This document shows positions 1 through 64,000 of a stretch of DNA of 64,000 nt, piece after piece. The stretch's first letter is position 1. Each line of letters opens with the position of its first letter. The position numbers and the translations under genes were made by a program. The stretch covers positions 1 to 64,000 of the forward strand of contig JAFUCL010000005.1 in NCBI GenBank assembly GCA_017459725.1, in the 5' to 3' direction. The notes beneath the pieces are model-generated. The model saw only the letters and a list, made by a program, of their open reading frames with translations. It was not told the origin of the DNA and did no database searches. The DNA comes from Solobacterium sp. (GTDB lineage Bacteria; Bacillota_I; Bacilli_A; Erysipelotrichales; Erysipelotrichaceae).

Positions 1-83
1 ACATCGATTGGCATAACCAGCTGAACAGCATTATAATATGTTCGCTGATCAGGTAGGGCTAGTACTTGATTAGCACTTTTCAT
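1..83 (-). CDS. Partial N-terminus of a possible IS1182-type transposase
   Basis: An open frame runs leftward off the window edge from an ATG at 83 and gives 27 codons without a stop. It contains YYNAVQLVMPID, which resembles the short Q-L-x-L-P-hydrophobic stretch near the start of IS1182-like transposases; this is a memory-level resemblance, not a search result. A GGAG lies only 2 nt before the ATG, closer than usual, so translation is uncertain. It may equally be a random open stretch. Sequence to the left would decide. Confidence 0.3.
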   Translation of the reverse strand, partial: MKSANQVLALPDQRTYYNAVQLVMPID

Positions 84-106
84 ATCTCCATTTTACCAAT
101 TCAAAA

Positions 107-150
107 GAGGCTATAACAGCTTTTCAACTGTTACAGCCTCGTTCTTTTTA
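107..150. terminator. Near-perfect hairpin, probably a bidirectional terminator
   Basis: Thirteen-base arms GAGGCTATAACAG and CTGTTACAGCCTC pair with one mismatch around an 8-base loop, followed by a T-rich tract on the + strand and preceded by an A-rich tract. It sits between the leftward fragment and the oxidoreductase gene. An almost identical hairpin core recurs at 35867-35908. Confidence 0.65.
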
Positions 151-212
151 TCTGCAAAATTCCGGCACACAAAAAAGCAACAATGTGACAAGAGATTTCA
201 TGTGAGGGTATA

Positions 213-239
213 TTACAGACTGTTTTTCTGTGCTACAAT
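213..239 (+). promoter_or_regulatory. Candidate promoter of the oxidoreductase operon
   Basis: TTACAG (213-218) and TACAAT (234-239) are separated by 15 bases and lie about 90 bases before the first gene. The spacing is short, so this is only a plausible sigma-A promoter. The leader 240-326 shows no recognisable riboswitch. Confidence 0.3.
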
Positions 240-326
240 TATTACAACAAAGTTTTAAAACTACGTGAATAATCATAACGGGTTTTCAGTATCAACAAAA
301 ATAATTTGTAGAAAAGGAGAGAAAGT

Positions 327-1562
327 ATGTCTGTTACCCCTATCGGAATTGGTGTCATCGGATGCGGTATGATCAGCAAAACGTATCTTCCGAACATGGC
401 CGAGCGTTTTTCCATTCTCAAGATTGTCGGTGTTGCCGATCTGATTGAAGAGCGTGCAAAGGAAGCGGCTGAGAAGTACAACACGGTTGTCATGACCAAT
501 GATGAAATCTATAACTGCCCGGATATCCAGATTGTCGTTAACCTGACCAATGTCTGGAGCCACTATGAAGTCACCAAGGCTGCTCTTGAACACGGCAAGC
601 ATGTCTACTGCGAGAAGATGATGGCGGAAAACTTCGAGCGTGCCAAGGAACTCTTCGACCTGGCCAACAGCAAGGGTCTGCGCATTGCCATGGCTCCGGA
701 TACATGCCTCGGCGGCGGCTATCAGACCGTGCGCAAACTGGTCGATGACGGCTTCATCGGCAAACCGTTCGCAGTCAATGCGACGATCGTCAGAAGCTAT
801 CTGCAGTCAAGACCTGCAGTAGGCAAGAACAATGTTGTCATGCCCGGCGGAACCATTCCGTTTGATATGGGCGGTTATTACATCCATGCGATGCAGACGG
901 TATTCGGCAGTATCAACCGTGTATCCGGCTTCGGCACATATCTGCACAAGACCTATTCACATCCGGCCAATCCGAAATACGGTGAGGACTTCGTTGTGGA
1001 AGGCGCTCCGAACTTCATCCAGGCAGCTCTGGAATTCAACTGCGGTGTCTTCGGTACCCTGACTGCAGGCGACTACGGTGTTATGGAAAGGGAACCTGCC
1101 GGACTGTATATCTACGGTACGGAAGGAACCCTGATCTGCCCGGATCCGAATATGTTCGGCGGTCCGATCAAGCTGTTGACCAATACCACGGACGGCTATG
1201 TTGAAATGCCGCTCACCCACGGATACCACGGACATGAAAGAACCTTCGGTCCGCCGAAAGTGGATCCTGACTGGAGAACGGAAATGTGGAAGACCAGCCG
1301 CAGAGGTGTCGGTGTTGCCGAACTCGCATGGTCCATCTACAATGACAGACCCTGCCGTCTTTCCAACGAAATGGGCCTGCACACAATTGAACTGATCCAC
1401 GGTGTCATGGAAGGCACGGAAACAGGCAAATACTACACAATGACAACACATCCGAAGAGAATGGCTGCGCTTCGTTCCGGCTTCACGGGTGCGGATGCGG
1501 AAGCAGTGTTCGATGATCATTTCGGATATGACTTCGATGCGGAACCGAAATGGAAATGGTAA
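327..1562 (+). CDS. Gfo/Idh/MocA family oxidoreductase
   Basis: This 411-residue protein is a cytoplasmic NAD(P)-dependent sugar or polyol dehydrogenase of the Gfo/Idh/MocA family. The N-terminal Rossmann fold is marked by GVIGCGMIS near residue 10. The usual E-K-P motif after the dinucleotide-binding half reads CEKMMAE here, so the proline is replaced by methionine; the lysine that normally takes part in catalysis is kept. The C-terminal half is the family's alpha/beta substrate domain. ATG 327 has GGAGA 7 bases upstream. The gene lies 15 bases before a TIM-barrel sugar isomerase, the usual pairing for catabolism of inositol-like or keto-sugars, but the substrate cannot be read from sequence. 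Confidence 0.88.
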   Translation: MSVTPIGIGVIGCGMISKTYLPNMAERFSILKIVGVADLIEERAKEAAEKYNTVVMTNDEIYNCPDIQIVVNLTNVWSHYEVTKAALEHGKHVYCEKMMAENFERAKELFDLANSKGLRIAMAPDTCLGGGYQTVRKLVDDGFIGKPFAVNATIVRSYLQSRPAVGKNNVVMPGGTIPFDMGGYYIHAMQTVFGSINRVSGFGTYLHKTYSHPANPKYGEDFVVEGAPNFIQAALEFNCGVFGTLTAGDYGVMEREPAGLYIYGTEGTLICPDPNMFGGPIKLLTNTTDGYVEMPLTHGYHGHERTFGPPKVDPDWRTEMWKTSRRGVGVAELAWSIYNDRPCRLSNEMGLHTIELIHGVMEGTETGKYYTMTTHPKRMAALRSGFTGADAEAVFDDHFGYDFDAEPKWKW

Positions 1563-1577
1563 GGAGAGCGTAAACAG

Positions 1578-2420
1578 ATGACAAAGATGAAAGCAAGTTT
1601 TATCGGCATCGTAAGACCGCAGCCGGAGGATCTCTGGCCGACGCTTGAGAAGATTGCCGCCATCGGATACAAGGCCACGGAAAATGCATGGTCCTACTGC
1701 AACACACCGGGTGCTTCCTTCGAGGATAACCTTAAGCATCTCAAGGACATCGGTCTTGAGCCGGTCGATGTCGCAGCCTTCAACGGTGAAGACCTGAAGA
1801 CAAGAGGCGCTCATGCCATCATCGAGAATGCCCACAAGCTCGGTGTAGACAAGGCAACGATGTTCCACGGTGCTGCGTATTATGCAAAGGGCGGCAAGGT
1901 TGTCACCTACGATGAAGTCATGGAAGAGATTGAAATGCTGCAGAATGTTGCGGCAGAGTGCAAGAAGGAAGGCGTCAAGTTTGCTTACCACAACCATGAC
2001 CATGAATTCACCACATACTTCAACGGCATGACCGTGTTCGATATGCTGCTGGCATATGCTCCGGATCTGTGGCTTGAACTGGATGTCGGCTGGGTTACCT
2101 ATGCCGGATACGATCCCGTCAAACTGCTTGACCGTGTAAAGGACAGAGTTGCCCTGATGCACTTTAAGGACTATCTGCCGGACAGTCCTGTTAAACACAC
2201 TGTGCCGATGCTTGACCGTACACTGACCAAGACATATGACATGCCGAACTTCTGCTCACTCGGAAGCGGCGTTCTGAAGGTTCATGACTGCCTGAAGAAA
2301 TGCGCTGAGATCGGCATTGATGTCATCAATGTGGAACAGGACTTCAACCATGTTCTGGATCCGCTGGAAATCCTTCAGGTTGACTATCTCGTCATGAAGG
2401 AATCCGGACTTGTAGAATAA
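1578..2420 (+). CDS. TIM-barrel sugar phosphate isomerase/epimerase (IolE-like)
   Basis: A 280-residue protein of the xylose isomerase-like TIM barrel / AP endonuclease 2 fold. Metal-ligand segments typical of the family are visible: YHNHDHEF around residue 140, ELDVGWVTYAG around 170, and LMHFKDY around 195. It follows the oxidoreductase by 15 bases with an AGGAGAG site in the gap and ends just before a strong terminator, so the two genes form a two-gene operon. By family, it isomerises, epimerises or dehydrates a keto-sugar or inositol derivative made by its partner. The exact substrate is not known. Confidence 0.85.
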   Translation: MTKMKASFIGIVRPQPEDLWPTLEKIAAIGYKATENAWSYCNTPGASFEDNLKHLKDIGLEPVDVAAFNGEDLKTRGAHAIIENAHKLGVDKATMFHGAAYYAKGGKVVTYDEVMEEIEMLQNVAAECKKEGVKFAYHNHDHEFTTYFNGMTVFDMLLAYAPDLWLELDVGWVTYAGYDPVKLLDRVKDRVALMHFKDYLPDSPVKHTVPMLDRTLTKTYDMPNFCSLGSGVLKVHDCLKKCAEIGIDVINVEQDFNHVLDPLEILQVDYLVMKESGLVE

Positions 2421-2429
2421 AAACAACCG

Positions 2430-2463
2430 GCCGGGCAGTGCTTTGCATTACCCGGCATTTTTC
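2430..2463 (+). terminator. Rho-independent terminator after the isomerase
   Basis: GCCGGG pairs with CCCGGC across a 15-base loop region and is followed by ATTTTTC. It separates the sugar-metabolism pair from hprK. Confidence 0.8.
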
Positions 2464-2494
2464 TGCATAATAGAGCCGTAAAGGAGCCCTCATC

Positions 2495-3460
2495 ATGGCA
2501 GAAAATATATATACCAAGCGTGTTACGGTCAAGGAAATCGCGAAGTTCTTTGAACTCGAGCAGATTACCGGCAACGAAGAATCCCTCAAGAGATGGGTTG
2601 TTGTTCCGGATGTCAACCGTCCCGGCTTTGAGCTGGCCGGATACTTCCGCTTTACGGAACCAAGACGTATCGTTTTGATCGGCAAAAAGGAAATAGAATA
2701 TATCTCACATCTGAGCGAACAGGAACAGCGGGAACGTTACCCGAAGATCACGGACGGACTTACCCCGATGATCATTCTCACCCGCGGCAATCCCTGCCCG
2801 CCGATTCTGCAGGAAGTGGCGGAAGCACAGGACTTTCCGATCTTCAGAACCAACCAGAACACATCCCGGTTTACGGTCGATCTGATCTCATACCTGGATG
2901 AAAAGCTGGCACCGGAGGATACGCTGTCCGGTGTTGAAATGGTTGTATACGGTGTCGGTGTGCTGATCAAGGGAGAAAGCGGCATCGGTAAATCCGAGAC
3001 TGCTCTGGACCTGATCAGAGCCGGACATGTTCTTGTTGCGGATGACCGTGTCGATGTACAGCGTATCCACAACCATATTCACGGACATGCGCCGAAAATC
3101 CTCACCGGTATGCTGGAGCTCAGAGGCATCGGTATCGTTGATGTCAGAAGAATGTTCGGAGGAAGCTGCTGGAAACCAAGAAACCGCATTGAAATGGTCA
3201 TTGAACTGGTGCCGTTTGACGCCGACTTTGTCTATGACCGGATCGGTGACGTCAATACACAGTTTGCGGAAATCCTCGGTGTGAAGATTCCGCTGGTCAA
3301 ACTGCCGGTATCCCCGGGACGCTCCATCCAGGCACTGATTGAATCAGCCGTCACCAACCATATTCTGAAGGAGCAGGGTTTCAACAGTGCTGAAGTGTTC
3401 AAGACTGCCCTGACCGAATTCATCGAAAGAGCCAACAGAGAAGAAGAGGAAGAAGAATGA
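2495..3460 (+). CDS. hprK: HPr kinase/phosphorylase
   Basis: A 321-residue bifunctional kinase/phosphorylase that acts on Ser46 of HPr and so drives CcpA-type carbon catabolite control. The P-loop GESGIGKS is at residues 160-167, VADDR follows at about 181, and the family signature LRGIGIVDVRRMFG is present. Length is normal (about 310). An oddity: where the family normally has HGV ahead of the P-loop, this protein has SGV, with serine at residue 145. Downstream, a HAD phosphatase overlaps by 4 bases (ATGA), the arrangement expected for hprK with ppaX. The C-terminus ends in a run of glutamates. Identity is secure; full activity is less so because of the missing histidine. Confidence 0.93.
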   Translation: MAENIYTKRVTVKEIAKFFELEQITGNEESLKRWVVVPDVNRPGFELAGYFRFTEPRRIVLIGKKEIEYISHLSEQEQRERYPKITDGLTPMIILTRGNPCPPILQEVAEAQDFPIFRTNQNTSRFTVDLISYLDEKLAPEDTLSGVEMVVYGVGVLIKGESGIGKSETALDLIRAGHVLVADDRVDVQRIHNHIHGHAPKILTGMLELRGIGIVDVRRMFGGSCWKPRNRIEMVIELVPFDADFVYDRIGDVNTQFAEILGVKIPLVKLPVSPGRSIQALIESAVTNHILKEQGFNSAEVFKTALTEFIERANREEEEEE

Positions 3461-4098
3461 ATATAAAGGCTGTGCTGTTTGATTTCGACGGGACGTTCAT
3501 GGACACGGAACCCGCTATCTTCGCAGCCTATTCACATCTGTTCCGCACATACCGCACCATCGAGGAATTCACACCGGAGAAGAAAGTATCCGTGCTCGGA
3601 CCGTCACTGGAAGTGATGATCGGCAAATACTTTCCGGATCATGATACGGCAAAGCTTGTGGATGAATACCGGGTATACCAGCGCACATTTGCCATGGATA
3701 CGATCGTACCGATGGAACATGCGGAGACCCTTGCCGCATGGCTGCGGGCAAACGGATACAAGACCGGCTTTGTTTCTTCAAGACGTCATGATTCCATGAT
3801 GCCGATCCTGGAAAAACTGCAGATGCAGGATTACTTTGACGTGATTGTCGGGCGTGAGGATATCACCCATGAGAAACCGCATCCGGAAGGCATTCAGCGG
3901 GCCATGGAACTGCTCGGCACAAAGGACGTGATGTATGTCGGCGACAGCCCCTCGGATATACTGGCGGGTAAGAATGCCGGTGTCATAACAGCTGCGTATA
4001 TAACCAATGAAGGCAAGCGGGCGGCAGTGCTCGAAACAGAACCGGATATTGTTCTGGATGATCTGCTGCAGCTGAAGGAATATCTGCTTAAACAATAA
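3457..4098 (+). CDS. HAD hydrolase, PpaX-like pyrophosphatase
   Basis: A 213-residue haloacid dehalogenase-superfamily hydrolase. Motif I DFDGTFMDTE is at residues 9-18, motif II lies in FVSSR near 107, the motif III lysine is in HEKPHPEG near 145, and motif IV is VGDSPSD near 167. The start overlaps the hprK stop (ATGA). PpaX hydrolyses the pyrophosphate that HprK makes when it dephosphorylates HPr-Ser-P, and the genomic neighbour supports that role. Phosphoglycolate phosphatases look very similar, so the substrate is inferred from context. Confidence 0.82.
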   Translation: MNIKAVLFDFDGTFMDTEPAIFAAYSHLFRTYRTIEEFTPEKKVSVLGPSLEVMIGKYFPDHDTAKLVDEYRVYQRTFAMDTIVPMEHAETLAAWLRANGYKTGFVSSRRHDSMMPILEKLQMQDYFDVIVGREDITHEKPHPEGIQRAMELLGTKDVMYVGDSPSDILAGKNAGVITAAYITNEGKRAAVLETEPDIVLDDLLQLKEYLLKQ

Positions 4099-4116
4099 CA
4101 ACAGGAGGAACTGACT

Positions 4117-4992
4117 ATGAAAATCGGAATCGGAACATACTCATTCGGAGGTCTGGAAAGCTATCTCGGTCTGGGACCGACTCTGCTGGAAAAGTTTCAG
4201 AAGATCAAAGCGCTCGGTTATGACACCGTAGAGCTTCTGCCGGCGGATCTTGACAATGACATTGAGGATATCAAGGCATGGCTCAAGGAGACCGGGCTGG
4301 AAGTGACATCCATCCATGCGGAACCGAGTGAAGAGATCGTAAAGAAGATGGCTGCGCTTGGTGCGAAAGCCGTAATCTGGGCAGGCACACCGTTCAACAG
4401 CAAAGCCGAGGCAATCGAAGTTGCACAGCTGCTGGATTCCATGGCGGAAATGGCAGAGCCGTACGGCATCAAGATCGGTTATCATAACCACAATCGGGAA
4501 TTCTTCTTCGATGAAGGCAAGACGCTGATGGAGCATCTCCTCGACAACAGTTCGAAGTGCTATCTGCAGCTGGACTGCGGCTGGGCACAGTTCGGCGGTA
4601 TGTATCCCCCGAACTTCATCCGCAAGTACAGGAACCGTGTCATTGCCATCCACGTGAAGGAAAACGACAGGGTTGTAGGTCCGGGTGAAAGACCGGCTTC
4701 CCGTCATGACAGCACTCCGCGCAAGAGTCCCTTCGGCAATGTGAAGGAGCTTTCGCTGGAAGAAAGAAAAGCAATACTTGAGAAGATGCAGACACGCTCA
4801 CGCAACGAGCGGTTTGCGCCGCAGTGCCGGATCGGTGCACCTGAGAGCAACATTGACTGGAAGGAAATCCGCAAAGCACTGAATGAACAGGATTTTGAAG
4901 CATTCTGGGTTGTTGAGCGTGAAGGCTTCTACGATGAGCATGATGTATGTCTGGCGGATGACTGCCGCTGGCTGCACGAAAATATCGAATGA
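4117..4992 (+). CDS. TIM-barrel sugar phosphate isomerase/epimerase
   Basis: A 291-residue protein of the same fold as the gene at 1578. Family segments include GYHNHNREFFFDEG near 125, LQLDCGWAQFGG near 150 and IAIHVKEND near 175. A long insertion around residues 185-240 (basic and serine-rich, then CRIGAPESN) distinguishes it from its paralogue. AGGAGG lies before the ATG, and an 18-base gap follows the HAD gene, so it is probably the last gene of the hprK operon. Substrate unknown. Confidence 0.83.
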   Translation: MKIGIGTYSFGGLESYLGLGPTLLEKFQKIKALGYDTVELLPADLDNDIEDIKAWLKETGLEVTSIHAEPSEEIVKKMAALGAKAVIWAGTPFNSKAEAIEVAQLLDSMAEMAEPYGIKIGYHNHNREFFFDEGKTLMEHLLDNSSKCYLQLDCGWAQFGGMYPPNFIRKYRNRVIAIHVKENDRVVGPGERPASRHDSTPRKSPFGNVKELSLEERKAILEKMQTRSRNERFAPQCRIGAPESNIDWKEIRKALNEQDFEAFWVVEREGFYDEHDVCLADDCRWLHENIE

Positions 4993-4997
4993 GGAAG

Positions 4998-5023
4998 GCA
5001 GGGAAAACTCCCTGCTTTCTTTG
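4998..5023 (+). terminator. Rho-independent terminator
   Basis: GCAGGGA and TCCCTGC form a 7-bp perfect stem with a 4-base loop, followed by TTTCTTTG. It closes the hprK operon; a weak -10-like TAAAAT at 5058 may start the rapZ transcript. Confidence 0.8.
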
Positions 5024-5090
5024 TCCTGCGCCTGTTTCTGCAGAGGGGGAACCATGGTAAAATGATTGGTATAGCGGTAGGTAAAAGACT

Positions 5091-5957
5091 ATGGATGAGA
5101 ATAAACAGGTAGTGCTGGTCTCCGGTATGAGCGGAGCAGGAAAAAGCACGGTTACACGTATTCTGGAAGATATGGGCTATCACTGCATTGATAATTATCC
5201 GGTGCAGCTGATCAGTCTGTTTGTGGATATGATTGAAGCCTCCAGCGATCCCCGCTACAGCTATATTGCTCTGGCAACCTCGGCACAGGATTTCCCGGAA
5301 TTCCTGCGTTCCCTGAAAGGGGAAGGCATCACGGTGAGAGTCCTGTTCCTGGACTGCAGTGATTCCGCACTGCTGACCCGGTACAAGAGCACGCGGCGTA
5401 TTCACCCGCTGCTGCTGAGCAATACGACCAATACGCTTGAGGAAGCAATCGCCGTGGAACGGCAGATGTTCCAGCGGTATATGCAGGACAGCTTCATTAC
5501 CATTGACACATCATTTATCACGGAAAAGGAACTGCGGGAGAGAATCGGCAAATACTTCGGCAAACGGAAAGTGCCTTCCTTCTCGATTTCGTTTATTTCC
5601 TTCGGCTACAAGTACGGTGTGCCCATGGATGCTGATCTGATGATCGATGTGCGTTTCCTGCCCAATCCGTACTGGGAGATTGAACTGAGACCATATACCG
5701 GCAATGACAAGGCTGTCTATGACTATGTCATGGACAAACCGGAAACTAAGGAATTCATTAAGCGTCTGGAATCCTTCTGCGATTATGCCTTTGAACAGTA
5801 TGCGAAGGAAGGCAAGAACCACTTCACGGTCGCCATCGGCTGCACGGGCGGACAGCACCGTTCGGTATCAATCACCAGATATCTTTACGAACATTACAGT
5901 GAAATATACAAGTGCTATATGGAACACAGGGACATCAAGGTGGAAGAGTATGACTAA
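5091..5957 (+). CDS. rapZ: RapZ/YvcJ family nucleotide-binding protein
   Basis: A 288-residue GTPase/ATPase of the RapZ (YvcJ) family. The P-loop GMSGAGKST is at residues 12-20, and the conserved C-terminal GCTGGQHRSV near residue 256 marks the family's RNA/metabolite-binding domain. In E. coli RapZ hands GlmY/GlmZ small RNAs to RNase E; in Firmicutes the role is less clear (competence and envelope links). It heads the conserved rapZ-yvcK-whiA block and overlaps yvcK by 8 bases. Confidence 0.93.
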   Translation: MDENKQVVLVSGMSGAGKSTVTRILEDMGYHCIDNYPVQLISLFVDMIEASSDPRYSYIALATSAQDFPEFLRSLKGEGITVRVLFLDCSDSALLTRYKSTRRIHPLLLSNTTNTLEEAIAVERQMFQRYMQDSFITIDTSFITEKELRERIGKYFGKRKVPSFSISFISFGYKYGVPMDADLMIDVRFLPNPYWEIELRPYTGNDKAVYDYVMDKPETKEFIKRLESFCDYAFEQYAKEGKNHFTVAIGCTGGQHRSVSITRYLYEHYSEIYKCYMEHRDIKVEEYD

Positions 5958-6900
5958 AAAGGTTGTTGTAATCGGAGGCGGACACGGACAGTCACTGATC
6001 TGCCGTGCCATCAAGTACATTCCCGATCTTGAAATCAGCGCAATTGTGACCGTAGCGGATGACGGCGGAAGCACCGGCCGTCTGCGGCGTCAGTTTCATA
6101 TTCCTGCCATGGGTGATATCCGCAATGTGCTTGTTTCCCTGGCCGGCAACGAAAGCGTCATGAGCGAACTGATGAACTACCGCTTTGAGGATCCCGACGG
6201 AACCGAGGATGATATTCACGGCCATAACCTCGGCAATCTGATCCTGACGGCACTGACGCAGAAAACCGGCAGTTTCCTGGAAGCAATCCAGACCGCCGGT
6301 GAATTCCTGAATGTGCGCGGTAAGATTATACCTGCGTCCACCCAGGTCATTACATTGTTTGCACGCATGGAGGACGGCGTTATCGTCAAGGGTGAAGCCA
6401 ATATCCCGACGGTATCCAACCATATCCGTTATGTGTTCTATGACCGCCAGGTTGAGGCAGATCCCGATGCCGTGGCAGCCATTATGGATGCGGATCTGAT
6501 CCTCTACGGTATCGGTTCCGTATATACAAGCATCCTGCCGAATGTGATCATCCCCGAAATCAGGGAAGCACTGACCAAGACAAAGGCCCGCAAGGTCTAT
6601 ATCTGCAATGCCATGACCCAGCCCGGTGAAACCGACGGATATTCCGTGGAGGATCATGTAAGAGCGCTGGAGAGTCACGGTGCCGATGTGGATGCGGTTA
6701 TTGTGGCGGATGATGAAATGCCGGAAGCCAATGTAGCGCGCTATGCAAAGGAAGGCAGCACACCGGTGAAGGTACAGGAAACAAAGCATGATTATACGGT
6801 GATCCGCAGAGAACTGCTGACCTTTGAAAACGGTCTGATCCGCCATGATGCGGACAAGGTGCGTGCGGCGACCGAGGAGCTGCTGAAAGAGGTCGGTTGA
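5950..6900 (+). CDS. yvcK: YvcK/GlmR family protein (gluconeogenesis factor)
   Basis: A 316-residue CofD-like protein of the YvcK (GlmR) family, which binds UDP-GlcNAc and supports peptidoglycan precursor supply on gluconeogenic carbon. The N-terminus reads VVVIGGGHGQS, with histidine where many members have threonine, followed by VADDGGSTGRLR. MGDIRN and HNLGNL are conserved. The start ATG 5950 lies inside the end of rapZ and matches the family N-terminus; the frame is open further upstream, but that part is rapZ read in another frame. It overlaps the whiA start region. Confidence 0.93.
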   Translation: MTKKVVVIGGGHGQSLICRAIKYIPDLEISAIVTVADDGGSTGRLRRQFHIPAMGDIRNVLVSLAGNESVMSELMNYRFEDPDGTEDDIHGHNLGNLILTALTQKTGSFLEAIQTAGEFLNVRGKIIPASTQVITLFARMEDGVIVKGEANIPTVSNHIRYVFYDRQVEADPDAVAAIMDADLILYGIGSVYTSILPNVIIPEIREALTKTKARKVYICNAMTQPGETDGYSVEDHVRALESHGADVDAVIVADDEMPEANVARYAKEGSTPVKVQETKHDYTVIRRELLTFENGLIRHDADKVRAATEELLKEVG

Positions 6901-6902
6901 TT

Positions 6903-7844
6903 ATGTCATTTACGTTCGATGTCAAACAGGAAATCTCACTGAATACGCCGGAAAACGATGAAGCGAGAGCAGAGCTTTCGGCTCTGATCCAGATGACATC
7001 ATCACTTTCAATATCAAGCAGGGGTATGGCGCTTGTGTGCACCACGGAAAATGCCGCGGTCTCCAGAGCTATCTACCGTCTGTGCAGGCAGATGTATCAG
7101 GTGGAGATCACACCGTCTGTCAAAAGGCGCATGAACCTCAAGAAGAACCTGATCTACATTCTGCGTCTGGAAGGCAATGTCAGAGGTATTCTTGAAGATC
7201 TGGGATTGTACTCTTCACGCGGTCTGCTGGACAGACCACTGCAGCGGATTGTGGCAAAGGACGGCTGTGCGAGAATGTATCTTGCCGGTGCGTTCATGGC
7301 GGACGGCAGTGTCAATTCACCGCAGACCACCAATTACCACATGGAGATCAAAGCTTCGAATGATGCCCATGCGGAGTTCCTGATCGATCTTCTGGACCGG
7401 TTCCATATCGGCGCTAAGAAGACCGAACGCAGGGGACATGTGATCGTCTACGTGAAGGCGGCGGAAAAGATAGCGGATTTCCTGCGCTGCATCGGTGCCA
7501 GTGAATGTCTGCTGCAGTTTGAGGATACCCGTATATCCCGTGACTTTACTTCCAATATGACGCGGCTGAACAATGTGGATGTGGCCAATGTGGTCAAAAG
7601 CATGGAAGCGGCAGCCAGACAGCTTCAAGATATTCAGATTCTGGAAGAAAATGATATGATACGGACACTGGATGAAAAGCTGCTGGATGTTGTGGAGCTG
7701 CGCAAAGCCAATCCGGAAGGTTCGCTGAATGAGCTGGCGGCGGAATACAGATCAAAGACCGGCATTGTTGTATCCAAGTCAGGACTGAAGCATCGTTTTG
7801 TGAAGCTTCATGAACTGGCGGAAAAAGCAGGAGAAAAAGCATGA
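6903..7844 (+). CDS. whiA: DNA-binding protein WhiA
   Basis: A 313-residue WhiA protein: a degenerate LAGLIDADG homing-endonuclease-like N-terminal domain (visible around YLAGAFMADGSVN) and a C-terminal helix-turn-helix (LNELAAEYRSKTGIVVSKSG). In Firmicutes WhiA affects chromosome segregation and division. I chose ATG 6903, two codons after an in-frame TTG, because it matches the usual M-S-F start; the reading frame overlaps the yvcK stop by a few bases. It couples to the next gene by ATGA. Confidence 0.93.
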   Translation: MSFTFDVKQEISLNTPENDEARAELSALIQMTSSLSISSRGMALVCTTENAAVSRAIYRLCRQMYQVEITPSVKRRMNLKKNLIYILRLEGNVRGILEDLGLYSSRGLLDRPLQRIVAKDGCARMYLAGAFMADGSVNSPQTTNYHMEIKASNDAHAEFLIDLLDRFHIGAKKTERRGHVIVYVKAAEKIADFLRCIGASECLLQFEDTRISRDFTSNMTRLNNVDVANVVKSMEAAARQLQDIQILEENDMIRTLDEKLLDVVELRKANPEGSLNELAAEYRSKTGIVVSKSGLKHRFVKLHELAEKAGEKA

Positions 7845-8155
7845 ATAAGTTATCAAAGGAAGAAATAAAGAGTCTTGTTATCGTGGCGGTGGTGCTGCTG
7901 GTGATTCTGAGTCTTGTGGCAACGGTTGTCCGGTTTCTGTGGCCGGTGCTGTTAATAGCGGCAATTTACTTCGGGTGGAAATACTGGAAGGCCAAAAAGG
8001 AAGGCAGAGTCTTTACCATCACGAACTCTTTTTCTGCGGAGGATCTCGGAAATCAGCTGTTCCGGGAACAGGTGAAACGCAAAAAGGAATCCGGTGATAT
8101 CATAGATGCGGAATTCACCGAACATAAAACCGGGAACGAGAGGGAAATGAAATGA
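7841..8155 (+). CDS. Small membrane protein of unknown function
   Basis: A 104-residue protein with one or two hydrophobic segments at about residues 10-43 (VIVAVVLLVILSLVA and FLWPVLLIAAIYFG) followed by a basic, then charged, tail predicted to be cytoplasmic. The start overlaps the whiA stop (ATGA), and the next gene starts inside its stop (ATGA), so it belongs to the same transcript. I do not recognise a family. Confidence 0.7.
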   Translation: MNKLSKEEIKSLVIVAVVLLVILSLVATVVRFLWPVLLIAAIYFGWKYWKAKKEGRVFTITNSFSAEDLGNQLFREQVKRKKESGDIIDAEFTEHKTGNEREMK

Positions 8156-9060
8156 TCGAGACAGGCAATTCCGAACTGAATACGGCTGTCAGAAACACCT
8201 GGAGAAAAGGTCTTCCGGAGACAGATCCGCGCTTTATAGAATACTTTTTCCGCAACATATACAAGCCTGAATACGGTTATGCGGATACGGAGGACGGCAA
8301 GGCTGTCGCGGCTGTGTGCAGGGTTCCGCATGTGCTGATGTTCAACGGCAGGGCACTGAAAGTCAGTACGCTGATCGGAGCTTCGCAGCTGCCGGAAAGA
8401 CGCCGTGAGAACCGCATTGAAAAGCTGATGGACACGGTGCTGGATGCCTGTGAGCATACCGAGCTGATCACCCTAGCGCCATACAGTCCTGATATGGAAA
8501 AGTACGGGTTCACACCGGTCTTCCGCAAGACCGAATATGTGCTGACCCGGGAGGATATCAAGCGCATTACGAACTTCGGATGTGCCTATGATCCTTCCCC
8601 GCTGGATATGCTGAAGGTCTATGCATCCTATATTCACCGCTTCAACGGTTTCTATGCCAGGGAAGGCGCCGACTTCATCCAGCTGAAGAAGAAAGTTGCC
8701 GCAAAAGGCGGCAAGGTTGTGGCATACTACAATGCCAAGAACCAGATCCAGGGATATGCGACCATCCTGCTGCAGGGCAACGAAGCTGCCATTGATGAAT
8801 GTGTCTATCTGAATTCCATGGCGCTTGCCAAGCTGTGCAATGCTGCTCTGCAGGAAAGAATCACCGTGCGCCTGCGTGTTTCAGAGGCAGAGGATCTGAG
8901 CAGACTCTTCCCGAATGCGCCGGTCACCACATTCCCGGTCATGATGGCAAGGCTGAATGATTCCGAACTGTTCTCACGTCTGCTGAATGCACGGGCCGCT
9001 GATGCGGAAGGTGCGTTTGCGCTCAGTGAGAAACCGGTCAATCTGAATGAGGAATTCTGA
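8152..9060 (+). CDS. GNAT/Eis-like acetyltransferase
   Basis: A 302-residue protein that looks like the Eis-type GNAT fold: a first GNAT half with VLMFNGRALKVSTLIGASQLPERRREN, here quoted only by its ends (residues 65-85), and a second half with YATILLQGNEAAIDE. In active Eis enzymes this region holds the acetyl-CoA pyrophosphate loop R-x-x-G-x-G/A; here it reads PERRRENRI, without the glycines, so acetyl-CoA binding may be weak or lost. Coupled to the upstream membrane protein by ATGA and followed by a terminator. Substrate unknown. Confidence 0.6.
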   Translation: MIETGNSELNTAVRNTWRKGLPETDPRFIEYFFRNIYKPEYGYADTEDGKAVAAVCRVPHVLMFNGRALKVSTLIGASQLPERRRENRIEKLMDTVLDACEHTELITLAPYSPDMEKYGFTPVFRKTEYVLTREDIKRITNFGCAYDPSPLDMLKVYASYIHRFNGFYAREGADFIQLKKKVAAKGGKVVAYYNAKNQIQGYATILLQGNEAAIDECVYLNSMALAKLCNAALQERITVRLRVSEAEDLSRLFPNAPVTTFPVMMARLNDSELFSRLLNARAADAEGAFALSEKPVNLNEEF

Positions 9061-9087
9061 CAGAGGTCCTGCGGGACTTCTGTTTTC
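9061..9087 (+). terminator. Rho-independent terminator after the GNAT gene
   Basis: CAGAGGTCC pairs with GGGACTTCTG (one G-T pair) around a short loop, followed by TTTTC. It begins immediately after the stop codon and ends the rapZ-whiA transcript. Confidence 0.7.
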
Positions 9088-9141
9088 ATATACATGCATG
9101 TAGAATATGCTTGACAGTAATCATCTGCAGGAGGCATACCG

Positions 9142-10410
9142 ATGAACATACAGATCCCTTACGGAAGAGAAAAACTGGAAGCCGTGCTTCCCGATAATCG
9201 TGTGCGTACCGTGCTGCGCGGAACCCTTGATTCCGTTCAGCCGGACAGAAGTGAAAGTGAACTGGTCAGAGCATCACTGGAGAATCCCATTGGTTCAAAG
9301 AGACTCTGTGAACTGGCGGCCGGAAAGCAGAAGTTCGTCATTCTGTGCAGCGACCATACAAGACCGGTTCCCAGCCGGATCATCATTCCTTTGATGCTGG
9401 AGGAAATACGCAGAGGAAATCCGGCAGCGGATATAACGCTGCTGATTGCCACCGGCTGCCACCGCGGTACAACCGCCGAAGAGCTGAAGGACAAGTTCGG
9501 CGAAGAAGTATACGAACATGAACGTATCTGTGTACATGACTGCGAGGATACGGATAACCTGATTGATCTCGGTGTTCTTCCCTCGGGCGGAAAACTGCTG
9601 ATCAACAGACTGGCAGCTGAGGCGGATCTGCTGGTCAGTGAAGGCTTTGTGGAACCGCATTTCTTTGCCGGTTTCTCGGGCGGACGCAAGAGTGTGCTGC
9701 CGGGCATTGCCGCCAAGGAAACCGTGTACTGGAACCACAATGCGGATTTCATCCATGATGCCAACAGCCGGGCCGGTGTGCTTGAAGGCAATCCGATTCA
9801 CAGGGATATGCTGTGGGCAGCGCAGCAGGCAAAACTGGTCTTTATCTGCAATGTCATCATCAACGCGGAACACAAAGTGATTGCCTCGTTTGCGGGTGAT
9901 CTGCAGAAGGCACATGAACAGGCAGCCGCGTATCTTGCGACGCTGTGCGAAGTATCCGCAGACAAAACGGATATCGTGATCACCACAAACAACGGTTATC
10001 CGCTGGATCAGAACCTGTACCAGACCGTCAAAGGCATGTGCACTGCTGAAGCAGTATGCAGGGAAGGCGGTGTCATCATTATGGCCGGAGCCTGTGAAGA
10101 CGGCATCGGCGGTGACGGTTTCTTCAGAACCTTCGATGTGCCGGAGACAGCAGCTGAGATTCTTGCACAGATTGAACGCACGGAAAAGAAAGACACCGTA
10201 TGTGATCAGTGGCAGAGTCAGATCTTTGCCCGCATTCTGGCAAAGCATACCGTTATCATGATCAGCTCTCTGCCGGATGATACGATCCGCAGGATGAAGA
10301 TGATTCCCGCACACTCCATTGAAGAGGCAATGGTCAAAGCTGATGATGTGCTCGGATGCGAAGGCTCCGTAACGGTCATACCGGAAGGCATCTCTGTATA
10401 CGCAAAATAA
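9142..10410 (+). CDS. larA: LarA family nickel-pincer racemase/epimerase
   Basis: A 422-residue LarA-family protein. Conserved blocks include CSDHTRPVPS near residue 70, ATGCHRGTT near 108 (catalytic histidine region), and EPHFFAGFSGGRKSVLPGIA near 173-192, which holds the second histidine and the lysine that carries the nickel-pincer cofactor in lactate racemase. The start has AGGAGG 7 bases upstream. The cofactor synthesis genes larB, larC and larE are not in this window, and LarA homologues act on various 2-hydroxy acids, so lactate is only one possibility. It stands alone between terminators. Confidence 0.85.
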   Translation: MNIQIPYGREKLEAVLPDNRVRTVLRGTLDSVQPDRSESELVRASLENPIGSKRLCELAAGKQKFVILCSDHTRPVPSRIIIPLMLEEIRRGNPAADITLLIATGCHRGTTAEELKDKFGEEVYEHERICVHDCEDTDNLIDLGVLPSGGKLLINRLAAEADLLVSEGFVEPHFFAGFSGGRKSVLPGIAAKETVYWNHNADFIHDANSRAGVLEGNPIHRDMLWAAQQAKLVFICNVIINAEHKVIASFAGDLQKAHEQAAAYLATLCEVSADKTDIVITTNNGYPLDQNLYQTVKGMCTAEAVCREGGVIIMAGACEDGIGGDGFFRTFDVPETAAEILAQIERTEKKDTVCDQWQSQIFARILAKHTVIMISSLPDDTIRRMKMIPAHSIEEAMVKADDVLGCEGSVTVIPEGISVYAK

Positions 10411-10455
10411 CAAAGAGGGACAGACTGCATGTTCTGCAGTTCGTCCCTTTGTTTG
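10411..10455. terminator. Bidirectional terminator between convergent genes
   Basis: AAAGAGGGAC...GACTGCA and TGCAGT...GTCCCTTTG form a long hairpin with A/T tracts on both sides. It serves larA on the + strand and the zinc-ribbon gene on the - strand. Confidence 0.8.
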
Positions 10456-10458
10456 TAT

Positions 10459-11721
10459 TTACTGTGCTTCCAGCAGTTTCTGGTTGATCCTTGACTGCAC
10501 TTCGATGTAATACAGATGATCGGCATCCGTCAGCGTGCTGTCTTCAATGGCATCGAGCTTTGCGGCGGTATCCGCATACCGGCTCAGGAAAGAGAGATAT
10601 TCATTCAGCATTCCCACGGGCTGTCCGCTGTCGTTGTATTTCTTCATGAAGGCAATATACTCATCGAAGAATGCTTCATAGCTGTCCATCGCTGCCTTGA
10701 ACTCCGGGGTTACACCGCCTGTGTCTGCCGGTTCTGTTTTCGCCTCCAGTGTCGGTTCGGGAGTGGGCTCCGGAGTGGGAACAGGGGTCGGTTCCGGCGT
10801 CGGTGCGGGCTCGGGTTTTGGCGTCGGGGTTGTGTCATGTACCTGCCAGGGAATCAGGATCAGCAGATGTTCCTTGTCACCGGTGCCCTGGTATCTGAGG
10901 TCGGCACTGATCATCAGAGACGTGGACTTCATGAACCTGTCCAGGGAATACTTTGTTCCGCTCAGCCGCCAGCTGAGTTCCGCTTTCTGCCCTTTCTGCA
11001 GACCCAGCAGCTCTTCAATCTGCTTGCCTGCGCGCATGCCTTCCGCGTCAAATTCATCCGCGTACTGGTAGAGATCATTGATATCCAGAACACTGCCGTC
11101 CGCCCGGGTGAACTCATTCATGTCATAGCCGTTCTGTGCAAAGACGGCGTTCAGTTCTTCCAACGGGGACTGCTTGACGTTCAGGGTGAGATTCAGCTCG
11201 GCTTCTTCTTCGGAGAGTCTGCCAATCGTTGCTTTCTCCACCGTGAAGTTGTCCTTCAGCCAGTCACCGAAGTATACTTCATCAGCGCGTATGGCAATCT
11301 GCCTCGGACCGAAGACCTGCACGGCTTTGTCCCGCACTTTGAGATACCCGGCATAGCAGCCCGACCAGAGAATCAGCGTCAGGATAATCTTAAGAAATCT
11401 GCTTTTCGGGAAAGATGATCTCCACAGGGCAATCGTGGCCATCAGCGGGAACAGCAGGATCCAGAGAACGCTCAGAATAATGGTCTTTATTTTCTTTTTC
11501 TTCGCTTCTTCGGCACTGATCTGTACGGATTCACGCTGCGCATCCTGTCTTCCTTTTTCAAACTCATAGCCGGTGTTCCGAGGATTGTCGAGCTGCAGTT
11601 TCCGCACTTCATCATCAATCAGAAACTGGGTATGGCAGTACGGACATACGGCTGTTGTTCTGGCTGTATCCACCTGCAGGGATGCGCCGCACCCCGGGCA
11701 TTTGAGACTGATCAGCTTCAT
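10459..11721 (-). CDS. Zinc-ribbon membrane protein with Pro/Thr/Glu linker
   Basis: A 420-residue protein with an N-terminal zinc ribbon (CPGCGAS...CPYCHTQF, residues 9-32), two hydrophobic segments at about 88-130, an extracellular-looking region at 135-300, a PEPTPEPT-type linker at about 302-335 and a helical C-terminal domain. The layout suggests a cytoplasmic metal- or RNA-binding head and an outside stalk. The Shine-Dalgarno AAGGAGG overlaps the last codons of the upstream merR gene (4-base gap), so the two are one operon. Function unknown; it resembles zinc-ribbon envelope proteins of Firmicutes. Confidence 0.7.
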   Translation of the reverse strand: MKLISLKCPGCGASLQVDTARTTAVCPYCHTQFLIDDEVRKLQLDNPRNTGYEFEKGRQDAQRESVQISAEEAKKKKIKTIILSVLWILLFPLMATIALWRSSFPKSRFLKIILTLILWSGCYAGYLKVRDKAVQVFGPRQIAIRADEVYFGDWLKDNFTVEKATIGRLSEEEAELNLTLNVKQSPLEELNAVFAQNGYDMNEFTRADGSVLDINDLYQYADEFDAEGMRAGKQIEELLGLQKGQKAELSWRLSGTKYSLDRFMKSTSLMISADLRYQGTGDKEHLLILIPWQVHDTTPTPKPEPAPTPEPTPVPTPEPTPEPTLEAKTEPADTGGVTPEFKAAMDSYEAFFDEYIAFMKKYNDSGQPVGMLNEYLSFLSRYADTAAKLDAIEDSTLTDADHLYYIEVQSRINQKLLEAQ

Positions 11722-11725
11722 GACT

Positions 11726-12133
11726 TCATTCCTCCTTGGCCTGCAGAAGAGTTCTGGCTTTGCCCATTTGGATACGGATGGTTTCCGCTTCCCGTTCCAT
11801 TCTGGACAAAGCTTCTCGGATGACGGTTTCTTCGGTATCGCTGTTCTCGAGGATCCGCCGGATTTCCTCCAGCGTCAGACCTGCTTCCTGGTATTTCTTA
11901 ATGAGCAGAAGACGCTTTACGGCAGCGTCGCTGTACAGTTTGCTTTTCTGCTTGCCGATCCGCCGTGAAGGGGAAAGGATTCCGATCTTGTCGTAGTAAT
12001 AAAGTGTTTTCCGGCTGACTCCGGTCAGTGCGCACATCTCTTTCACTGTCTTCATAGGCGGTATGGTTGATTCCACTGTAATTCCGTTCCCCAAGGGAAC
12101 GGTCAACCACAAATTGGTGCCTTCTCTGTGCAT
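11726..12133 (-). CDS. MerR family transcriptional regulator
   Basis: A MerR-type regulator. The winged-helix core (MCALTGVSRKTLYYYDKIGIL) is followed by the wing residues SRRIG and a coiled-coil dimerisation helix (residues about 100-130); no effector domain or metal-binding cysteines follow, so it is a short form. The start is ambiguous. ATG 12133 has an excellent AGGAGG 8 bases upstream and gives a 135-residue protein with a 26-residue extension. ATG 12055 gives the family-standard N-terminus (MKTVKEMCA), and a MerR-type promoter sits just upstream of it. I keep 12133 because of the ribosome binding site. It probably controls the downstream zinc-ribbon gene. Confidence 0.85.
   Translation of the reverse strand: MHREGTNLWLTVPLGNGITVESTIPPMKTVKEMCALTGVSRKTLYYYDKIGILSPSRRIGKQKSKLYSDAAVKRLLLIKKYQEAGLTLEEIRRILENSDTEETVIREALSRMEREAETIRIQMGKARTLLQAKEE
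12075..12106 (-). promoter_or_regulatory. MerR-type promoter/operator
   Basis: On the - strand, TTGACC (12106-12101) and TTACAG (12081-12076) are separated by 19 bases, the long spacing that MerR-family activators need. The spacer contains a perfect dyad, CCGTTCCC-3-GGGAACGG (12084-12102). This is the CueR/MerR-type architecture and lies within the 5' part of the long merR reading frame. Confidence 0.6.
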
Positions 12134-12152
12134 TATTTCTTCCTCCTGTACG

Positions 12153-12174
12153 GAAGACAGAACATGCTGTCTTC
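12153..12174. repeat. Perfect 8-bp inverted repeat upstream of merR
   Basis: GAAGACAG-6-CTGTCTTC lies just upstream of the merR ribosome binding site and about 105 bases upstream of the gap -35 box. It could be an operator for the divergent region; no T tract follows it. Confidence 0.45.
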
Positions 12175-12278
12175 TGCAGAAGGGCGTGTATTTTACGCGT
12201 CTTGTGAAAGAACGATGAAGAGCTTCGGAGAATTATGAAAAACAGCGGAAAAACGACAGGTTATCCAACTTTTCACAA

Positions 12279-12306
12279 TTGACTAAGGCATTAGTTGCGA
12301 TATAAT
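12279..12306 (+). promoter_or_regulatory. Promoter of gap
   Basis: TTGACT (12279-12284), a 16-base spacer and TATAAT (12301-12306) lie 32 bases before the gap ATG. This is a strong sigma-A-type promoter, consistent with a highly expressed glycolytic gene. Confidence 0.8.
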
Positions 12307-12338
12307 TTTAGATGCAACAAAAGGAGGAAATTACTATC

Positions 12339-13352
12339 ATGGCAGATGTAAAAGTTGCAATTAACGGTTTTGGCAGAATCGGACGTCTTGCTTTCAGACA
12401 GATGTTTGGTGCTGAAGGTTATGATGTTGTCGCTATCAACGATCTTACAGATCCGAAGATGCTTGCCAACCTGCTGAAGTATGACTCTGCACAGGGCAAA
12501 TATGCAGGCCACACAGTAACAGCCGGTGAAGATTCCATTACAGTCGATGGAGAAGAAATCAAGATTTACAAGGAACCGGACGCAAACAACCTTCCTTGGG
12601 GTGAACTGGGTGTAGACGTAGTTCTGGAATGCACAGGTTTCTACACAAAGAAAGAAAAGGCACAGGCTCACATCAATGCCGGTGCTAAGAAAGTTGTTAT
12701 TTCCGCTCCTGCAGGAAATGACCTGCCGACCATCGTCTTCAGCGTTAACGAAGGCACACTGACACCGGAAGACAAGATCATCTCCGCTGCGAGCTGCACA
12801 ACGAACTGCCTCGCTCCGATGGCTGATACTCTGAACAAGTATGCTCCGATCAAGTCCGGTATCATGACAACTGTTCATGCATACACAGGCGACCAGATGA
12901 TTCTCGACGGACCGCACAGAAAAGGCGATCTGAGAAGAGCAAGAGCTGGTGCTGCCAACATCGTTCCGAACAGCACAGGTGCTGCTAAGGCAATCGGTCT
13001 CGTTATTCCTGAACTCAACGGCAAGCTCATCGGTTCCGCTCAGCGTGTTCCGGTAGTTACAGGTTCCACAACAATCCTGGTTGCTGTTGTTGAAGGCAAA
13101 GACGTTACTGTTGAAGGCATCAACGCTGCTATGAAGGCTGCTGAAAGTGACAGCTTCGGATACAATGAAGACCCGATCGTTTCTTCCGACGTTATCGGTG
13201 AAACACACGGCTCCATCTTCGATGCTACACAGACAATGGTTACAAAGATTGACGACAACACATATCAGGTACAGGTTGTTTCCTGGTATGACAATGAGAA
13301 CAGCTACACTTCTCAGATGGTTCGTACAATCAAGTACTTCGCTCAGATCTAA
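12339..13352 (+). CDS. gap: Type I glyceraldehyde-3-phosphate dehydrogenase
   Basis: A 337-residue cytoplasmic NAD-dependent GAPDH that converts glyceraldehyde 3-phosphate to 1,3-bisphosphoglycerate. NGFGRIGR starts at residue 8, the catalytic cysteine lies in [12 protein letters not shown] near 153, and HAYTGDQ and WYDNENSY complete the family motifs. ATG 12339 has AAGGAGG upstream; the frame extends nine codons further, but that part lies in the leader. Codon choice is visibly biased (many GCT, GGT, GTT and CCG) compared with its neighbours, as expected for a highly expressed gene. It is monocistronic, with its own promoter and terminator; pgk and tpi are not adjacent. Confidence 0.96.
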
Positions 13353-13379
13353 AAGCGGTACTGACCTTGTATTTAAAAG

Positions 13380-13413
13380 ACACGGAGGTTCTTCGGAATC
13401 CCCGTGTTTTTTG
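13380..13413 (+). terminator. Terminator of gap
   Basis: ACACGG...CCGTGT with an inner GGTTCTTCGGAATCC-type stem, followed by TTTTTT. Confidence 0.85.
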
Positions 13414-13421
13414 CGTATATA

Positions 13422-13446
13422 AGAAAAACCCGGATATCCGGGTCTT
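13422..13446 (-). terminator. Terminator of the lipoprotein gene
   Basis: ACCCGGATATCCGGGT is a perfect palindrome. Read on the - strand it is followed by TTTTTC, directly after the stop of the leftward lipoprotein gene; it lies back to back with the gap terminator. Confidence 0.8.
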
Positions 13447-13451
13447 TATGA

Positions 13452-13994
13452 TCAGCCTTTGGAAAGCTCAATGTCTATTTCGTCTGTTTTCTCGAACACA
13501 AGTTCCTGGTTTGGTCCGCTGATAGTCAGCCTGTCACCGTCGGCTTTCAATTCCATTGTATTGGAGGAATCCGAGGTCATGGATACGGTCATAGTGGCAG
13601 GATCAAACACAGCATCCAGGATGCACTCAGGCTGTGCACCGGTCTGGACCAGCCATATCATGAGACGGTTATCTTCAGTGATTTCGACAAACTCATAGAA
13701 GCTTCTGTCACTCCACGCTTTCTCCAGATTCTCTGTGTAATCCGTCGTGCCCTGCTTCATGGAGATACAGCGGTATCTTCCGGTATAGGCGGTGATGGGA
13801 TCGGCGGAAGGCTCCGGTTCGGGGGTTGGTTCCGGTGTGGGAGCCGGCGTGGGTTCGGGTGTAGCTTCTGCCGGAGCAGTTGTTTCGGCTGCCGGAGCAG
13901 GTGTATTGGCGGAGGCAGTTTCCTCCTTTTTGGTACATGCGGTCAAGGTTACGCACAGAAGTGCGGTTAAAGCAAAGGTAAGTGTTTTTTTCAT
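13452..13994 (-). CDS. Secreted lipoprotein of unknown function
   Basis: A 180-residue predicted lipoprotein. The signal peptide MKKTLTFALTALLCVTLTAC ends in the lipobox LTAC at residues 17-20, so Cys20 would be lipidated. A linker rich in Ala, Pro, Thr and Glu runs from about 25 to 65, and a small C-terminal domain from about 68 begins ITAYTGRYRC and looks like a beta-rich fold found in several Firmicutes lipoproteins. Function unknown. The divergent neighbour rarA is functionally unrelated. Confidence 0.75.
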   Translation of the reverse strand: MKKTLTFALTALLCVTLTACTKKEETASANTPAPAAETTAPAEATPEPTPAPTPEPTPEPEPSADPITAYTGRYRCISMKQGTTDYTENLEKAWSDRSFYEFVEITEDNRLMIWLVQTGAQPECILDAVFDPATMTVSMTSDSSNTMELKADGDRLTISGPNQELVFEKTDEIDIELSKG

Positions 13995-14091
13995 GCAGGA
14001 ACCTCTTGTATAAGCAGAATTATAGCGTGTTTGACTGCTGATTTCATCCCGATGCAGGAAAACGTATAATGGTTGGTGCGGAGGCTGTGTT

Positions 14092-15468
14092 ATGGAACAG
14101 ATCGGATTGTTTGAAGAAGAGAGTGCAGAGAGTATCTATGAACCGCTTGCCTCAAGGATGAGACCGCGGGATCTTTCGGAATTCTGCGGACAGCGGCATT
14201 TACTCGGCGAAGGGAAACTGCTGCGGAGACTGATCGAGAACGACCATGTATCCTCTATGATTTTCTGGGGGCCTCCCGGCGTGGGCAAGACAACCCTTGC
14301 ACGTATTATTGCGGAGAAGACCAATGCCCGCTTCATCAATTTCTCGGCGGTGACATCCGGGGTTGCGGAGCTGCGCAAAGTGATGGCACAGGCAGAGGAA
14401 GCGAGAAAGAGCGGCCTCAGGACAATTCTCTTTGTGGATGAGATACACCGCTTCAACAAAGCACAGCAGGATGCGTTTCTTCCGTATGTGGAGAAAGGCT
14501 CGGTGATTCTGATCGGTGCTACAACCGAGAATCCGTCCTTTGAAGTAAACAGTGCATTGCTTTCGAGGTGCCGGGTGTTTGTTCTGCATCCCCTGGCCCA
14601 GGAAGAGCTGGAAGCACTTCTTGAACATGCCCTGCATGATCCGCGCGGATACGGTGATATCCGGGTGGAGATGCCGGAAGGGATGATTGCCAAGATTGCG
14701 GATTTCTCAGCAGGTGACGGACGCACGGCTCTCAATACACTGGAAACGGTGCTGATGAACAGCGAGAGTGAAGAAGGTGTGATCCGGGTCAGTGAGAATG
14801 CTCTGCGTGACTGCATCACTCGCAAATCCATGATGTATGACAAGGGCGGAGAAGAGCACAACCAGGTGATTTCGGCATTCCATGAAAGCATGCGCAACAG
14901 CGATCCCGATGCGGCGTTGTTCTGGCTGGCGAGAATGCTGGATGCCGGTGAAGATCCTATATGGCTGGCAAGACGGATTACACATGCGGCGGCAGAAGAT
15001 GTCGGTCTGGCGGATCCCAATGCCCTGAATGTGGCGGTCAACTGCTTTGAGGCAGTCAGACTCATCGGTATGCCCGAGTGTGCCGTGCATCTTGCTGAAG
15101 CAGCTGTCTATGTATCCCTGGCACCCAAGTCGAATTCCGTATACATGGCCTATGAAGCAGCGAGAAGGGATGCGGCCGTGCATGACACCGACCCGATTCC
15201 GGATGCCGTCAAAGCAGCGTATACAAAGCTGCAGAAGGAACTGGGTTACGGTAAGAATTACCAGTATCCGCATGATGCTCCGCAGAAGATCACCAACATG
15301 CAGTGCATGCCGGATGCTCTGGTCGGAAAGCACTATTACCATCCTACGGAGGAAGGCAAAGAGATTTCCTGCAAGCGCAGATATGAATGGATTCTGAACT
15401 GGCACCGTGAACATGATGGGGATCCCGAAAGACCGTCAAAATTTCCGATGCCGTTTCAGAAGCAGTAA
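14092..15468 (+). CDS. rarA: Replication-associated recombination protein A (AAA+ ATPase)
   Basis: A 458-residue RarA/MgsA AAA+ ATPase that acts at stalled replication forks and interacts with SSB. Walker A GPPGVGKTT is at about residues 62-70, Walker B ILFVDEIHRFNKAQQDAFLP follows near 108, sensor 1 is in GATTENPSFE, and the C-terminal tetramerisation domain (MLDAGEDPIWLARR onwards) is complete. GGAGG lies 8 bases before the ATG. Length and order are typical. Confidence 0.95.
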   Translation: MEQIGLFEEESAESIYEPLASRMRPRDLSEFCGQRHLLGEGKLLRRLIENDHVSSMIFWGPPGVGKTTLARIIAEKTNARFINFSAVTSGVAELRKVMAQAEEARKSGLRTILFVDEIHRFNKAQQDAFLPYVEKGSVILIGATTENPSFEVNSALLSRCRVFVLHPLAQEELEALLEHALHDPRGYGDIRVEMPEGMIAKIADFSAGDGRTALNTLETVLMNSESEEGVIRVSENALRDCITRKSMMYDKGGEEHNQVISAFHESMRNSDPDAALFWLARMLDAGEDPIWLARRITHAAAEDVGLADPNALNVAVNCFEAVRLIGMPECAVHLAEAAVYVSLAPKSNSVYMAYEAARRDAAVHDTDPIPDAVKAAYTKLQKELGYGKNYQYPHDAPQKITNMQCMPDALVGKHYYHPTEEGKEISCKRRYEWILNWHREHDGDPERPSKFPMPFQKQ

Positions 15469-15469
15469 G

Positions 15470-15498
15470 TTGGGTTTTAAGGATAAAACGGGTATAAT
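15470..15498 (+). promoter_or_regulatory. Promoter of the CHAP protein gene
   Basis: TTGGGT (15470-15475), a 17-base spacer and TATAAT (15493-15498). Only 8 bases separate the -10 box from the ATG at 15507, so a transcript started here would have almost no leader. Confidence 0.6.
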
Positions 15499-15506
15499 TT
15501 CCACGT

Positions 15507-16892
15507 ATGGCAGATTTTTGCAGAAAAGCAGCAGCGCTGATGATTGCCGTCATGATGACGGTGTTTTGTCTTCCCGTACATGCGGAGGATGATTTCAGCG
15601 ATACTTCCTACTGGAATACACTGTGCACGAATACAAATACACTGAGCGAAGAACAGCAGGCATCCTGTACGGCATATATGTCGTATATGGCAGAAAGCAA
15701 TGCGGCGCTGAAGGAACAGATTGCGGCCATTGATGCGCGCAAGGATGAAATCAATGCCAACATTGCCTCGTATGCGGAAAACATCGGCGACTATGACAGC
15801 CAGATCAGCGGACTGAACGGAATGATCGAGGATCTGAGCATGCAGATAAACGGTGCCGGTGCCAGGGTAGAGGATGTCCGCCTGCAGATCGAAGAAAACA
15901 AGAAGGCAATCACTGCCAAGGAAGATGAAATCGAAAACCTGAAGGATCTTGTCAGTGACCGTATTGAACGCCAGCAGGAAACCATGCGCACCAATGTGTT
16001 TGTGGATATTCTGATGGGGGCAGGATCACTGAGTGAATTTATCCGGATTGCGGAAGGTCTGAGTGAGATCTACAAGTCGGATGCAAGAGCCCTGCAGGAT
16101 CTGAATGCGGCTGTTGATGAACTGACGGTCATGCGCACGGCCCTGGAGGAAACCGAGACGGAACTGACCGAAGCACAGCAGAACCTTGAAAACGGCAAAG
16201 CGCTTCTGGATGCCCGGCAGGCAGAACTGCTTGCTTCAAAATACGAAGCGGAAATGATCCGCACCAGTTATGAGGAACAGCTCGCCGACGCAGACAGTGA
16301 GCTCAACAAAGCCAAGGAAACCATTACCGGCAATGAAGAGAAGATCGGTGAAGTCAGCCAGAGTATTTCCGATTCCGTGGAAAACATGAAGACACCGGAA
16401 CCGACCGCGACACCGCAGACAACCGCCGAACCTGAAAAAACAGCAGATGCCGCCGATCCGCAGCCTTCGGCAGCACCTGAGAATTCCCCTGAATCAACAC
16501 CGGAAGCAGCCCCCGAACCAACACCTGAAGATGACGGCAATCCTTCGTCCGGTGACAGTTCCGGCAATCCGTTCTACGGAGGCTGGTCAAACTGCACATG
16601 GGGAGCCTGGCAGCTTGTGCATGATACACTCGGTATCTCGCTGCCTGACCTGGGATATTCCACAGACTGGCTTGCCAATGCCCAGGCTCTGGGATATGCG
16701 ACAGGTTCCGAACCGGCCGTGAATGCCGTTGCGGTTTATATCAATCACGTTGCTTTCGTGGCAGCCGTGGACGGAGACCAGGTCTATATCAAGGAAGGCA
16801 ACTATCTCGGCAGTTATGCGGAACGCTGGGTTCCCAAGACCGAACTTCCGTATACCGGACAGACGTGTCTCGGTTATATCTATCTGCCTTAA
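15507..16892 (+). CDS. Secreted coiled-coil CHAP-domain peptidoglycan hydrolase (PcsB-like)
   Basis: A 461-residue exported protein. The signal peptide (residues 1-27, ending VHAEDD) is followed by a long coiled coil (about 35-290), a Pro/Thr/Glu/Ala linker (about 293-345) and a C-terminal CHAP domain. The CHAP cysteine is in SNCTWGAW, the histidine in NHVAFV, and the family KEGNY follows. This is the PcsB/CwlO-like layout of enzymes that split daughter-cell peptidoglycan and are often activated by FtsEX. I keep ATG 15507 because it gives the signal peptide its basic N-terminus (CRK), although no ribosome binding site precedes it. Confidence 0.85.
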   Translation: MADFCRKAAALMIAVMMTVFCLPVHAEDDFSDTSYWNTLCTNTNTLSEEQQASCTAYMSYMAESNAALKEQIAAIDARKDEINANIASYAENIGDYDSQISGLNGMIEDLSMQINGAGARVEDVRLQIEENKKAITAKEDEIENLKDLVSDRIERQQETMRTNVFVDILMGAGSLSEFIRIAEGLSEIYKSDARALQDLNAAVDELTVMRTALEETETELTEAQQNLENGKALLDARQAELLASKYEAEMIRTSYEEQLADADSELNKAKETITGNEEKIGEVSQSISDSVENMKTPEPTATPQTTAEPEKTADAADPQPSAAPENSPESTPEAAPEPTPEDDGNPSSGDSSGNPFYGGWSNCTWGAWQLVHDTLGISLPDLGYSTDWLANAQALGYATGSEPAVNAVAVYINHVAFVAAVDGDQVYIKEGNYLGSYAERWVPKTELPYTGQTCLGYIYLP

Positions 16893-16900
16893 GACAAACA

Positions 16901-16924
16901 AGACGCGGATATCCGCGTCTTTTA
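16901..16924 (+). terminator. Terminator of the CHAP protein gene
   Basis: GACGCGGATATCCGCGTC is a perfect 18-base palindrome followed by TTTTAT. Confidence 0.85.
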
Positions 16925-17015
16925 TATCGGAATGATACTTCCTGTAATAATCGTAATACGGGGCAAAGCAAAACGAATGCATACTTAATCTTCTGAAGTT
17001 CATGATAAGGGTACT

Positions 17016-17044
17016 TTAACAGCAGTGGAATAGTGTGCTAGAAT
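17016..17044 (+). promoter_or_regulatory. Promoter of a gene cut by the IS21 element
   Basis: TTAACA (17016-17021), a 17-base spacer and TAGAAT (17039-17044). It is followed by a ribosome binding site and start codon that run into the insertion element. Confidence 0.6.
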
Positions 17045-17067
17045 GTCAGAAAACTACGAGGTGTTTT

Positions 17068-17110
17068 GTGAACAGATATTTTCAGCAAATAATAAGCAAC
17101 CTGCGATCAA
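17068..17110 (+). pseudogene. 5' stub of an unknown gene truncated by the IS21 element
   Basis: GAGG (17058-17061) lies 6 bases before GTG 17068, which starts an open frame V-N-R-Y-F-Q-Q-I-I-S-N-L-R-S that meets the IS left end at 17111. Together with the promoter upstream this looks like the first 14 codons of a real gene. I could not find the rest beyond the right end of the element at 19769, so the remainder may have been deleted. Confidence 0.45.
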
Positions 17111-17140
17111 TGTGCCAACGGCGGACTTTCGGACCCAGTG

Positions 17141-17184
17141 AGTCGGAGATTCCCGGATCCACTTAGTCGGTGAATCGGATCCAC
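17141..17184. repeat. IS21 left-end internal repeats (two copies)
   Basis: Two copies of AGTCGG-n-CGGATCCAC at 17141-17162 and 17165-17184, probable IstA binding sites. The matching right-end copy is inverted. Confidence 0.65.
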
Positions 17185-17236
17185 CTAAATAAGTAAAAGA
17201 TCTGGCTCCCCATCAGATGATGAGGAGCCGGCTTCG

Positions 17237-18040
17237 TTATTGACTGTTCTTTTGCCGCTGTAATTCTGTCGGAATATCGATTTCTCGCATCGAGTTCCCT
17301 TTGATTTCAAAAGTATAGGACTTTGCGAATAAGCGATTTATGATTCCGTCTGCCAGACTGGGTGATACTGTACTCAGCCGGGTATACATCTCTGCCGGCA
17401 TAAGCTGTGAACAGATAATAAATGAGCGTGGTTTATTCTTCCGCGTTTTACTGTTGACCAGCCGATAGAGATACTCGACATCCCGCTGTTCTGCAGTCGT
17501 AAGCAGAAAATCATCGATGATGATCAGATTCGTGTTCGCCAGTTTGTTCAGGAACTTTACATACTTTCCCTTTTCATCTGCTTCCCGAAACGAATATAGA
17601 AGATCGACCATCGTGTAGTAACGGACTGTATACTGGCTTTCACACGCATTGTTTCCGAATGCACACGCAAAGAATGTTTTGCCGCAGCCGGTCGCAGAAG
17701 ACATCAGTACATTCAGGCTGCGGGAAATATAGTCATTTGTCCGAAGTTTATCGATCATCGCTATGTTGATATGACGGTCCGGGATATACAGCACATCATC
17801 AAGATCTGCCATCGGCCAATACAGCCGGGCGGCTTTCTTGTATCGTGCAGTAGTACTGTCGTCTGAAGATATCTCCTGAAGACTCGTTAATTGATCCAGA
17901 ATATCGATTGCCGGTTCAGAGTATAGCTCTCCGCTCTCATCTAATCGAATGAGTTCATCCGCCATCGTATTCATGCGGAAGTTGTGCAGGCGATTTGTTA
18001 CCGCAGTCAACTTTGCTGTGTCAGTCCTTCTTGCGCGCAT
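17237..18040 (-). CDS. istB: IS21-family helper ATPase IstB
   Basis: A 267-residue AAA+ transposition helper of the DnaC/IstB group that regulates target choice for IstA. Walker A is SSATGCGKT, in which the first glycine of the P-loop is replaced by serine; Walker B is LIIIDDF; and an arginine-finger region follows. I start at ATG 18040 because GGGGAG lies about 10 bases upstream; ATG 18061, seven codons earlier, has no ribosome binding site. It overlaps the end of istA by about 20 bases. Confidence 0.88.
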   Translation of the reverse strand: MRARRTDTAKLTAVTNRLHNFRMNTMADELIRLDESGELYSEPAIDILDQLTSLQEISSDDSTTARYKKAARLYWPMADLDDVLYIPDRHINIAMIDKLRTNDYISRSLNVLMSSATGCGKTFFACAFGNNACESQYTVRYYTMVDLLYSFREADEKGKYVKFLNKLANTNLIIIDDFLLTTAEQRDVEYLYRLVNSKTRKNKPRSFIICSQLMPAEMYTRLSTVSPSLADGIINRLFAKSYTFEIKGNSMREIDIPTELQRQKNSQ

Positions 18041-19610
18041 AATACTCCGCTCCCCGGACATGTGACTGTTCCGTATGACTATCTGTTTGTTTGGGCTGTG
18101 GGTTGGGCACAGTCAGTTCTTTTATATCTTGTCCGTTGTAGAGAATCGCTTTAATATTCCTGTAGATGGGGCGTTTATAATGTCTCAGTGCTAACTGACA
18201 GGCCTGTTCTACTCTGGGGCGAGTGTATTGGTCTGCCAGTTTTAATATGGAGCGGGCGCCGTTGTAGTACTTCTGTTCTGCACCTCCGCCGCTGAATAAC
18301 CGATCGATGACTTCATAGGTGTATGGACCATATTCTCTTGCCCACCGCCGGAAGCGGTCGCTGTTCCAGTCTCCATAACTTGAACTGTAGGGCGGAAAGT
18401 GATTGTTATCCGTCTGATAGACACCGATCTTTCCAATAACGATTTTGTGAGTGCACAGGTGCTCTGTAGCACTCCATACTTCAAGACGGTCATTGTAAAT
18501 TCGTAAGGTTACACGCTCTCCAATGTGCTGGTATGGAACGGAATAGTAATTTTTTCCGTAACTGATACAGCAGTTGTTTTGAACCATTGCCGTTTTCTTG
18601 ATGAAGTATTCATAAGGAATCGAAGGTAGCGGATTCATCTCGGCCAACTCATACTGTTGATATGCCGTCAACCTGCTTCCTTCCTTTCTCTGGAAAGGCC
18701 TGGCATTAAAACGATCGAGTTCGCGGCGAACCTCCATGTTATACTCCTCGATTGAGAAGCACTGTACATTCCGAAGGCGGGCAAGGATATGTGTTTCCAG
18801 TTTGCCCACAAGGTTCTCTACAGTCGGCTTATCATCTGGTTTACGGACCCTTGCGGGTGTGATCACCATACCATAGTGATTCGCGAAGGCTTCATAATCT
18901 GACTGTAATACTGTATCGCCGGTAATTGGATGCTTGATAATTCCGGTTTTCAGATTGTCACAGACAAGTGCACGTGTCGTGCCTCCGAAATATTCAAACA
19001 TATGGACATGAGCTGCGATCCAGTTAGGGAGTTTCATATCTGAAAACACTTCCGCGTATCCGTAGCCGCTGAACGGCAATACTCCGACGAACAGCCAGCC
19101 GGTTATGACTTCACCGGTATCCGGATCCGTCCATCGTGCCGGGTCACCTGTCCAATCGACTTCGGCTTCTTCTGCCGGTTTATGCCGGATAATCTCGGAA
19201 AAAGATTTCTTGCGCAGCGCTTTCTCAAAATAGAACTTGAACTGTGTCGGCTGGTAATAAACAAGGCCTGCCCGTTTACATTCCTCTACGTATTCGTCAT
19301 AAAGTAATGTCTTCGTAACACCAGGCTTAAGAAGTTCCGTACATAACTGTTCATAGTCCGGCATGTGGTAGATTGTTTCATGGGTTTGGGGCGACTCAAC
19401 GTAGTCTCTACGCCGAAATACCGTTTGAATTGTCTTCGAATCCATTAACAGTAAATCATCATAGTTCCATCCGTTTTCATCCATTACATCCATGACTGTC
19501 GAAACCAGATTCTTGGAGACATGCATTGTTTCTGCCAGCAGGTTGCGGGAGTAGCTGCCTGTCTCCAGGTAGCGTGCAATTTGCAAAATTCTTGAACGTT
19601 TGTCTTCCAT
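18021..19610 (-). CDS. istA: IS21-family transposase IstA
   Basis: A 529-residue DDE transposase. An N-terminal helix-turn-helix (SRNLLAETMHVSKNLVSTVM) is followed by the catalytic rve-type core: first Asp in EVDWTGD near residue 152, second in LVCDNLKT near 218, and Glu in PTVENLVGK near 256. A C-terminal Mu-transposase-like domain ends in a basic tail. GGAGGT precedes the ATG at a good distance. The frame is complete with no interruption, so the element may still be active. Confidence 0.92.
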   Translation of the reverse strand: MEDKRSRILQIARYLETGSYSRNLLAETMHVSKNLVSTVMDVMDENGWNYDDLLLMDSKTIQTVFRRRDYVESPQTHETIYHMPDYEQLCTELLKPGVTKTLLYDEYVEECKRAGLVYYQPTQFKFYFEKALRKKSFSEIIRHKPAEEAEVDWTGDPARWTDPDTGEVITGWLFVGVLPFSGYGYAEVFSDMKLPNWIAAHVHMFEYFGGTTRALVCDNLKTGIIKHPITGDTVLQSDYEAFANHYGMVITPARVRKPDDKPTVENLVGKLETHILARLRNVQCFSIEEYNMEVRRELDRFNARPFQRKEGSRLTAYQQYELAEMNPLPSIPYEYFIKKTAMVQNNCCISYGKNYYSVPYQHIGERVTLRIYNDRLEVWSATEHLCTHKIVIGKIGVYQTDNNHFPPYSSSYGDWNSDRFRRWAREYGPYTYEVIDRLFSGGGAEQKYYNGARSILKLADQYTRPRVEQACQLALRHYKRPIYRNIKAILYNGQDIKELTVPNPQPKQTDSHTEQSHVRGAEYYARKKD

Positions 19611-19725
19611 TTTCGTTCACCTCCATTTCAAGTACGAAAAAACTGCACGAATGTTTTCTCGTACAGTTCAATCATAATATGTGAAAATGAGGTATACCGA
19701 TTACTGGATCCGACATCCCGTTTTG

Positions 19726-19746
19726 GTGGATCCGTTTTTTCCGACT
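19726..19746. repeat. IS21 right-end internal repeat
   Basis: An inverted copy of the left-end repeat, reading AGTCGG-n-CGGATCCAC on the - strand. It lies 22 bases inside the right terminus. Confidence 0.6.
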
Positions 19747-19796
19747 ATGTGGCTCCGCCGCGCCGGCATTTGCAGGATATACAGTAAAGCTCAATT

Positions 19797-19802
19797 TATA
19801 AT
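19797..19802 (+). promoter_or_regulatory. Candidate -10 box of the acylation cassette
   Basis: TATAAT lies 40 bases before the MBOAT ATG and 28 bases outside the IS right end. No good -35 lies at the right distance; TTGCAG at 19770 is 21 bases away, so a promoter formed partly at the IS junction is possible. Confidence 0.35.
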
Positions 19803-19842
19803 GTTTGTGGTTACTGTATACATGTAATTTTTGGAATTTATT

Positions 19843-21438
19843 ATGAGTTTTGTGTCACTTTCTTTTATTGCTTATATATCAGTAGTGATTCTTCTGTATT
19901 TTATTGTTCCTAAAAGAATACAGTGGGTTGTATTGCTGGTATCCAGTTATGTCTTCTTTTTTATTAACAGCAAATGGCTTGTATTTCTGCTGTTTTTTGA
20001 AACATTGATAACATTTTTAACCGGTATTGCATTGGAAAGAATCCGCCTGGGAAACGAGCAGAAAATAATCAGTCTAAAAGAAGCACTTTCAAAAGAAGAG
20101 AAGAAGAAAATACAATCCAAAGGCAAAAAGGACCAGAAGAAGGTTCTTGCTGCCGGAATAATCCTGATTTTGGGTATTCTTGTGTGTCTGAAATATCATG
20201 GATTCTTTATGCGGCCTGTTAATGGTCTTGCGATGCATATGGGATTGAGTATACCGCAGTTTAAACTGCTTGTCCCAATCGGTATTTCTTTCTATTCCCT
20301 GCAAGCAATATCTTATATGGTTGATGTGTTCAGAAACAGAATTAAAGCAGATCGAAGTCTGTTACGCTTCATGCTGTTTATGTCATATTTTCCTCAGATT
20401 GTTCAAGGCCCGATACCGCGATACAAGCAGCTGGCTGGACAATTATATGAATCACATAATTTTGATTACGAACGGGCATGTTTCGGGGCACAGCTGATAC
20501 TCTGGGGTTTCATGAAAAAAATGATTCTGGCAGACCGGATTGCCATCCCAGTTTCGATGATATTTGACAATCCATTAAACTATAAAGGGCCAATGATTCT
20601 CTTGGCGGCAGTAGGGTATGGTTTCCAGGTGTATGCCGATTTTTCGGGTGGAATGGATATTGCTTCAGGGTTTTCACAGATAATCGGAATCGACCTTGAG
20701 CAGAATTTCAGGCAGCCGTATTTTTCCGAGTCTGTCGAGGAATTCTGGAGACGCTGGCATATTACACTGGGTGCTTTTATGCGGGAATATGTTTTTTATC
20801 CGCTGTCCTTGTCAAAAACTTTCACCAGGATAGGCAGATCGCTGAGAGGTATATTCGGCCCGGAAACCGGAAAGAAGATTCCACCATTGCTGGCAACCTT
20901 CATAGTTTATTTTCTGGTAGGTTTCTGGCATGGTGCGGACTGGAAGTATGTATGGTATGGAATATGGAACGGTGTATTCATCGCTTCCGGAATTCTTTTC
21001 AAAAATCAGTATGAATCAACTAAAATTAAACTGAAGATAAATGACCAGCTGTTTTCCTGGAAACTGTTCAGAATCTTAAGGACTTTTACGATTGTTTCTA
21101 TTGGCAGAATCATATCCCGTGCTTCTGATACAGCTACAGCGGTGATTATGATCAAACAAATGATGAAAAACCTGTATTATTGGTCATATCTGACAAACGG
21201 TGCTTTGCTGAAACTGGGGCTGGATACTGTTGACTGGCTAATATTGCTGGTGTCTATTGTAATCTTGCTGTTGGTTGATTATGCACATGAAAAGGGTATT
21301 TCAGTGCGAAGATGGGTGTCACAGCAAGGAAATATATTCCGGACACTGGTATATGTAGGGGCAATGATTATTGTTGTATTGCTTGGCGTATACGGACCGG
21401 GATACAGCAGTGCTGCATTTATTTATCAACAGTTCTAG
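19843..21438 (+). CDS. MBOAT family O-acyltransferase (DltB/AlgI-like)
   Basis: A 531-residue multi-pass membrane protein of the MBOAT family. The N-terminus MSFVSLSFIAYIS is typical of the AlgI/DltB-like group. FWRRWHITLGAFMREYVFYPL (quoted in part, near residues 300-320) is the family core, and the catalytic histidine lies in GFWHGADW near 365. Members carry an acyl group across the membrane onto an extracellular sugar or polymer. ATG 19843 has GGA 7 bases upstream; a TTG four codons earlier is less likely. With the carrier protein and SGNH-like gene downstream it forms a DltB-C-D-like set, but DltA is missing. The DNA is noticeably AT-rich. Confidence 0.9.
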   Translation: MSFVSLSFIAYISVVILLYFIVPKRIQWVVLLVSSYVFFFINSKWLVFLLFFETLITFLTGIALERIRLGNEQKIISLKEALSKEEKKKIQSKGKKDQKKVLAAGIILILGILVCLKYHGFFMRPVNGLAMHMGLSIPQFKLLVPIGISFYSLQAISYMVDVFRNRIKADRSLLRFMLFMSYFPQIVQGPIPRYKQLAGQLYESHNFDYERACFGAQLILWGFMKKMILADRIAIPVSMIFDNPLNYKGPMILLAAVGYGFQVYADFSGGMDIASGFSQIIGIDLEQNFRQPYFSESVEEFWRRWHITLGAFMREYVFYPLSLSKTFTRIGRSLRGIFGPETGKKIPPLLATFIVYFLVGFWHGADWKYVWYGIWNGVFIASGILFKNQYESTKIKLKINDQLFSWKLFRILRTFTIVSIGRIISRASDTATAVIMIKQMMKNLYYWSYLTNGALLKLGLDTVDWLILLVSIVILLLVDYAHEKGISVRRWVSQQGNIFRTLVYVGAMIIVVLLGVYGPGYSSAAFIYQQF

Positions 21439-21525
21439 ACTATTAATAAGTATTGATTTTGCTGTTTTCTTTCCGAAGAGGGAATATCCATTATAAAAAT
21501 GCTGTAAAGTTGGAGGAGTACACAT

Positions 21526-21753
21526 ATGGAAAAGATTCTTGAGATTTTGGAAAACATCAGGCCGGATGTTGATTTTCAAAAGGAGACGAAACTGATTGAT
21601 GATGGTGTCCTTGACTCTTTTGATATTATCTCTATTGTCAGTGAGTTCAATGATGCATTTGATATCGACATTTCAGTTGAGGAGCTTGAACCGGATAATT
21701 TCAATTCAGTAAGTGCAATGTATGAACTGATTCAGAAGTTACAGAATCGGTAA
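21526..21753 (+). CDS. Acyl carrier protein (DltC-like)
   Basis: A 75-residue acyl carrier protein. The phosphopantetheine attachment serine is Ser31 in GVLDSFDIIS, and FDIDISVEEL matches helix III of ACPs. GGAG lies 11 bases before the ATG. It sits between the MBOAT gene and the SGNH-like gene, where DltC would be. In that setting it would carry the acyl or aminoacyl group delivered to MBOAT; a stand-alone activating ligase is not present in the window, so the donor enzyme must be elsewhere. Confidence 0.9.
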   Translation: MEKILEILENIRPDVDFQKETKLIDDGVLDSFDIISIVSEFNDAFDIDISVEELEPDNFNSVSAMYELIQKLQNR

Positions 21754-21776
21754 TAAGCCAGTTCTCAATAGTTAAT

Positions 21777-23858
21777 ATGACGAAGAAAGTCTCTCGTATT
21801 TTTTGTGTTGGCTTAGTAGGTTTTTTTGTTCTCTGTTTCTTTACAGAATTGTTAACACCCACTTGGCCGTCATGGAATAATGACAATACAGTTAAAGGAA
21901 TATATAAAGAACCAGAGAATCATTTGCAGGTTCTCTTTTTGGGGACCAGCCGGGTTATCACCGGAATCTCTCCTATAGAACTCTACGACCGTTATGGTAT
22001 CTGCAGCTATAATCTGGCGACAGAGCAGCAGCCGCTTATTGCTTCATATTACTGGCTAAAAGAAGTGCACAGGCTGCACAAAGAATCATTGAACACTGTG
22101 GTTCTGGATGTATCTTTTCTGCTGAAAAAAGATTCCGTTTCGGAAAAATCAAAAGTCTTTGCAGAAAAAGCACTCACTCATATGAAACTGTCAAATGTGA
22201 AGATTGAAGCTTTAAAAGCATGTGAAGATCTTTACGATGATTTCAAGGCAATTGATTATCTTGTCCCTTTGCGCCGGTATCATTCCCGTTGGTATACTGT
22301 GACAGATTATGATTTTGATGGTTTGCTGAACAAGAATAACAGTTTTTATACAAGAGGGCAGAGCATTACATATACACTGTCTTTGGACAGTATTAAAGAA
22401 AGCACACGCAATGTTCCAAATTACAGTCTGACGGATTCATTGGATTATTCTCCCGAAGAATATGAAACAGAGTGGGATGAGGCCAACAGAAAGATATTGG
22501 ACGAAATTGTCAATTTTTGTGATGCAAACGCTCTTAATCTTGTACTGATCAGGCTTCCCAAAACTACAGATGATCTGCAGCATGATGCAATTAATTATCT
22601 GGCAGAGCAATATAATGTGCCATTTATTGATTTCAATGATCCGGTTCTGCAGAAACAAGTGAATCTGTCATTCAGTTATGATTTTATGGATAACTCCCAT
22701 CCGAATGTTTTCGGTGCTGAAAAAATAACTGATTATGTCGGAAAATACATTGTGGACCATTATTCTCTCAGTGACATACGCAATAATGAAGAATATAAGT
22801 ATCTTCGTGAACAGCGGGAGCAGTTCAAAGTTGTCGAAGAAAATATGGAACTGCTGAGATGTACAACACTGGAGGAATATCTCAAGGTAATTGATCGTGA
22901 TCGTTATACAGTATTTGTCTCTGTAAGGGATGAGGCTTCTGAAGGACTGTCTGAAGGGATGCGTGCTGCATTGGCGGATTACGGCTTTGTCCAATTCTCC
23001 GAAATTGACTATCGTGAAGGGTATGTCGGTATACGTGACAGAGGAAGGATACTTGTTGATGAGGTTTCGATAGATCCTGGATATGAGGTGTTCGCAGACG
23101 GTAAATGTGATGCTGATGGGCACTTTTTTCTGAATGGTGTTTATCAGGCATGCTCACAAAACGGTGAAAAAATAGAAGAACCCGAAGGATTTCTTTCATC
23201 AGGTATAAGTGCTTTTTCTGTCAAGAGCGGAGGTTTGTACGGTGGCTGTATCAGCTCAATCAGAATAGGAAACACAGAGTATTCGGATAATAAGCTGGGT
23301 ATCAACTTTGTGGTTTATGATAACAAACTGGAGATGGTAATAGATCAGAGCACTTTTGATACCCATTCGGGTGCGGCAAGCAGAAGTGATTTGTCTCTGT
23401 CACGGGAATACCTTGTACGCACTGATGCTGCTGTGCTGGATGCATCTTTCTCTGTCGGGGAGTTAATAAAACGTGCTCTGGATAAAGATTATTCAGTTCT
23501 TGTTGTGGGCACATCTACAGATTCTGCAAACGGACTGAGTGAGATTGATTATAAAATGCTTGCAGAATCGGGTTTTGAGGGCAGTGAATTGCTCACAGCG
23601 CAGCCATATTTGGCAATCTTTGAAGATGGAAGATTATCTACTGAAATGACTGCTTCTCCGGATGAAAGCTTGATTATGCCAAACAAACACCCAGGATTCT
23701 TTACGTTTTGGATACGGAAAGATCCCGGGGAGAGTGCACGGATGGCAATAGGTGACAGTACTTACTCAGTCGATGAAAATCAAATATTTGTATTGGTATA
23801 CGACAGAGAGACAAATGAAACTGTTGCTGCCAAATGGTTTGCGTTCAATTCGGATTAG
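21777..23858 (+). CDS. SGNH-like (DltD/AlgJ-type) protein with C-terminal ILEI-like repeats
   Basis: A 693-residue protein with an N-terminal membrane anchor (residues about 8-26) and an extracellular SGNH/GDSL-like domain to about 345: block I reads FLGTSRVITGISPIEL and the block V Asp/His pair is in DFMDNSHPN. This domain is the usual partner of MBOAT acyltransferases. The C-terminal half looks like two copies of an ILEI/PANDER-like fold: one around 375-450 (RYTVFVSVRDEASEGLS) and one around 560-640 (YSVLVVGTSTDSANGLS), each followed by a GYVGIRDRGR or PYLAIFEDGR strand. No ribosome binding site is obvious; the gene starts 23 bases after the ACP stop. Confidence 0.8.
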   Translation: MTKKVSRIFCVGLVGFFVLCFFTELLTPTWPSWNNDNTVKGIYKEPENHLQVLFLGTSRVITGISPIELYDRYGICSYNLATEQQPLIASYYWLKEVHRLHKESLNTVVLDVSFLLKKDSVSEKSKVFAEKALTHMKLSNVKIEALKACEDLYDDFKAIDYLVPLRRYHSRWYTVTDYDFDGLLNKNNSFYTRGQSITYTLSLDSIKESTRNVPNYSLTDSLDYSPEEYETEWDEANRKILDEIVNFCDANALNLVLIRLPKTTDDLQHDAINYLAEQYNVPFIDFNDPVLQKQVNLSFSYDFMDNSHPNVFGAEKITDYVGKYIVDHYSLSDIRNNEEYKYLREQREQFKVVEENMELLRCTTLEEYLKVIDRDRYTVFVSVRDEASEGLSEGMRAALADYGFVQFSEIDYREGYVGIRDRGRILVDEVSIDPGYEVFADGKCDADGHFFLNGVYQACSQNGEKIEEPEGFLSSGISAFSVKSGGLYGGCISSIRIGNTEYSDNKLGINFVVYDNKLEMVIDQSTFDTHSGAASRSDLSLSREYLVRTDAAVLDASFSVGELIKRALDKDYSVLVVGTSTDSANGLSEIDYKMLAESGFEGSELLTAQPYLAIFEDGRLSTEMTASPDESLIMPNKHPGFFTFWIRKDPGESARMAIGDSTYSVDENQIFVLVYDRETNETVAAKWFAFNSD

Positions 23859-23948
23859 TATAAACAGCATGCGGAACCCAGAACTTGTTTTTATGCCGGA
23901 AGACAACAGAAAAGAGTAAATTGCAGTTGTTTAGTCAATGACAAAAAC

Positions 23949-24152
23949 TGCTGACAGCGGACTTTTGGACTCAGTGAGTCGGAAATATCCGAATCCACTT
24001 TGCCGGCCTTTTGGCTTAACCAAGATATACAAATGAATTGACTCCCCATCGAATGATGAGGAGTCAGTTTTGTTATTGACTGTTCTTCTTGCGCTGTAAT
24101 TCAGATGGGATAATGATTCCGCTCATCGGGTTAGCATTAAAGTTGAATCACT
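23949..24152 (-). mobile_element. Remnant left end of a second IS21-family element
   Basis: From 23949 the sequence follows the left end of the complete IS21 copy closely: the CGGACTTT, GAGTCGG and ATCCACTT segments, then GACTCCCCATC and the istB 3' end, with many substitutions. On the - strand the last codons read P-S-E-L-Q-R-K-K-N-S-Q-stop, against P-T-E-L-Q-R-Q-K-N-S-Q-stop in the complete copy. Homology ends about 24152, where the frame meets a stop. The divergence shows it is an old copy of a related element, not a fresh duplicate. It faces the same way as the full copy. Confidence 0.75.
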
Positions 24153-24219
24153 CATTTTTAGAAAGTATTATATTAACGTTGAATATTTGTGTTACTGAGA
24201 TTTAGACGGAGGTATGTAA

Positions 24220-27200
24220 ATGAAACGGTTCTGCAGTATTATCCTGGCGTTTTTCATTGTGTTTACGGGGTTAACAAACAGGGTGCCCGTATATGCGGAT
24301 GATGTATCCGCACAGATCAGTGCTCTGGAAACAAGGCTGGGTGAATTGCAGGCTCAGAAGAATGAAGGAGTTCTTGGTTTCTACCGCAGTAACGGAACAT
24401 ATGACACTGTTATTGACATGATCAATAAAGGCAATGAACTTGCCGGTAGGGAAATCACCCAGATTGGAAATGAGCAGGATGCCACTGCTATACCCAATGT
24501 GCTGCGTGCTTTGGATCTCATTGAAGAGGGTAACAGTCTGAGGGCAGCGGATGAGCACAGGCAAGAAAATCCACTTGTACCTCTGCAGGTAAGTGATTAT
24601 CTTATGGCAATGGCACAGATTCAGACCAATCATACAGCCGCAGTGGAATTTGCTCACTGGGAAGGACTTAAGGAAGCCGGTTACTTTTATTTTTCCGGAG
24701 AGAATATTGCCGCAGCTTCTTATCCAGAATATGATCCGTTTGAAGGATGGTATTACGACGAAAAGCAGGCTTATGATGCATATTACGAGGCTTACCCGAA
24801 TGCAACAGCGGAAGAGGTAGATGCGAATGCAGTCAATTATTATAAAGAAAAATTCGCTCAGGAAATATCTGACGGCTCAAAACCGGATGTTCATTCGGTC
24901 GGGCATTATACGAATCTGATAAACCCTAAAAAAGAAAACAACACGAAAAAAGCAGATCTGACAGGGCTAGGCTACAGCCAGTACGCAGGAACCGGAATGG
25001 GACATACATATGCGCAGGAATTTTTGCGGAGTGATTATCCATCCGGCGGAATAAACTCTAACGTTTTTGACTACGGCACGGTGTATTCCGTCGGTGAATA
25101 CAAAAACATGCTGCAGACATATATTACCAATCTCGATAATGAAATCGGTGCAACGGAAGCGGAACTGGAAAGACTGAGAGAATCTCTTAATCCACGAACA
25201 GCGGATGATATTCAGGCAGTGAATGACTCTTTGACAATAACGCTGGAGCAGACTGCTTCACTAGAGTATGCTCTTCTGCCGGAAAACGGTGATTTTGCAA
25301 ATGAAGTCATTACATGGGCAGTCAATACAGAATCAGCGGAATATGATGCGTGCGTAGAAGTTGATCAGAATGGAAATGTAACACCATTGGCTGCCGGTAT
25401 TGCCGAAGTGACAGCGACAATCAAAAACGGTAAACAGGCTGTGTATCATGTAACCGTCCTTACGGAAGCTGTTACATATGCATATGCTGTGATTGATGAT
25501 GCGGGGAAAATGGTCTTCTTCCGCAGTGCTGAAGAGTATACAGGGGCTGAGGGAACTTATTCAGACGTTAATGGTACGGAGTACAGTGGCTCATTGTATA
25601 AAGACTTCGAAAATGGTTATGAGACTCTTCCTTGGTCTTCCGACCGCGGCAGAGTAAAGGTTGTAAGAGTAGCAGAAGGACAGACAATCAAGCCGGTAAC
25701 GATGGGTGCCTGGTTCAGTGTTTCAAATTATCTCAGACCCGGATGGCCACCAGTCGGTATTGAAGAATTCTACGGCGAAGGATTTGATACAAGCAATACT
25801 GAGAATATGGGTTCGTTGTTCAGATCATGCCAAAAACTGAAATATGTTGATCTTAGTGCTTTTGATACATTTGCTGTAGCTGATTCAATCGGAACAGCGC
25901 AAGTTTCCGGAATGAATGATATGTTCAGTGGCTGTGAGAATCTTGAAACCGTTGTCCTTGGCAGAAACTTCACATTCAAAACGGATACACAGTTCCCGTC
26001 AGGATTATGGAGAAATGAAGAACTTGGACTGACCAGATCAACTGAAGAACTGACACAGGGATACAATACTGAGTGGGCCGGTACATGGAAGAAGCTGAAT
26101 CCGGTTACTTCACTGACACTGAATAAGACTGCTGTTTCATTGGGGCCGGAGGATGAAGATACGCTGCAGGTAACAGTTCTTCCGGAAGATGCAACTGATA
26201 AAACAGTCATCTGGTCTTCTTCGGACAGTTCCGTTGTATCTGTTAATGATCAGGGTGTAATCACAGCTGTTAATGCTGGCGAGGCAACAATCACTGTTAC
26301 GGCGGCGGACGGCAGTGGTGTTTCTGCCGAGTGCGCAGTGACAGTAGATGAACGGGTTTATTCACTCGTAATTCACAATCAGGAAAGCAGCAATGATATC
26401 AGTAGCGTTGATTTCGACCATATAACAGAAGGCAATGCGGTTGAACCCATCACACTGGTCGTTGAAAATACCGGCAACAGCACATTATCTTTCTATGATA
26501 GTGACAGTAATCTGTCTTTTACGGATAGCAACGGTATATTTGGCACAGCACTGAACGCATTGATACTTCACCCCGGAGAAAGTGCAGACCTGATTATTGC
26601 AGTTGACGATCCGGAATTGCTGAGCGTCGGTACTTACCGCAATGAACTGATCATCGAAGATGATGAGTCCTTTGTACAGAAACGGATTTCCTTACAGCTG
26701 ATTGTCGATCCGGTACTTGTTTCGTCAATCGTACCTGCGCTGGGTGAGTATGAGCTGCATACAGGAGAAGAGGTGCAGTTGTCTGTCAATGTGCTCCCTG
26801 AGAACGCCGCAAATAAGACGTTTTCTTATTCTTCCTCAAATACAAGTGTTGCAGGTGTGGATGAAACCGGACTGATTCATGCGAACGGAAATGGTGAGGC
26901 AGTTATTACCGTAAGTGCCAATGACGGCTCAGGCGTTCGGGCAGAAATCAATGTCATTGTAACAACACTCGTCAATTCACTGAGTTTTAAAAAGGCTGAG
27001 ATCACTTTGCCTGCAGGAAGTATTGAAACACTGCAGGTCACGGTTCAGCCTGCAACAGCCTCAAATAAAGAATTGTCATTCAGTACATCAGATGCTTCTG
27101 TTGCAACTGTAGACAGCAAAGGCAAGGTAAAGGCAGTAAAAGAAGGATCTGCATTCATCACTGCATATGCGACAGATGAAAGCGGTGTCTATGCTACTTG

Positions 27201-28050
27201 CCGTGTTACAGTCACACCATTGATCAGGCTTAACGGCGAAGTAATATTCAATGAAGGAGAAGTCTCATACAAAGGGAAAACACCGTATGTAATCTATAAC
27301 GGGAACGAATACAGACCTGCCGTTACCGTAACGAATAAGGAAAACGGAGATGTGATTGACCCTGCGTATTATGATGTGACATATATCAATAACATCAATC
27401 CGGGTACCGGAAGGGTGAATGTAACATTTAAAGGAGATTACGCGGGTAAAGCAACGGCTACTTTCAAGATTTATCTTCCTGCGACAACCGAAACAACGAT
27501 TGAGAATACCAGTAACGGAATTTATCTGACCTGGGCACCTGTGGAAGGAGCAAAGGGATATGTGATCTACAGACGTGCATGGAATCTGGTATCAGCTGGA
27601 TGGACAAAGTTTGAGAGATGGAACAATACAGCAGACACGGAGTGGACGGATACGAAGGTATATGCCGGTACAAGATATCAGTATGGAGTAAAGGCGTACT
27701 TTGACGATCCGATGGACAACTACAATCTGGGTGAAGTAGGACCGCTGAAGACGACGGTACGTATAACAACACGCAAACTGAATTCAGTTACAGCTGGCAA
27801 TAAACAGATGACCGTGAAGTGGACACCGTCAAAGGTATTCACGGGTTATCAGATCAAATATGCAACAGATGCGGGATTTACAAAGAATGTAAAAACCGTC
27901 AGAATAACAGATGCTGCGAAATCTTCTGAGGTAATCAAAAACCTGGTATCAGGACAGACATACTATGTGACGATACGTTCGTATCATGTCTTTGAAGGAA
28001 TGACATACTATGGTGGTTGGTCAGAAGCCAGAAATACAAAAGTAAAGTAA
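24220..28050 (+). CDS. Large secreted protein: CAP, BspA-like, Big2 and Fn3-like domains
   Basis: A 1276-residue surface or secreted protein. After the signal peptide (1-27, VYADD) come a short coiled coil, a CAP/SCP-like domain (about 110-310; HTAAVEFAHWEG, GENIAA, GHTYAQEF) and a first Ig-like strand set (330-415). A BspA-like/DUF285 region follows (about 510-620; GEGFDTSNTENMG and MNDMFSGCENL), then three Big2 Ig-like domains (about 625-708, 834-917, 917-998) separated by an ASH-like domain (709-831). A YNGNEY...DYxVTYxNN-type domain (1000-1090) and two Fn3-like domains end the protein. No anchor motif follows. A likely adhesin. GGAGGT precedes the ATG. Confidence 0.82.
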   Translation: MKRFCSIILAFFIVFTGLTNRVPVYADDVSAQISALETRLGELQAQKNEGVLGFYRSNGTYDTVIDMINKGNELAGREITQIGNEQDATAIPNVLRALDLIEEGNSLRAADEHRQENPLVPLQVSDYLMAMAQIQTNHTAAVEFAHWEGLKEAGYFYFSGENIAAASYPEYDPFEGWYYDEKQAYDAYYEAYPNATAEEVDANAVNYYKEKFAQEISDGSKPDVHSVGHYTNLINPKKENNTKKADLTGLGYSQYAGTGMGHTYAQEFLRSDYPSGGINSNVFDYGTVYSVGEYKNMLQTYITNLDNEIGATEAELERLRESLNPRTADDIQAVNDSLTITLEQTASLEYALLPENGDFANEVITWAVNTESAEYDACVEVDQNGNVTPLAAGIAEVTATIKNGKQAVYHVTVLTEAVTYAYAVIDDAGKMVFFRSAEEYTGAEGTYSDVNGTEYSGSLYKDFENGYETLPWSSDRGRVKVVRVAEGQTIKPVTMGAWFSVSNYLRPGWPPVGIEEFYGEGFDTSNTENMGSLFRSCQKLKYVDLSAFDTFAVADSIGTAQVSGMNDMFSGCENLETVVLGRNFTFKTDTQFPSGLWRNEELGLTRSTEELTQGYNTEWAGTWKKLNPVTSLTLNKTAVSLGPEDEDTLQVTVLPEDATDKTVIWSSSDSSVVSVNDQGVITAVNAGEATITVTAADGSGVSAECAVTVDERVYSLVIHNQESSNDISSVDFDHITEGNAVEPITLVVENTGNSTLSFYDSDSNLSFTDSNGIFGTALNALILHPGESADLIIAVDDPELLSVGTYRNELIIEDDESFVQKRISLQLIVDPVLVSSIVPALGEYELHTGEEVQLSVNVLPENAANKTFSYSSSNTSVAGVDETGLIHANGNGEAVITVSANDGSGVRAEINVIVTTLVNSLSFKKAEITLPAGSIETLQVTVQPATASNKELSFSTSDASVATVDSKGKVKAVKEGSAFITAYATDESGVYATCRVTVTPLIRLNGEVIFNEGEVSYKGKTPYVIYNGNEYRPAVTVTNKENGDVIDPAYYDVTYINNINPGTGRVNVTFKGDYAGKATATFKIYLPATTETTIENTSNGIYLTWAPVEGAKGYVIYRRAWNLVSAGWTKFERWNNTADTEWTDTKVYAGTRYQYGVKAYFDDPMDNYNLGEVGPLKTTVRITTRKLNSVTAGNKQMTVKWTPSKVFTGYQIKYATDAGFTKNVKTVRITDAAKSSEVIKNLVSGQTYYVTIRSYHVFEGMTYYGGWSEARNTKVK

Positions 28051-28170
28051 CAAAAAAACTTGCTGCATTAACACACTTCTGAAGTCACAGCATCTTTGGC
28101 AAAAGTGAAAAGAAGAAAAATTAATCGTGGCATATGAAGATGAAATCATACGGCTGACGGATGCTGATCA

Positions 28171-29139
28171 GTGTCGGTGCCGGATGATCCTTTACGTGAA
28201 AAGACGGATACAATTATTCGGACTGCATCCACCCGCATGAACAGGTGCGGTTATTCTATCAAGGGATTAAGAAAGAGAGGAAATGTATACAGACATGTCC
28301 GGGTATACGAATGGGATCTGTATACACTGAATGCTATGTTTGTCATTAACAGCCATGATGAGCTGAAAGACCTTATTGCGGATACCAAAAAGAGAATCGT
28401 GAACATCCGGAAGAACAATACACAGATGATCAGTGCCTTTGATACCGCTGTGACCGAGGGACGGGTATATGGTGAAGTGTGTGATGACGGCCTTCTGGTT
28501 TATGTCAGTCAAAATACTTTTACAGATGTTTACTATTACTGGAAACGGGATGCTCTTTTGCCTATTATTACAGGCATAGTCAAACCGGTGATATCGTGTA
28601 CGGTAAGAGCAGGCAGTGCAGATGATGAAGAAAAATTTCTCTTGTCGTCGGGATTTGAATTGTATCGTACAAATGTACAGGTCAAAGCCGAAATCAAGAG
28701 CAAATATACTGACAATATATACAGTTCGGATTATGCCGTCATAACTAAGGATACGAAAGAGTATTATGATCAGGCAGCAGCACTGTGGGAGGAATATCTA
28801 GATCAGTTTGATGTTCCATTTGAGCATTTGCATCCGAACGATAATCATCATTTGATCTGCGCTGTAAATCAGAATAATAAGGTAATCGGTGTACATTGGT
28901 GGCAGAATCATGGACGTACGAGTGAGGGTAGGCATACGGCTGTGTCTGCTGACTGCAGAAAGAAAGGCATAGCTTCCTCTTTGATCAAACAGTGGTTGTG
29001 TGATGCGGGAAGCGCAGGGGCATTAAATGCCGAAACCTGGATATGTACCGAAAACTGCAATTCCCTGCATGTATACAGCAGAGCAGGATTTACAATGAAT
29101 CAGAGAATTGCAAAGCAATACACTCCAAGCAATTACTGA
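28171..29139 (+). CDS. GNAT-like acetyltransferase, 5' end uncertain
   Basis: Up to 322 residues. The C-terminal third is GNAT-like: VIGVHWWQNHG, then AVSADCRKKGIASSLIKQW, which carries an acetyl-CoA loop of the K-K-G-I-A form, and NSLHVYSRAGF. The N-terminal two thirds may be a degenerate second GNAT half. The start is unclear. The frame opens after a stop at 28165 with GTG codons at 28171 and 28177 and ATG at 28237, none with a ribosome binding site. Another frame just upstream (VAYEDEIIRLTDADQ, from about 28129) also looks coding, so a frameshift or a truncated 5' end is possible. Confidence 0.5.
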   Translation: MSVPDDPLREKTDTIIRTASTRMNRCGYSIKGLRKRGNVYRHVRVYEWDLYTLNAMFVINSHDELKDLIADTKKRIVNIRKNNTQMISAFDTAVTEGRVYGEVCDDGLLVYVSQNTFTDVYYYWKRDALLPIITGIVKPVISCTVRAGSADDEEKFLLSSGFELYRTNVQVKAEIKSKYTDNIYSSDYAVITKDTKEYYDQAAALWEEYLDQFDVPFEHLHPNDNHHLICAVNQNNKVIGVHWWQNHGRTSEGRHTAVSADCRKKGIASSLIKQWLCDAGSAGALNAETWICTENCNSLHVYSRAGFTMNQRIAKQYTPSNY

Positions 29140-29495
29140 ACGTATAGATTGCCTATTTACTTAAGAGTTGCAGATAAGAATGCAGGAACAGTACTTGAAT
29201 CTTACTGTGGCTTTTGTTTATCGCACAGCGTATATTACGGGCAATTTGATTGTATAAGAGGTTTTGTTTGTTACACAGGCGCAATGATCTGCGATAGGCA
29301 TTATCGACCATTGATTCCAGAATACATAAAGCGTTGTATGAAAGTTCTGTTTTTTCTGTTCGGTGTGTGCTGTCAGCCTATGACGTATATCTGTGCCAGC
29401 AGTAGCATAATCTAGCAGCGATATTGGTTTGTTCGGATATAATTGGTATATTGAATGGAATAGCGATACATCGAGTATCCGATTATGGTGTTCTT
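29140..29495. other. Intergenic region before the double glycosyltransferase
   Basis: About 356 bases. A TATAAT-like box sits at 29438-29443, 52 bases before the start codon, without a clear -35. A short cysteine-rich open frame at 29149-29415 starts with TTG and has no ribosome binding site or recognisable family, so I do not call it a gene. Confidence 0.4.
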
Positions 29496-32039
29496 ATGGA
29501 TTTGTCAGTGATTGTACCGATTTACAACGTTGAAAAGTATCTGACTGAGTGTCTGGATTCAATTGGACAGGCATTCGGAATACTTGAAGCAGAAGTCATT
29601 CTTGTGGATGACGGATCAACTGACCGCAGCAGTAAAATAGCTAAGGATTATGCAAAGGATCATTTACTGTTTCATTACTTTCGGAAAGAAAACGGCGGTG
29701 TGAGCAGTGCCCGTAATTTTGGCGTGCAAAATGCAACAGGCAAGTATATTGCTTTTGTGGATGGTGATGACCTGCTGACGAAGAATATCTATGCGGATAT
29801 GTTTGAGGCAGCGGAAAGAAACGGAACTGATTTGACAATCTGCCATGCCGGCCGCATCCAGGATAAGAAAGTAACTGCATCACCGCTGCATCTGAGGGCT
29901 TTTAACAATGTTGAGGGAAGTGTCACACATATAACTGAAAGTCCGCAGCTGATTTATGATACCTCGGTATGGAATAAACTGATCCGCAGAGATTTTTATG
30001 AATCTCACGGTTTTTCCTGGCCGGAAGGTTTTGTGTTTGAAGATATCCCGGTCTCAGCGAAGATGCATTTTTATGCCAATAATGTGACTGTCATCCGTGA
30101 AACCGGTTATCTCTGGAGAATACGGGGAAACGGTGAAAAATCACTCGGTCAGGATTTTACGGGCCGAAAGAGTTTTGATGACAAGATTACGATGCTGAGA
30201 AAGCTGTTTGTTTTTATGGATAATACTGTCAGGAATGATGCCGTGCGTACGACCGCAGAGCAAAAAGCCGTATCCATGGATTTTGCCGGGTATTTGAATA
30301 GGCTCAGCATAATGAAACCGGAACAGGCAGCATATTATATACAGGAACTGCAAAAGTTTTTCCTTGATTGTATCCGTCCGGAAACTGTATCCTCTCTGAA
30401 ACTGATACATAAACAAATATACACAGATGTCGTAAATGGTGATACAGAGCATCTCCTGAGAACAGTGAACTATAGTAAGCTGAATTACGAAAATGTGCCG
30501 CTTGCTTTGATGGACGGTCAATACAGGATGCAACTGCCTGGAGAAATATTCACGATTGACGACAGATCAGCAGCCAATGAATTCCGCGATGTTCCACCAT
30601 CCATGATGATAACCGCTGTAGCGAAGACAGATACAGGTGCGCTGTTAAAGGGCTATGTATATTTTAAAAACCTGCCTTGCCCAGATTCTGATGCTCAGAA
30701 ATTGCGTGCATATCTGCTGAATGATATAACCGGCGCAATACATCCGCTCAATCTGAAACAATACTGTTCTTCCGGGATTACTGCAGACATCGGTAGTGTA
30801 ATCAACCGTGATGATTACAGGGAATATTCATGCTGTTATGACGGAGCAGGTTTTGAAATAGAAATCACAACAGAAGACATCAATGGTCCCGAAAGATTCA
30901 TCGGCCGGAACAAGTTGATTATTGCCTATGAGAACAATATTTGCGGCGGAACACGGATTGCCCGTGGATACAAGCCCGGAGTAGCCAAAATACTGCAGAT
31001 GCTGAAACTTTCAGGGAATAATTGTCTGATGTCATTTGGCTTTGATCAACGAGGTACTCTGAATGTGAATGTTGCAGAGAACAATGCGGATTATAGAGAT
31101 CTGATTTCCATCATTATTCCTGTTTATAATGCGGAAAAGACGCTTGTACGCTGTCTTGAAAGCATGCGGAAGCAAACGTATAAAAATCTGGAAATCATGC
31201 TCCTGAATGATGGCTCCGATGACAGCAGTGAGACAATCTGCCGTGAGTATGCTGCAAAGGATAAACGGTTCCATGTGTATAATCTTGAGCATGTCGGCGT
31301 GGCGGCAGCAAGAAACTTTGCCCTAGAACATATGAACGGAGACTGGTTCATGTTTGCGGATGCGGATGATCTTGTCTGCGAGCAGTATGCGGACCGTCTG
31401 CATCAAATAGCGGTAGATATGAACGAACCAGTCGTTACTTGTCTTGCTAAAGATACCCGTGATACGGAAATTGCGGAATATACCTATACAGGTAAAAAGA
31501 CACCACGCAAAATCACGCTGGAGGAGTATGACTTCAGAGAACGCTTTTCACACAGAGTTGTTTGGGGAGCCATCTACAGGAGGGATATTCTTGGCAAGCT
31601 TCGCTTTCGGACTCAATATCAAGTCAGTACAGATACATTGTTCTCAGCAGAGCTGCTGAAGAAGACAGGATATGTCATCCATACAGACGAGGAATTATAC
31701 TGTTATATTCTTTATCCGCAGTCTGTTGCACACGGTGAATTCAATCGTAAGCGCATGGATAATATTCTCGTCTGGGAAAAGGTTGCGGTTATGTTTGTGG
31801 ACGGACCGGAACTGCCGTTCAAAAGTGCTTTATCCAACTGTATAACACACAGCATCTTTGCGGCGGAAAAACTGATCCGGCAAAAAGATTACGATCCTAA
31901 GCTGTATTATGCTCTGCTGGGCAGAATCAGAGGAAATGATGATTTGATTATGAAGGATGATTTAACAAGTGCGACAGCTTTAAAGTACAAACTTTATTCA
32001 AAAGCACCACAGCTGATCAAACTGAAACGTTTCGGATAA
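29496..32039 (+). CDS. Two-domain GT2 glycosyltransferase
   Basis: An 847-residue protein with two family-2 glycosyltransferase domains. The first (residues 1-220) begins LSVIVPIYNVEKYL and carries VDDGSTDRS and a D-G-D-D motif; the second (about 530-760) begins ISIIIPVYNAEKTL and carries LNDGSDDSS and FADADD. Between them is a roughly 220-residue beta-rich region without a family I know. The second half is clearly paralogous to the whole protein at 42118 (shared LEHMNG, FADADDLVCEQY, ELYCYILYPQSV). ATG 29496 is used because it starts at the GT2 core; upstream in-frame codons lie over the promoter. It probably builds surface glycan. Confidence 0.85.
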   Translation: MDLSVIVPIYNVEKYLTECLDSIGQAFGILEAEVILVDDGSTDRSSKIAKDYAKDHLLFHYFRKENGGVSSARNFGVQNATGKYIAFVDGDDLLTKNIYADMFEAAERNGTDLTICHAGRIQDKKVTASPLHLRAFNNVEGSVTHITESPQLIYDTSVWNKLIRRDFYESHGFSWPEGFVFEDIPVSAKMHFYANNVTVIRETGYLWRIRGNGEKSLGQDFTGRKSFDDKITMLRKLFVFMDNTVRNDAVRTTAEQKAVSMDFAGYLNRLSIMKPEQAAYYIQELQKFFLDCIRPETVSSLKLIHKQIYTDVVNGDTEHLLRTVNYSKLNYENVPLALMDGQYRMQLPGEIFTIDDRSAANEFRDVPPSMMITAVAKTDTGALLKGYVYFKNLPCPDSDAQKLRAYLLNDITGAIHPLNLKQYCSSGITADIGSVINRDDYREYSCCYDGAGFEIEITTEDINGPERFIGRNKLIIAYENNICGGTRIARGYKPGVAKILQMLKLSGNNCLMSFGFDQRGTLNVNVAENNADYRDLISIIIPVYNAEKTLVRCLESMRKQTYKNLEIMLLNDGSDDSSETICREYAAKDKRFHVYNLEHVGVAAARNFALEHMNGDWFMFADADDLVCEQYADRLHQIAVDMNEPVVTCLAKDTRDTEIAEYTYTGKKTPRKITLEEYDFRERFSHRVVWGAIYRRDILGKLRFRTQYQVSTDTLFSAELLKKTGYVIHTDEELYCYILYPQSVAHGEFNRKRMDNILVWEKVAVMFVDGPELPFKSALSNCITHSIFAAEKLIRQKDYDPKLYYALLGRIRGNDDLIMKDDLTSATALKYKLYSKAPQLIKLKRFG

Positions 32040-32044
32040 CGGGA

Positions 32045-32070
32045 ACCGGCAGCAATTTGCCGGTTTTATT
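32045..32070 (+). terminator. Terminator of the double glycosyltransferase
   Basis: ACCGGCA and TGCCGGT form a 7-bp perfect stem followed by TTTATT. Confidence 0.75.
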
Positions 32071-32560
32071 ATCTGCATCATTAAAACTGACTACTTTGAA
32101 AATGAGATACTAAAATCTGAATGCCGGGTAGAAACATTAAATAAGCAGAGATATTTATGCTAGTTTATTCTGCTGAAAAATAACCTGTTTACAGAGGAAC
32201 CAATCGGTCAGACATGAAATCCCAGCATTAACCATGGCATTTGATTCTACAGTATTCCATGACTCTCGCAAAAATATACTGCTGTATAGTGTGCGGCTGA
32301 TTGCTGCAGCAGTATTGCTGGAGATCGAATGATCATCAAAGCACCAGTATGTGGATCATTCCAGCGTATAAGATCCTCAATTTATACATTATTTATGTTG
32401 TCTGATTAGAGTATGAACTGCTGTTTGAAAATATTGAGATTCGTGTCTGATGCCGCGTCACTTCTAAAAAATTATGAATTCATGTATAATTCTTACTGAT
32501 ATTTATTTAAGCATTATTCCGGTGGAATATTGATATCCGGATAGTTACAGGGGTGAAAAC
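32071..32560. other. AT-rich intergenic region
   Basis: About 490 bases before the LPDTG protein. A TATAAT lies at 32485-32490. Two very short open frames with good ATGs (32245 and 32329, about 30 codons each) have no ribosome binding site and no recognisable family. I see no RNA gene. It may be the residue of a lost gene. Confidence 0.3.
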
Positions 32561-35500
32561 ATGAGGAAACACAGACTGGTTTCTGCCGTTTCTATGGTAT
32601 TTGCATTGACTCTCGGCACAGTTTCTGTAAACGCAGCAGAGCATAATGAGACAATTGTGAACAATGATGATACCGGCGGAGGGGAAACACCTGCAGTGAC
32701 TGAGGGTGCGTTAAATCAGTCAGATGATAATCTAAATGCAGACGAATTGGAACAGACAGGTGATGACTCACAGCAGAAAAATGATAGTCAGATTATGCTG
32801 AAATCCGGGTCTTCTTCTTTCAGTATCGATCTTTCCGTTCCAGATCAGATCACAATCGGCGTCCCGGATGATTTTACGGAAACCGCAAATCAATGCTATG
32901 ACATATATCTTAAAAGCGAGAACGGATATTTCAGTTTCGGGTTTGGAGCTGTACCGATAACAGAAATAGAACAGAAGAAATATTTGATTTTCACCAACGA
33001 TCTTATTCCGTCTTGCACTGTGCAGCTGAATGTGGATGCATATCTTGCCGGGGATTATGAAGGTAATAAAAACGAGTACTTCCTTGGCCATCTGGATACA
33101 TTTGGTCCTTACAATATTCAGGTAAACGGAACAGTTGCGGCAGCCTCTGCGGAAGGCGGCAACAGAATTTCCTTCACACTTTCCGATATTGAAGGTATTA
33201 CATTTGATACTTCAGATAATTTTGAATTTACACTGGAGGACAGCGCGGGCAACTATTATAAAGTTTCACCCTGGTCTGTGGAAGCGACAGAAAACGGTTT
33301 TGCATTTAATCTGAGAGAATCAACGGTCAACAACGATCCTGATGGATATTTGCCGGAAGGAGATTATTCTGTATCCGCTTCGGTATTCCATGTCGATGAC
33401 TTTTACAATTTTGCATCGGACGGCTCCACTGTACACTTTGCCAAAAAGGGTTCACAAAAGAACGAAAACGCGGCTTGCACAATAATGATCAGTGATACAA
33501 CAGGTCGCAATTTCACCATTAACTGTACAGGTCTTACCGAAGAAGAACTCAATGATTTCCGCGTCGGAAATAGCAGTATGGAGTTGACTGATTCCTCCGG
33601 TAATCCGAAGCGTATCAACAGTCTTGTTTCTTCTCCGACCTGGGATACAGACAACGGAACGGTTTCGCTATCAGTAAATGCTGAACAGCTCCGGCAGAGT
33701 GATGCAGGGTATATTCCCGGAGGGAGTGTCCCCGTAAGTATTCGAATATATAATCATATAAACCAGACAAACCGGACATATGCTTTGACTATAGAAGATG
33801 GCAGTGCTTCTCAGACACTCGGTCCCATCAAAACGAACATTGCCGATAAAATCACTGTGGAAGCAACCGAGGATGGTTCATTCTGTATCAAAGGTGATCC
33901 GGGAGTTCTGAACAATCTGTATAACCACGCTTTCCAGAGCCCGACAGCTGATAAGTCTGAAGATTTGAATCACATGACGGAGATTTACCTGCAGAGTACA
34001 GATTACAGTCACTTCTATAATTATCCCAGTGGATCAGACTACGACTGTGTGCTTGAATGGCATGATCCGGATACCAAGGATTATCTTGTCTGTCCGCCGG
34101 CAATGCTGAGAAGCAGAAACGTTGTCGAAGGAAACTATTGGATCACGATTCAGTGTGACAATGCGGATGAATATGGTTATGCTACTACCCAGTTCGGCGG
34201 CGAGGAAGGAATTCATCTTACGCCACCACCGATCAAGAAAGCAGTAACAGTAAAAGCAGTCCAGCAGGAAGATTTCAGCATAGTCGTGTCTGTAGAAGCT
34301 GAAGAGGAAGACTTCCTTTGGAGTATCAATAACTTCGGTCTAACGGATATGAACGGCCGTACAGGAAATACATCTCTGCCGGCCAGCCGGCATGAATACC
34401 TGATTGGTGCGGACGGAAATCCGTTAACCATTACATTCCCCGGACCGATGTGCCAGGGCAACTACGGTAATCTCGACAATCCTGCCCGGCTGGGTGTTGT
34501 ACTGCAGGCAGACGGCTATGAAACAGTTACTGTGGAACTCACAGAATTTAAATGGCCGTATGAGGACATTGCTGAAAACGGTATGCCGTTCTACGTTGTA
34601 ACCGGTGACGGTATTGTGATGAAGACAAGGGATAAAAAAATATCCGATGCAGCACTGGGCACAGAACACGATGTGTTTGATCGCTGGAGCAATATCAACA
34701 TCATGGCTTCGTTTGATGGTACTTCAAATGTAGTCTTCACCAATACTGGTTCCTTCCCGGCTGTGCCGTATTACGTTGTTGAACCCAGCAGATTATCATT
34801 TGAAAACGGTGTGTATGCCAATCTGATTCCAATCAAATATGAACAGCTGGAAGAAGCAGGTATCACAGCGGTCGGCGAAAATGACAAGTATTATTTCGTT
34901 CAGACGATTCCGGGATATCGGTTCACCAACTTCATGAACTATTCTTACTCTCTGACACCGGTCTATGCAAAGTATCTGATTGATCAGGCGGCCGGGGCAG
35001 GTGAGAATTCCGTAATGGATCTCGAAAAGGTAGACGAGACTGTTCTTGAGGTCAAAAAAGAAAATCTTAATAACTGTACTGTACAGAGCTCTTCCACAGC
35101 AGATCCGTCTGTACAGAATCTGAATGTAGGGATTGCCGGAGCAGTAGGCGGTGCCGTAAATGATGATCTTACAACACTGTTTGAAACAGAACCGGTCATC
35201 ACTGTGGAGACGGCGGTTAAACCGTATTCGGCTGATCTCACAGCAGAAGAGATTGAAAAAGCAACAGGAATTACTGATGCTGAACTGACAGACGTAGCAT
35301 TTGATATTACTCTGTCAAAAACCTACGATACAGATACAGAACGGAACGGGACAGTTGATACACTTCCGTATGGAGCAGCTGTTACGTTTGCATTGCCTGA
35401 AGAAGGTTTGGAAGAAGGACAGGAGTATCAACTGGTTTCCGAACATGCAGATGAGGTGCTGACTTACAGTGTTACTGTACAGGATGATGGCACCGGTCTT

Positions 35501-35860
35501 GCATATGTTGATAAATACTCTTCATTTGTACTGGTCAAAGCTGAGAAGAAAGAAGAACCGGTAGATCCTGTGCCCGTACCTGCACCTGCAGAACCGACAA
35601 AAGACACATCCGGTTCCGCGAATACAGGCGGTACAGTAATAACCTGTCAGATGGCCGGTTATCCGGAAGGCTATGCCTGGAATGAAGCAGCACAGGCATG
35701 CCAGGCGGGATTTGTTGATGATGTGGGAAGATTCCATGCATCACGGAAAGTGATGCTACCCGACACCGGTGATCCCGGTTTAAAGGGTCCGGTCCGCAGC
35801 CTGATTGGTTCTGTATTTGTGTTATTGTTAGGAGCCTGGGCTCTTAAAAAGTGGAGTTAG
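32561..35860 (+). CDS. LPDTG-anchored cell-wall surface protein
   Basis: A 1099-residue sortase substrate. The signal peptide (1-27) is followed by an acidic, low-complexity segment (to about 75). Several beta-rich repeats of roughly 150 residues then share a VKAVxxEDFSIVVSVEA-like strand pattern, and a C-terminal spacer with PVPVPAPAEPT follows. The cell-wall sorting signal is LPDTGDP near residue 1066, a hydrophobic stretch (SLIGSVFVLLLGAWAL) and the tail KKWS. Just before it, GYPEGYAWNEAAQACQAG repeats a short motif seen in Firmicutes surface proteins. No sortase gene lies in the window. Function not known; likely adhesion or host contact. Confidence 0.8.
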   Translation: MRKHRLVSAVSMVFALTLGTVSVNAAEHNETIVNNDDTGGGETPAVTEGALNQSDDNLNADELEQTGDDSQQKNDSQIMLKSGSSSFSIDLSVPDQITIGVPDDFTETANQCYDIYLKSENGYFSFGFGAVPITEIEQKKYLIFTNDLIPSCTVQLNVDAYLAGDYEGNKNEYFLGHLDTFGPYNIQVNGTVAAASAEGGNRISFTLSDIEGITFDTSDNFEFTLEDSAGNYYKVSPWSVEATENGFAFNLRESTVNNDPDGYLPEGDYSVSASVFHVDDFYNFASDGSTVHFAKKGSQKNENAACTIMISDTTGRNFTINCTGLTEEELNDFRVGNSSMELTDSSGNPKRINSLVSSPTWDTDNGTVSLSVNAEQLRQSDAGYIPGGSVPVSIRIYNHINQTNRTYALTIEDGSASQTLGPIKTNIADKITVEATEDGSFCIKGDPGVLNNLYNHAFQSPTADKSEDLNHMTEIYLQSTDYSHFYNYPSGSDYDCVLEWHDPDTKDYLVCPPAMLRSRNVVEGNYWITIQCDNADEYGYATTQFGGEEGIHLTPPPIKKAVTVKAVQQEDFSIVVSVEAEEEDFLWSINNFGLTDMNGRTGNTSLPASRHEYLIGADGNPLTITFPGPMCQGNYGNLDNPARLGVVLQADGYETVTVELTEFKWPYEDIAENGMPFYVVTGDGIVMKTRDKKISDAALGTEHDVFDRWSNINIMASFDGTSNVVFTNTGSFPAVPYYVVEPSRLSFENGVYANLIPIKYEQLEEAGITAVGENDKYYFVQTIPGYRFTNFMNYSYSLTPVYAKYLIDQAAGAGENSVMDLEKVDETVLEVKKENLNNCTVQSSSTADPSVQNLNVGIAGAVGGAVNDDLTTLFETEPVITVETAVKPYSADLTAEEIEKATGITDAELTDVAFDITLSKTYDTDTERNGTVDTLPYGAAVTFALPEEGLEEGQEYQLVSEHADEVLTYSVTVQDDGTGLAYVDKYSSFVLVKAEKKEEPVDPVPVPAPAEPTKDTSGSANTGGTVITCQMAGYPEGYAWNEAAQACQAGFVDDVGRFHASRKVMLPDTGDPGLKGPVRSLIGSVFVLLLGAWALKKWS

Positions 35861-35866
35861 AAGCGT

Positions 35867-35908
35867 GACTGTAACAGTTGAAATACTGTTACAGTCTCTT
35901 TCTTTATA
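35867..35908 (+). terminator. Terminator of the LPDTG protein
   Basis: GACTGTAACAG-7-CTGTTACAGTC is a perfect 11-bp stem with a T-rich tail. Its core matches the hairpin at 107-150. Confidence 0.8.
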
Positions 35909-36007
35909 TTCATGATCGTGTACTGCCGGTTTTACTTAGTGAATCAGGAAAGCTGTGCACTCCCGGTCCCGGAATACTAAAATGTAAGTAACAGGAGGAA
36001 CTGCCGG

Positions 36008-36400
36008 ATGAGCAGAGATATTGCGGTAAAGCCAAATGGATTCATTGATCTGCGCGGGGAGGCTGACAAGGATATACGTATAAAGCCGGAAAGCAGTGAG
36101 ATACACCTCATGGATACATTTGTGTCTGATACATTGTTTCTGGAAGATAAAAGCATCCTTGAAACGCTGCATGCCGGAGATACGCTTATGCTGCGCCGTG
36201 TCACTGATGATGCCGATGAGTATGCCGTAATGCTTGTTGACGGGAATAATGAGAAAGTCGGATATATTCCGGAAAAAGATGCGCCTGTACCCGCAAATCT
36301 TCTGGATGCAGGAAAGCATCTTGAGGCAAGAATAACAAAGACTGAAGTGTACAAAGGGTTAAACCAGATCAGTCTTTCCGTATTTCTCCGGGACTATTAG
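36008..36400 (+). CDS. HIRAN-domain protein
   Basis: A 130-residue protein that is almost entirely a HIRAN domain: GDTLMLRRVTDDADEYAVML and GNNEKVGYIPEKDAP match the HIRAN consensus, and a short C-terminal beta strand completes it. In eukaryotic HLTF the HIRAN domain binds DNA 3' ends, but bacterial stand-alone HIRAN proteins are uncharacterised. AGGAGG lies 10 bases upstream. It is the first of three closely spaced genes (12- and 66-base gaps), followed by Sel1-like and TPR-like proteins. An envelope or stress role would be guesswork. Confidence 0.75.
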   Translation: MSRDIAVKPNGFIDLRGEADKDIRIKPESSEIHLMDTFVSDTLFLEDKSILETLHAGDTLMLRRVTDDADEYAVMLVDGNNEKVGYIPEKDAPVPANLLDAGKHLEARITKTEVYKGLNQISLSVFLRDY

Positions 36401-36411
36401 GAGATCACAGG

Positions 36412-37335
36412 ATGACATACGATATGAAAAATCAGTTTGATCCGTTTGCGGAGATGCATGCATATTACAGGCTGGATGATCCGAGTGCAGAGGAGCAGTT
36501 CCGTTTCGTTGAGGCAATGAAGTATCTGATTGCCACAGCATATCCTGAAGATGACCGGGAAGCATACTGTTTTAATCTGGCAATGTACTACCGTGATATC
36601 AGGGAATTCAGACTGGAAAAGAAATATCTGGAAATCGCAGCGGAATACGGTTCGGATGTATGCATGGAAGAGCTTGGAATCATATGGTATTACGGTCTGG
36701 ACGGTGTAACGGATTATGAGCGTGCTTACCATTGTTTTAAGGAGAGCGGGCTGCGCAGAGGTGAATACATGCTGGCAGATATGTACAGACTCGGTCAGTA
36801 TGTGGAAAAGGACCTGAATAAGTGCAGGGAAATTCTTGGGCCTCTGTTTGAAAAAGTGCTGGATGAAGCCGATTATCCGTTCTTTCGTACCAGTACACTG
36901 TTTCCCGAGATTGCTCTGCGGATGGTGCAGACTGACCGGGCTGAAGGTTTGCATGCGGAATATCATTATGAGTGTCTTGCTCTGGCTGCTGAATTCCTGG
37001 CAGCGAGGCAGCAGAATGCACCGTTCTGGGGAAATATCAGTTTGATGCGTGAAATACTGGAAACATCCGGAAAGATATATATCACCGATGCAAAGCTTCC
37101 CGATATATACAGTCTGCTTGTATGCAATGTGTCCTGCGGAACGATTACGTTCGTATACAACAGCACCGTGCATACAATAGACATTTTTATGCAGGATGCT
37201 AAGACAGTCTGGCAGTATGAGAACAAGTGGTATCAGGGAGCGGAAGATTTTCTTGAACGTGCCCGTATAAACGGACGCAGAATAACAACTGACTATGATC
37301 TGATTGAGGATTTAACACTTTCGCTCAGAAAGTGA
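36412..37335 (+). CDS. Sel1-like repeat protein
   Basis: A 307-residue protein with alpha-helical repeats of Sel1/TPR type in the first half (CFNLAMYYRDIREFRLEKKY, MEELGIIWYYGLDGVTDYER, GEYMLADMYRLGQYVEKDLN, about residues 45-145). A less repetitive C-terminal half contains aromatic strands. It starts 12 bases after the HIRAN gene. Such repeats bind peptides or scaffold complexes. No enzyme motif seen. Confidence 0.7.
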   Translation: MTYDMKNQFDPFAEMHAYYRLDDPSAEEQFRFVEAMKYLIATAYPEDDREAYCFNLAMYYRDIREFRLEKKYLEIAAEYGSDVCMEELGIIWYYGLDGVTDYERAYHCFKESGLRRGEYMLADMYRLGQYVEKDLNKCREILGPLFEKVLDEADYPFFRTSTLFPEIALRMVQTDRAEGLHAEYHYECLALAAEFLAARQQNAPFWGNISLMREILETSGKIYITDAKLPDIYSLLVCNVSCGTITFVYNSTVHTIDIFMQDAKTVWQYENKWYQGAEDFLERARINGRRITTDYDLIEDLTLSLRK

Positions 37336-37401
37336 ACAAATATTATTGTGTATCAGCCGGTTCATGCAATAAGCTTAAATCAAGAGAAGGAGGCTAAGAT
37401 A

Positions 37402-38307
37402 ATGCCGGGACCTACAGACCGTGTGCTTAAGGAAATGCATGCTTTTATGGATCTGCATCAGGATGAAATCAATTCGCAGGAAGATATGGAAAAGCTTCTG
37501 CATGAGTTCATGATCGAATACAACAGCCGGGATAAGACGCCGAAGTCATTCGAGACATCGGAAACCGCGGATGATTATTTCGAGGCTGCCTGCAACGCCG
37601 AAACAAAGAAGGAAGCGCAGAAATGCCTGAAAAAGGCATTAGAGCTGGATCCGGATCATACGGATGCGCTGCATATGTCACTCGATCTTAAGTATGAGGA
37701 TAAACCTGATACAAAACTTGTAAAGTATAAGGAACTGTTGGAAAAGGAAGACAAACGTCTTCATGAGCAGGGAGTCGTCGGGGAAGAGGATATCGGAGAA
37801 TATTGGCTGATCTTCGGCACCAGACCGTATATGCGTCTATACAATGATTACTTGCAGCTGCTGTGCGAGCTTGGCAAATTCTCGCTGGCGGCGGATGTAT
37901 GCAGGGATATGCTGCGTTTGAATAGTAGTGATAATCTCGGTGCCCGTCATACGTATATGCATGTTCTGGCTCTCCTGGAACGGCTTGAGGAAGCAGAAGA
38001 TTTCATGGAGACAGTGGAGCATGATGAAAGTATGCTGACGATGCCGATGGCTGTGCTGTATTACAAAATCGGTGATATGAATCAGGCAAAGGTTTTCCTG
38101 AAACGAACGGCTGCGGTAAACCGTGATTTGATGAAGTTCCTGAGAGCAATCAGAAACGATACACTGGAACGGTATCTGGATAAAATGGAGGATTACGGAT
38201 ACAAACCGTTCTCCATTGAGGAACTGATCGTGGAAATGATGGATTACAGATATCTGTTCCTGACTGTTCCGGGCTTCTATGACTGGGCATATTCCGTGCT
38301 CAAATAA
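37402..38307 (+). CDS. Tetratricopeptide-repeat protein
   Basis: A 301-residue TPR protein. A clear TPR pair is at about 75-110 (ADDYFEAACNAETKKEAQKC and LKKALELDPDHTDALHMSL), with further helical pairs around 150-230. The start ATG 37402 has an ideal AAGGAGG 8 bases upstream; an in-frame ATG-like codon 18 residues earlier is not supported. It ends the HIRAN/Sel1/TPR operon before a terminator. Probably a scaffold or partner of the two upstream proteins. Confidence 0.75.
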   Translation: MPGPTDRVLKEMHAFMDLHQDEINSQEDMEKLLHEFMIEYNSRDKTPKSFETSETADDYFEAACNAETKKEAQKCLKKALELDPDHTDALHMSLDLKYEDKPDTKLVKYKELLEKEDKRLHEQGVVGEEDIGEYWLIFGTRPYMRLYNDYLQLLCELGKFSLAADVCRDMLRLNSSDNLGARHTYMHVLALLERLEEAEDFMETVEHDESMLTMPMAVLYYKIGDMNQAKVFLKRTAAVNRDLMKFLRAIRNDTLERYLDKMEDYGYKPFSIEELIVEMMDYRYLFLTVPGFYDWAYSVLK

Positions 38308-38332
38308 CAAACAGAAAAAATAATTCACACAG

Positions 38333-38360
38333 GACAGGGACAAAGGTCTCTGTCTTTTTG
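38333..38360 (+). terminator. Terminator of the HIRAN operon
   Basis: GACAGGGAC pairs with GTCTCTGTC (one G-T pair) around AAAG, followed by TTTTTG. Confidence 0.75.
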
Positions 38361-38451
38361 TTTATTGGCTGCCGGTGTAACGGTAAAGACGTATCTCCAG
38401 TTTGAATATATAATAATTTAAAGTTTACTTTAACGCGAAGGAGATATATTT

Positions 38452-39536
38452 GTGAGCAATTTCAGACTCTTGTCAAAGCGGAGATCAAACAAAAACAACA
38501 GTATTGAATTCCTCCGGTTTGTTCTCTGTGTTGTTGTGTTTCTGCATCATGCCGGGCACGCAAACAGAACACATATATTCCGGGGCGGATACCAGGCGGT
38601 TGATGTTTTCTTTGTAATCAGCGGAATGTTTCTGATGAACCATTTTCAGAAACGGGGAGTGCCTGAAAGAAGCAGTCCTGAACGGAAACTGTACGGTATT
38701 TTTGGCATCGTATCAGACGCTGCATGCCGGCATATGTATTTGCCTGGTTATTGAACTTGCTCACCAGGTCAGTTGTTCTTGGTGAATACGATCCCGGTTA
38801 CGGTATAATGAGGGGGTTCTGGGAGCTGGTTCTGCTGAAATGTGCAGGACTTGGTAGAGGTTTTGCGATTAACAATGTCGGCTGGTACGTCAGCGCACTG
38901 TGTCTTGCATCTTTGCCGATTTACTGGATTCTGTGCAGGCTTGAAAACAAAGGGCATACGGATAAATATACATTATTTGCAGCACCGGTGATTTTTGCTT
39001 TGTGTGCTGTATATATGCTCATGGGAAAAGGCAGCTTCTGGTACTGGACACAGCCGGCGGTATTTCTGACCTTTGGTTTCATACGGGCATTCGGGGATAT
39101 GGGTATCGGCTGTACTGCGGCTGCTGTAATCCGTCGGCTGAACGAACGGCTTCAGCCTTCGAAAATGCGTGATTTCCTGGCAACCGTATTTGAAGGAGCC
39201 GGATGGCCGTTGATTATTGCACATATGTATTTCTGTTCCGGTTACAGTGATGCGGCTGTACCGGTGACTGCAGCGTGTCTGCTGATCAGCATGAGTGTTA
39301 ACAACAGTTACATTAAACGCCTGGTCAATTGCCGGATCAGTACGGTTCTTGGATATTACAGCTATCCCGTTTTCCTGAACCAGATGCCTGCCATCATGAT
39401 GCTGACACCGAAGACGGAAGCATACGGTACTGCTCTGTCATCATTGATTATTTTTATGATACTTTTTGTATTCAGCATATGCAGTGATACTGCAGTTAAC
39501 GGTCTGTGCAGACTTGCAGACCGGAAACGGTCATGA
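38452..39536 (+). pseudogene. Acyltransferase-3 family protein, frameshifted
   Basis: The 5' part (from GTG 38452, after AAGGAG) reads FLRFVLCVVVFLHHAGHA and GYQAVDVFFVISGMFLMNHF, the N-terminus of an acyltransferase-3 (OafA/WecH-like) membrane enzyme. Its frame ends at 38754. The rest continues in another frame from about 38682 (R-Y-F-W-H-R-I-R-R-C-M-P-A-Y-V-F-A-W), complete to 39536. Restoring one C in TACGG near 38693 gives K-L-Y-R-Y-F-W-H and joins the two frames, so a single-base deletion is the simplest cause. The product would be a roughly 360-residue membrane O-acetyltransferase of surface sugars. Confidence 0.8.
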
Positions 39537-39610
39537 GCACGCAAAATATACCGCTGATATTTACAATAATAAATGTATAATTAGTTTATTTATAAGGCAT
39601 TTATACGGTG

Positions 39611-40146
39611 ATGCGTGTAACTGAAGGATATAGTGAAGTGAATAACCGGAATAACAGTGCTGACTTCCTGAAGTTTGTTCTTTGCTGCATCGTCTGCATT
39701 CATCATTTCCGCAAGTATGGAGAGGAAACAGCATTCTGTGCAGGATATCTTGCCGGCAAGAAATACACAGACCTGACAGCGTCCGTATTTGAACTGGTCG
39801 GTTGGTCTGCAGTATTTCATCATATGATGTCCTCTTCCGATAAAGCAGACTTCATAGTGCCTTTTCTGTCGCATTTCTGCTGATCAGTATGTACAGCTTC
39901 AGAAGTTATCCTGTGCGGATACTGGACAATAGAATCAGCGGTCTGCTGGGCAGATACAGCTATGCAGTCTATCTGAATCAGTTTATATTCATAGGTCCGG
40001 CAATCAAAGTTGTCACAAAACAGAATTTCTGGCAGGTATCATGCATTATGCTTGCAGGCCTGATCATATTCAGTGTTATTACAACAGAACTGATTCATGC
40101 ATTCACAGTACGTATCAGTCAGCACTATCGGCAGAAAGAGGCATGA
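39611..40146 (+). pseudogene. Second acyltransferase-3 remnant with large internal deletion
   Basis: The start (NNSADFLKFVLCCIVCIHHF) is an acyltransferase-3 N-terminus. Around residue 45 it jumps to TASVFELVGWSAVFHHMM, which matches ATVFEGAGWPLIIAHMY in the last third of the preceding pseudogene, so about 200 residues are missing. A second lesion near 39861 shifts the frame: FIVPF continues as SVAFLLISMYSF in the next frame and then as LGRYSYAVYLNQF to 40146. It is a paralogue of the neighbouring pseudogene in a later stage of decay. Confidence 0.7.
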
Positions 40147-40150
40147 AAAC

Positions 40151-42121
40151 ATGAGCAGCACAAATGATATGAACCGTGAGGAATGGTTCAGTACAGGAAA
40201 AAGACTTCTGGAAGGTGTCTTTCGTCATATACACAGTATTGATGACCCGATCCTGCTTCCCCGCACGGAAAAGAAAATAACCTATCCGCGGGCATCCAGC
40301 AAACCGCGTGATTACCAGGCACAGCGCTTCGAAGGACTGGCCAGGACATTTCTGCTCGGTTCAGTGCTGGTGAAGGAAGAACCGGATCTTGTTCTGAACG
40401 GCATCAATGTCAGAGAGTACTACATGTCATATATTCTGCATGCCTCAGACCGCAGACATGAGCTGTGTGTCGGATGCTATCCCGATCTGCTGGCTTCTGA
40501 GACACCGACCAGTGTTTTTCAGCAGACCGTTGAATGCGGATTGCTGGCAATAGGTTTATGGGTAAGCAGGGATGTCATCTGGGACAGGTATACTGTGCAG
40601 CAGAAGAATATCATTGCGTCTTTTCTCAGTGATTACGGACACGGCAACACAGTGCATCAGAACTGGCGTCTTTTCAACATGCTTGTTCTTGCCTTCCTGC
40701 ATATGAACGGGTATGAGATTGACAAGGATTATATGCGTCTGATGGCACAGGAAATCTCCATGCAGTATACAGGGGATGGCTGGTACCGCGATGGAAACGG
40801 ATATGATTATTATTCCTGCTGGGCGCATCAGGTATTTATACCGCTCTGGAATCTTTGGTACGGATATGAGAATGAACCGGAACTGGCGGATATCTTTGAA
40901 CATAATGCCAATGAGCTGATGGAGGTATATTCTTCTTTCTTTGCCAAAGATGGTGCCATTCCGATGTGGGGCAGAAGCACTGTTTATCGTGCTGCTGCAG
41001 CTGCTCCGTTCTCTGCCAATTTCTTTCTCAGAAATCCTGCAGCGGATCCGTATCAGGCGCGGGTTCTCTGTTCTGCCGTTCTGCGGAAGTTCCTCTTTGA
41101 ACCGGGCACCATCACTGCATACGGGACTCTATCACTGGGTTGGTACGGACCGTTTGAACCAATCATTCAGCCGTATTCCTGTACCGAATCTCCGTACTGG
41201 ATGATGCTGGTATTTCTTTGCCTTGCACTGCCGGAGAATCACCCATTTTGGCAGGCCGGAGAGGGTAAAGACCGTTGGCGGATTACCAGAGTATATGAAC
41301 AGATTCTGCATAAACCTGGTATTGCGGTCAGTAATCATCCGGACAGCGGTGCGGTTATCCTGCGTACAGGGAAAGTGTCTTTTCCGAAGGACAAACGGGG
41401 TGAAAGCAGGAATTACTGCCGGCTGGAATTCCGCAGTGATGCGCCATGGGAAAATACACTGAAAGACGGAAGCGAAACCGGAAACTATGTCCTGAGCAGG
41501 GGATTCCTGAAGAAGACAGATTATATCAACGCTATTGACTGGGACGGATACAGCGGCGGTGTTCTTTACAGAACAGCGTGGTTTGCGGCGGAGGAAAAGA
41601 AAGACTGGCAGTGGACCAATGCGATACGGCTTGCGGATATTGCCGTTCCGTACGGAATACTCAGAATCGACCGTCCTGCACTGCTGGATCAGGAATATAC
41701 CCTGGAGCTGACTTCTGCAGGCTTTCCGTATAAAGTGACGGAAACAAAACACTTGGAAAGAAACGGCTGGAAAGCAATGATCCTGAGCGGTAAAGACAAT
41801 GACGGAGAACGGCATACAATGGCGATGTCTGTCTGCGGTCCCTGGAATAAGATGAAGATTCTGGAAAACAAAAATACGTCAGTATACGGCGGTGAATCGG
41901 CGGCGGTCAGTGCATACTGCGAAAAATGCACCGGGCGAAAGAAATACATTCTGCTTTCGCTGGTGCTGACCTGTTCCGGTACACATGAATTTACGGAAGA
42001 AGAAGTATTTCCGGTGCAGTGCGTTACGGAAAAACCGGACGGAAGCATGGAACTTCTGATGAAGTCCGGAGAGCATTACGTAATTGATTACAGAGCATGC
42101 CGGGGAGGGGATGGTTTATGA
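40151..42121 (+). CDS. DUF2264-type alpha/alpha-toroid protein
   Basis: A 656-residue protein that matches the DUF2264 group: an alpha/alpha-toroid N-terminal half (PRDYQAQRFEGLARTFLL, HQNWRLFNMLVL, DGNGYDYYSCWAHQVF) and a beta-sandwich C-terminal half, as in heparinase or polysaccharide lyase relatives. It lacks a signal peptide, so it acts in the cytoplasm or as a non-classical enzyme. ATG 40151 has AGAGG upstream. It overlaps the next GT2 gene by ATGA. Likely modifies or degrades glycan; the reaction is unknown. Confidence 0.75.
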   Translation: MSSTNDMNREEWFSTGKRLLEGVFRHIHSIDDPILLPRTEKKITYPRASSKPRDYQAQRFEGLARTFLLGSVLVKEEPDLVLNGINVREYYMSYILHASDRRHELCVGCYPDLLASETPTSVFQQTVECGLLAIGLWVSRDVIWDRYTVQQKNIIASFLSDYGHGNTVHQNWRLFNMLVLAFLHMNGYEIDKDYMRLMAQEISMQYTGDGWYRDGNGYDYYSCWAHQVFIPLWNLWYGYENEPELADIFEHNANELMEVYSSFFAKDGAIPMWGRSTVYRAAAAAPFSANFFLRNPAADPYQARVLCSAVLRKFLFEPGTITAYGTLSLGWYGPFEPIIQPYSCTESPYWMMLVFLCLALPENHPFWQAGEGKDRWRITRVYEQILHKPGIAVSNHPDSGAVILRTGKVSFPKDKRGESRNYCRLEFRSDAPWENTLKDGSETGNYVLSRGFLKKTDYINAIDWDGYSGGVLYRTAWFAAEEKKDWQWTNAIRLADIAVPYGILRIDRPALLDQEYTLELTSAGFPYKVTETKHLERNGWKAMILSGKDNDGERHTMAMSVCGPWNKMKILENKNTSVYGGESAAVSAYCEKCTGRKKYILLSLVLTCSGTHEFTEEEVFPVQCVTEKPDGSMELLMKSGEHYVIDYRACRGGDGL

Positions 42122-43080
42122 CAAACGAAATGATATCCGTCATTATTCCCGTCTACAATGCCGAAAAGACGCTGAGAAGATGTCTTGACAGTATACAGAG
42201 GCAGACATACAGGAATCTGGAAATACTGCTGCTGAATGATGCATCAGCTGATCATAGTCTGGATATATGCAGGGAATATGCCGGCAGGGATGCACGCTTC
42301 CGGGTATTTGATCTTCCCCATGGAGGAGTAGCGAAGGCACGCAATTATGCACTGGAACACATGAACGGAACGTATTTCATGTTTGCGGATGCGGATGATC
42401 TGGTATGTGAACAGTACGTTGAAAGACTGTATGATCTGGCGGTTGAATGGGATGCACCGCTTGTTAGCTGCAATGCCCATGACACCTTTGATACGGAAAT
42501 AAAGACGTATGCGTATAAAGGCAAATGCAAAGCGGTAAAGAAGACGGTTGAAGAACTGGATTATATGCAGCGCTGGTCTCTGCGCGTAGTGTGGGGTGCG
42601 GTATTCAGAAGGGCGGACTTTGCGGATATACGTTTCCGGGAAGAATACAAAGCCGCAACGGATACGCTGTTTGCGGCGGAATGCATGAAACGTTCCGGCT
42701 ATATCATTCATACGGATGATGAACTGTACTGCTATATTCTGTATCCGCAGTCCGTTTCACACGGATCCGTTAATATGAATCGTCTTGATCAGGTGCGGGT
42801 ATGGGAAAGAGTTTCTGAGGTGTTTGATGATCCGAAGAGTCTGCCGCACCGCACTGCTGTTTCCAACACGGTGACATACAGTGTCAATCTGCTGGAGAGA
42901 TACATGCTGCAGCAGGAAAAAGATCCTGCAGTGTACAGAGAACTTCTGAAACGTATAAGAGGAAAAGGAAAGCTGATACTGCGGGGCGGGCGTACATGGG
43001 CGGATATGCTGCGTTATCGTCTGTATACTGCCGCTCCGGTTCTTATACGTATCAGACATATTGGTGAAAGGAAGCAATGA
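42118..43080 (+). CDS. GT2 glycosyltransferase
   Basis: A 320-residue family-2 glycosyltransferase with one catalytic domain (ISVIIPVYNAEKTL, LLNDASADHS, FADADDLVCEQY). It is a close paralogue of the second half of the double GT2 at 29496. GGAGGGG lies 8 bases before the ATG, which overlaps the stop of the previous gene, and its own stop overlaps the next start. Transfers a sugar from a nucleotide donor inside the cell; donor and acceptor unknown. Confidence 0.85.
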   Translation: MTNEMISVIIPVYNAEKTLRRCLDSIQRQTYRNLEILLLNDASADHSLDICREYAGRDARFRVFDLPHGGVAKARNYALEHMNGTYFMFADADDLVCEQYVERLYDLAVEWDAPLVSCNAHDTFDTEIKTYAYKGKCKAVKKTVEELDYMQRWSLRVVWGAVFRRADFADIRFREEYKAATDTLFAAECMKRSGYIIHTDDELYCYILYPQSVSHGSVNMNRLDQVRVWERVSEVFDDPKSLPHRTAVSNTVTYSVNLLERYMLQQEKDPAVYRELLKRIRGKGKLILRGGRTWADMLRYRLYTAAPVLIRIRHIGERKQ

Positions 43081-44078
43081 GTATGCGGAAACCCGAAATA
43101 TCAGTCATTGTGCCGGTATATCATGTGGAGAAATATCTGGCCAAATGCCTGGACAGTATTCTGAATCAGACATTCACAGATATTGAGATTCTTCTGGTGA
43201 ATGACGGCGGCAATGAAACCGAAACAGCAATCTGCCGTGCGTATGCGGCGAAGGACAGCAGGATACGTCTGTTTGAACAGGAGAACCAGGGACTCAGTGC
43301 GGCCAGAAATACTGCTTTGAAGGAAGTGCGCGGTGAATGGATTATGTTCGTTGACAGTGATGACTGGGTTGCAGATACATTCTGTGAAACAGCTTTGAAG
43401 GCGGTTACGGAAGATCAGTCACAGATGTGCATTTTTGATCTTTGTTATACATACGGAGACAGTGCAGAGGGAAAAGTGCATGCCTCGAAGCTTACAGCGG
43501 GATGTTATGATTCCTATACGGTTCTGAAGGAAAGGCTGCAGGGTAATATAGCAGGTTATGTCTGGAACAAAATCTATCACCGTTCCCTGTGGGAAGACAT
43601 CATATTTCCGGTCGGTGAAAAGTGGGAGGATGACGCTGTTCTGCATGAAGTGATTGACAGAGCAAAGATAATCAGTATCATCCATGATGTGCTGTATTAC
43701 AAACCTTCAAGGGATGACAATATTACATCCGTTGCCTTCCGGAATATGGAACAGGACAAATGGATTTATATTCAGAGAATGAAACGGTATAACTACCTGA
43801 AGGAACATCATCCTGAGCTGCTTGAAGTGACAAGGGATAATTTCAGTGCCGTGACAGCGAGATACTGTACATACTGTCTTGAGGTGCTGAAGGACAAAAA
43901 TGAATACAGCAAAGCCAGACAATGGCTGATCAGGGAGAATATACGTCCCGTATTTCACGGTACGGTGTTCAGTCTGGCCAATGTCACTGTGAATATGCTG
44001 CTCAGAATGGGGCTGCCGTTCTTCCGAATCGTATCCAAAGCAATGCTGTATCAGCGGAAGCGCCAGGTGAACGGCTGA
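43077..44078 (+). CDS. GT2 glycosyltransferase
   Basis: A 333-residue family-2 glycosyltransferase (ISVIVPVYHVEKYL, LLVNDGGNETE, FVDSDDW). AAGGAA precedes ATGA-coupled start 43077. The C-terminal part has helical segments that may sit on the membrane (NVTVNMLLRMGLPFFRIV). It is not a close copy of the upstream gene. Confidence 0.85.
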   Translation: MSMRKPEISVIVPVYHVEKYLAKCLDSILNQTFTDIEILLVNDGGNETETAICRAYAAKDSRIRLFEQENQGLSAARNTALKEVRGEWIMFVDSDDWVADTFCETALKAVTEDQSQMCIFDLCYTYGDSAEGKVHASKLTAGCYDSYTVLKERLQGNIAGYVWNKIYHRSLWEDIIFPVGEKWEDDAVLHEVIDRAKIISIIHDVLYYKPSRDDNITSVAFRNMEQDKWIYIQRMKRYNYLKEHHPELLEVTRDNFSAVTARYCTYCLEVLKDKNEYSKARQWLIRENIRPVFHGTVFSLANVTVNMLLRMGLPFFRIVSKAMLYQRKRQVNG

Positions 44079-44155
44079 GTATACTGTGAGGCAATCACGG
44101 ATTACACAGATGAACTGCCTTCCCGCATGTCAGTTTATAAAACTGTACTTTTGAG

Positions 44156-44185
44156 TTGGCACACTTTAAAATATAAATGTATATA
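44156..44185 (+). promoter_or_regulatory. Candidate promoter of the export operon
   Basis: TTGGCA (44156-44161), an 18-base spacer and TATATA (44180-44185) lie 14 bases before the permease ATG. It would start the long coupled run of genes that continues to 55957. Confidence 0.4.
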
Positions 44186-44198
44186 GGGTATGTTTTAA

Positions 44199-45068
44199 AT
44201 GGTGTCCGGCAGAGAGAATACGTCTCAGAATACACGCATAACACATATTTCAGCCCGGTCGGAAAGCAGTGCATCCCGTCTGAAGGAACTGCTGCAGTAC
44301 CGGGATTTTATTGTGCTCTGGACAAAGAAGACGCTGACACTCTCTTATAAACAGACAATACTCGGTCCGCTGTGGCTGATCATTACACCGCTGCTTTCCG
44401 CTGTGACATACATGCTGGTGTTCGGAAGGATCGCCGGCATACGTACGGACGGGATTCCGCAGATTCTGTTTTATCTTGTGAACAATGCGGCATGGCGGCT
44501 GTTTTCCTCGTGTTTCCAGAACAATGCCAGGACATTTACAGCCAATGCGAATCTCTTCGGAAAGGTGTATTTTCCCAGATTATCCATCCCGGTTTCCAAT
44601 CTGTTTGCGGCGCTGATTCTGTTTCTGATCGAGATGGCAATCGTGCTGGTTGTTTTTGTCTGGTATCTTGCCAAAGGCGCTGTGCAGATCTGCTGGCAGT
44701 ATCTCTGGGCGGCGGTCCCGGCCGTGCTTGTCATTGCGGTGCTGGGCATGAGTGCCGGTATCATCATCTCTTCACTGACGACCAGGTACCGTGATCTCTC
44801 CGTACTGGTTTCATTCGGCACGCAGCTGCTGATGTATGCAACACCGGTTGTATATCCGGTTTCCCAGATATCTGATCCTTTTCTGCAGAAGCTGATTCTG
44901 CTCAATCCGTTATCGGCACCGATGGAGACACTGCGTCTGGCGTTGTTTGGCAGCGGTATGGTTGTCAGCTGGTCATTGTGGTGGAGTCTTGCCTGCACGG
45001 TGCTGCTGCTTGTATGCGGTGTGCGGATCTTCGGCAGAGTAGAGCGGACATTCATGGATACTGTGTGA
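44199..45068 (+). CDS. ABC-2 type glycan export permease (Wzm-like)
   Basis: A 289-residue ABC-2 permease with six predicted membrane helices. LLQYRDFIVLWTKKTLTLSYKQTILGPLWLI (residues 29-59, named here by its ends) is the amphipathic start typical of Wzm/TagG exporters, and NLFGKVYFPRLSIP is the conserved coupling segment. With the ATPase 9 bases downstream it exports a lipid-linked polysaccharide or teichoic acid-like polymer across the membrane. Confidence 0.88.
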   Translation: MVSGRENTSQNTRITHISARSESSASRLKELLQYRDFIVLWTKKTLTLSYKQTILGPLWLIITPLLSAVTYMLVFGRIAGIRTDGIPQILFYLVNNAAWRLFSSCFQNNARTFTANANLFGKVYFPRLSIPVSNLFAALILFLIEMAIVLVVFVWYLAKGAVQICWQYLWAAVPAVLVIAVLGMSAGIIISSLTTRYRDLSVLVSFGTQLLMYATPVVYPVSQISDPFLQKLILLNPLSAPMETLRLALFGSGMVVSWSLWWSLACTVLLLVCGVRIFGRVERTFMDTV

Positions 45069-45077
45069 GGTGACGAT

Positions 45078-46349
45078 ATGAGTGAAAGAACAGAAGCTAT
45101 TAAACTCACCGGTATTACGAAGGAATACAGACTAGGTGAAATCGGCAGCGGCACACTCCAGGGAGATATCAAGGAGTGGCGCGAAAGACGGAAGAACAAA
45201 GGACAGGTCACAAAACGCAAAGGATCTTTCCTGGCCCTTGATCATATTGATCTGACTGTATACGAAGGGGAAGCGCTCGGTATTATCGGTCATAACGGTG
45301 CCGGCAAGTCAACCATGCTGAAGCTGATCAGCCGCATAACTGCACCGACGGAAGGAACGATTGATATCCGCGGCAGGGTGACATCCATGCTTGAAGTCGG
45401 TGCCGGTTTCCACGGTGAAATGACAGGCCGGGAGAACATCTATCTCAACGGTGCCATCCTTGGTATGAGCCGTAAGGAAATCGATGCCAAGATGGATGAA
45501 ATCATACAGTTTGCGGAAGTGGCGGATTTCATTGATACACCCGTGAAACGGTATTCCAGCGGCATGTATGTGAAGCTGGCATTCTCTGTGGCGGCACATC
45601 TGGACAGTGAAATCATGATCACCGATGAAGTGCTGGCTGTAGGGGATGCGGCTTTCCAGAAAAAGTGTATCCAGAAGATGCGCAGCGAAGTCATGCAGGA
45701 AGGCAAAACGGTTCTGTATGTCTCCCACAATATGAGTACGGTAAGGGACCTTTGCACCAGGTGCATCGTCCTTGATCACGGAAAGATCGTCTTTGACGGT
45801 GATACGGAAGCGGCAATTGCAATGTATACGGGACTTGGCAGTTCGGATACGGGTGTCTATCACTTCGATGAAAGCTACCGGCCGTATGACAAATATGTGC
45901 GCAAAGTCATGCGTCTGAACATAGACTCGCTTTCCCTGGGACGGCAGGACAACAGTTTCCGTCTGCGTGAACATGCGCATATAACGGTTTCCTGCACGGC
46001 TGTCTGTCCTCTGACGGATGTACGCTTCCGTTTTGAATTCTGGTATCAGGACGGTGTGAAGGTCGGATCAATGCTGGCGGGAAACGGTGTGGACATGCAT
46101 GAAGGGAAGAATACGGTATCGGTTGATGCGGATCTTTCCCATCTTGCGGCAGGTCAGTACAGAGCAGATCTGGTTGCGTATCAGATGGATGAGCACGGTA
46201 CTGAAACAATACTGGACGGTGTGTATCCCGGCATGATTCTGAATCTGACGGATGATGCGGCCTCACCGGAATATATAGACTGGCACGGACAGTACTGGGG
46301 TGCTGTCAGACTCAATGACCTGCAGATGCAGGAGGAGGAAGCCTCATGA
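45078..46349 (+). CDS. ABC transporter ATPase with carbohydrate-binding C-terminus (Wzt-like)
   Basis: A 423-residue ATPase. Walker A GHNGAGKST is at 71-79, the signature reads YSSGM near 155 (the variant typical of Wzt/TagH exporters), and Walker B is IMITDEVLAVGD. From about residue 255 a beta-sandwich domain like Wzt-C follows; such domains recognise the terminal cap of the glycan, linking export to chain completion. Ends in ATGA overlap with the next gene. Confidence 0.9.
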   Translation: MSERTEAIKLTGITKEYRLGEIGSGTLQGDIKEWRERRKNKGQVTKRKGSFLALDHIDLTVYEGEALGIIGHNGAGKSTMLKLISRITAPTEGTIDIRGRVTSMLEVGAGFHGEMTGRENIYLNGAILGMSRKEIDAKMDEIIQFAEVADFIDTPVKRYSSGMYVKLAFSVAAHLDSEIMITDEVLAVGDAAFQKKCIQKMRSEVMQEGKTVLYVSHNMSTVRDLCTRCIVLDHGKIVFDGDTEAAIAMYTGLGSSDTGVYHFDESYRPYDKYVRKVMRLNIDSLSLGRQDNSFRLREHAHITVSCTAVCPLTDVRFRFEFWYQDGVKVGSMLAGNGVDMHEGKNTVSVDADLSHLAAGQYRADLVAYQMDEHGTETILDGVYPGMILNLTDDAASPEYIDWHGQYWGAVRLNDLQMQEEEAS

Positions 46350-47695
46350 CGAGAGTGATTACATATGGGGTATTCGATCTGTTTCATCAGGGACATATCA
46401 ATCTGCTGAAACATGCGAAGGAACTCGGCGATGAACTGATTGTTGGAATTACAACAGACCAGTATGCGTATGAAAGAGGCAAACTGACGGTCGTTGATTC
46501 ACTGGAAACCAGGATGGAGAACGTCCGCAAATGCCCGTACACAGACGAAGTGATTGTTGAGGATCACATCGGACAGAAGGTTGAGGATATCCTGAAATAC
46601 AACATTGATATCTTTGCCATCGGGGATGACTGGTTCGGAAAATTCGATTATCTGGAAGATTACTGCAAAGTGGTTTATCTGCCGCGTACTGCAGGCATTT
46701 CTTCGTCTATTTTACGTCTGGAAAAGTATCCGTATCTGCGCATGGGAATCATCGGTGCAGGAAGGATTGCACAGCGCTTCGTGAAGGAAGCCGGCTATGT
46801 GCGGGAGATACAGATCACCAGTGTATATCATCCCAATCCGGATACCTCCGCATCCCTGGCAAGATTCCTGGGACAGAATACAGCCATTGCCAAAGTGCGC
46901 ACACTGCCGAAGCTGTTTGATAACTGTGATGCGGTTTATATCGCTTCTCCGCATGATACACATTATGCCTATGCCAAAGCAGCATTGGAAGCAGGACGCC
47001 ATGTGCTGTGCGAGAAACCATTGGCACTGCGTAAAAAGGATGCAGTTGAGCTGTTCAGGCTTGCTTCGGAAAAGGGACTGGTTCTGATGGAAGGCATCAA
47101 GACAGCATACTGTCCGGGTTTCTGCCGCATGATCTCGCTGGCGCGCAGCGGTGTAATCGGGGAGATCCATGATGTGGAAGCCTCATTCACAAGACTGACA
47201 CCTCCGGGGGTGCGGGAATGGACGGATCTTAAGACAGGCGGAAGCTTTACGGAGCTTGGCAGCTATGTGCTTCTGCCGGTGATGAAACTGCTCGGAACGG
47301 ATAATCTGACCTGGCGCTTTGAATCGGTGCTGAATGCGAACGGTCTTGATACATATACAAGAGTCTATCTGCGCAGACAGGATATGCTTGCGGAAGGCAA
47401 GTGCGGTCTTGGCGTGAAGTCTGAAGGTGAACTGATCATCAGCGGTACGAAAGGCTATATCCTCGCTGAAGCTCCCTGGTGGAAGACACAGTACTACGAA
47501 GTGCGCGGAGAGAATCCTGCGTACAGACAGCGCTACAGTGCCGAATATGCCGAAGACGGTCTGCGGTATGAGATAGCGGATTTCATGTACAGAGTGCAGG
47601 GACATGCCGGACGTGAGGATAAACTGACACCGGTAGAGTCCGCAAAGATGGCGGAAATCATGGAGGATTTCCTGGCCGGGAGGAATAAGGGATGA
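46346..47695 (+). CDS. Fused cytidylyltransferase (TagD-like) and Gfo/Idh/MocA oxidoreductase
   Basis: A 449-residue two-domain enzyme. Residues 1-128 are a glycerol-3-phosphate-type cytidylyltransferase: YGVFDLFHQGH holds the HxGH motif (14-17), and RTAGISSS (114-121) matches the RTxGISTT signature. Residues 131-445 are an NAD(P)-dependent oxidoreductase: GIIGAGRIAQ at 134-143 and EKP at 223-225. By analogy with TarI/TarJ or Bcs1-type reductase-cytidylyltransferase pairs, it may reduce a keto-sugar phosphate and link the polyol phosphate to CMP. The families here differ from those known pairs. Coupled by overlap on both sides. Confidence 0.82.
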   Translation: MTRVITYGVFDLFHQGHINLLKHAKELGDELIVGITTDQYAYERGKLTVVDSLETRMENVRKCPYTDEVIVEDHIGQKVEDILKYNIDIFAIGDDWFGKFDYLEDYCKVVYLPRTAGISSSILRLEKYPYLRMGIIGAGRIAQRFVKEAGYVREIQITSVYHPNPDTSASLARFLGQNTAIAKVRTLPKLFDNCDAVYIASPHDTHYAYAKAALEAGRHVLCEKPLALRKKDAVELFRLASEKGLVLMEGIKTAYCPGFCRMISLARSGVIGEIHDVEASFTRLTPPGVREWTDLKTGGSFTELGSYVLLPVMKLLGTDNLTWRFESVLNANGLDTYTRVYLRRQDMLAEGKCGLGVKSEGELIISGTKGYILAEAPWWKTQYYEVRGENPAYRQRYSAEYAEDGLRYEIADFMYRVQGHAGREDKLTPVESAKMAEIMEDFLAGRNKG

Positions 47696-48978
47696 CCGGT
47701 GCTTTCCGGCAGCACTTCATGCATGGCAGAACCGTGGATGAAGATACCGGTCTGCTCAGAGATGAAACGGGATATGCGGTGAATGCTGAACCTGTGCATG
47801 TTTCGGCAGGCACCCGGATCAAAGCAATCGATGACAGTGCTTTCCGGATCTTCTTCTATGCGGAGAAAATACCGGAAGAACTGATTTACACATATACGTA
47901 TGAACCCGAGTCCAACTGGACGGCATACTGCGCGCATGTCTCTGAATACGAAATGAAGGCGGGAGAGCATGTCGTTCCTGTATCGGGATATATACGCACT
48001 GTTATACGGGACAGAGACAGTGCCGAAAGCTGGCAGGACTACTTTGCCGTATCCGGAAACGAACTGCCTGATATCATCACACCGGATCAGTCTGCTCTGA
48101 TATCCCGTGTCCGGAAATATACGGAACCGGATGATCTGAAACTGATCCTGCTGGCTGATACGCATTATACGGTCAACGGCAACTGGGAGAAGACGGCAGC
48201 TTCTGTTCGTGAAGTACAGAGCGATTGTCCGGCGGATGCGGTTGTGCATCTCGGCGATTTCACGGACGGTATGCTCACCAGTGAACAGACGAAGGAATAT
48301 GCCGGCAGGGTAATCAATGACCTGAAGGATACCGGTCTGCCCCTGTATGCATGCCTTGGCAACCATGATGTGAATTACTTCAGAGACAACCGTGAGCGGA
48401 TCAGTATGCGTGAATGCGCGGCGTTTTACCTGGGCAGGCAGTCATGCAGTTACAGCGTCATATATCCCGAACATCATCTGAAGCTGATCTTCATCAATTC
48501 CTTTGATCCGGACAGGCATGAGCGGTACGGCTTTTCCTTCCGCGATGTTCTCTGGCTGCAGAAGGAAGTGCACAGTACACCGAAGAACATGAAGCTGATT
48601 GTCTTTTCGCATGTGCCGCCGCTGCCTGGGATCCATGTATGGAGCGATACGATTCTGAACAGCAGCCGCGTTATGCATATTCTCGAAGCACGGCAGCAGA
48701 GAATACCCGGTTCTATACTGGCATGGATCCACGGACACAATCATGCCGATCAGATCGTGACGGAACATTCCTTCCCGATCGTTGGCATCGGCTGTGCCAA
48801 ACTGGAATACTTTACGGACCACAAACCGACCGGCGCATCCGTGTATATGCGCAGACAGGATACAGAGAGTGAATTGCTCTGGGACTATGTGCTGATCAAT
48901 GCAGAGAAACAACGCATACGTTTCTTACGCTGCGGGGCAGGCACAGACAGAACAATAGAGAAAGGAGCAGCAGTATGA
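47692..48978 (+). CDS. Calcineurin-like metallophosphoesterase
   Basis: A 428-residue protein. The metal-binding motifs are complete: LADTHY (Asp156, His158), LGDFTD near 187, GNHD at 223-226, FSHVPP, and GHNH near 353. An N-terminal domain of about 140 residues, beta-rich and without a family I know, precedes the phosphoesterase. No signal peptide. It may hydrolyse a phosphodiester or nucleotide-sugar in the pathway, or trim polymer. Coupled by ATGA to its neighbours. Confidence 0.8.
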   Translation: MTGAFRQHFMHGRTVDEDTGLLRDETGYAVNAEPVHVSAGTRIKAIDDSAFRIFFYAEKIPEELIYTYTYEPESNWTAYCAHVSEYEMKAGEHVVPVSGYIRTVIRDRDSAESWQDYFAVSGNELPDIITPDQSALISRVRKYTEPDDLKLILLADTHYTVNGNWEKTAASVREVQSDCPADAVVHLGDFTDGMLTSEQTKEYAGRVINDLKDTGLPLYACLGNHDVNYFRDNRERISMRECAAFYLGRQSCSYSVIYPEHHLKLIFINSFDPDRHERYGFSFRDVLWLQKEVHSTPKNMKLIVFSHVPPLPGIHVWSDTILNSSRVMHILEARQQRIPGSILAWIHGHNHADQIVTEHSFPIVGIGCAKLEYFTDHKPTGASVYMRRQDTESELLWDYVLINAEKQRIRFLRCGAGTDRTIEKGAAV

Positions 48979-49805
48979 TCCGGCTCGACGATGATAAACT
49001 GAGAGATGTGCAGATGACGGAACTGGAGATTCTGATGGAAGCAGACAGAATCTGCCGGAAATGCGGCATACACTACAACATCATTGCCGGCACACTGCTC
49101 GGTGCTGTACGGCACGGCGGATATATTCCGTGGGATGATGATGCGGATATAGCGTTGCTGCGGGAAGACTATGAGAAGTTCCGCAAAGCATGCGAAACGG
49201 AACTGGATCATGAACGTTTCTATTTCCAGGATCATTCCGTTACTCCGGGTTACCGCTGGGGTTACGGCAAACTGCGCCGGAAGGATTCTCTGTTTCTGCG
49301 TGAACACCAGGAACATATGCCGTATGAACAGGGCATCTTCATAGATGTCTTTCCGCTGGATGCAGTGCCGCAGAGTCATCTCGGAAGAACACTGAAGAAT
49401 TTTGAATGCTTTGTCATCCGCAAAGCGTTATGGTCCAAGGTCGGTGCCGTGGCGGAAAAGAATACTGCCGTGCGCTGTGTATACAAACTGATGAATCTGA
49501 TTCCTGAGAAAACGATCCGGAAACGGCTCGACAGACTGATTGACAGGTCAAGGTCTGTTAAGAGCGATTGGGTGCGGATCCTGATGTTTCCGACACCGAA
49601 CAACGAATATGCGTACCGCCGGGAGTGGTATGAACATTCAGCCGACACGGTCTTTGAAGGACATGTCTTTCAGGGCATACGGGACTATGATGCATACCTG
49701 TCCTTTAAGTTCGGAAACTATATGGAACTGCCGCCGGAATCACAGCGCAAAACACATCCGGTATCAGCACTGAAGATTCCCGGAAAGGAAATGATCCGGG
49801 AATGA
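48975..49805 (+). CDS. LicD family phosphotransferase
   Basis: A 276-residue LicD protein. The core reads IIAGTLLGAVRHGGYIPWDD (near residues 39-58) with the Asp-rich metal motif DDDAD, and GIFIDVFPLD follows near 120. LicD enzymes move phosphocholine or related phospho-groups from a CDP-activated donor to a glycan, which fits the CDP-forming enzymes here. Start and stop overlap neighbours. Confidence 0.88.
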   Translation: MIRLDDDKLRDVQMTELEILMEADRICRKCGIHYNIIAGTLLGAVRHGGYIPWDDDADIALLREDYEKFRKACETELDHERFYFQDHSVTPGYRWGYGKLRRKDSLFLREHQEHMPYEQGIFIDVFPLDAVPQSHLGRTLKNFECFVIRKALWSKVGAVAEKNTAVRCVYKLMNLIPEKTIRKRLDRLIDRSRSVKSDWVRILMFPTPNNEYAYRREWYEHSADTVFEGHVFQGIRDYDAYLSFKFGNYMELPPESQRKTHPVSALKIPGKEMIRE

Positions 49806-52225
49806 GACCGGAGCTGGAACTGAAAGAAATCGTCATATTCGGCACGGGTTTTCTGGCGGATATGTTTTATACGGCACTTGAGGCAAATGATCTGCTGGAT
49901 CATGTACGCTTCTGCCTGGTTACAAAAGCAGCGGCGGGTGAAATATTCAGGGGACTGCCCGTATACGGGATGGAGGAATGTCCTGAAATCAGTGAAGGCA
50001 TGCTTGTATGCATAGCCGTGCATGAAGCACTGCTGCCGGGTGTACGGCAGACACTGCAGGCATACGGAATTCCCGCAGAAAGAACCGTATGGATCACACC
50101 GTATCTGACAGAGCTGCTGTACGGGGAATGCATACGGGAAGGGATGATGCCGCTGAAGGAACTCATGTGTGCACAGGATCCGGAGAACAACTGGATCACG
50201 GTCCGCTATGCCGCGATGCGTGAATACACGGAAGGCACAGGTAACAGATACAAAGATCTGTATATCCGCGCCCAGTCCCTGCATGCTTCCGCTGCCACGG
50301 CCGCAAAACGGTACGAGGCACTGAAGCATATCTGCGATGAAATGCGGAAGGGGTATGATGCCTCCCATCCTGTACTGATCGATGAGGATCTCAGAATCAT
50401 AGACGGACTGCACCGGACAGCCGCGGCACTGCTCTGCGGTGTAAAGGAAATATCGTATCGGATGTACAGACGCTCACCGGTATATGACCGGGTGCTGAGG
50501 GAAGAAAACAGATTGCGGAATGAGGTCCTTGCAAGAGCCGGGTTTGCCGCAGAGGATATACAGCTGCTGAAGCAATGCAAAGAGGAAATGGCAGAGAAGG
50601 TCAGGGTTATGGAAGAAAAGAAGACACCGGAAATCAGTGTGATCATACCGGTCTACAACGTAGAAGACTACATTGATACATGCATGGAATCACTTGCGGC
50701 ACAGACATATACGGATTTTGAAGTTCTGCTGATCAATGACGGTTCAACGGATCATTCCGCAGATCACTGCCGGAAGTGGGCAGAGAAAGACAGCCGTATC
50801 CGCTTCATTGACAAAGCGAATGAAGGTGTTTCCGCATCCCGGAATCTGGGCATTGATGAAGCACGAGGCACCTATCTTTCCTTCATTGATCCCGATGACT
50901 GGGTGGATCCGCAGTACTTTGAAAAACTGAATGAAGCTGCTGTAAAGAGCGGTGCCGATTATACAGAGTGTGATCTCTGGCGCTATGACAACCGCTCCGG
51001 CAAGAAGATATACAGAGCGTGCTATGGAAGAATGGGGGTTCCGTATACCCGCAGAGAACATATGCGTCTGGGACCGACCGCTACATACAAGGCTCTGACG
51101 AAACGGTCTTTGTGGAATGATCACCATGTCCGCATGCCGTCCTGTTCATTTGAATCACCGGCTGTATACTCGCTGCTGCTGGCTTTGTCCAACAAGATTG
51201 AGAATGTGCGGGAACCGCTGTACTACTACCGCAGATTCCGGGAAAATTCACTGATTGAAACCGGATATGCTGCCAAGGATGGTAAACCGGACAATGCCAT
51301 GGCGCTTGATGCCATGCGCTTCCTGATCGGTGAGTATAAACGCTGCGGTATCTACGAAGAGTATAAAGATACACTGGAGGGAATCGTTACATACCGGCTC
51401 AGTGATATCCTGGCCACCCAGTTCTACCGCAAACGCGAAGAAGACTATCTGGAACAGACTGCCAACTACCGGGCATTCCTGAAGGAGATGTTCCCGGAGG
51501 AACATGCCGTTCCGTATCTTTCCTGGGGCGGATACAACCTGAACCGGATACTGGCATATCTGAACCGACTTCATGATCCGTACTGCCGTTTCAATTTCTC
51601 CAGTCTGATTTCTCTGCTGGGAAACAAGACGGATGAAAGCATCTCCACCGAACACCGCAACCGGTACCGGCATATGATGCTGGAGCGTGAAAAGAACCAT
51701 GCCTTTGAAACGATTCTGAAGGAAGTAAAGCCGGCATATCTCTTCGTGAATCTGATTGAGGAGCGGTTTGATATCCTGGCAGGTGATGGCTTCTATGTCA
51801 CGGACAGCGATGCCTTCCAGGGCCGAAGCAATTCCTCCGAAGAGCATCTGCGCAGGATACCGCGTGAGAGTGAAGAATGCAGGGAACTGTTCCGGAAAGC
51901 TGCCAAGAAGTTCATTGCTCTGGCAAAGGAAGCCGTTCCGGGAATACGCATTGTAATCGTTGAGGATTATCTTGCTGAAACCGTCGGTGATCTGCAGGAA
52001 AAGCAGGAATACGCAGAGATTAAAGATATCCGCCGAACCAATGCAATCCTGCAAGATTACTACGCATATATGAAAGAGATCTGTCCGGAGGCTTTGGTGG
52101 TTTCCGGAGCGGATGATCCGCTGTACTTCACAGACCGCAATTATGAATACGGTGCCGTGCCGTCACATCTGAATGAGATCATGAACCAGAAGATTGCCGA
52201 AATGATAGAGGAGAAGCTGAAATGA
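49802..52225 (+). CDS. Four-module glycan protein: Rossmann, ParB-like, GT2, DUF6270-like
   Basis: An 807-residue protein. Residues 8-105 form a PglD-N-like Rossmann module (IVIFGTGFLAD). Residues 130-240 contain a ParB-nuclease-like segment (VLIDEDLRIIDGLHRTAAAL). Residues 275-500 are a GT2 domain (ISVIIPVYNVEDYI, LINDGSTDHS, FIDPDDW). From about 634 to the end lies a DUF6270-like SGNH-type module (YLFVNLIEERFDIL, then VSGADDPLYF). Such combinations are rare; the last module may hydrolyse or transfer an acyl group. Overlaps its neighbours by 4 bases. Confidence 0.78.
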   Translation: MRPELELKEIVIFGTGFLADMFYTALEANDLLDHVRFCLVTKAAAGEIFRGLPVYGMEECPEISEGMLVCIAVHEALLPGVRQTLQAYGIPAERTVWITPYLTELLYGECIREGMMPLKELMCAQDPENNWITVRYAAMREYTEGTGNRYKDLYIRAQSLHASAATAAKRYEALKHICDEMRKGYDASHPVLIDEDLRIIDGLHRTAAALLCGVKEISYRMYRRSPVYDRVLREENRLRNEVLARAGFAAEDIQLLKQCKEEMAEKVRVMEEKKTPEISVIIPVYNVEDYIDTCMESLAAQTYTDFEVLLINDGSTDHSADHCRKWAEKDSRIRFIDKANEGVSASRNLGIDEARGTYLSFIDPDDWVDPQYFEKLNEAAVKSGADYTECDLWRYDNRSGKKIYRACYGRMGVPYTRREHMRLGPTATYKALTKRSLWNDHHVRMPSCSFESPAVYSLLLALSNKIENVREPLYYYRRFRENSLIETGYAAKDGKPDNAMALDAMRFLIGEYKRCGIYEEYKDTLEGIVTYRLSDILATQFYRKREEDYLEQTANYRAFLKEMFPEEHAVPYLSWGGYNLNRILAYLNRLHDPYCRFNFSSLISLLGNKTDESISTEHRNRYRHMMLEREKNHAFETILKEVKPAYLFVNLIEERFDILAGDGFYVTDSDAFQGRSNSSEEHLRRIPRESEECRELFRKAAKKFIALAKEAVPGIRIVIVEDYLAETVGDLQEKQEYAEIKDIRRTNAILQDYYAYMKEICPEALVVSGADDPLYFTDRNYEYGAVPSHLNEIMNQKIAEMIEEKLK

Positions 52226-53487
52226 CTAAAGTAACTGTGGTTATACCTGTATATAACGTGGAAGCGTGGTTTCCGGCATGCCTGGACAGTGTGCTGAACC
52301 AGACCCTGAAAGATATTGAAGTCATCTGTATCGATGATGTCTCTCCGGACCGCTGCGGGGAAATCATGGATGCATATGCGGCCAAAGACAGCCGTGTGAT
52401 TCCCGTGCATCTGACGGAAAACCACCAGCAGGGATACGGACGCAATGTCGGTCTGGAAAGGGCAAAGGGCAAGTATATTTACTTCCTGGACTCCGATGAC
52501 ATGATTGAGCAGAATGCCCTGCAGGAGCTGTATGATACAGCGGAAAAAGATCAGCTGGACGGTATTTTCTTTGACTCCCAGGTTATCTATGAGAATGAGA
52601 ATCTGAGGAAAAAGCATTCCCTGTACATGGGCCTGCGTGAAGGAACATACAAAGATGAAGTATATAAAGGTTCTGATCTCCTTGATGCCTTCAATGCCCA
52701 GCATGAATGGACATGCTACGTGCAGAGACAGCTCTGGAATACGGACTTCCTGCGCAGACATCAGCTTACCTTCCCGGTTCATACCGAACATGAGGATGAG
52801 TGGCTTCCGTTTGCGGCAATCCTGCTGGCGGACAGAGTGCGATATGTCAGAAAGCCGTACTTCATCCGCCGATACCGTGAGAACAGTGTGATGACAAGAC
52901 CCCCGCATCCGAAGGATTTCCACGGATACTTTGTCACTTACTGCATGATGGTTGATTTCCTCAGACGCGAAAAGATCCAGAGTGCCGGTGCGCTTGATAA
53001 TCTCAGCAGAATATACGGCTGTATTAATCTTTTCTGGCCGGTGTTCAAGGCGCAGGAAGATCCCGCCGGTTGGTTCAGAGGCACCGTGTATGAGGATCGT
53101 TATTACTTCTATGAGAGTGAAAAACTGATGGCCGATATCATGAAGAAAGAGGAGGAAGCACGGTGGAGTTTCCTGCGGCAGTACCGCCATGTGTATGTTT
53201 ACGGTGCAGGCAGGATCGGTCAGAGCCTGTTCCTCAGACTGCAGAGCATCTCCATACCGGTGGACGGTTTTATTGTAACCTCAGCGGGAAACAACCCGGC
53301 AGAAGTCTATCACCGGAAGGTTACGGAACTGGATGACCATGTGCAGGAAAAGGATTCCGTCATTGTTGTGGCCATGGCGGCGGCATACCATGATGAAGTC
53401 AGGGAACTGCTGGACCGCAAAGGATTCCATTATTACACCTATGCAACAAACATCGTGAAGGGACCGTATGGCAGTAAGGCAGAGTGA
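52222..53487 (+). CDS. GT2 glycosyltransferase with C-terminal Rossmann module
   Basis: A 421-residue protein. The N-terminal GT2 domain (VTVVIPVYNVEAWF, IDDVSPDRCG, LDSDD) runs to about 230. After a helical linker, residues 322-421 form a Rossmann-like module (VYVYGAGRIGQSLF) of the same kind as those starting the genes on either side. ATGA-coupled upstream; its last 20 bases overlap the next gene. Confidence 0.82.
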   Translation: MTKVTVVIPVYNVEAWFPACLDSVLNQTLKDIEVICIDDVSPDRCGEIMDAYAAKDSRVIPVHLTENHQQGYGRNVGLERAKGKYIYFLDSDDMIEQNALQELYDTAEKDQLDGIFFDSQVIYENENLRKKHSLYMGLREGTYKDEVYKGSDLLDAFNAQHEWTCYVQRQLWNTDFLRRHQLTFPVHTEHEDEWLPFAAILLADRVRYVRKPYFIRRYRENSVMTRPPHPKDFHGYFVTYCMMVDFLRREKIQSAGALDNLSRIYGCINLFWPVFKAQEDPAGWFRGTVYEDRYYFYESEKLMADIMKKEEEARWSFLRQYRHVYVYGAGRIGQSLFLRLQSISIPVDGFIVTSAGNNPAEVYHRKVTELDDHVQEKDSVIVVAMAAAYHDEVRELLDRKGFHYYTYATNIVKGPYGSKAE

Positions 53488-55957
53488 GCAGGAATACGTT
53501 CTGAGCAGATTCGCTGCATCGTTTGCGGAGATGAAGGGACAGCGTATCTTTCTGTACGGCTGCGGACCGTATACGGAGCAGATCATCAGAAGGTTTGATG
53601 ATGACTTTGCTTTCTGCGGGGTGATTGCGGATACAGAAGAATATGCCGGCAAACGGTGTTTTCCGCTGGACTGTGATGAGGTCAGGGAAGCCGATGTGAT
53701 TATCCTTTCGGAGCATAAGCCGACCGGAGAAGCGGATTTTCATGCCTGCAGCGGATTCTGTGAAGATAACGGTATCCGGCTGTTTGACATGTACGGGCTT
53801 GATGAGCTGCAAGTGCATGCGGAACTGGCATCACATGTGTATCAGAATCCGGAAGGGTGGCAGCGAATTGCGGCCACGTATGATGTGGTTTCCTTTGCGG
53901 CAGTTGAAACACTGACCATGCGGGATCAGATCAATGAAACAGGTCTCAGAGTCAGACCGGTCTTTCTGAACCTGATCCGGTGGCTGAAGAAACAGGGTAA
54001 AAAGGCCGTGTTTATGGACAGACCGGCCTGCCCGTATGAAGTGATGGAAAAGACGCTGCGTATGGCGGGTGTCATTGAACCGGATGAAGATGCGCATGAT
54101 GTGCTGTTTATGCGGGCAGGAGAGGATCTCGGCTTCAGAACCGTAAGAGAGAAGTATCCGGGCAGAATACTGCATATCGGGGTGAGCACCGGCAATGACG
54201 GTGTTATTCCGCGCTTTTACGGAATTGATACATACCGCGTGGTGATGGCAGGACAATGGGTTCTGGATAACATGCTGCCGCAGGCATATATGTTTGATAC
54301 ATATACAGCCGAGACGGAAACGCAGCTGAACAGGGAGGATATACTGCAGGAAGCTCAGAAAGCGGATGTGGTGTCCTTCGATATATTCGATACACTGCTC
54401 ATCAGGTATGTGCCTGCCCCCGAAGATGTGTTTGCACTGGTTGAACGGAGAACATATCCGGAGGGAGCACCGTATGACTATGTTTCGCTGCGCAGGAAAT
54501 ACCAGCGGGAGCTGTACTGTGCAGATCTTGATGAAATATACAGACATATACGTGAAGCTTCCGGTATCCCGGAAGCGGAAGCTGAGAGAGTGAAGCAGAG
54601 CGAACTGGCATGCGAGAAACACCTTCTGACCGGAAGAAAACCGGTCATTGATCTGCTTGCGGAGATCCGTTCTGCAGGCAAGAAGATTGTACTGACCTCG
54701 GATATGTATCTGGATGAAAAGCAGCTGGAGGAGATTCTGGCGGCGCAGGGCATCACCGGGTATGAGAGAATCTTTGTTTCGTGTGATCAGCGTACGGATA
54801 AAAGACACGGCCTGTATGAGAAAGTGAAGGAATACGCCGGTGAAGGGGCTTCGGTGCTGCATATCGGTGATGATCCGGAAGCGGATCTTCTCTGTGCGGA
54901 AGAGAACGGACTTAAAGGATTCCTGATTTCTTCCGTACGGACGCTGGCGGAAAGACGCGGCTGGCATAAGGCACTGGCCGCGGCAGAGACTACAGAGGAA
55001 AAGACGACTCTGGGCATTGCCATGGCGGCAGCGTTCAGTGATCCCTTTGCGCCTGTGCAGATGAAGGATCTTCCGGACACGGAGCGGTACAGGCGGTATG
55101 CGGGAAGTGCGGCGGCTGTGATGATTCTTGCCTATCTGCAGAACCTCCGAATATATGCGGATGATGTAAATGCGGACAGGATTCTGTTTGCGGCCAGGGA
55201 CGGGTATATTCTGAATACGGTTTACGGAATGCAGTATCCCGATGATGAAAGAGCATGTTACTTTGAAACAAGCAGGCATGCGTCATTCCTGGCTGCCTGT
55301 GATGATCCGGAAGCGCAGGGCATCCTGATCAGAATGCGGGATAAAGCAGAGGCTGCAGCCAATGCCCTTGAAGTCGCATGTGATGCGGATACAACCGAGG
55401 AACTGATCTGCAGACATACGGAAGAAATCCGTAATCGGGCACTGGGTGAGAGGCGCAATTACAGACAGTATCTTAAGAACAGCGGTCTTGATCAGTGCCG
55501 GAAAGCAGTATTCTGTGATTTTGTTTCCACAGGAACAAGTCAGATGTTCCTGCACAGATTTGTGCCGTTTGATATCACCGGGTATTACTTTGCCAGACCG
55601 TATTACGCGTATGAAACAGGTGAAGAAATCACATACTGCTTCAACAGCAAAGCAGACCGTACCTTTACCGACAACTATGTTGAGATGGAATGCATCATGA
55701 GTTCTCCCGATGCTTCTCTGATCGGTTTTGATGAAGCGGGAAATGCACGCAGGGCAAAAGAAAACCGTACACCCGCGCAGCTGCATCTTCTCAATCTGAT
55801 GCATGCGGAAGTACGGAAGTTTGTTTCCCTGTATCTGGATATATGCGGAAATGACGGGGTGATCCGGCCGGAGTTTGCAGAGATTCTCTATGCGGCGGAC
55901 GGTTACCACAACATCATGCATGAAGTATATGATGACTGGACACAGAAGTCCTGGTGA
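53468..55957 (+). CDS. HAD-superfamily glycan-locus protein (COG5610-like)
   Basis: An 829-residue protein. Residues 20-110 are a Rossmann-like module (IFLYGCGPYTEQII). A HAD-like phosphatase domain follows from about 300 (VVSFDIFDTLLIR, where the first Asp acts as nucleophile; LTSDMYLDE; HIGDDPEAD). A long C-terminal region from 490 is alpha-helical (FAARDGYILNTV, CDFVSTGTSQMFL). It resembles COG5610-type HAD hydrolases found in polysaccharide loci. Substrate unknown. AAGGGA lies 6 bases before the start, inside the previous gene. Confidence 0.8.
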   Translation: MAVRQSEQEYVLSRFAASFAEMKGQRIFLYGCGPYTEQIIRRFDDDFAFCGVIADTEEYAGKRCFPLDCDEVREADVIILSEHKPTGEADFHACSGFCEDNGIRLFDMYGLDELQVHAELASHVYQNPEGWQRIAATYDVVSFAAVETLTMRDQINETGLRVRPVFLNLIRWLKKQGKKAVFMDRPACPYEVMEKTLRMAGVIEPDEDAHDVLFMRAGEDLGFRTVREKYPGRILHIGVSTGNDGVIPRFYGIDTYRVVMAGQWVLDNMLPQAYMFDTYTAETETQLNREDILQEAQKADVVSFDIFDTLLIRYVPAPEDVFALVERRTYPEGAPYDYVSLRRKYQRELYCADLDEIYRHIREASGIPEAEAERVKQSELACEKHLLTGRKPVIDLLAEIRSAGKKIVLTSDMYLDEKQLEEILAAQGITGYERIFVSCDQRTDKRHGLYEKVKEYAGEGASVLHIGDDPEADLLCAEENGLKGFLISSVRTLAERRGWHKALAAAETTEEKTTLGIAMAAAFSDPFAPVQMKDLPDTERYRRYAGSAAAVMILAYLQNLRIYADDVNADRILFAARDGYILNTVYGMQYPDDERACYFETSRHASFLAACDDPEAQGILIRMRDKAEAAANALEVACDADTTEELICRHTEEIRNRALGERRNYRQYLKNSGLDQCRKAVFCDFVSTGTSQMFLHRFVPFDITGYYFARPYYAYETGEEITYCFNSKADRTFTDNYVEMECIMSSPDASLIGFDEAGNARRAKENRTPAQLHLLNLMHAEVRKFVSLYLDICGNDGVIRPEFAEILYAADGYHNIMHEVYDDWTQKSW

Positions 55958-56803
55958 TCAGATATATTCACGGTAATCTTTATTGAAGTCAATAATCGTA
56001 TGATCAGGGTTGGGCAGATGCCCGACTCTTTTTTCTTCCGGCGGCAGCTTCATGTAGTCTCCGTACATGGTGCGCAGCAGTTTGTCGTAGTTTGCCGGAA
56101 TGGTAAACATTTCTCCGTCAAAGGAAGCGGTTGTGGTTTCCTGCCAGTCCTTCCAGTTGTATTTGGGCACAAACGGAGCAGCGTCCACCGTGCATGCTTT
56201 GGTATGCTTGTCCGGATCCAGCATGGCCGCTTTGTACAGCAGCTTGCCGATCAGGCGCAGGGTATGCACGGGAAGATATACACAGAGCTTTCTGGCTGTG
56301 CTTGTGCGCATGGCAGGAACCTTCCGGAGCAGATGCACACGGGAGGTCTGCCGGGCTGCTTCCACCGCAAATCTCTGCAGGGATGCCAGCACTTTGTTTT
56401 CGGGAATGCCCAGGAAGGGATAGATATCCACGGCGATACCCATATGCATGCCGGAGTTTCTGTAATCGGTATCCATGAGGGTTGTGCCGTTGCGGCTTAC
56501 CTTGGCCCAGACATACGGATATCCCTTTGTGTGGTAGAGATCCTGAACAGCACACCAGGAGGGCATTTCCTGCGGCGCAATTTCAAGAAACTTCTTATAA
56601 TCTTCGGCCGGCATGGCAATGTCGATGTCATCATCCCACGGTATGAAACCGCCGTGCCTGATACAGCCAAGCAGGGTTCCGCAGTACAGATAATACCGCA
56701 GACCATGGCGGTCACAGACATTGCGGATCTCACACAGCACATCCAGCAGAAGGGCATGCATCTGATCAAGTTCATCCTGGGTATAGAAACTGCGTTTGCT
56801 CAT
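55958..56803 (-). CDS. LicD family phosphotransferase
   Basis: A 281-residue LicD protein in the opposite orientation. The core LYCGTLLGCIRHGGFIPWDD is near residues 41-60, and DIDIAMP with AVDIYPFLGIP follow. Its stop codon directly abuts that of the + strand HAD gene. Its start overlaps the upstream GT2 stop by ATGA on the - strand, so the two are coupled. Confidence 0.88.
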   Translation of the reverse strand: MSKRSFYTQDELDQMHALLLDVLCEIRNVCDRHGLRYYLYCGTLLGCIRHGGFIPWDDDIDIAMPAEDYKKFLEIAPQEMPSWCAVQDLYHTKGYPYVWAKVSRNGTTLMDTDYRNSGMHMGIAVDIYPFLGIPENKVLASLQRFAVEAARQTSRVHLLRKVPAMRTSTARKLCVYLPVHTLRLIGKLLYKAAMLDPDKHTKACTVDAAPFVPKYNWKDWQETTTASFDGEMFTIPANYDKLLRTMYGDYMKLPPEEKRVGHLPNPDHTIIDFNKDYREYI

Positions 56804-57738
56804 GATTGTTTCTCCTTTGGCAGGGCAAGCAGGCAGAGCACTGCAAAGCGGAAGATCTTATTCACGTATGCCGGTGATACAAATGGTATTTCTGCCAGAT
56901 GCAGGAATGCGGATAAGTACTTTCTCTCCGTAACCTTGTGCAGGGAACCGTAGAAGATTTCCTCGGCATGCACATACGCAGCAGCTTTCTTTGCGGAAAA
57001 GCGTCTGCCGGTGTAGGCTTCCAGTTCTCTGAAGTCAGCTTCCTTTCCCTGTCTGTACTGATTGGAAAGATAAAGCATGGTCAGATACTGCCGGTAGAGA
57101 TTCAGCCTTGAAACACTGTCCGGAGAGAGTCTGTACTGAAGCACCGGAATATTCACATTGCCGAGTTTATAACCGTGCAGGGCAGCCCGCAGCAGGAAAT
57201 CATAATCCTGTGCGCTTACATCAATGCGGTATCCGCCCAGATCATCGAACATTGCTTTTCTGCCGAGCCATGAGGGATGCGCCAGGCACATGCCGAAACC
57301 GAGACCGAAGCGGATCAGGGACTGCTTTTCGGGAACACTGCGGATCCTGTAAACAGGCGTACCGTCTGCGGCAATAACATTCAGAATACCGCCGACAAGA
57401 TCAAGATTGTTCTTCTGCAGATAGGCCAACTGTTTTTCCAGCCGGTCGGGCAGGGAGATATCATCCGCATCCATTCTGGCAATGTATTCACCATGCGCAA
57501 AACCGAGCGCCTTGTTCAGGGAACGGCTCTGCTGCAGGTTTACTTCATTGAACACAGGAATGATTCTGCCATCCCGGTCAGCGTATTCGCTGATGACATC
57601 ATGGTGGGTCCGGTTATCCGGATCATCCGCAACGATGATGTATTCAATGTCCCGGTATGTCTGGTTCAGGATTGATTCTATGGCCTGACGCAGAATGTGT
57701 TCCGGTTCGTGATAAGTTGTCATGAGAACTGAAATCAT
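56800..57738 (-). CDS. GT2 glycosyltransferase
   Basis: A 312-residue family-2 glycosyltransferase: ISVLMTTYHEPEHI, VADDPDNRTHHDV, RMDADDISLP. I use ATG 57738; a TTG seven codons earlier overlaps the upstream gene. There is no good ribosome binding site, but the 13-base gap suggests coupling to the DUF2142 gene. The glycosyltransferase is followed by licD. Confidence 0.83.
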   Translation of the reverse strand: MISVLMTTYHEPEHILRQAIESILNQTYRDIEYIIVADDPDNRTHHDVISEYADRDGRIIPVFNEVNLQQSRSLNKALGFAHGEYIARMDADDISLPDRLEKQLAYLQKNNLDLVGGILNVIAADGTPVYRIRSVPEKQSLIRFGLGFGMCLAHPSWLGRKAMFDDLGGYRIDVSAQDYDFLLRAALHGYKLGNVNIPVLQYRLSPDSVSRLNLYRQYLTMLYLSNQYRQGKEADFRELEAYTGRRFSAKKAAAYVHAEEIFYGSLHKVTERKYLSAFLHLAEIPFVSPAYVNKIFRFAVLCLLALPKEKQS

Positions 57739-57751
57739 AGATACCCGTTTC

Positions 57752-60367
57752 TTATACAATCGTGCCGGTGATCATGACGGTAAAGGCGAGAACACCTGCA
57801 AAGTAAAGTGCTTTGATAATAAAGGATTCGGAAATGACACTGTCTTTGGTTTTGATCAAGGACGGAACACAGACCAGCAGCATAGGCAGGAATGGAATGT
57901 AGTAGCGCATCTGCAGACCGCTGATATATTCCGTACCGAGTCTTGTCCAGCCGGTTAACATCGCATAGGCAGCCGCCGCAAAGCAGAGCAGACAGCTCAC
58001 CAGCAGCAGAATCCTGCGTCTGGTATTCAGCCTGTATGTTTCCCCGCCTCTGAGGAAGACAGCCGCCAGCAGGATACTCAGATACAGATACTGGACCACT
58101 GCGTTCAGTTTGATCGAACCTGTCCAGGTCAGCACACTGCCGAACAATGAGGCAAGCTGTGTGGGAAACTGTGTATACACGGTTCCTTCAAGTATGCGCA
58201 GGAACTTCAGCGGATGCGACAGCAGCCAACTTCCGGAATACAGATCTGTTCCGAGTCTCTGCGAATAGGTCTGATCCTGAGACGCAAAGAGTTTGTACAT
58301 GAATGCGTAGCGGTAACGGTATCCGACCGCCGCAATTACGATCACCGCCGCCGGTATTAGTAGAAGAGCAATCTTCTTTGCACTGAAGCTGAAGCGTTTC
58401 TGCAGCAGGGTGATGAGAGCCGGTATGCAGAGCAGGGCAAGGGGCAGATAGGCACCGCCTTTGCACTGGGTAAGCAGTGCCGGGATCAGGACCATCACGG
58501 CCATATCCGTATATGTGCATCTTTCGGGCTCATACATGGTCCGCAGAGAGACCGCACCAAGCAGGAAACAGAATCCGAAGATCAGTCCGTCCGGGGTAAC
58601 CCCGCACAGCTGCTGCATGCCCAGCGGCATCAACGCAATCACGGCCGGCAGGATTCTGCCGAACGGCATTTTCCGGATTGCTGCGCAGATCAGACCAAGA
58701 GAACAAAGCATATTCATCATTCTTGCAAGATAGAATGTCAGGAAGTAATTCAGATGCAGCGCACGTCCCAGCAGGATGCCCGCGGAAGCAGGCAGATAGA
58801 AGAAACCTGATGAATCCGAACGCAGGTCTCTGCCCTGGATCAGCACCATCTCTTCATCCTGTGCCTTCAGATGTTTCATATCCTGTCTGAACCAGCGCAG
58901 GTTTTCTTTGTTTACGGAAGCCCTGTCGCCGGGATTGTCGTAGATATCGCTTCTGCGCTTGTACAGCGTCGACGGGAAGGAACTGCTTTCACCGGTAAAC
59001 TCATTGGCAATCCGGTAAGCTGTATCGTAATGGGCATATTCATCCGGTACACTCATCGGTTTGATGACCATGGATATAACGCCGATCAGAATCAGCGCCG
59101 CAGCCGCAAATGCCGTGATCGTTCTGTCATTGTCCGCAAACAGATACACAGGTACGGTTCCTGCCAGCAGTACAAATGCCAGTATCAGGTAATACGCCTT
59201 CAGGAAGCCGTATACCTTGTTGAGCACTTCATAATAGGGAACAGGACCTTCCTTGGCCTGTCTCAGTGATATCCGGTAGCGGCCGCTTTCATACTGCAGA
59301 CGTATATGGAATGTCTTTCCGGCAGAGGCGCTGACGGGTTTATCCAGCACAAACATACGGCATTCGGTATTCTTTGCACTGATCAGATCTTCGGAAGTAA
59401 TCACACGCTCATCCAGAACGTTGTCTTTGGCATCAGAGATTGTCATCTTCATCCGCAGGGTGCTGTCATATGCCGGATTCATATACAGGGCAATGCCGCT
59501 GAAGTATCTCTCCGCGCATTCAGCCTCAAAGCTGACGCTGTCGCCCGGATTGAGATCCAGGTAGGCGGCGCTTTTCGTATTGCCGGCAGTCAGGCTGTTT
59601 TCGGAATTCCGTATGGCCGTATGGTATCCGTATTCCAGCAGCAGCGCTTCTCCCAGCATCACTGCAATCAATGGACGCAGGCGGATCTTCATACTGACCG
59701 GTGTCTGTGTTTCCTTTGCTTTGCGGCAATGATCGAGATACAGAGCCCAGAAGAGAATAAAGCAGACAGGCGGGAGCAGGTATTTGCTGCCGCGCACTGT
59801 CCGGCTGTTTCCGTGTATGAAGCTGCCGTACAACGCAGATCCGGCAATGTCTTCGCCGTTGATGCGCAGAGGAGATGAGTATTCGGAATCCGTCATATAG
59901 GCAATGGCGCATTTGTCGGATGCTGTGAAGCCGTGCGGCTGAATAAGCAGTGTATACGTTCCGGCAGGCAGGGAATCCGGGAAGGGAATCACGAAGGTTC
60001 CGTTGTTTGAGTTGTCACCCGTATAGCCCATTTCCGCAAGCGTTACTTCTTCGTGCACGGCGGTGCTGCCGTCCGCATCTTTCATAGTGATTTCAAAGGA
60101 GCGCTCACGTTCCGGTAATTTTGCCGCATAGCTGATCCGGAAGGTGAAACCGTGCATGTTATCCCAGGGCAGGACAAGATCCGTTTCCACGGTTTTTTCA
60201 TCATCTGTGTTTGCGTAGGAGATAACACCTGAGGAGATGGATTTCTCACTGTACCGGTAACTGATGTCATTTCTGCGGAAAAACACCGTCATGACGGCTG
60301 TCAGTACGGCGGTAATGAGCAGAAGGACCAGTTTTTTCCGGTCGGATTGCAGAAATTTGTTAACCAT
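57752..60367 (-). CDS. DUF2142 family polytopic membrane protein
   Basis: An 871-residue membrane protein. A first helix (14-32), a large extracellular beta-rich region (about 35-200), a helix, a second extracellular region, then about ten helices from residue 390. The signature KPMSVPDEYAHYDTAYRIAN near 435 is typical of DUF2142, which by topology resembles GT-C glycosyltransferases that use lipid-linked sugars outside the membrane. Role inferred: attaches a sugar or phosphosugar to the surface glycan. No good ribosome binding site is seen before ATG 60367. Confidence 0.8.
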   Translation of the reverse strand: MVNKFLQSDRKKLVLLLITAVLTAVMTVFFRRNDISYRYSEKSISSGVISYANTDDEKTVETDLVLPWDNMHGFTFRISYAAKLPERERSFEITMKDADGSTAVHEEVTLAEMGYTGDNSNNGTFVIPFPDSLPAGTYTLLIQPHGFTASDKCAIAYMTDSEYSSPLRINGEDIAGSALYGSFIHGNSRTVRGSKYLLPPVCFILFWALYLDHCRKAKETQTPVSMKIRLRPLIAVMLGEALLLEYGYHTAIRNSENSLTAGNTKSAAYLDLNPGDSVSFEAECAERYFSGIALYMNPAYDSTLRMKMTISDAKDNVLDERVITSEDLISAKNTECRMFVLDKPVSASAGKTFHIRLQYESGRYRISLRQAKEGPVPYYEVLNKVYGFLKAYYLILAFVLLAGTVPVYLFADNDRTITAFAAAALILIGVISMVIKPMSVPDEYAHYDTAYRIANEFTGESSSFPSTLYKRRSDIYDNPGDRASVNKENLRWFRQDMKHLKAQDEEMVLIQGRDLRSDSSGFFYLPASAGILLGRALHLNYFLTFYLARMMNMLCSLGLICAAIRKMPFGRILPAVIALMPLGMQQLCGVTPDGLIFGFCFLLGAVSLRTMYEPERCTYTDMAVMVLIPALLTQCKGGAYLPLALLCIPALITLLQKRFSFSAKKIALLLIPAAVIVIAAVGYRYRYAFMYKLFASQDQTYSQRLGTDLYSGSWLLSHPLKFLRILEGTVYTQFPTQLASLFGSVLTWTGSIKLNAVVQYLYLSILLAAVFLRGGETYRLNTRRRILLLVSCLLCFAAAAYAMLTGWTRLGTEYISGLQMRYYIPFLPMLLVCVPSLIKTKDSVISESFIIKALYFAGVLAFTVMITGTIV

Positions 60368-60431
60368 ACGTTAAACATGCATGAAAATGTCAAAATTCCA
60401 TTTACTAAGGTAACATTCATGCAAAATACAT

Positions 60432-60437
60432 TATAAT
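60432..60437 (+). promoter_or_regulatory. -10 box of the divergent licD-fusion gene
   Basis: TATAAT lies only 7 bases before the ATG at 60445; no convincing -35 at 17 bases. It implies a leaderless or near-leaderless transcript. Confidence 0.4.
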
Positions 60438-60444
60438 TGAAATC

Positions 60445-62697
60445 ATGACATTAATACGAGAAAAAACACTTACGGACTGTTTCCCGGAACTTCATGCAGG
60501 TCTTCTGGGATGGTTCGCGATTAAGGGAAAGGTACTGCTGGTGGCAGAATACGCTGCTGTTCTTAAGGAATACCTGCAGAACAGAGATGCCTCTGTTACG
60601 GCTGTATGCGGTGCTTCCGAGATTCCGGATGAGCGGTATGAGCTGATCATTGTGCTTGATCAGCTGGAACATACATCTGAAGCAGACGGTCTGTTTGCAC
60701 AGCTTGCAGCGCATCTTACGGAAGCGGGCAGGCTGCTGGTCGGTTTCCGCAACCGGTTCGGTTCGCATTACATGTGCGGCGGTATCGATGAAGTTGTACT
60801 GGATCCCTTTGCGTCGGTCAGCGGGGATCAGCTGGCATGCTGCACATCTGAAGCTGTATGCCAGGCCGCTGAATATATCGGTTTTGACAGACCGTATTTC
60901 TGGTATGTGCTGCCCGATCCGCTCTTTCCGCAGGCAGTATGGTCCGAAGAGGATCTGCCGCATGAAAGCACTAGTGAGCGCATCCTCATGCATGATGTGT
61001 GGGACAGTCCGATGGTCATGGACCGCCATGCCTTTCTTGACCGGATGATTGCGGCAGGACGGTTTGCAGCACATGCGGACTATATCTTTGCCCTGTGCAC
61101 CCGGAACAGGGAGGTATTCCTGCAGGAAACCCATGTCCTGCGGGCAGTGATGTCCCTTGACCGCGGGGAAGCGCACGGCTTTATTACGAAGGTCTGCTCG
61201 GATGGACAGATCCGCAAAAGTGCCGTAAGTGATAAAGGAATTACCGCGCTGCAGGAGATCGTGAGAAACCATGCGGAGCTGAACAGACACGGCATCCGCA
61301 CCTGTACAGGCAGTGTGTCCGGAAACACCCTGACCATGAACAGGATTGACGGAGTGCCGCTCTACGATGTCCTGCGGGATGCCCTGCATACGTCTGCAGA
61401 TGCCGTGACGGAGCTGTTTGAACGGCTGTACAGGGATATCCTGACCAGCAGTGCGCATATACCGGCTGATGAGGAAGTGATTCTGAAATGGGGCAGGCCT
61501 GAGGAAATCGGGACGGTGCTGCAGGAAGACTGCATCGATCTCGTTCCCGGCAATGCGTTCATGGATCACGGTGAAATCATCTACTACGATCAGGAATTTT
61601 CCGAAAAGAAATGTCCGGCAAAATACATACTTTACCGGGCCCTGAAGTATACATGGATTTCGGTTCCGGAGGCAGAGGAGATCGTGCCGCTGGCGAAGAT
61701 GAAGGAACACTTCGGACTGACATATGTCTGGAAGCGGTTTGAGGAGCTTGAAAACAGCTTCGTGCATGCCAACAGAAACATGGACCGTTACAGGCTGTTC
61801 TGGGCGAGTGCATTCAGACAGAGGCAGATACCGGAAGAGCTGCAGGAGGCATCCGTGCTGCGTGGCGTCCATGCCGTGCAGATGCGGCTGATCCGTAAAT
61901 TCCTGCAGGTATGCGCGGATCATAAGCTTACATGCTTCGCGGTGCACGGCACATTGCTGGGAGCGGCCAGACACGGCGGGTTTATCCCGTGGGATGATGA
62001 CGCTGACTTTGCCATGCCGCGGGCAGACTTTGACCGTTTGTGCGCACTCGGTGAAGACGTGTTCGGCAGTGATTTCTTTCTGCAGACGATGGCTGCCAGG
62101 GGATCATTCAACGGCGGCTATGCAAGACTGCGTGACAACAGCAGCTGTGCACTGGAAAAAAAGAACCGCGGTGTCTACTGCAACAAAGGCATATGGATCG
62201 ATATCTTCCCGATGGATTACTGCCCGGAAGATGAAGCAGCACGCAGAAAGCTCAATGCGAAGATCCGCAGTGTGCAGGAAATCCTGTATGCGAAGATTCA
62301 TCCGCTCACCCTGGGGGAATTTCCCGATATGTACAGCAGAAAGATGGAACGGCTGTTCCGCCTGCGGAGCGTGACGCTGCGCAGTGTGCTGGAAAAACAG
62401 CTGACATCACTGTTCACATCCGTAAAGCATTCCTCGAAGGTATCGATTCTGGCATGCTATTACGGACCGGTTGAGAACCGCAATGTATGGCCGGCAGAGG
62501 ATCTGCAGGAAATCATTGAGCTTCCGTTTGAGGATATACAGGTTCCGGTTCCGGCCGCATATGAGAGATGGCTGGAAGAGCGCTACGGTCCGGAATGGAT
62601 GCGTATACCGCCGGCAGGGCAGAGAAGACGCCGTCATAAAGATGTCGTATTCAAACCGAATACGCCGTGGAAAGAGGTGCTGAAACATGGACGATAA
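60445..62697 (+). CDS. Methyltransferase-like / kinase-like / LicD fusion protein
   Basis: A 750-residue protein with three parts. Residues 20-200 resemble a SAM-dependent methyltransferase (YELIIVLDQLEHT, LTEAGRLLVGFRNR), but the glycine-rich SAM loop is replaced by LLVAEYAAV, so it may be inactive. Residues about 235-400 look like a small-molecule or protein kinase: lysine in IRKSA, hinge MNRIDGVPLYDVL, DLVPGNAF in place of the catalytic loop, and metal Asp in YYDQEF. Residues 480-745 are LicD (HGTLLGAARHGGFIPWDDD). A plausible idea is a phospho-group made and attached by one protein. The last 11 bases overlap the next gene. Confidence 0.75.
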   Translation: MTLIREKTLTDCFPELHAGLLGWFAIKGKVLLVAEYAAVLKEYLQNRDASVTAVCGASEIPDERYELIIVLDQLEHTSEADGLFAQLAAHLTEAGRLLVGFRNRFGSHYMCGGIDEVVLDPFASVSGDQLACCTSEAVCQAAEYIGFDRPYFWYVLPDPLFPQAVWSEEDLPHESTSERILMHDVWDSPMVMDRHAFLDRMIAAGRFAAHADYIFALCTRNREVFLQETHVLRAVMSLDRGEAHGFITKVCSDGQIRKSAVSDKGITALQEIVRNHAELNRHGIRTCTGSVSGNTLTMNRIDGVPLYDVLRDALHTSADAVTELFERLYRDILTSSAHIPADEEVILKWGRPEEIGTVLQEDCIDLVPGNAFMDHGEIIYYDQEFSEKKCPAKYILYRALKYTWISVPEAEEIVPLAKMKEHFGLTYVWKRFEELENSFVHANRNMDRYRLFWASAFRQRQIPEELQEASVLRGVHAVQMRLIRKFLQVCADHKLTCFAVHGTLLGAARHGGFIPWDDDADFAMPRADFDRLCALGEDVFGSDFFLQTMAARGSFNGGYARLRDNSSCALEKKNRGVYCNKGIWIDIFPMDYCPEDEAARRKLNAKIRSVQEILYAKIHPLTLGEFPDMYSRKMERLFRLRSVTLRSVLEKQLTSLFTSVKHSSKVSILACYYGPVENRNVWPAEDLQEIIELPFEDIQVPVPAAYERWLEERYGPEWMRIPPAGQRRRRHKDVVFKPNTPWKEVLKHGR

Positions 62698-63133
62698 AGA
62701 ATACGGAACAGGTCTTGTTATGGGTGTTTTTGATCTGTTCCATGTCGGACATCTGAATCTGATCAGACGGGCAAAGGAACACTGTGATTATCTGCGGGTC
62801 GGTGTGCTCAGCGATGAACTTGTACAGAAGTTCAAAGGACATGCGCCGGTGATTCCGCAGGATGAACGCATGGAGATCATACGGGCAGTGCGTTACGTCG
62901 ATGACGTGGTGCTGATTGATGACAATCCATCGCGCCTGCTCGAATACAGCAGACGTCCGTTTGACTGCTACTTTTCCGGTGATGACTACATCGGCAATCC
63001 GTATTTCGAGATGGAAAGGGAAAAGCTGCGGGAGAAAGGCAGCGACCTGGTATTCCTTCCGTATACACAGACAACCAGTACGACGAAAATCGTACGCAGA
63101 ATCCAGCAGGTACAGGAGGAAAGACAGAAATGA
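62687..63133 (+). CDS. Cytidylyltransferase of the glycerol-3-phosphate/choline-phosphate type
   Basis: A 148-residue nucleotidyltransferase. [13 protein letters not shown] carries the HxGH motif, and [10 protein letters not shown] near the end takes the place of the RTxGISTT signature in related enzymes. It makes a CDP-activated alcohol phosphate (choline, ethanolamine or polyol). It overlaps the LicD fusion gene by 11 bases, so donor synthesis and transfer are coupled. Stop overlaps the next start (ATGA). Confidence 0.85.
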
Positions 63134-64000
63134 CACACAAAGTTCTGGTAACAGGAGGAGCCGGATTCATCGGGTCCCATCTCTGCCGCAGACTCTTCAA
63201 TGAAGGCAATGAAGTGATCTGCCTTGATAATCTGTTTACAGGTTCACTGGAGAATATCAGAGATCTTAACGGCAGGGAAGGTTTTACGTTTATCAATCAT
63301 GATGTTACGGAACCCTTTGATATTGAAGCCGACCGTATCTTCAATCTGGCATGCCCGGCAAGCCCGGTGCATTATCAGTTTGATCCGGTCAAGACCGCCA
63401 AGACATCCGTGCTCGGTGCTATGAATGTGCTGGAGCTGGGCAGGAAGTACCATGCCCGGGTATTCCAGGCAAGCACAAGTGAAGTCTACGGTGATCCGCT
63501 GATCCATCCGCAGACGGAGAGCTACCGCGGCAATGTCAATCCGATCGGTATCCGTGCCTGCTATGACGAAGGCAAACGCATGGCAGAGACACTGTTCTTT
63601 GACTACAGCCGTCAGTACGGTGTGGATATCCGGGTGGTCCGTATTTTCAATACATACGGTCCGGCCATGCTGGAGAACGACGGCAGGGTTATCTCCAACT
63701 TCATTGTGCAGGCGCTCAATGATGAGGATATCACGGTATACGGTGACGGTTCGCAGACCCGCAGTTTCTGCTATGTCAGCGATACGGTTGAAGCATTCCT
63801 GCGGATGATGGAACAGAACAGCTTCGCAGGTCCGGTTAATATCGGCAATCCCGCAGAGATGACCGTGCTTGAACTGGCGGAGAAAGTAATAGCGATGACC
63901 GGTTCTTCTTCAGAGATTGTCAGAAGACCGCTGCCTTCCGATGATCCCACCAGAAGAAAACCCGTTATTACACAGGCAAAGGAAAAACTCGGCTGGCAGC
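63130..64000 (+). CDS. UDP-glucuronate decarboxylase-like SDR epimerase (partial)
   Basis: At least 290 residues of an extended short-chain dehydrogenase; the frame has no stop and runs off the right edge. [10 protein letters not shown] is the NAD-binding motif. The block [16 protein letters not shown], then [16 protein letters not shown] with the catalytic Tyr-x-x-x-Lys, matches UDP-glucuronate decarboxylase (UXS), which makes UDP-xylose from UDP-glucuronate. It is ATGA-coupled to the cytidylyltransferase. A related dTDP- or UDP-hexose 4,6-dehydratase is less likely. Confidence 0.88.

Follow-up and report, generated by a model that had tools for sequence, protein, structure and literature searches.

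The window analyzed here, a stretch of 64,000 nucleotides from the gut bacterium Solobacterium sp., harbors three open reading frames which are intact and all located on the (+) strand. They code for an MBOAT acyltransferase (positions 19843–21438; 531 aa; Pfam MBOAT, E 4.7e-14), a putative dedicated acyl or aminoacyl carrier (21526–21753; 75 aa; PP-binding, E 3.7e-05, over the cut-off), and a membrane-anchored SGNH acyltransferase (21777–23858; 693 aa; ILEI, E 6.4e-08, with a weak GDSL match). An in-frame TTG codon at 19831 is a possible alternative start of the MBOAT gene. The gene order MBOAT, carrier, SGNH without an adjacent ligase gene, as described in an initial annotation of this DNA, was confirmed by the open reading frames, the Pfam assignments and structure matches. 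In tblastn searches, neither a ligase nor a ligase remnant was found in the 64 kb window (best E 0.98), including the interval between the MBOAT and carrier genes and the regions beside the insertion sequences.

The cassette has a G+C content of 39.8%, as compared to 51% on both sides, in agreement with the AT-rich base use noted initially. The whole 20–40 kb stretch has a G+C content of about 43%. Since low G+C extends over this stretch of approximately 20–40 kb, the base composition is not specific for horizontal transfer of the three genes alone. A complete IS21 element with terminal inverted repeats (approximately 17110–19770, (–) strand), comprising istB (17237–18061, (–) strand; Pfam IstB_IS21, E 2e-32) and istA (18021–19610, (–) strand; Mu-transpos_C_2 and rve), is separated from the MBOAT start by about 70 bases. 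Thus, the upstream half of the “IS bracket” of the initial annotation is a full element, but just downstream of the SGNH gene only an end piece of another, related IS21 persists (approximately 23949–24132, (+) strand), sharing 75% identity with the left end of the upstream element. Because of this degree of divergence, and because inspection by eye revealed no clear target duplication, a recent composite transposon was rejected.

Properties of the encoded proteins in comparison with Dlt and PatA-type systems

The AlphaFold model of the MBOAT protein (pLDDT 85) had DltB as its best PDB match in foldseek (6bug_C, E 1.8e-12, TM 0.74), and the predicted catalytic residue His363 (codon 20929–20931) aligns with the histidine of the WHG motif of DltB. 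As read from the residues, its C-terminus carries the hexapeptide FIYQQF (21418–21435, (+) strand), which conforms to the FXYXXF acyl-shuttle motif and contains Tyr528; this tail was not mentioned in the initial annotation. An acyl-tyrosine shuttle was reportedly proposed in a 2023 paper. PatA acylates the tyrosine of its own C-terminal FXYXXF hexapeptide, and the data support a model in which the acylated tyrosine passes its group to a serine of the SGNH partner. In the Dlt system, the motif resides on the separate microprotein DltX, and other MBOAT/SGNH pathways are said in the same 2025 paper to have no carrier, evidently since their donor is acyl-CoA (PMC12148441). Among 84 carrier-linked MBOATs gathered in this study, 58 end in the strict FXYXXF motif, a number that rises to 80 when a relaxed version is allowed. 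A simple scan for DltX-like proteins mostly re-found MBOAT tails and chance matches, and no convincing microprotein of this type was detected between positions 19600 and 24300.

The best PDB matches of the carrier are D-alanyl carrier proteins. Its predicted phosphopantetheine site, Ser31 (codon 21616–21618) within the sequence LDSFD, is invariant in 14 of 14 carriers, so the attachment site is indeed kept, as stated before. The SGNH protein comprises a transmembrane helix (residues 2–26), Ser58, Asp305/His308, and a C-terminal ILEI/FAM3-like region; Ser58 and His308 are invariant in 14 sequences. A PDB sequence search with this protein gave no match, but foldseek comparison of its model (pLDDT 78) retrieved GDSL/TesA folds and PatB of N. 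gonorrhoeae (7tjb/7tlv). Residues 359–417 (22851–23027, (+) strand) form an ILEI domain of the FAM3/POMGnT1-stem type (PF15711, 33.4 bits, cut-off 27). Animal domains related to ILEI bind GlcNAc (PMC9802357); by analogy, this part of the SGNH protein may be a polymer-binding module.

The catalytic histidine and the C-terminal FXYXXF motif of the MBOAT/SGNH acyl-shuttle systems are both present, as is a separate, membrane-anchored protein of SGNH fold with a Ser-Asp-His set. In these features, the cassette resembles PatA/PatB, PatA1/PatB1, AlgIJX and WssHI/CcsHI. However, a carrier with intact Ser31 is encoded between the MBOAT and SGNH genes, unlike in PatA-type acetylation systems, which are stated to be carrier-free and to use acyl-CoA (PMC12148441). 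The proposed likeness to DltB-DltC-DltD held in part. As in the Dlt system (DltXABCD, D-alanylation of teichoic acids), a DltB-fold MBOAT, a DltC-like carrier and an SGNH partner occur together, and relatives of the set possess a DltA-like ligase. At the level of protein families, the likeness did not hold: the MBOAT scored 128.5 bits against the DltB equivalog TIGR04091 (cut-off 375) and the carrier 25.8 and 42.2 bits against the DltC equivalogs TIGR01688 and NF003464 (cut-offs 52.35 and 68, respectively), while the third protein showed no NCBIfam match at E ≤1 and no DltD match in Pfam. The set further differs from Dlt in that the shuttle motif is fused to the MBOAT rather than located on DltX, in that no ligase adjoins it, and in that the ligase codes of its relatives are unlike that of DltA.

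Ligase genes in related cassettes

A survey of 196 genomes of the order, with a carrier alignment and the DltA-like ligase of the present genome (see below) as queries, detected the carrier type in 51 genomes (57 carriers), each of which also encodes an AMP-forming ligase. DltA-like ligase genes are located within 6 kb of 52 of the 57 carriers. When any AMP-forming ligase is considered, 54 carriers have one within approximately 8 kb, and the remaining three genomes encode one elsewhere. In genome G147, an acyl-CoA-synthetase-like ligase adjoins the set. A ligase of this kind also lies upstream of the set in G003, separated from it by regulator and ABC transporter genes, in a cassette which is split over two contigs and was joined by inference. 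A wider scan yielded 80 loci, 61 of them with an MBOAT gene; 57 of these 61 also hold a ligase gene (hand count), and the four others include two loci cut by a contig end and that of G003. Since a ligase co-occurs in all carrier-bearing genomes of the order, the suggestion of a ligase-free system as a type was not borne out; the initial annotation had itself named such co-occurrence as the outcome speaking against it. The frequency of ligase genes at the MBOAT loci and near the carriers indicates that the family is ligase-dependent, and that the window is an exception, being ligase-free only as a local loss.

The gene order of the window, MBOAT-carrier-SGNH, recurs in G119, where a ligase-PLP pair is located 60 kb away on the same, single contig; as judged from its gene content, a ligase predicted to act in trans thus occurs in a one-contig genome. 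G170 shows the same order with the ligase-PLP pair on a separate contig, and G215, which is similar to G119, likewise has its ligase on a separate contig.

The closest cassettes, those of Christensenella sp. UBA3792 (L149) and of a Clostridia MAG (L142), are arranged as MBOAT-ligase-GNAT-carrier-SGNH. In the MBOAT tree, the protein of the window is sister to that of L149 (SH-aLRT 97), with which it shares 56% sequence identity. The carrier and the SGNH protein are 66–67% and 39–40% identical, respectively, to their full-length counterparts in L149 and L142 (66% and, over 680 aa, 40% for L149). A carrier gene is linked to the MBOAT gene throughout the MBOAT clade of the window; some MBOATs of the genus occur without a neighboring carrier. 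A locus of a Lachnospiraceae MAG (L148), with the order MBOAT-GNAT-carrier-SGNH and a ligase on another contig, is in a state similar to that of the window.

A GNAT-family protein is encoded 4.3 kb downstream of the cassette (28171–29139, (+) strand; Pfam Acetyltransf_7/_1). It is related to the GNAT proteins of L148, L149 and L142 (phmmer E 1.5e-36, 2.1e-18 and 1e-16, respectively), and by homology to the gene between ligase and carrier in the orthologous cassettes it is a displaced member of the set. Gene shuffling has probably removed the ligase from the locus, and the IS21 elements may have been the cause of this loss.

Charging of the carrier and route of acyl transfer

The assembly (94.2% complete, 137 contigs) contains five AMP-binding proteins. 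Judging by eye from the sequences, four resemble acyl-CoA synthetases, and in two of these an XRE-cupin part is fused to the enzyme. The fifth, found when following up the proposal to look for a dltA homologue elsewhere in the genome, is a DltA-like ligase (237 bits as compared to the DltA cut-off of 559.85) encoded on contig C21. It is part of a second cassette (L036, 5688–11970), which also encodes an MBOAT, an SGNH protein, a carrier and a PLP decarboxylase-like protein. A ligase elsewhere, one of the donor options considered initially, is thus supported as an option, and the C21 enzyme is the natural, and sole DltA-like, candidate for loading the carrier of the window in trans. The C21 cassette resembles that of the window in its MBOAT (30% identity), its carrier (50%), its SGNH protein and the DltA-like ligase typical of the family, but differs in having the ligase and PLP decarboxylase-like genes on site, in its G+C content of 52%, and in its ligase code. 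The PLP protein and the ligase of C21 match the exosortase A-associated models TIGR03099 (E 1.8e-54) and TIGR03098, respectively; unlike the exosortase A-associated genes, however, they fall below both cut-offs and travel with MBOAT and SGNH genes.

The A-domain code of the C21 ligase reads IARWLSQAS, a class which in our dataset is always accompanied by a PLP gene (13/13). In contrast, DVKW-type codes are found both in the ligases of the orthologous cassettes and in those encoded in trans in G119, G170 and G215. In the genome of the window, the sole DltA-like ligase found belongs to a different code class, suggesting that the C21 enzyme may load a different acid. As the usual ten A-domain code positions were placed via an alignment with gramicidin synthetase, the codes are a guide rather than a proof. 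Mean similarities of the window's carrier to carriers beside DVK-, IAR- and LIG2-type ligases are nearly equal (56, 58 and 59%) and therefore argue neither for nor against cross-charging.

The reading we lean towards is that of a carrier-dependent MBOAT/SGNH cassette for surface-polymer acylation, which is descended from a five-gene set, has lost its ligase and had its GNAT gene moved, and is served by a ligase in trans. A rearrangement, probably associated with IS21, would have removed the ligase gene from an ancestral MBOAT-ligase-GNAT-carrier-SGNH set and relocated the GNAT gene. AcpS would attach phosphopantetheine to Ser31 of the carrier, onto which an AMP-forming ligase encoded elsewhere would load an amino acid or another short acid in thioester linkage. 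From there, His363 of the MBOAT would mediate acyl transfer through the membrane to Tyr528 in the FIYQQF tail of the same protein, and Ser58 of the SGNH protein would take the acyl group from the tyrosine and deliver it to a hydroxyl group of a wall polysaccharide, perhaps bound by the ILEI-like domain. The sequences themselves document the gene set, its motifs, the orthology, the co-occurring ligases and the lack of a ketoacyl synthase, whereas all chemical steps, the trans-acting ligase, the reason for its loss from the locus and the polymer are inferences.

Apart from its code, what speaks against the C21 enzyme as a ligase in trans is that a carrier, an MBOAT, an SGNH protein and a PLP decarboxylase-like protein already accompany it in its own cassette. 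With 94% completeness and 137 contigs, the assembly may also lack the true ligase; alternatively, the cassette may be an orphan. An orphan, with the ligase lost, the carrier uncharged, and the genes decaying or kept for another reason, would fit the absence of a cognate-type ligase from the assembly, the deviating code of the sole DltA-like enzyme and the IS21 debris on both flanks; nevertheless, the three open reading frames and the GNAT gene are intact and Ser31, His363, Tyr528, Ser58 and His308 are all retained, so that we regard this as a secondary possibility. It is somewhat less probable still that a cognate DVKW-type ligase exists and escaped assembly: such a gap would be compatible with 94.2% completeness in 137 contigs and with the presence of a ligase in every other carrier-bearing genome of the order, but the search for AMP-binding proteins, which did retrieve other genes of this type, found no fragment of it.

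Direct use of acyl-CoA by the MBOAT, with the carrier not needed, is conceivable because acetyl-CoA serves as the donor for PatA-type MBOATs that share this tail (PMC12148441) and some MBOATs of the genus lack an adjacent carrier; the linkage of carrier and MBOAT within its clade and the conserved attachment serine, however, make it improbable. The other donor option of the initial annotation, a fatty-acid or acetyl-type ACP from the fatty-acid synthesis pathway, was not borne out, and nothing in the present data spoke for it. A ketoacyl synthase was not found in the genome, the control search being positive in 14 of 14 genomes, nor was any PP-binding carrier other than those of the two cassettes; with these proteins absent, a donor from fatty-acid synthesis is very improbable, an argument which covers the assembled 94% of the genome. 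AcpS is kept, and within the genus it occurs in 13 of 13 carrier-bearing genomes as compared to 11 of 20 without a carrier (Fisher p 0.004, for genomes which are related and hence not independent). In the absence of a ketoacyl synthase, surface modification is the only apparent task of phosphopantetheine carriers in this organism, which thus offers a clean setting for their study.

Current accounts separate Dlt, with its carrier and DltX, from PatA-like systems with acyl-CoA and a fused shuttle; the cassettes described here join both halves. On balance, we favor the idea that they form a third class of MBOAT/SGNH systems for envelope acylation, widespread in gut Firmicutes, in which ligase and carrier are of the Dlt kind but the PatA-like shuttle is part of the MBOAT. 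This class would comprise several ligase code classes and include PLP decarboxylase or GNAT proteins that tailor the acid; the window would be a split member with its ligase in trans. Such tailoring of the carrier-bound acid would lead to acyl groups other than D-alanine on wall polymers. Our literature search, outside which most subscription journals lay, found no description of carrier-bearing MBOAT-SGNH clusters; yet the class may not be entirely new, as a published clostridial DltB could have a fused tail. The carrier and fused-shuttle cassettes as a set are a more interesting result than the local absence of a ligase, and since they join both halves and fall into discrete ligase code classes, new surface esters of common gut Firmicutes become testable.

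With respect to the target, the initial suggestion that the set transfers an acyl group onto a surface polymer is supported as a reading, and our best guess for this polymer is a wall polysaccharide or one resembling teichoic acid. Farther along, the window holds genes for glycosyltransferases and LicD proteins as well as a TagGH-type pair of ABC-2 transporter genes, and in G003, the MBOAT-carrier pair directly precedes genes for a galactofuranosyltransferase-like protein and LicD along with an ABC pair similar to that of the window.

AcpS and fatty-acid synthesis genes

The genome of this Solobacterium retains AcpS, the phosphopantetheine transferase that would act on the carrier serine, although a search of the whole genome found neither a ketoacyl synthase (PF00109) nor a FAS acyl carrier. 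AcpS accompanies several cassettes of the genus: it adjoins those of G081 and G150 and lies close to the ligase in G119 and G170, genomes in which a ligase-PLP pair is located apart from the MBOAT-carrier-SGNH genes.

The second cassette and ligases of other loci

A second cassette, on contig C21 of the Solobacterium genome (locus L036, 5688-11970), has the gene order MBOAT-SGNH-ligase-carrier-PLP decarboxylase-like-NUDIX. Its ligase carries the predicted substrate code IARWLSQAS, a class comprising the C21 locus and 12 other loci, all 12 of which contain a PLP gene.

The codes SMSWLALDI or SMTWLALDI, which are devoid of the amino-binding Asp, occur in L045, L046, L050, L052, L189, and L213, in every case together with carrier, MBOAT and SGNH; judging from the codes, the cargo of these ligases is perhaps a non-amino acid. 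An acyl-CoA-synthetase-like ligase, mostly located after carrier-MBOAT or carrier-MBOAT-SGNH, replaces the DltA-like type in cassettes L139, L155, L163, L164, L167, L174, L202, L214, and L127. The Bacteroidota loci L143, L144, L147, L150, and L161 comprise a ligase with a DGKW-type code and a carrier, lack an MBOAT, and in four of five cases include a GNAT; the carrier module thus seems to occur without a membrane acyltransferase.

Other genes in the window

A large secreted protein is encoded at 24220-28050, after the cassette and before the displaced GNAT gene; it contains several Big_2 repeats as well as a CAP domain. The Acyltransferase-3 family gene at 38724-39536 is possibly truncated, because the match starts only at profile position 83. 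A single protein (46346-47695) combines a cytidylyltransferase-like domain with a GFO/IDH/MocA oxidoreductase; its gene adjoins those of a TagGH-type ABC transporter and LicD, suggesting an unusual CDP-linked precursor.
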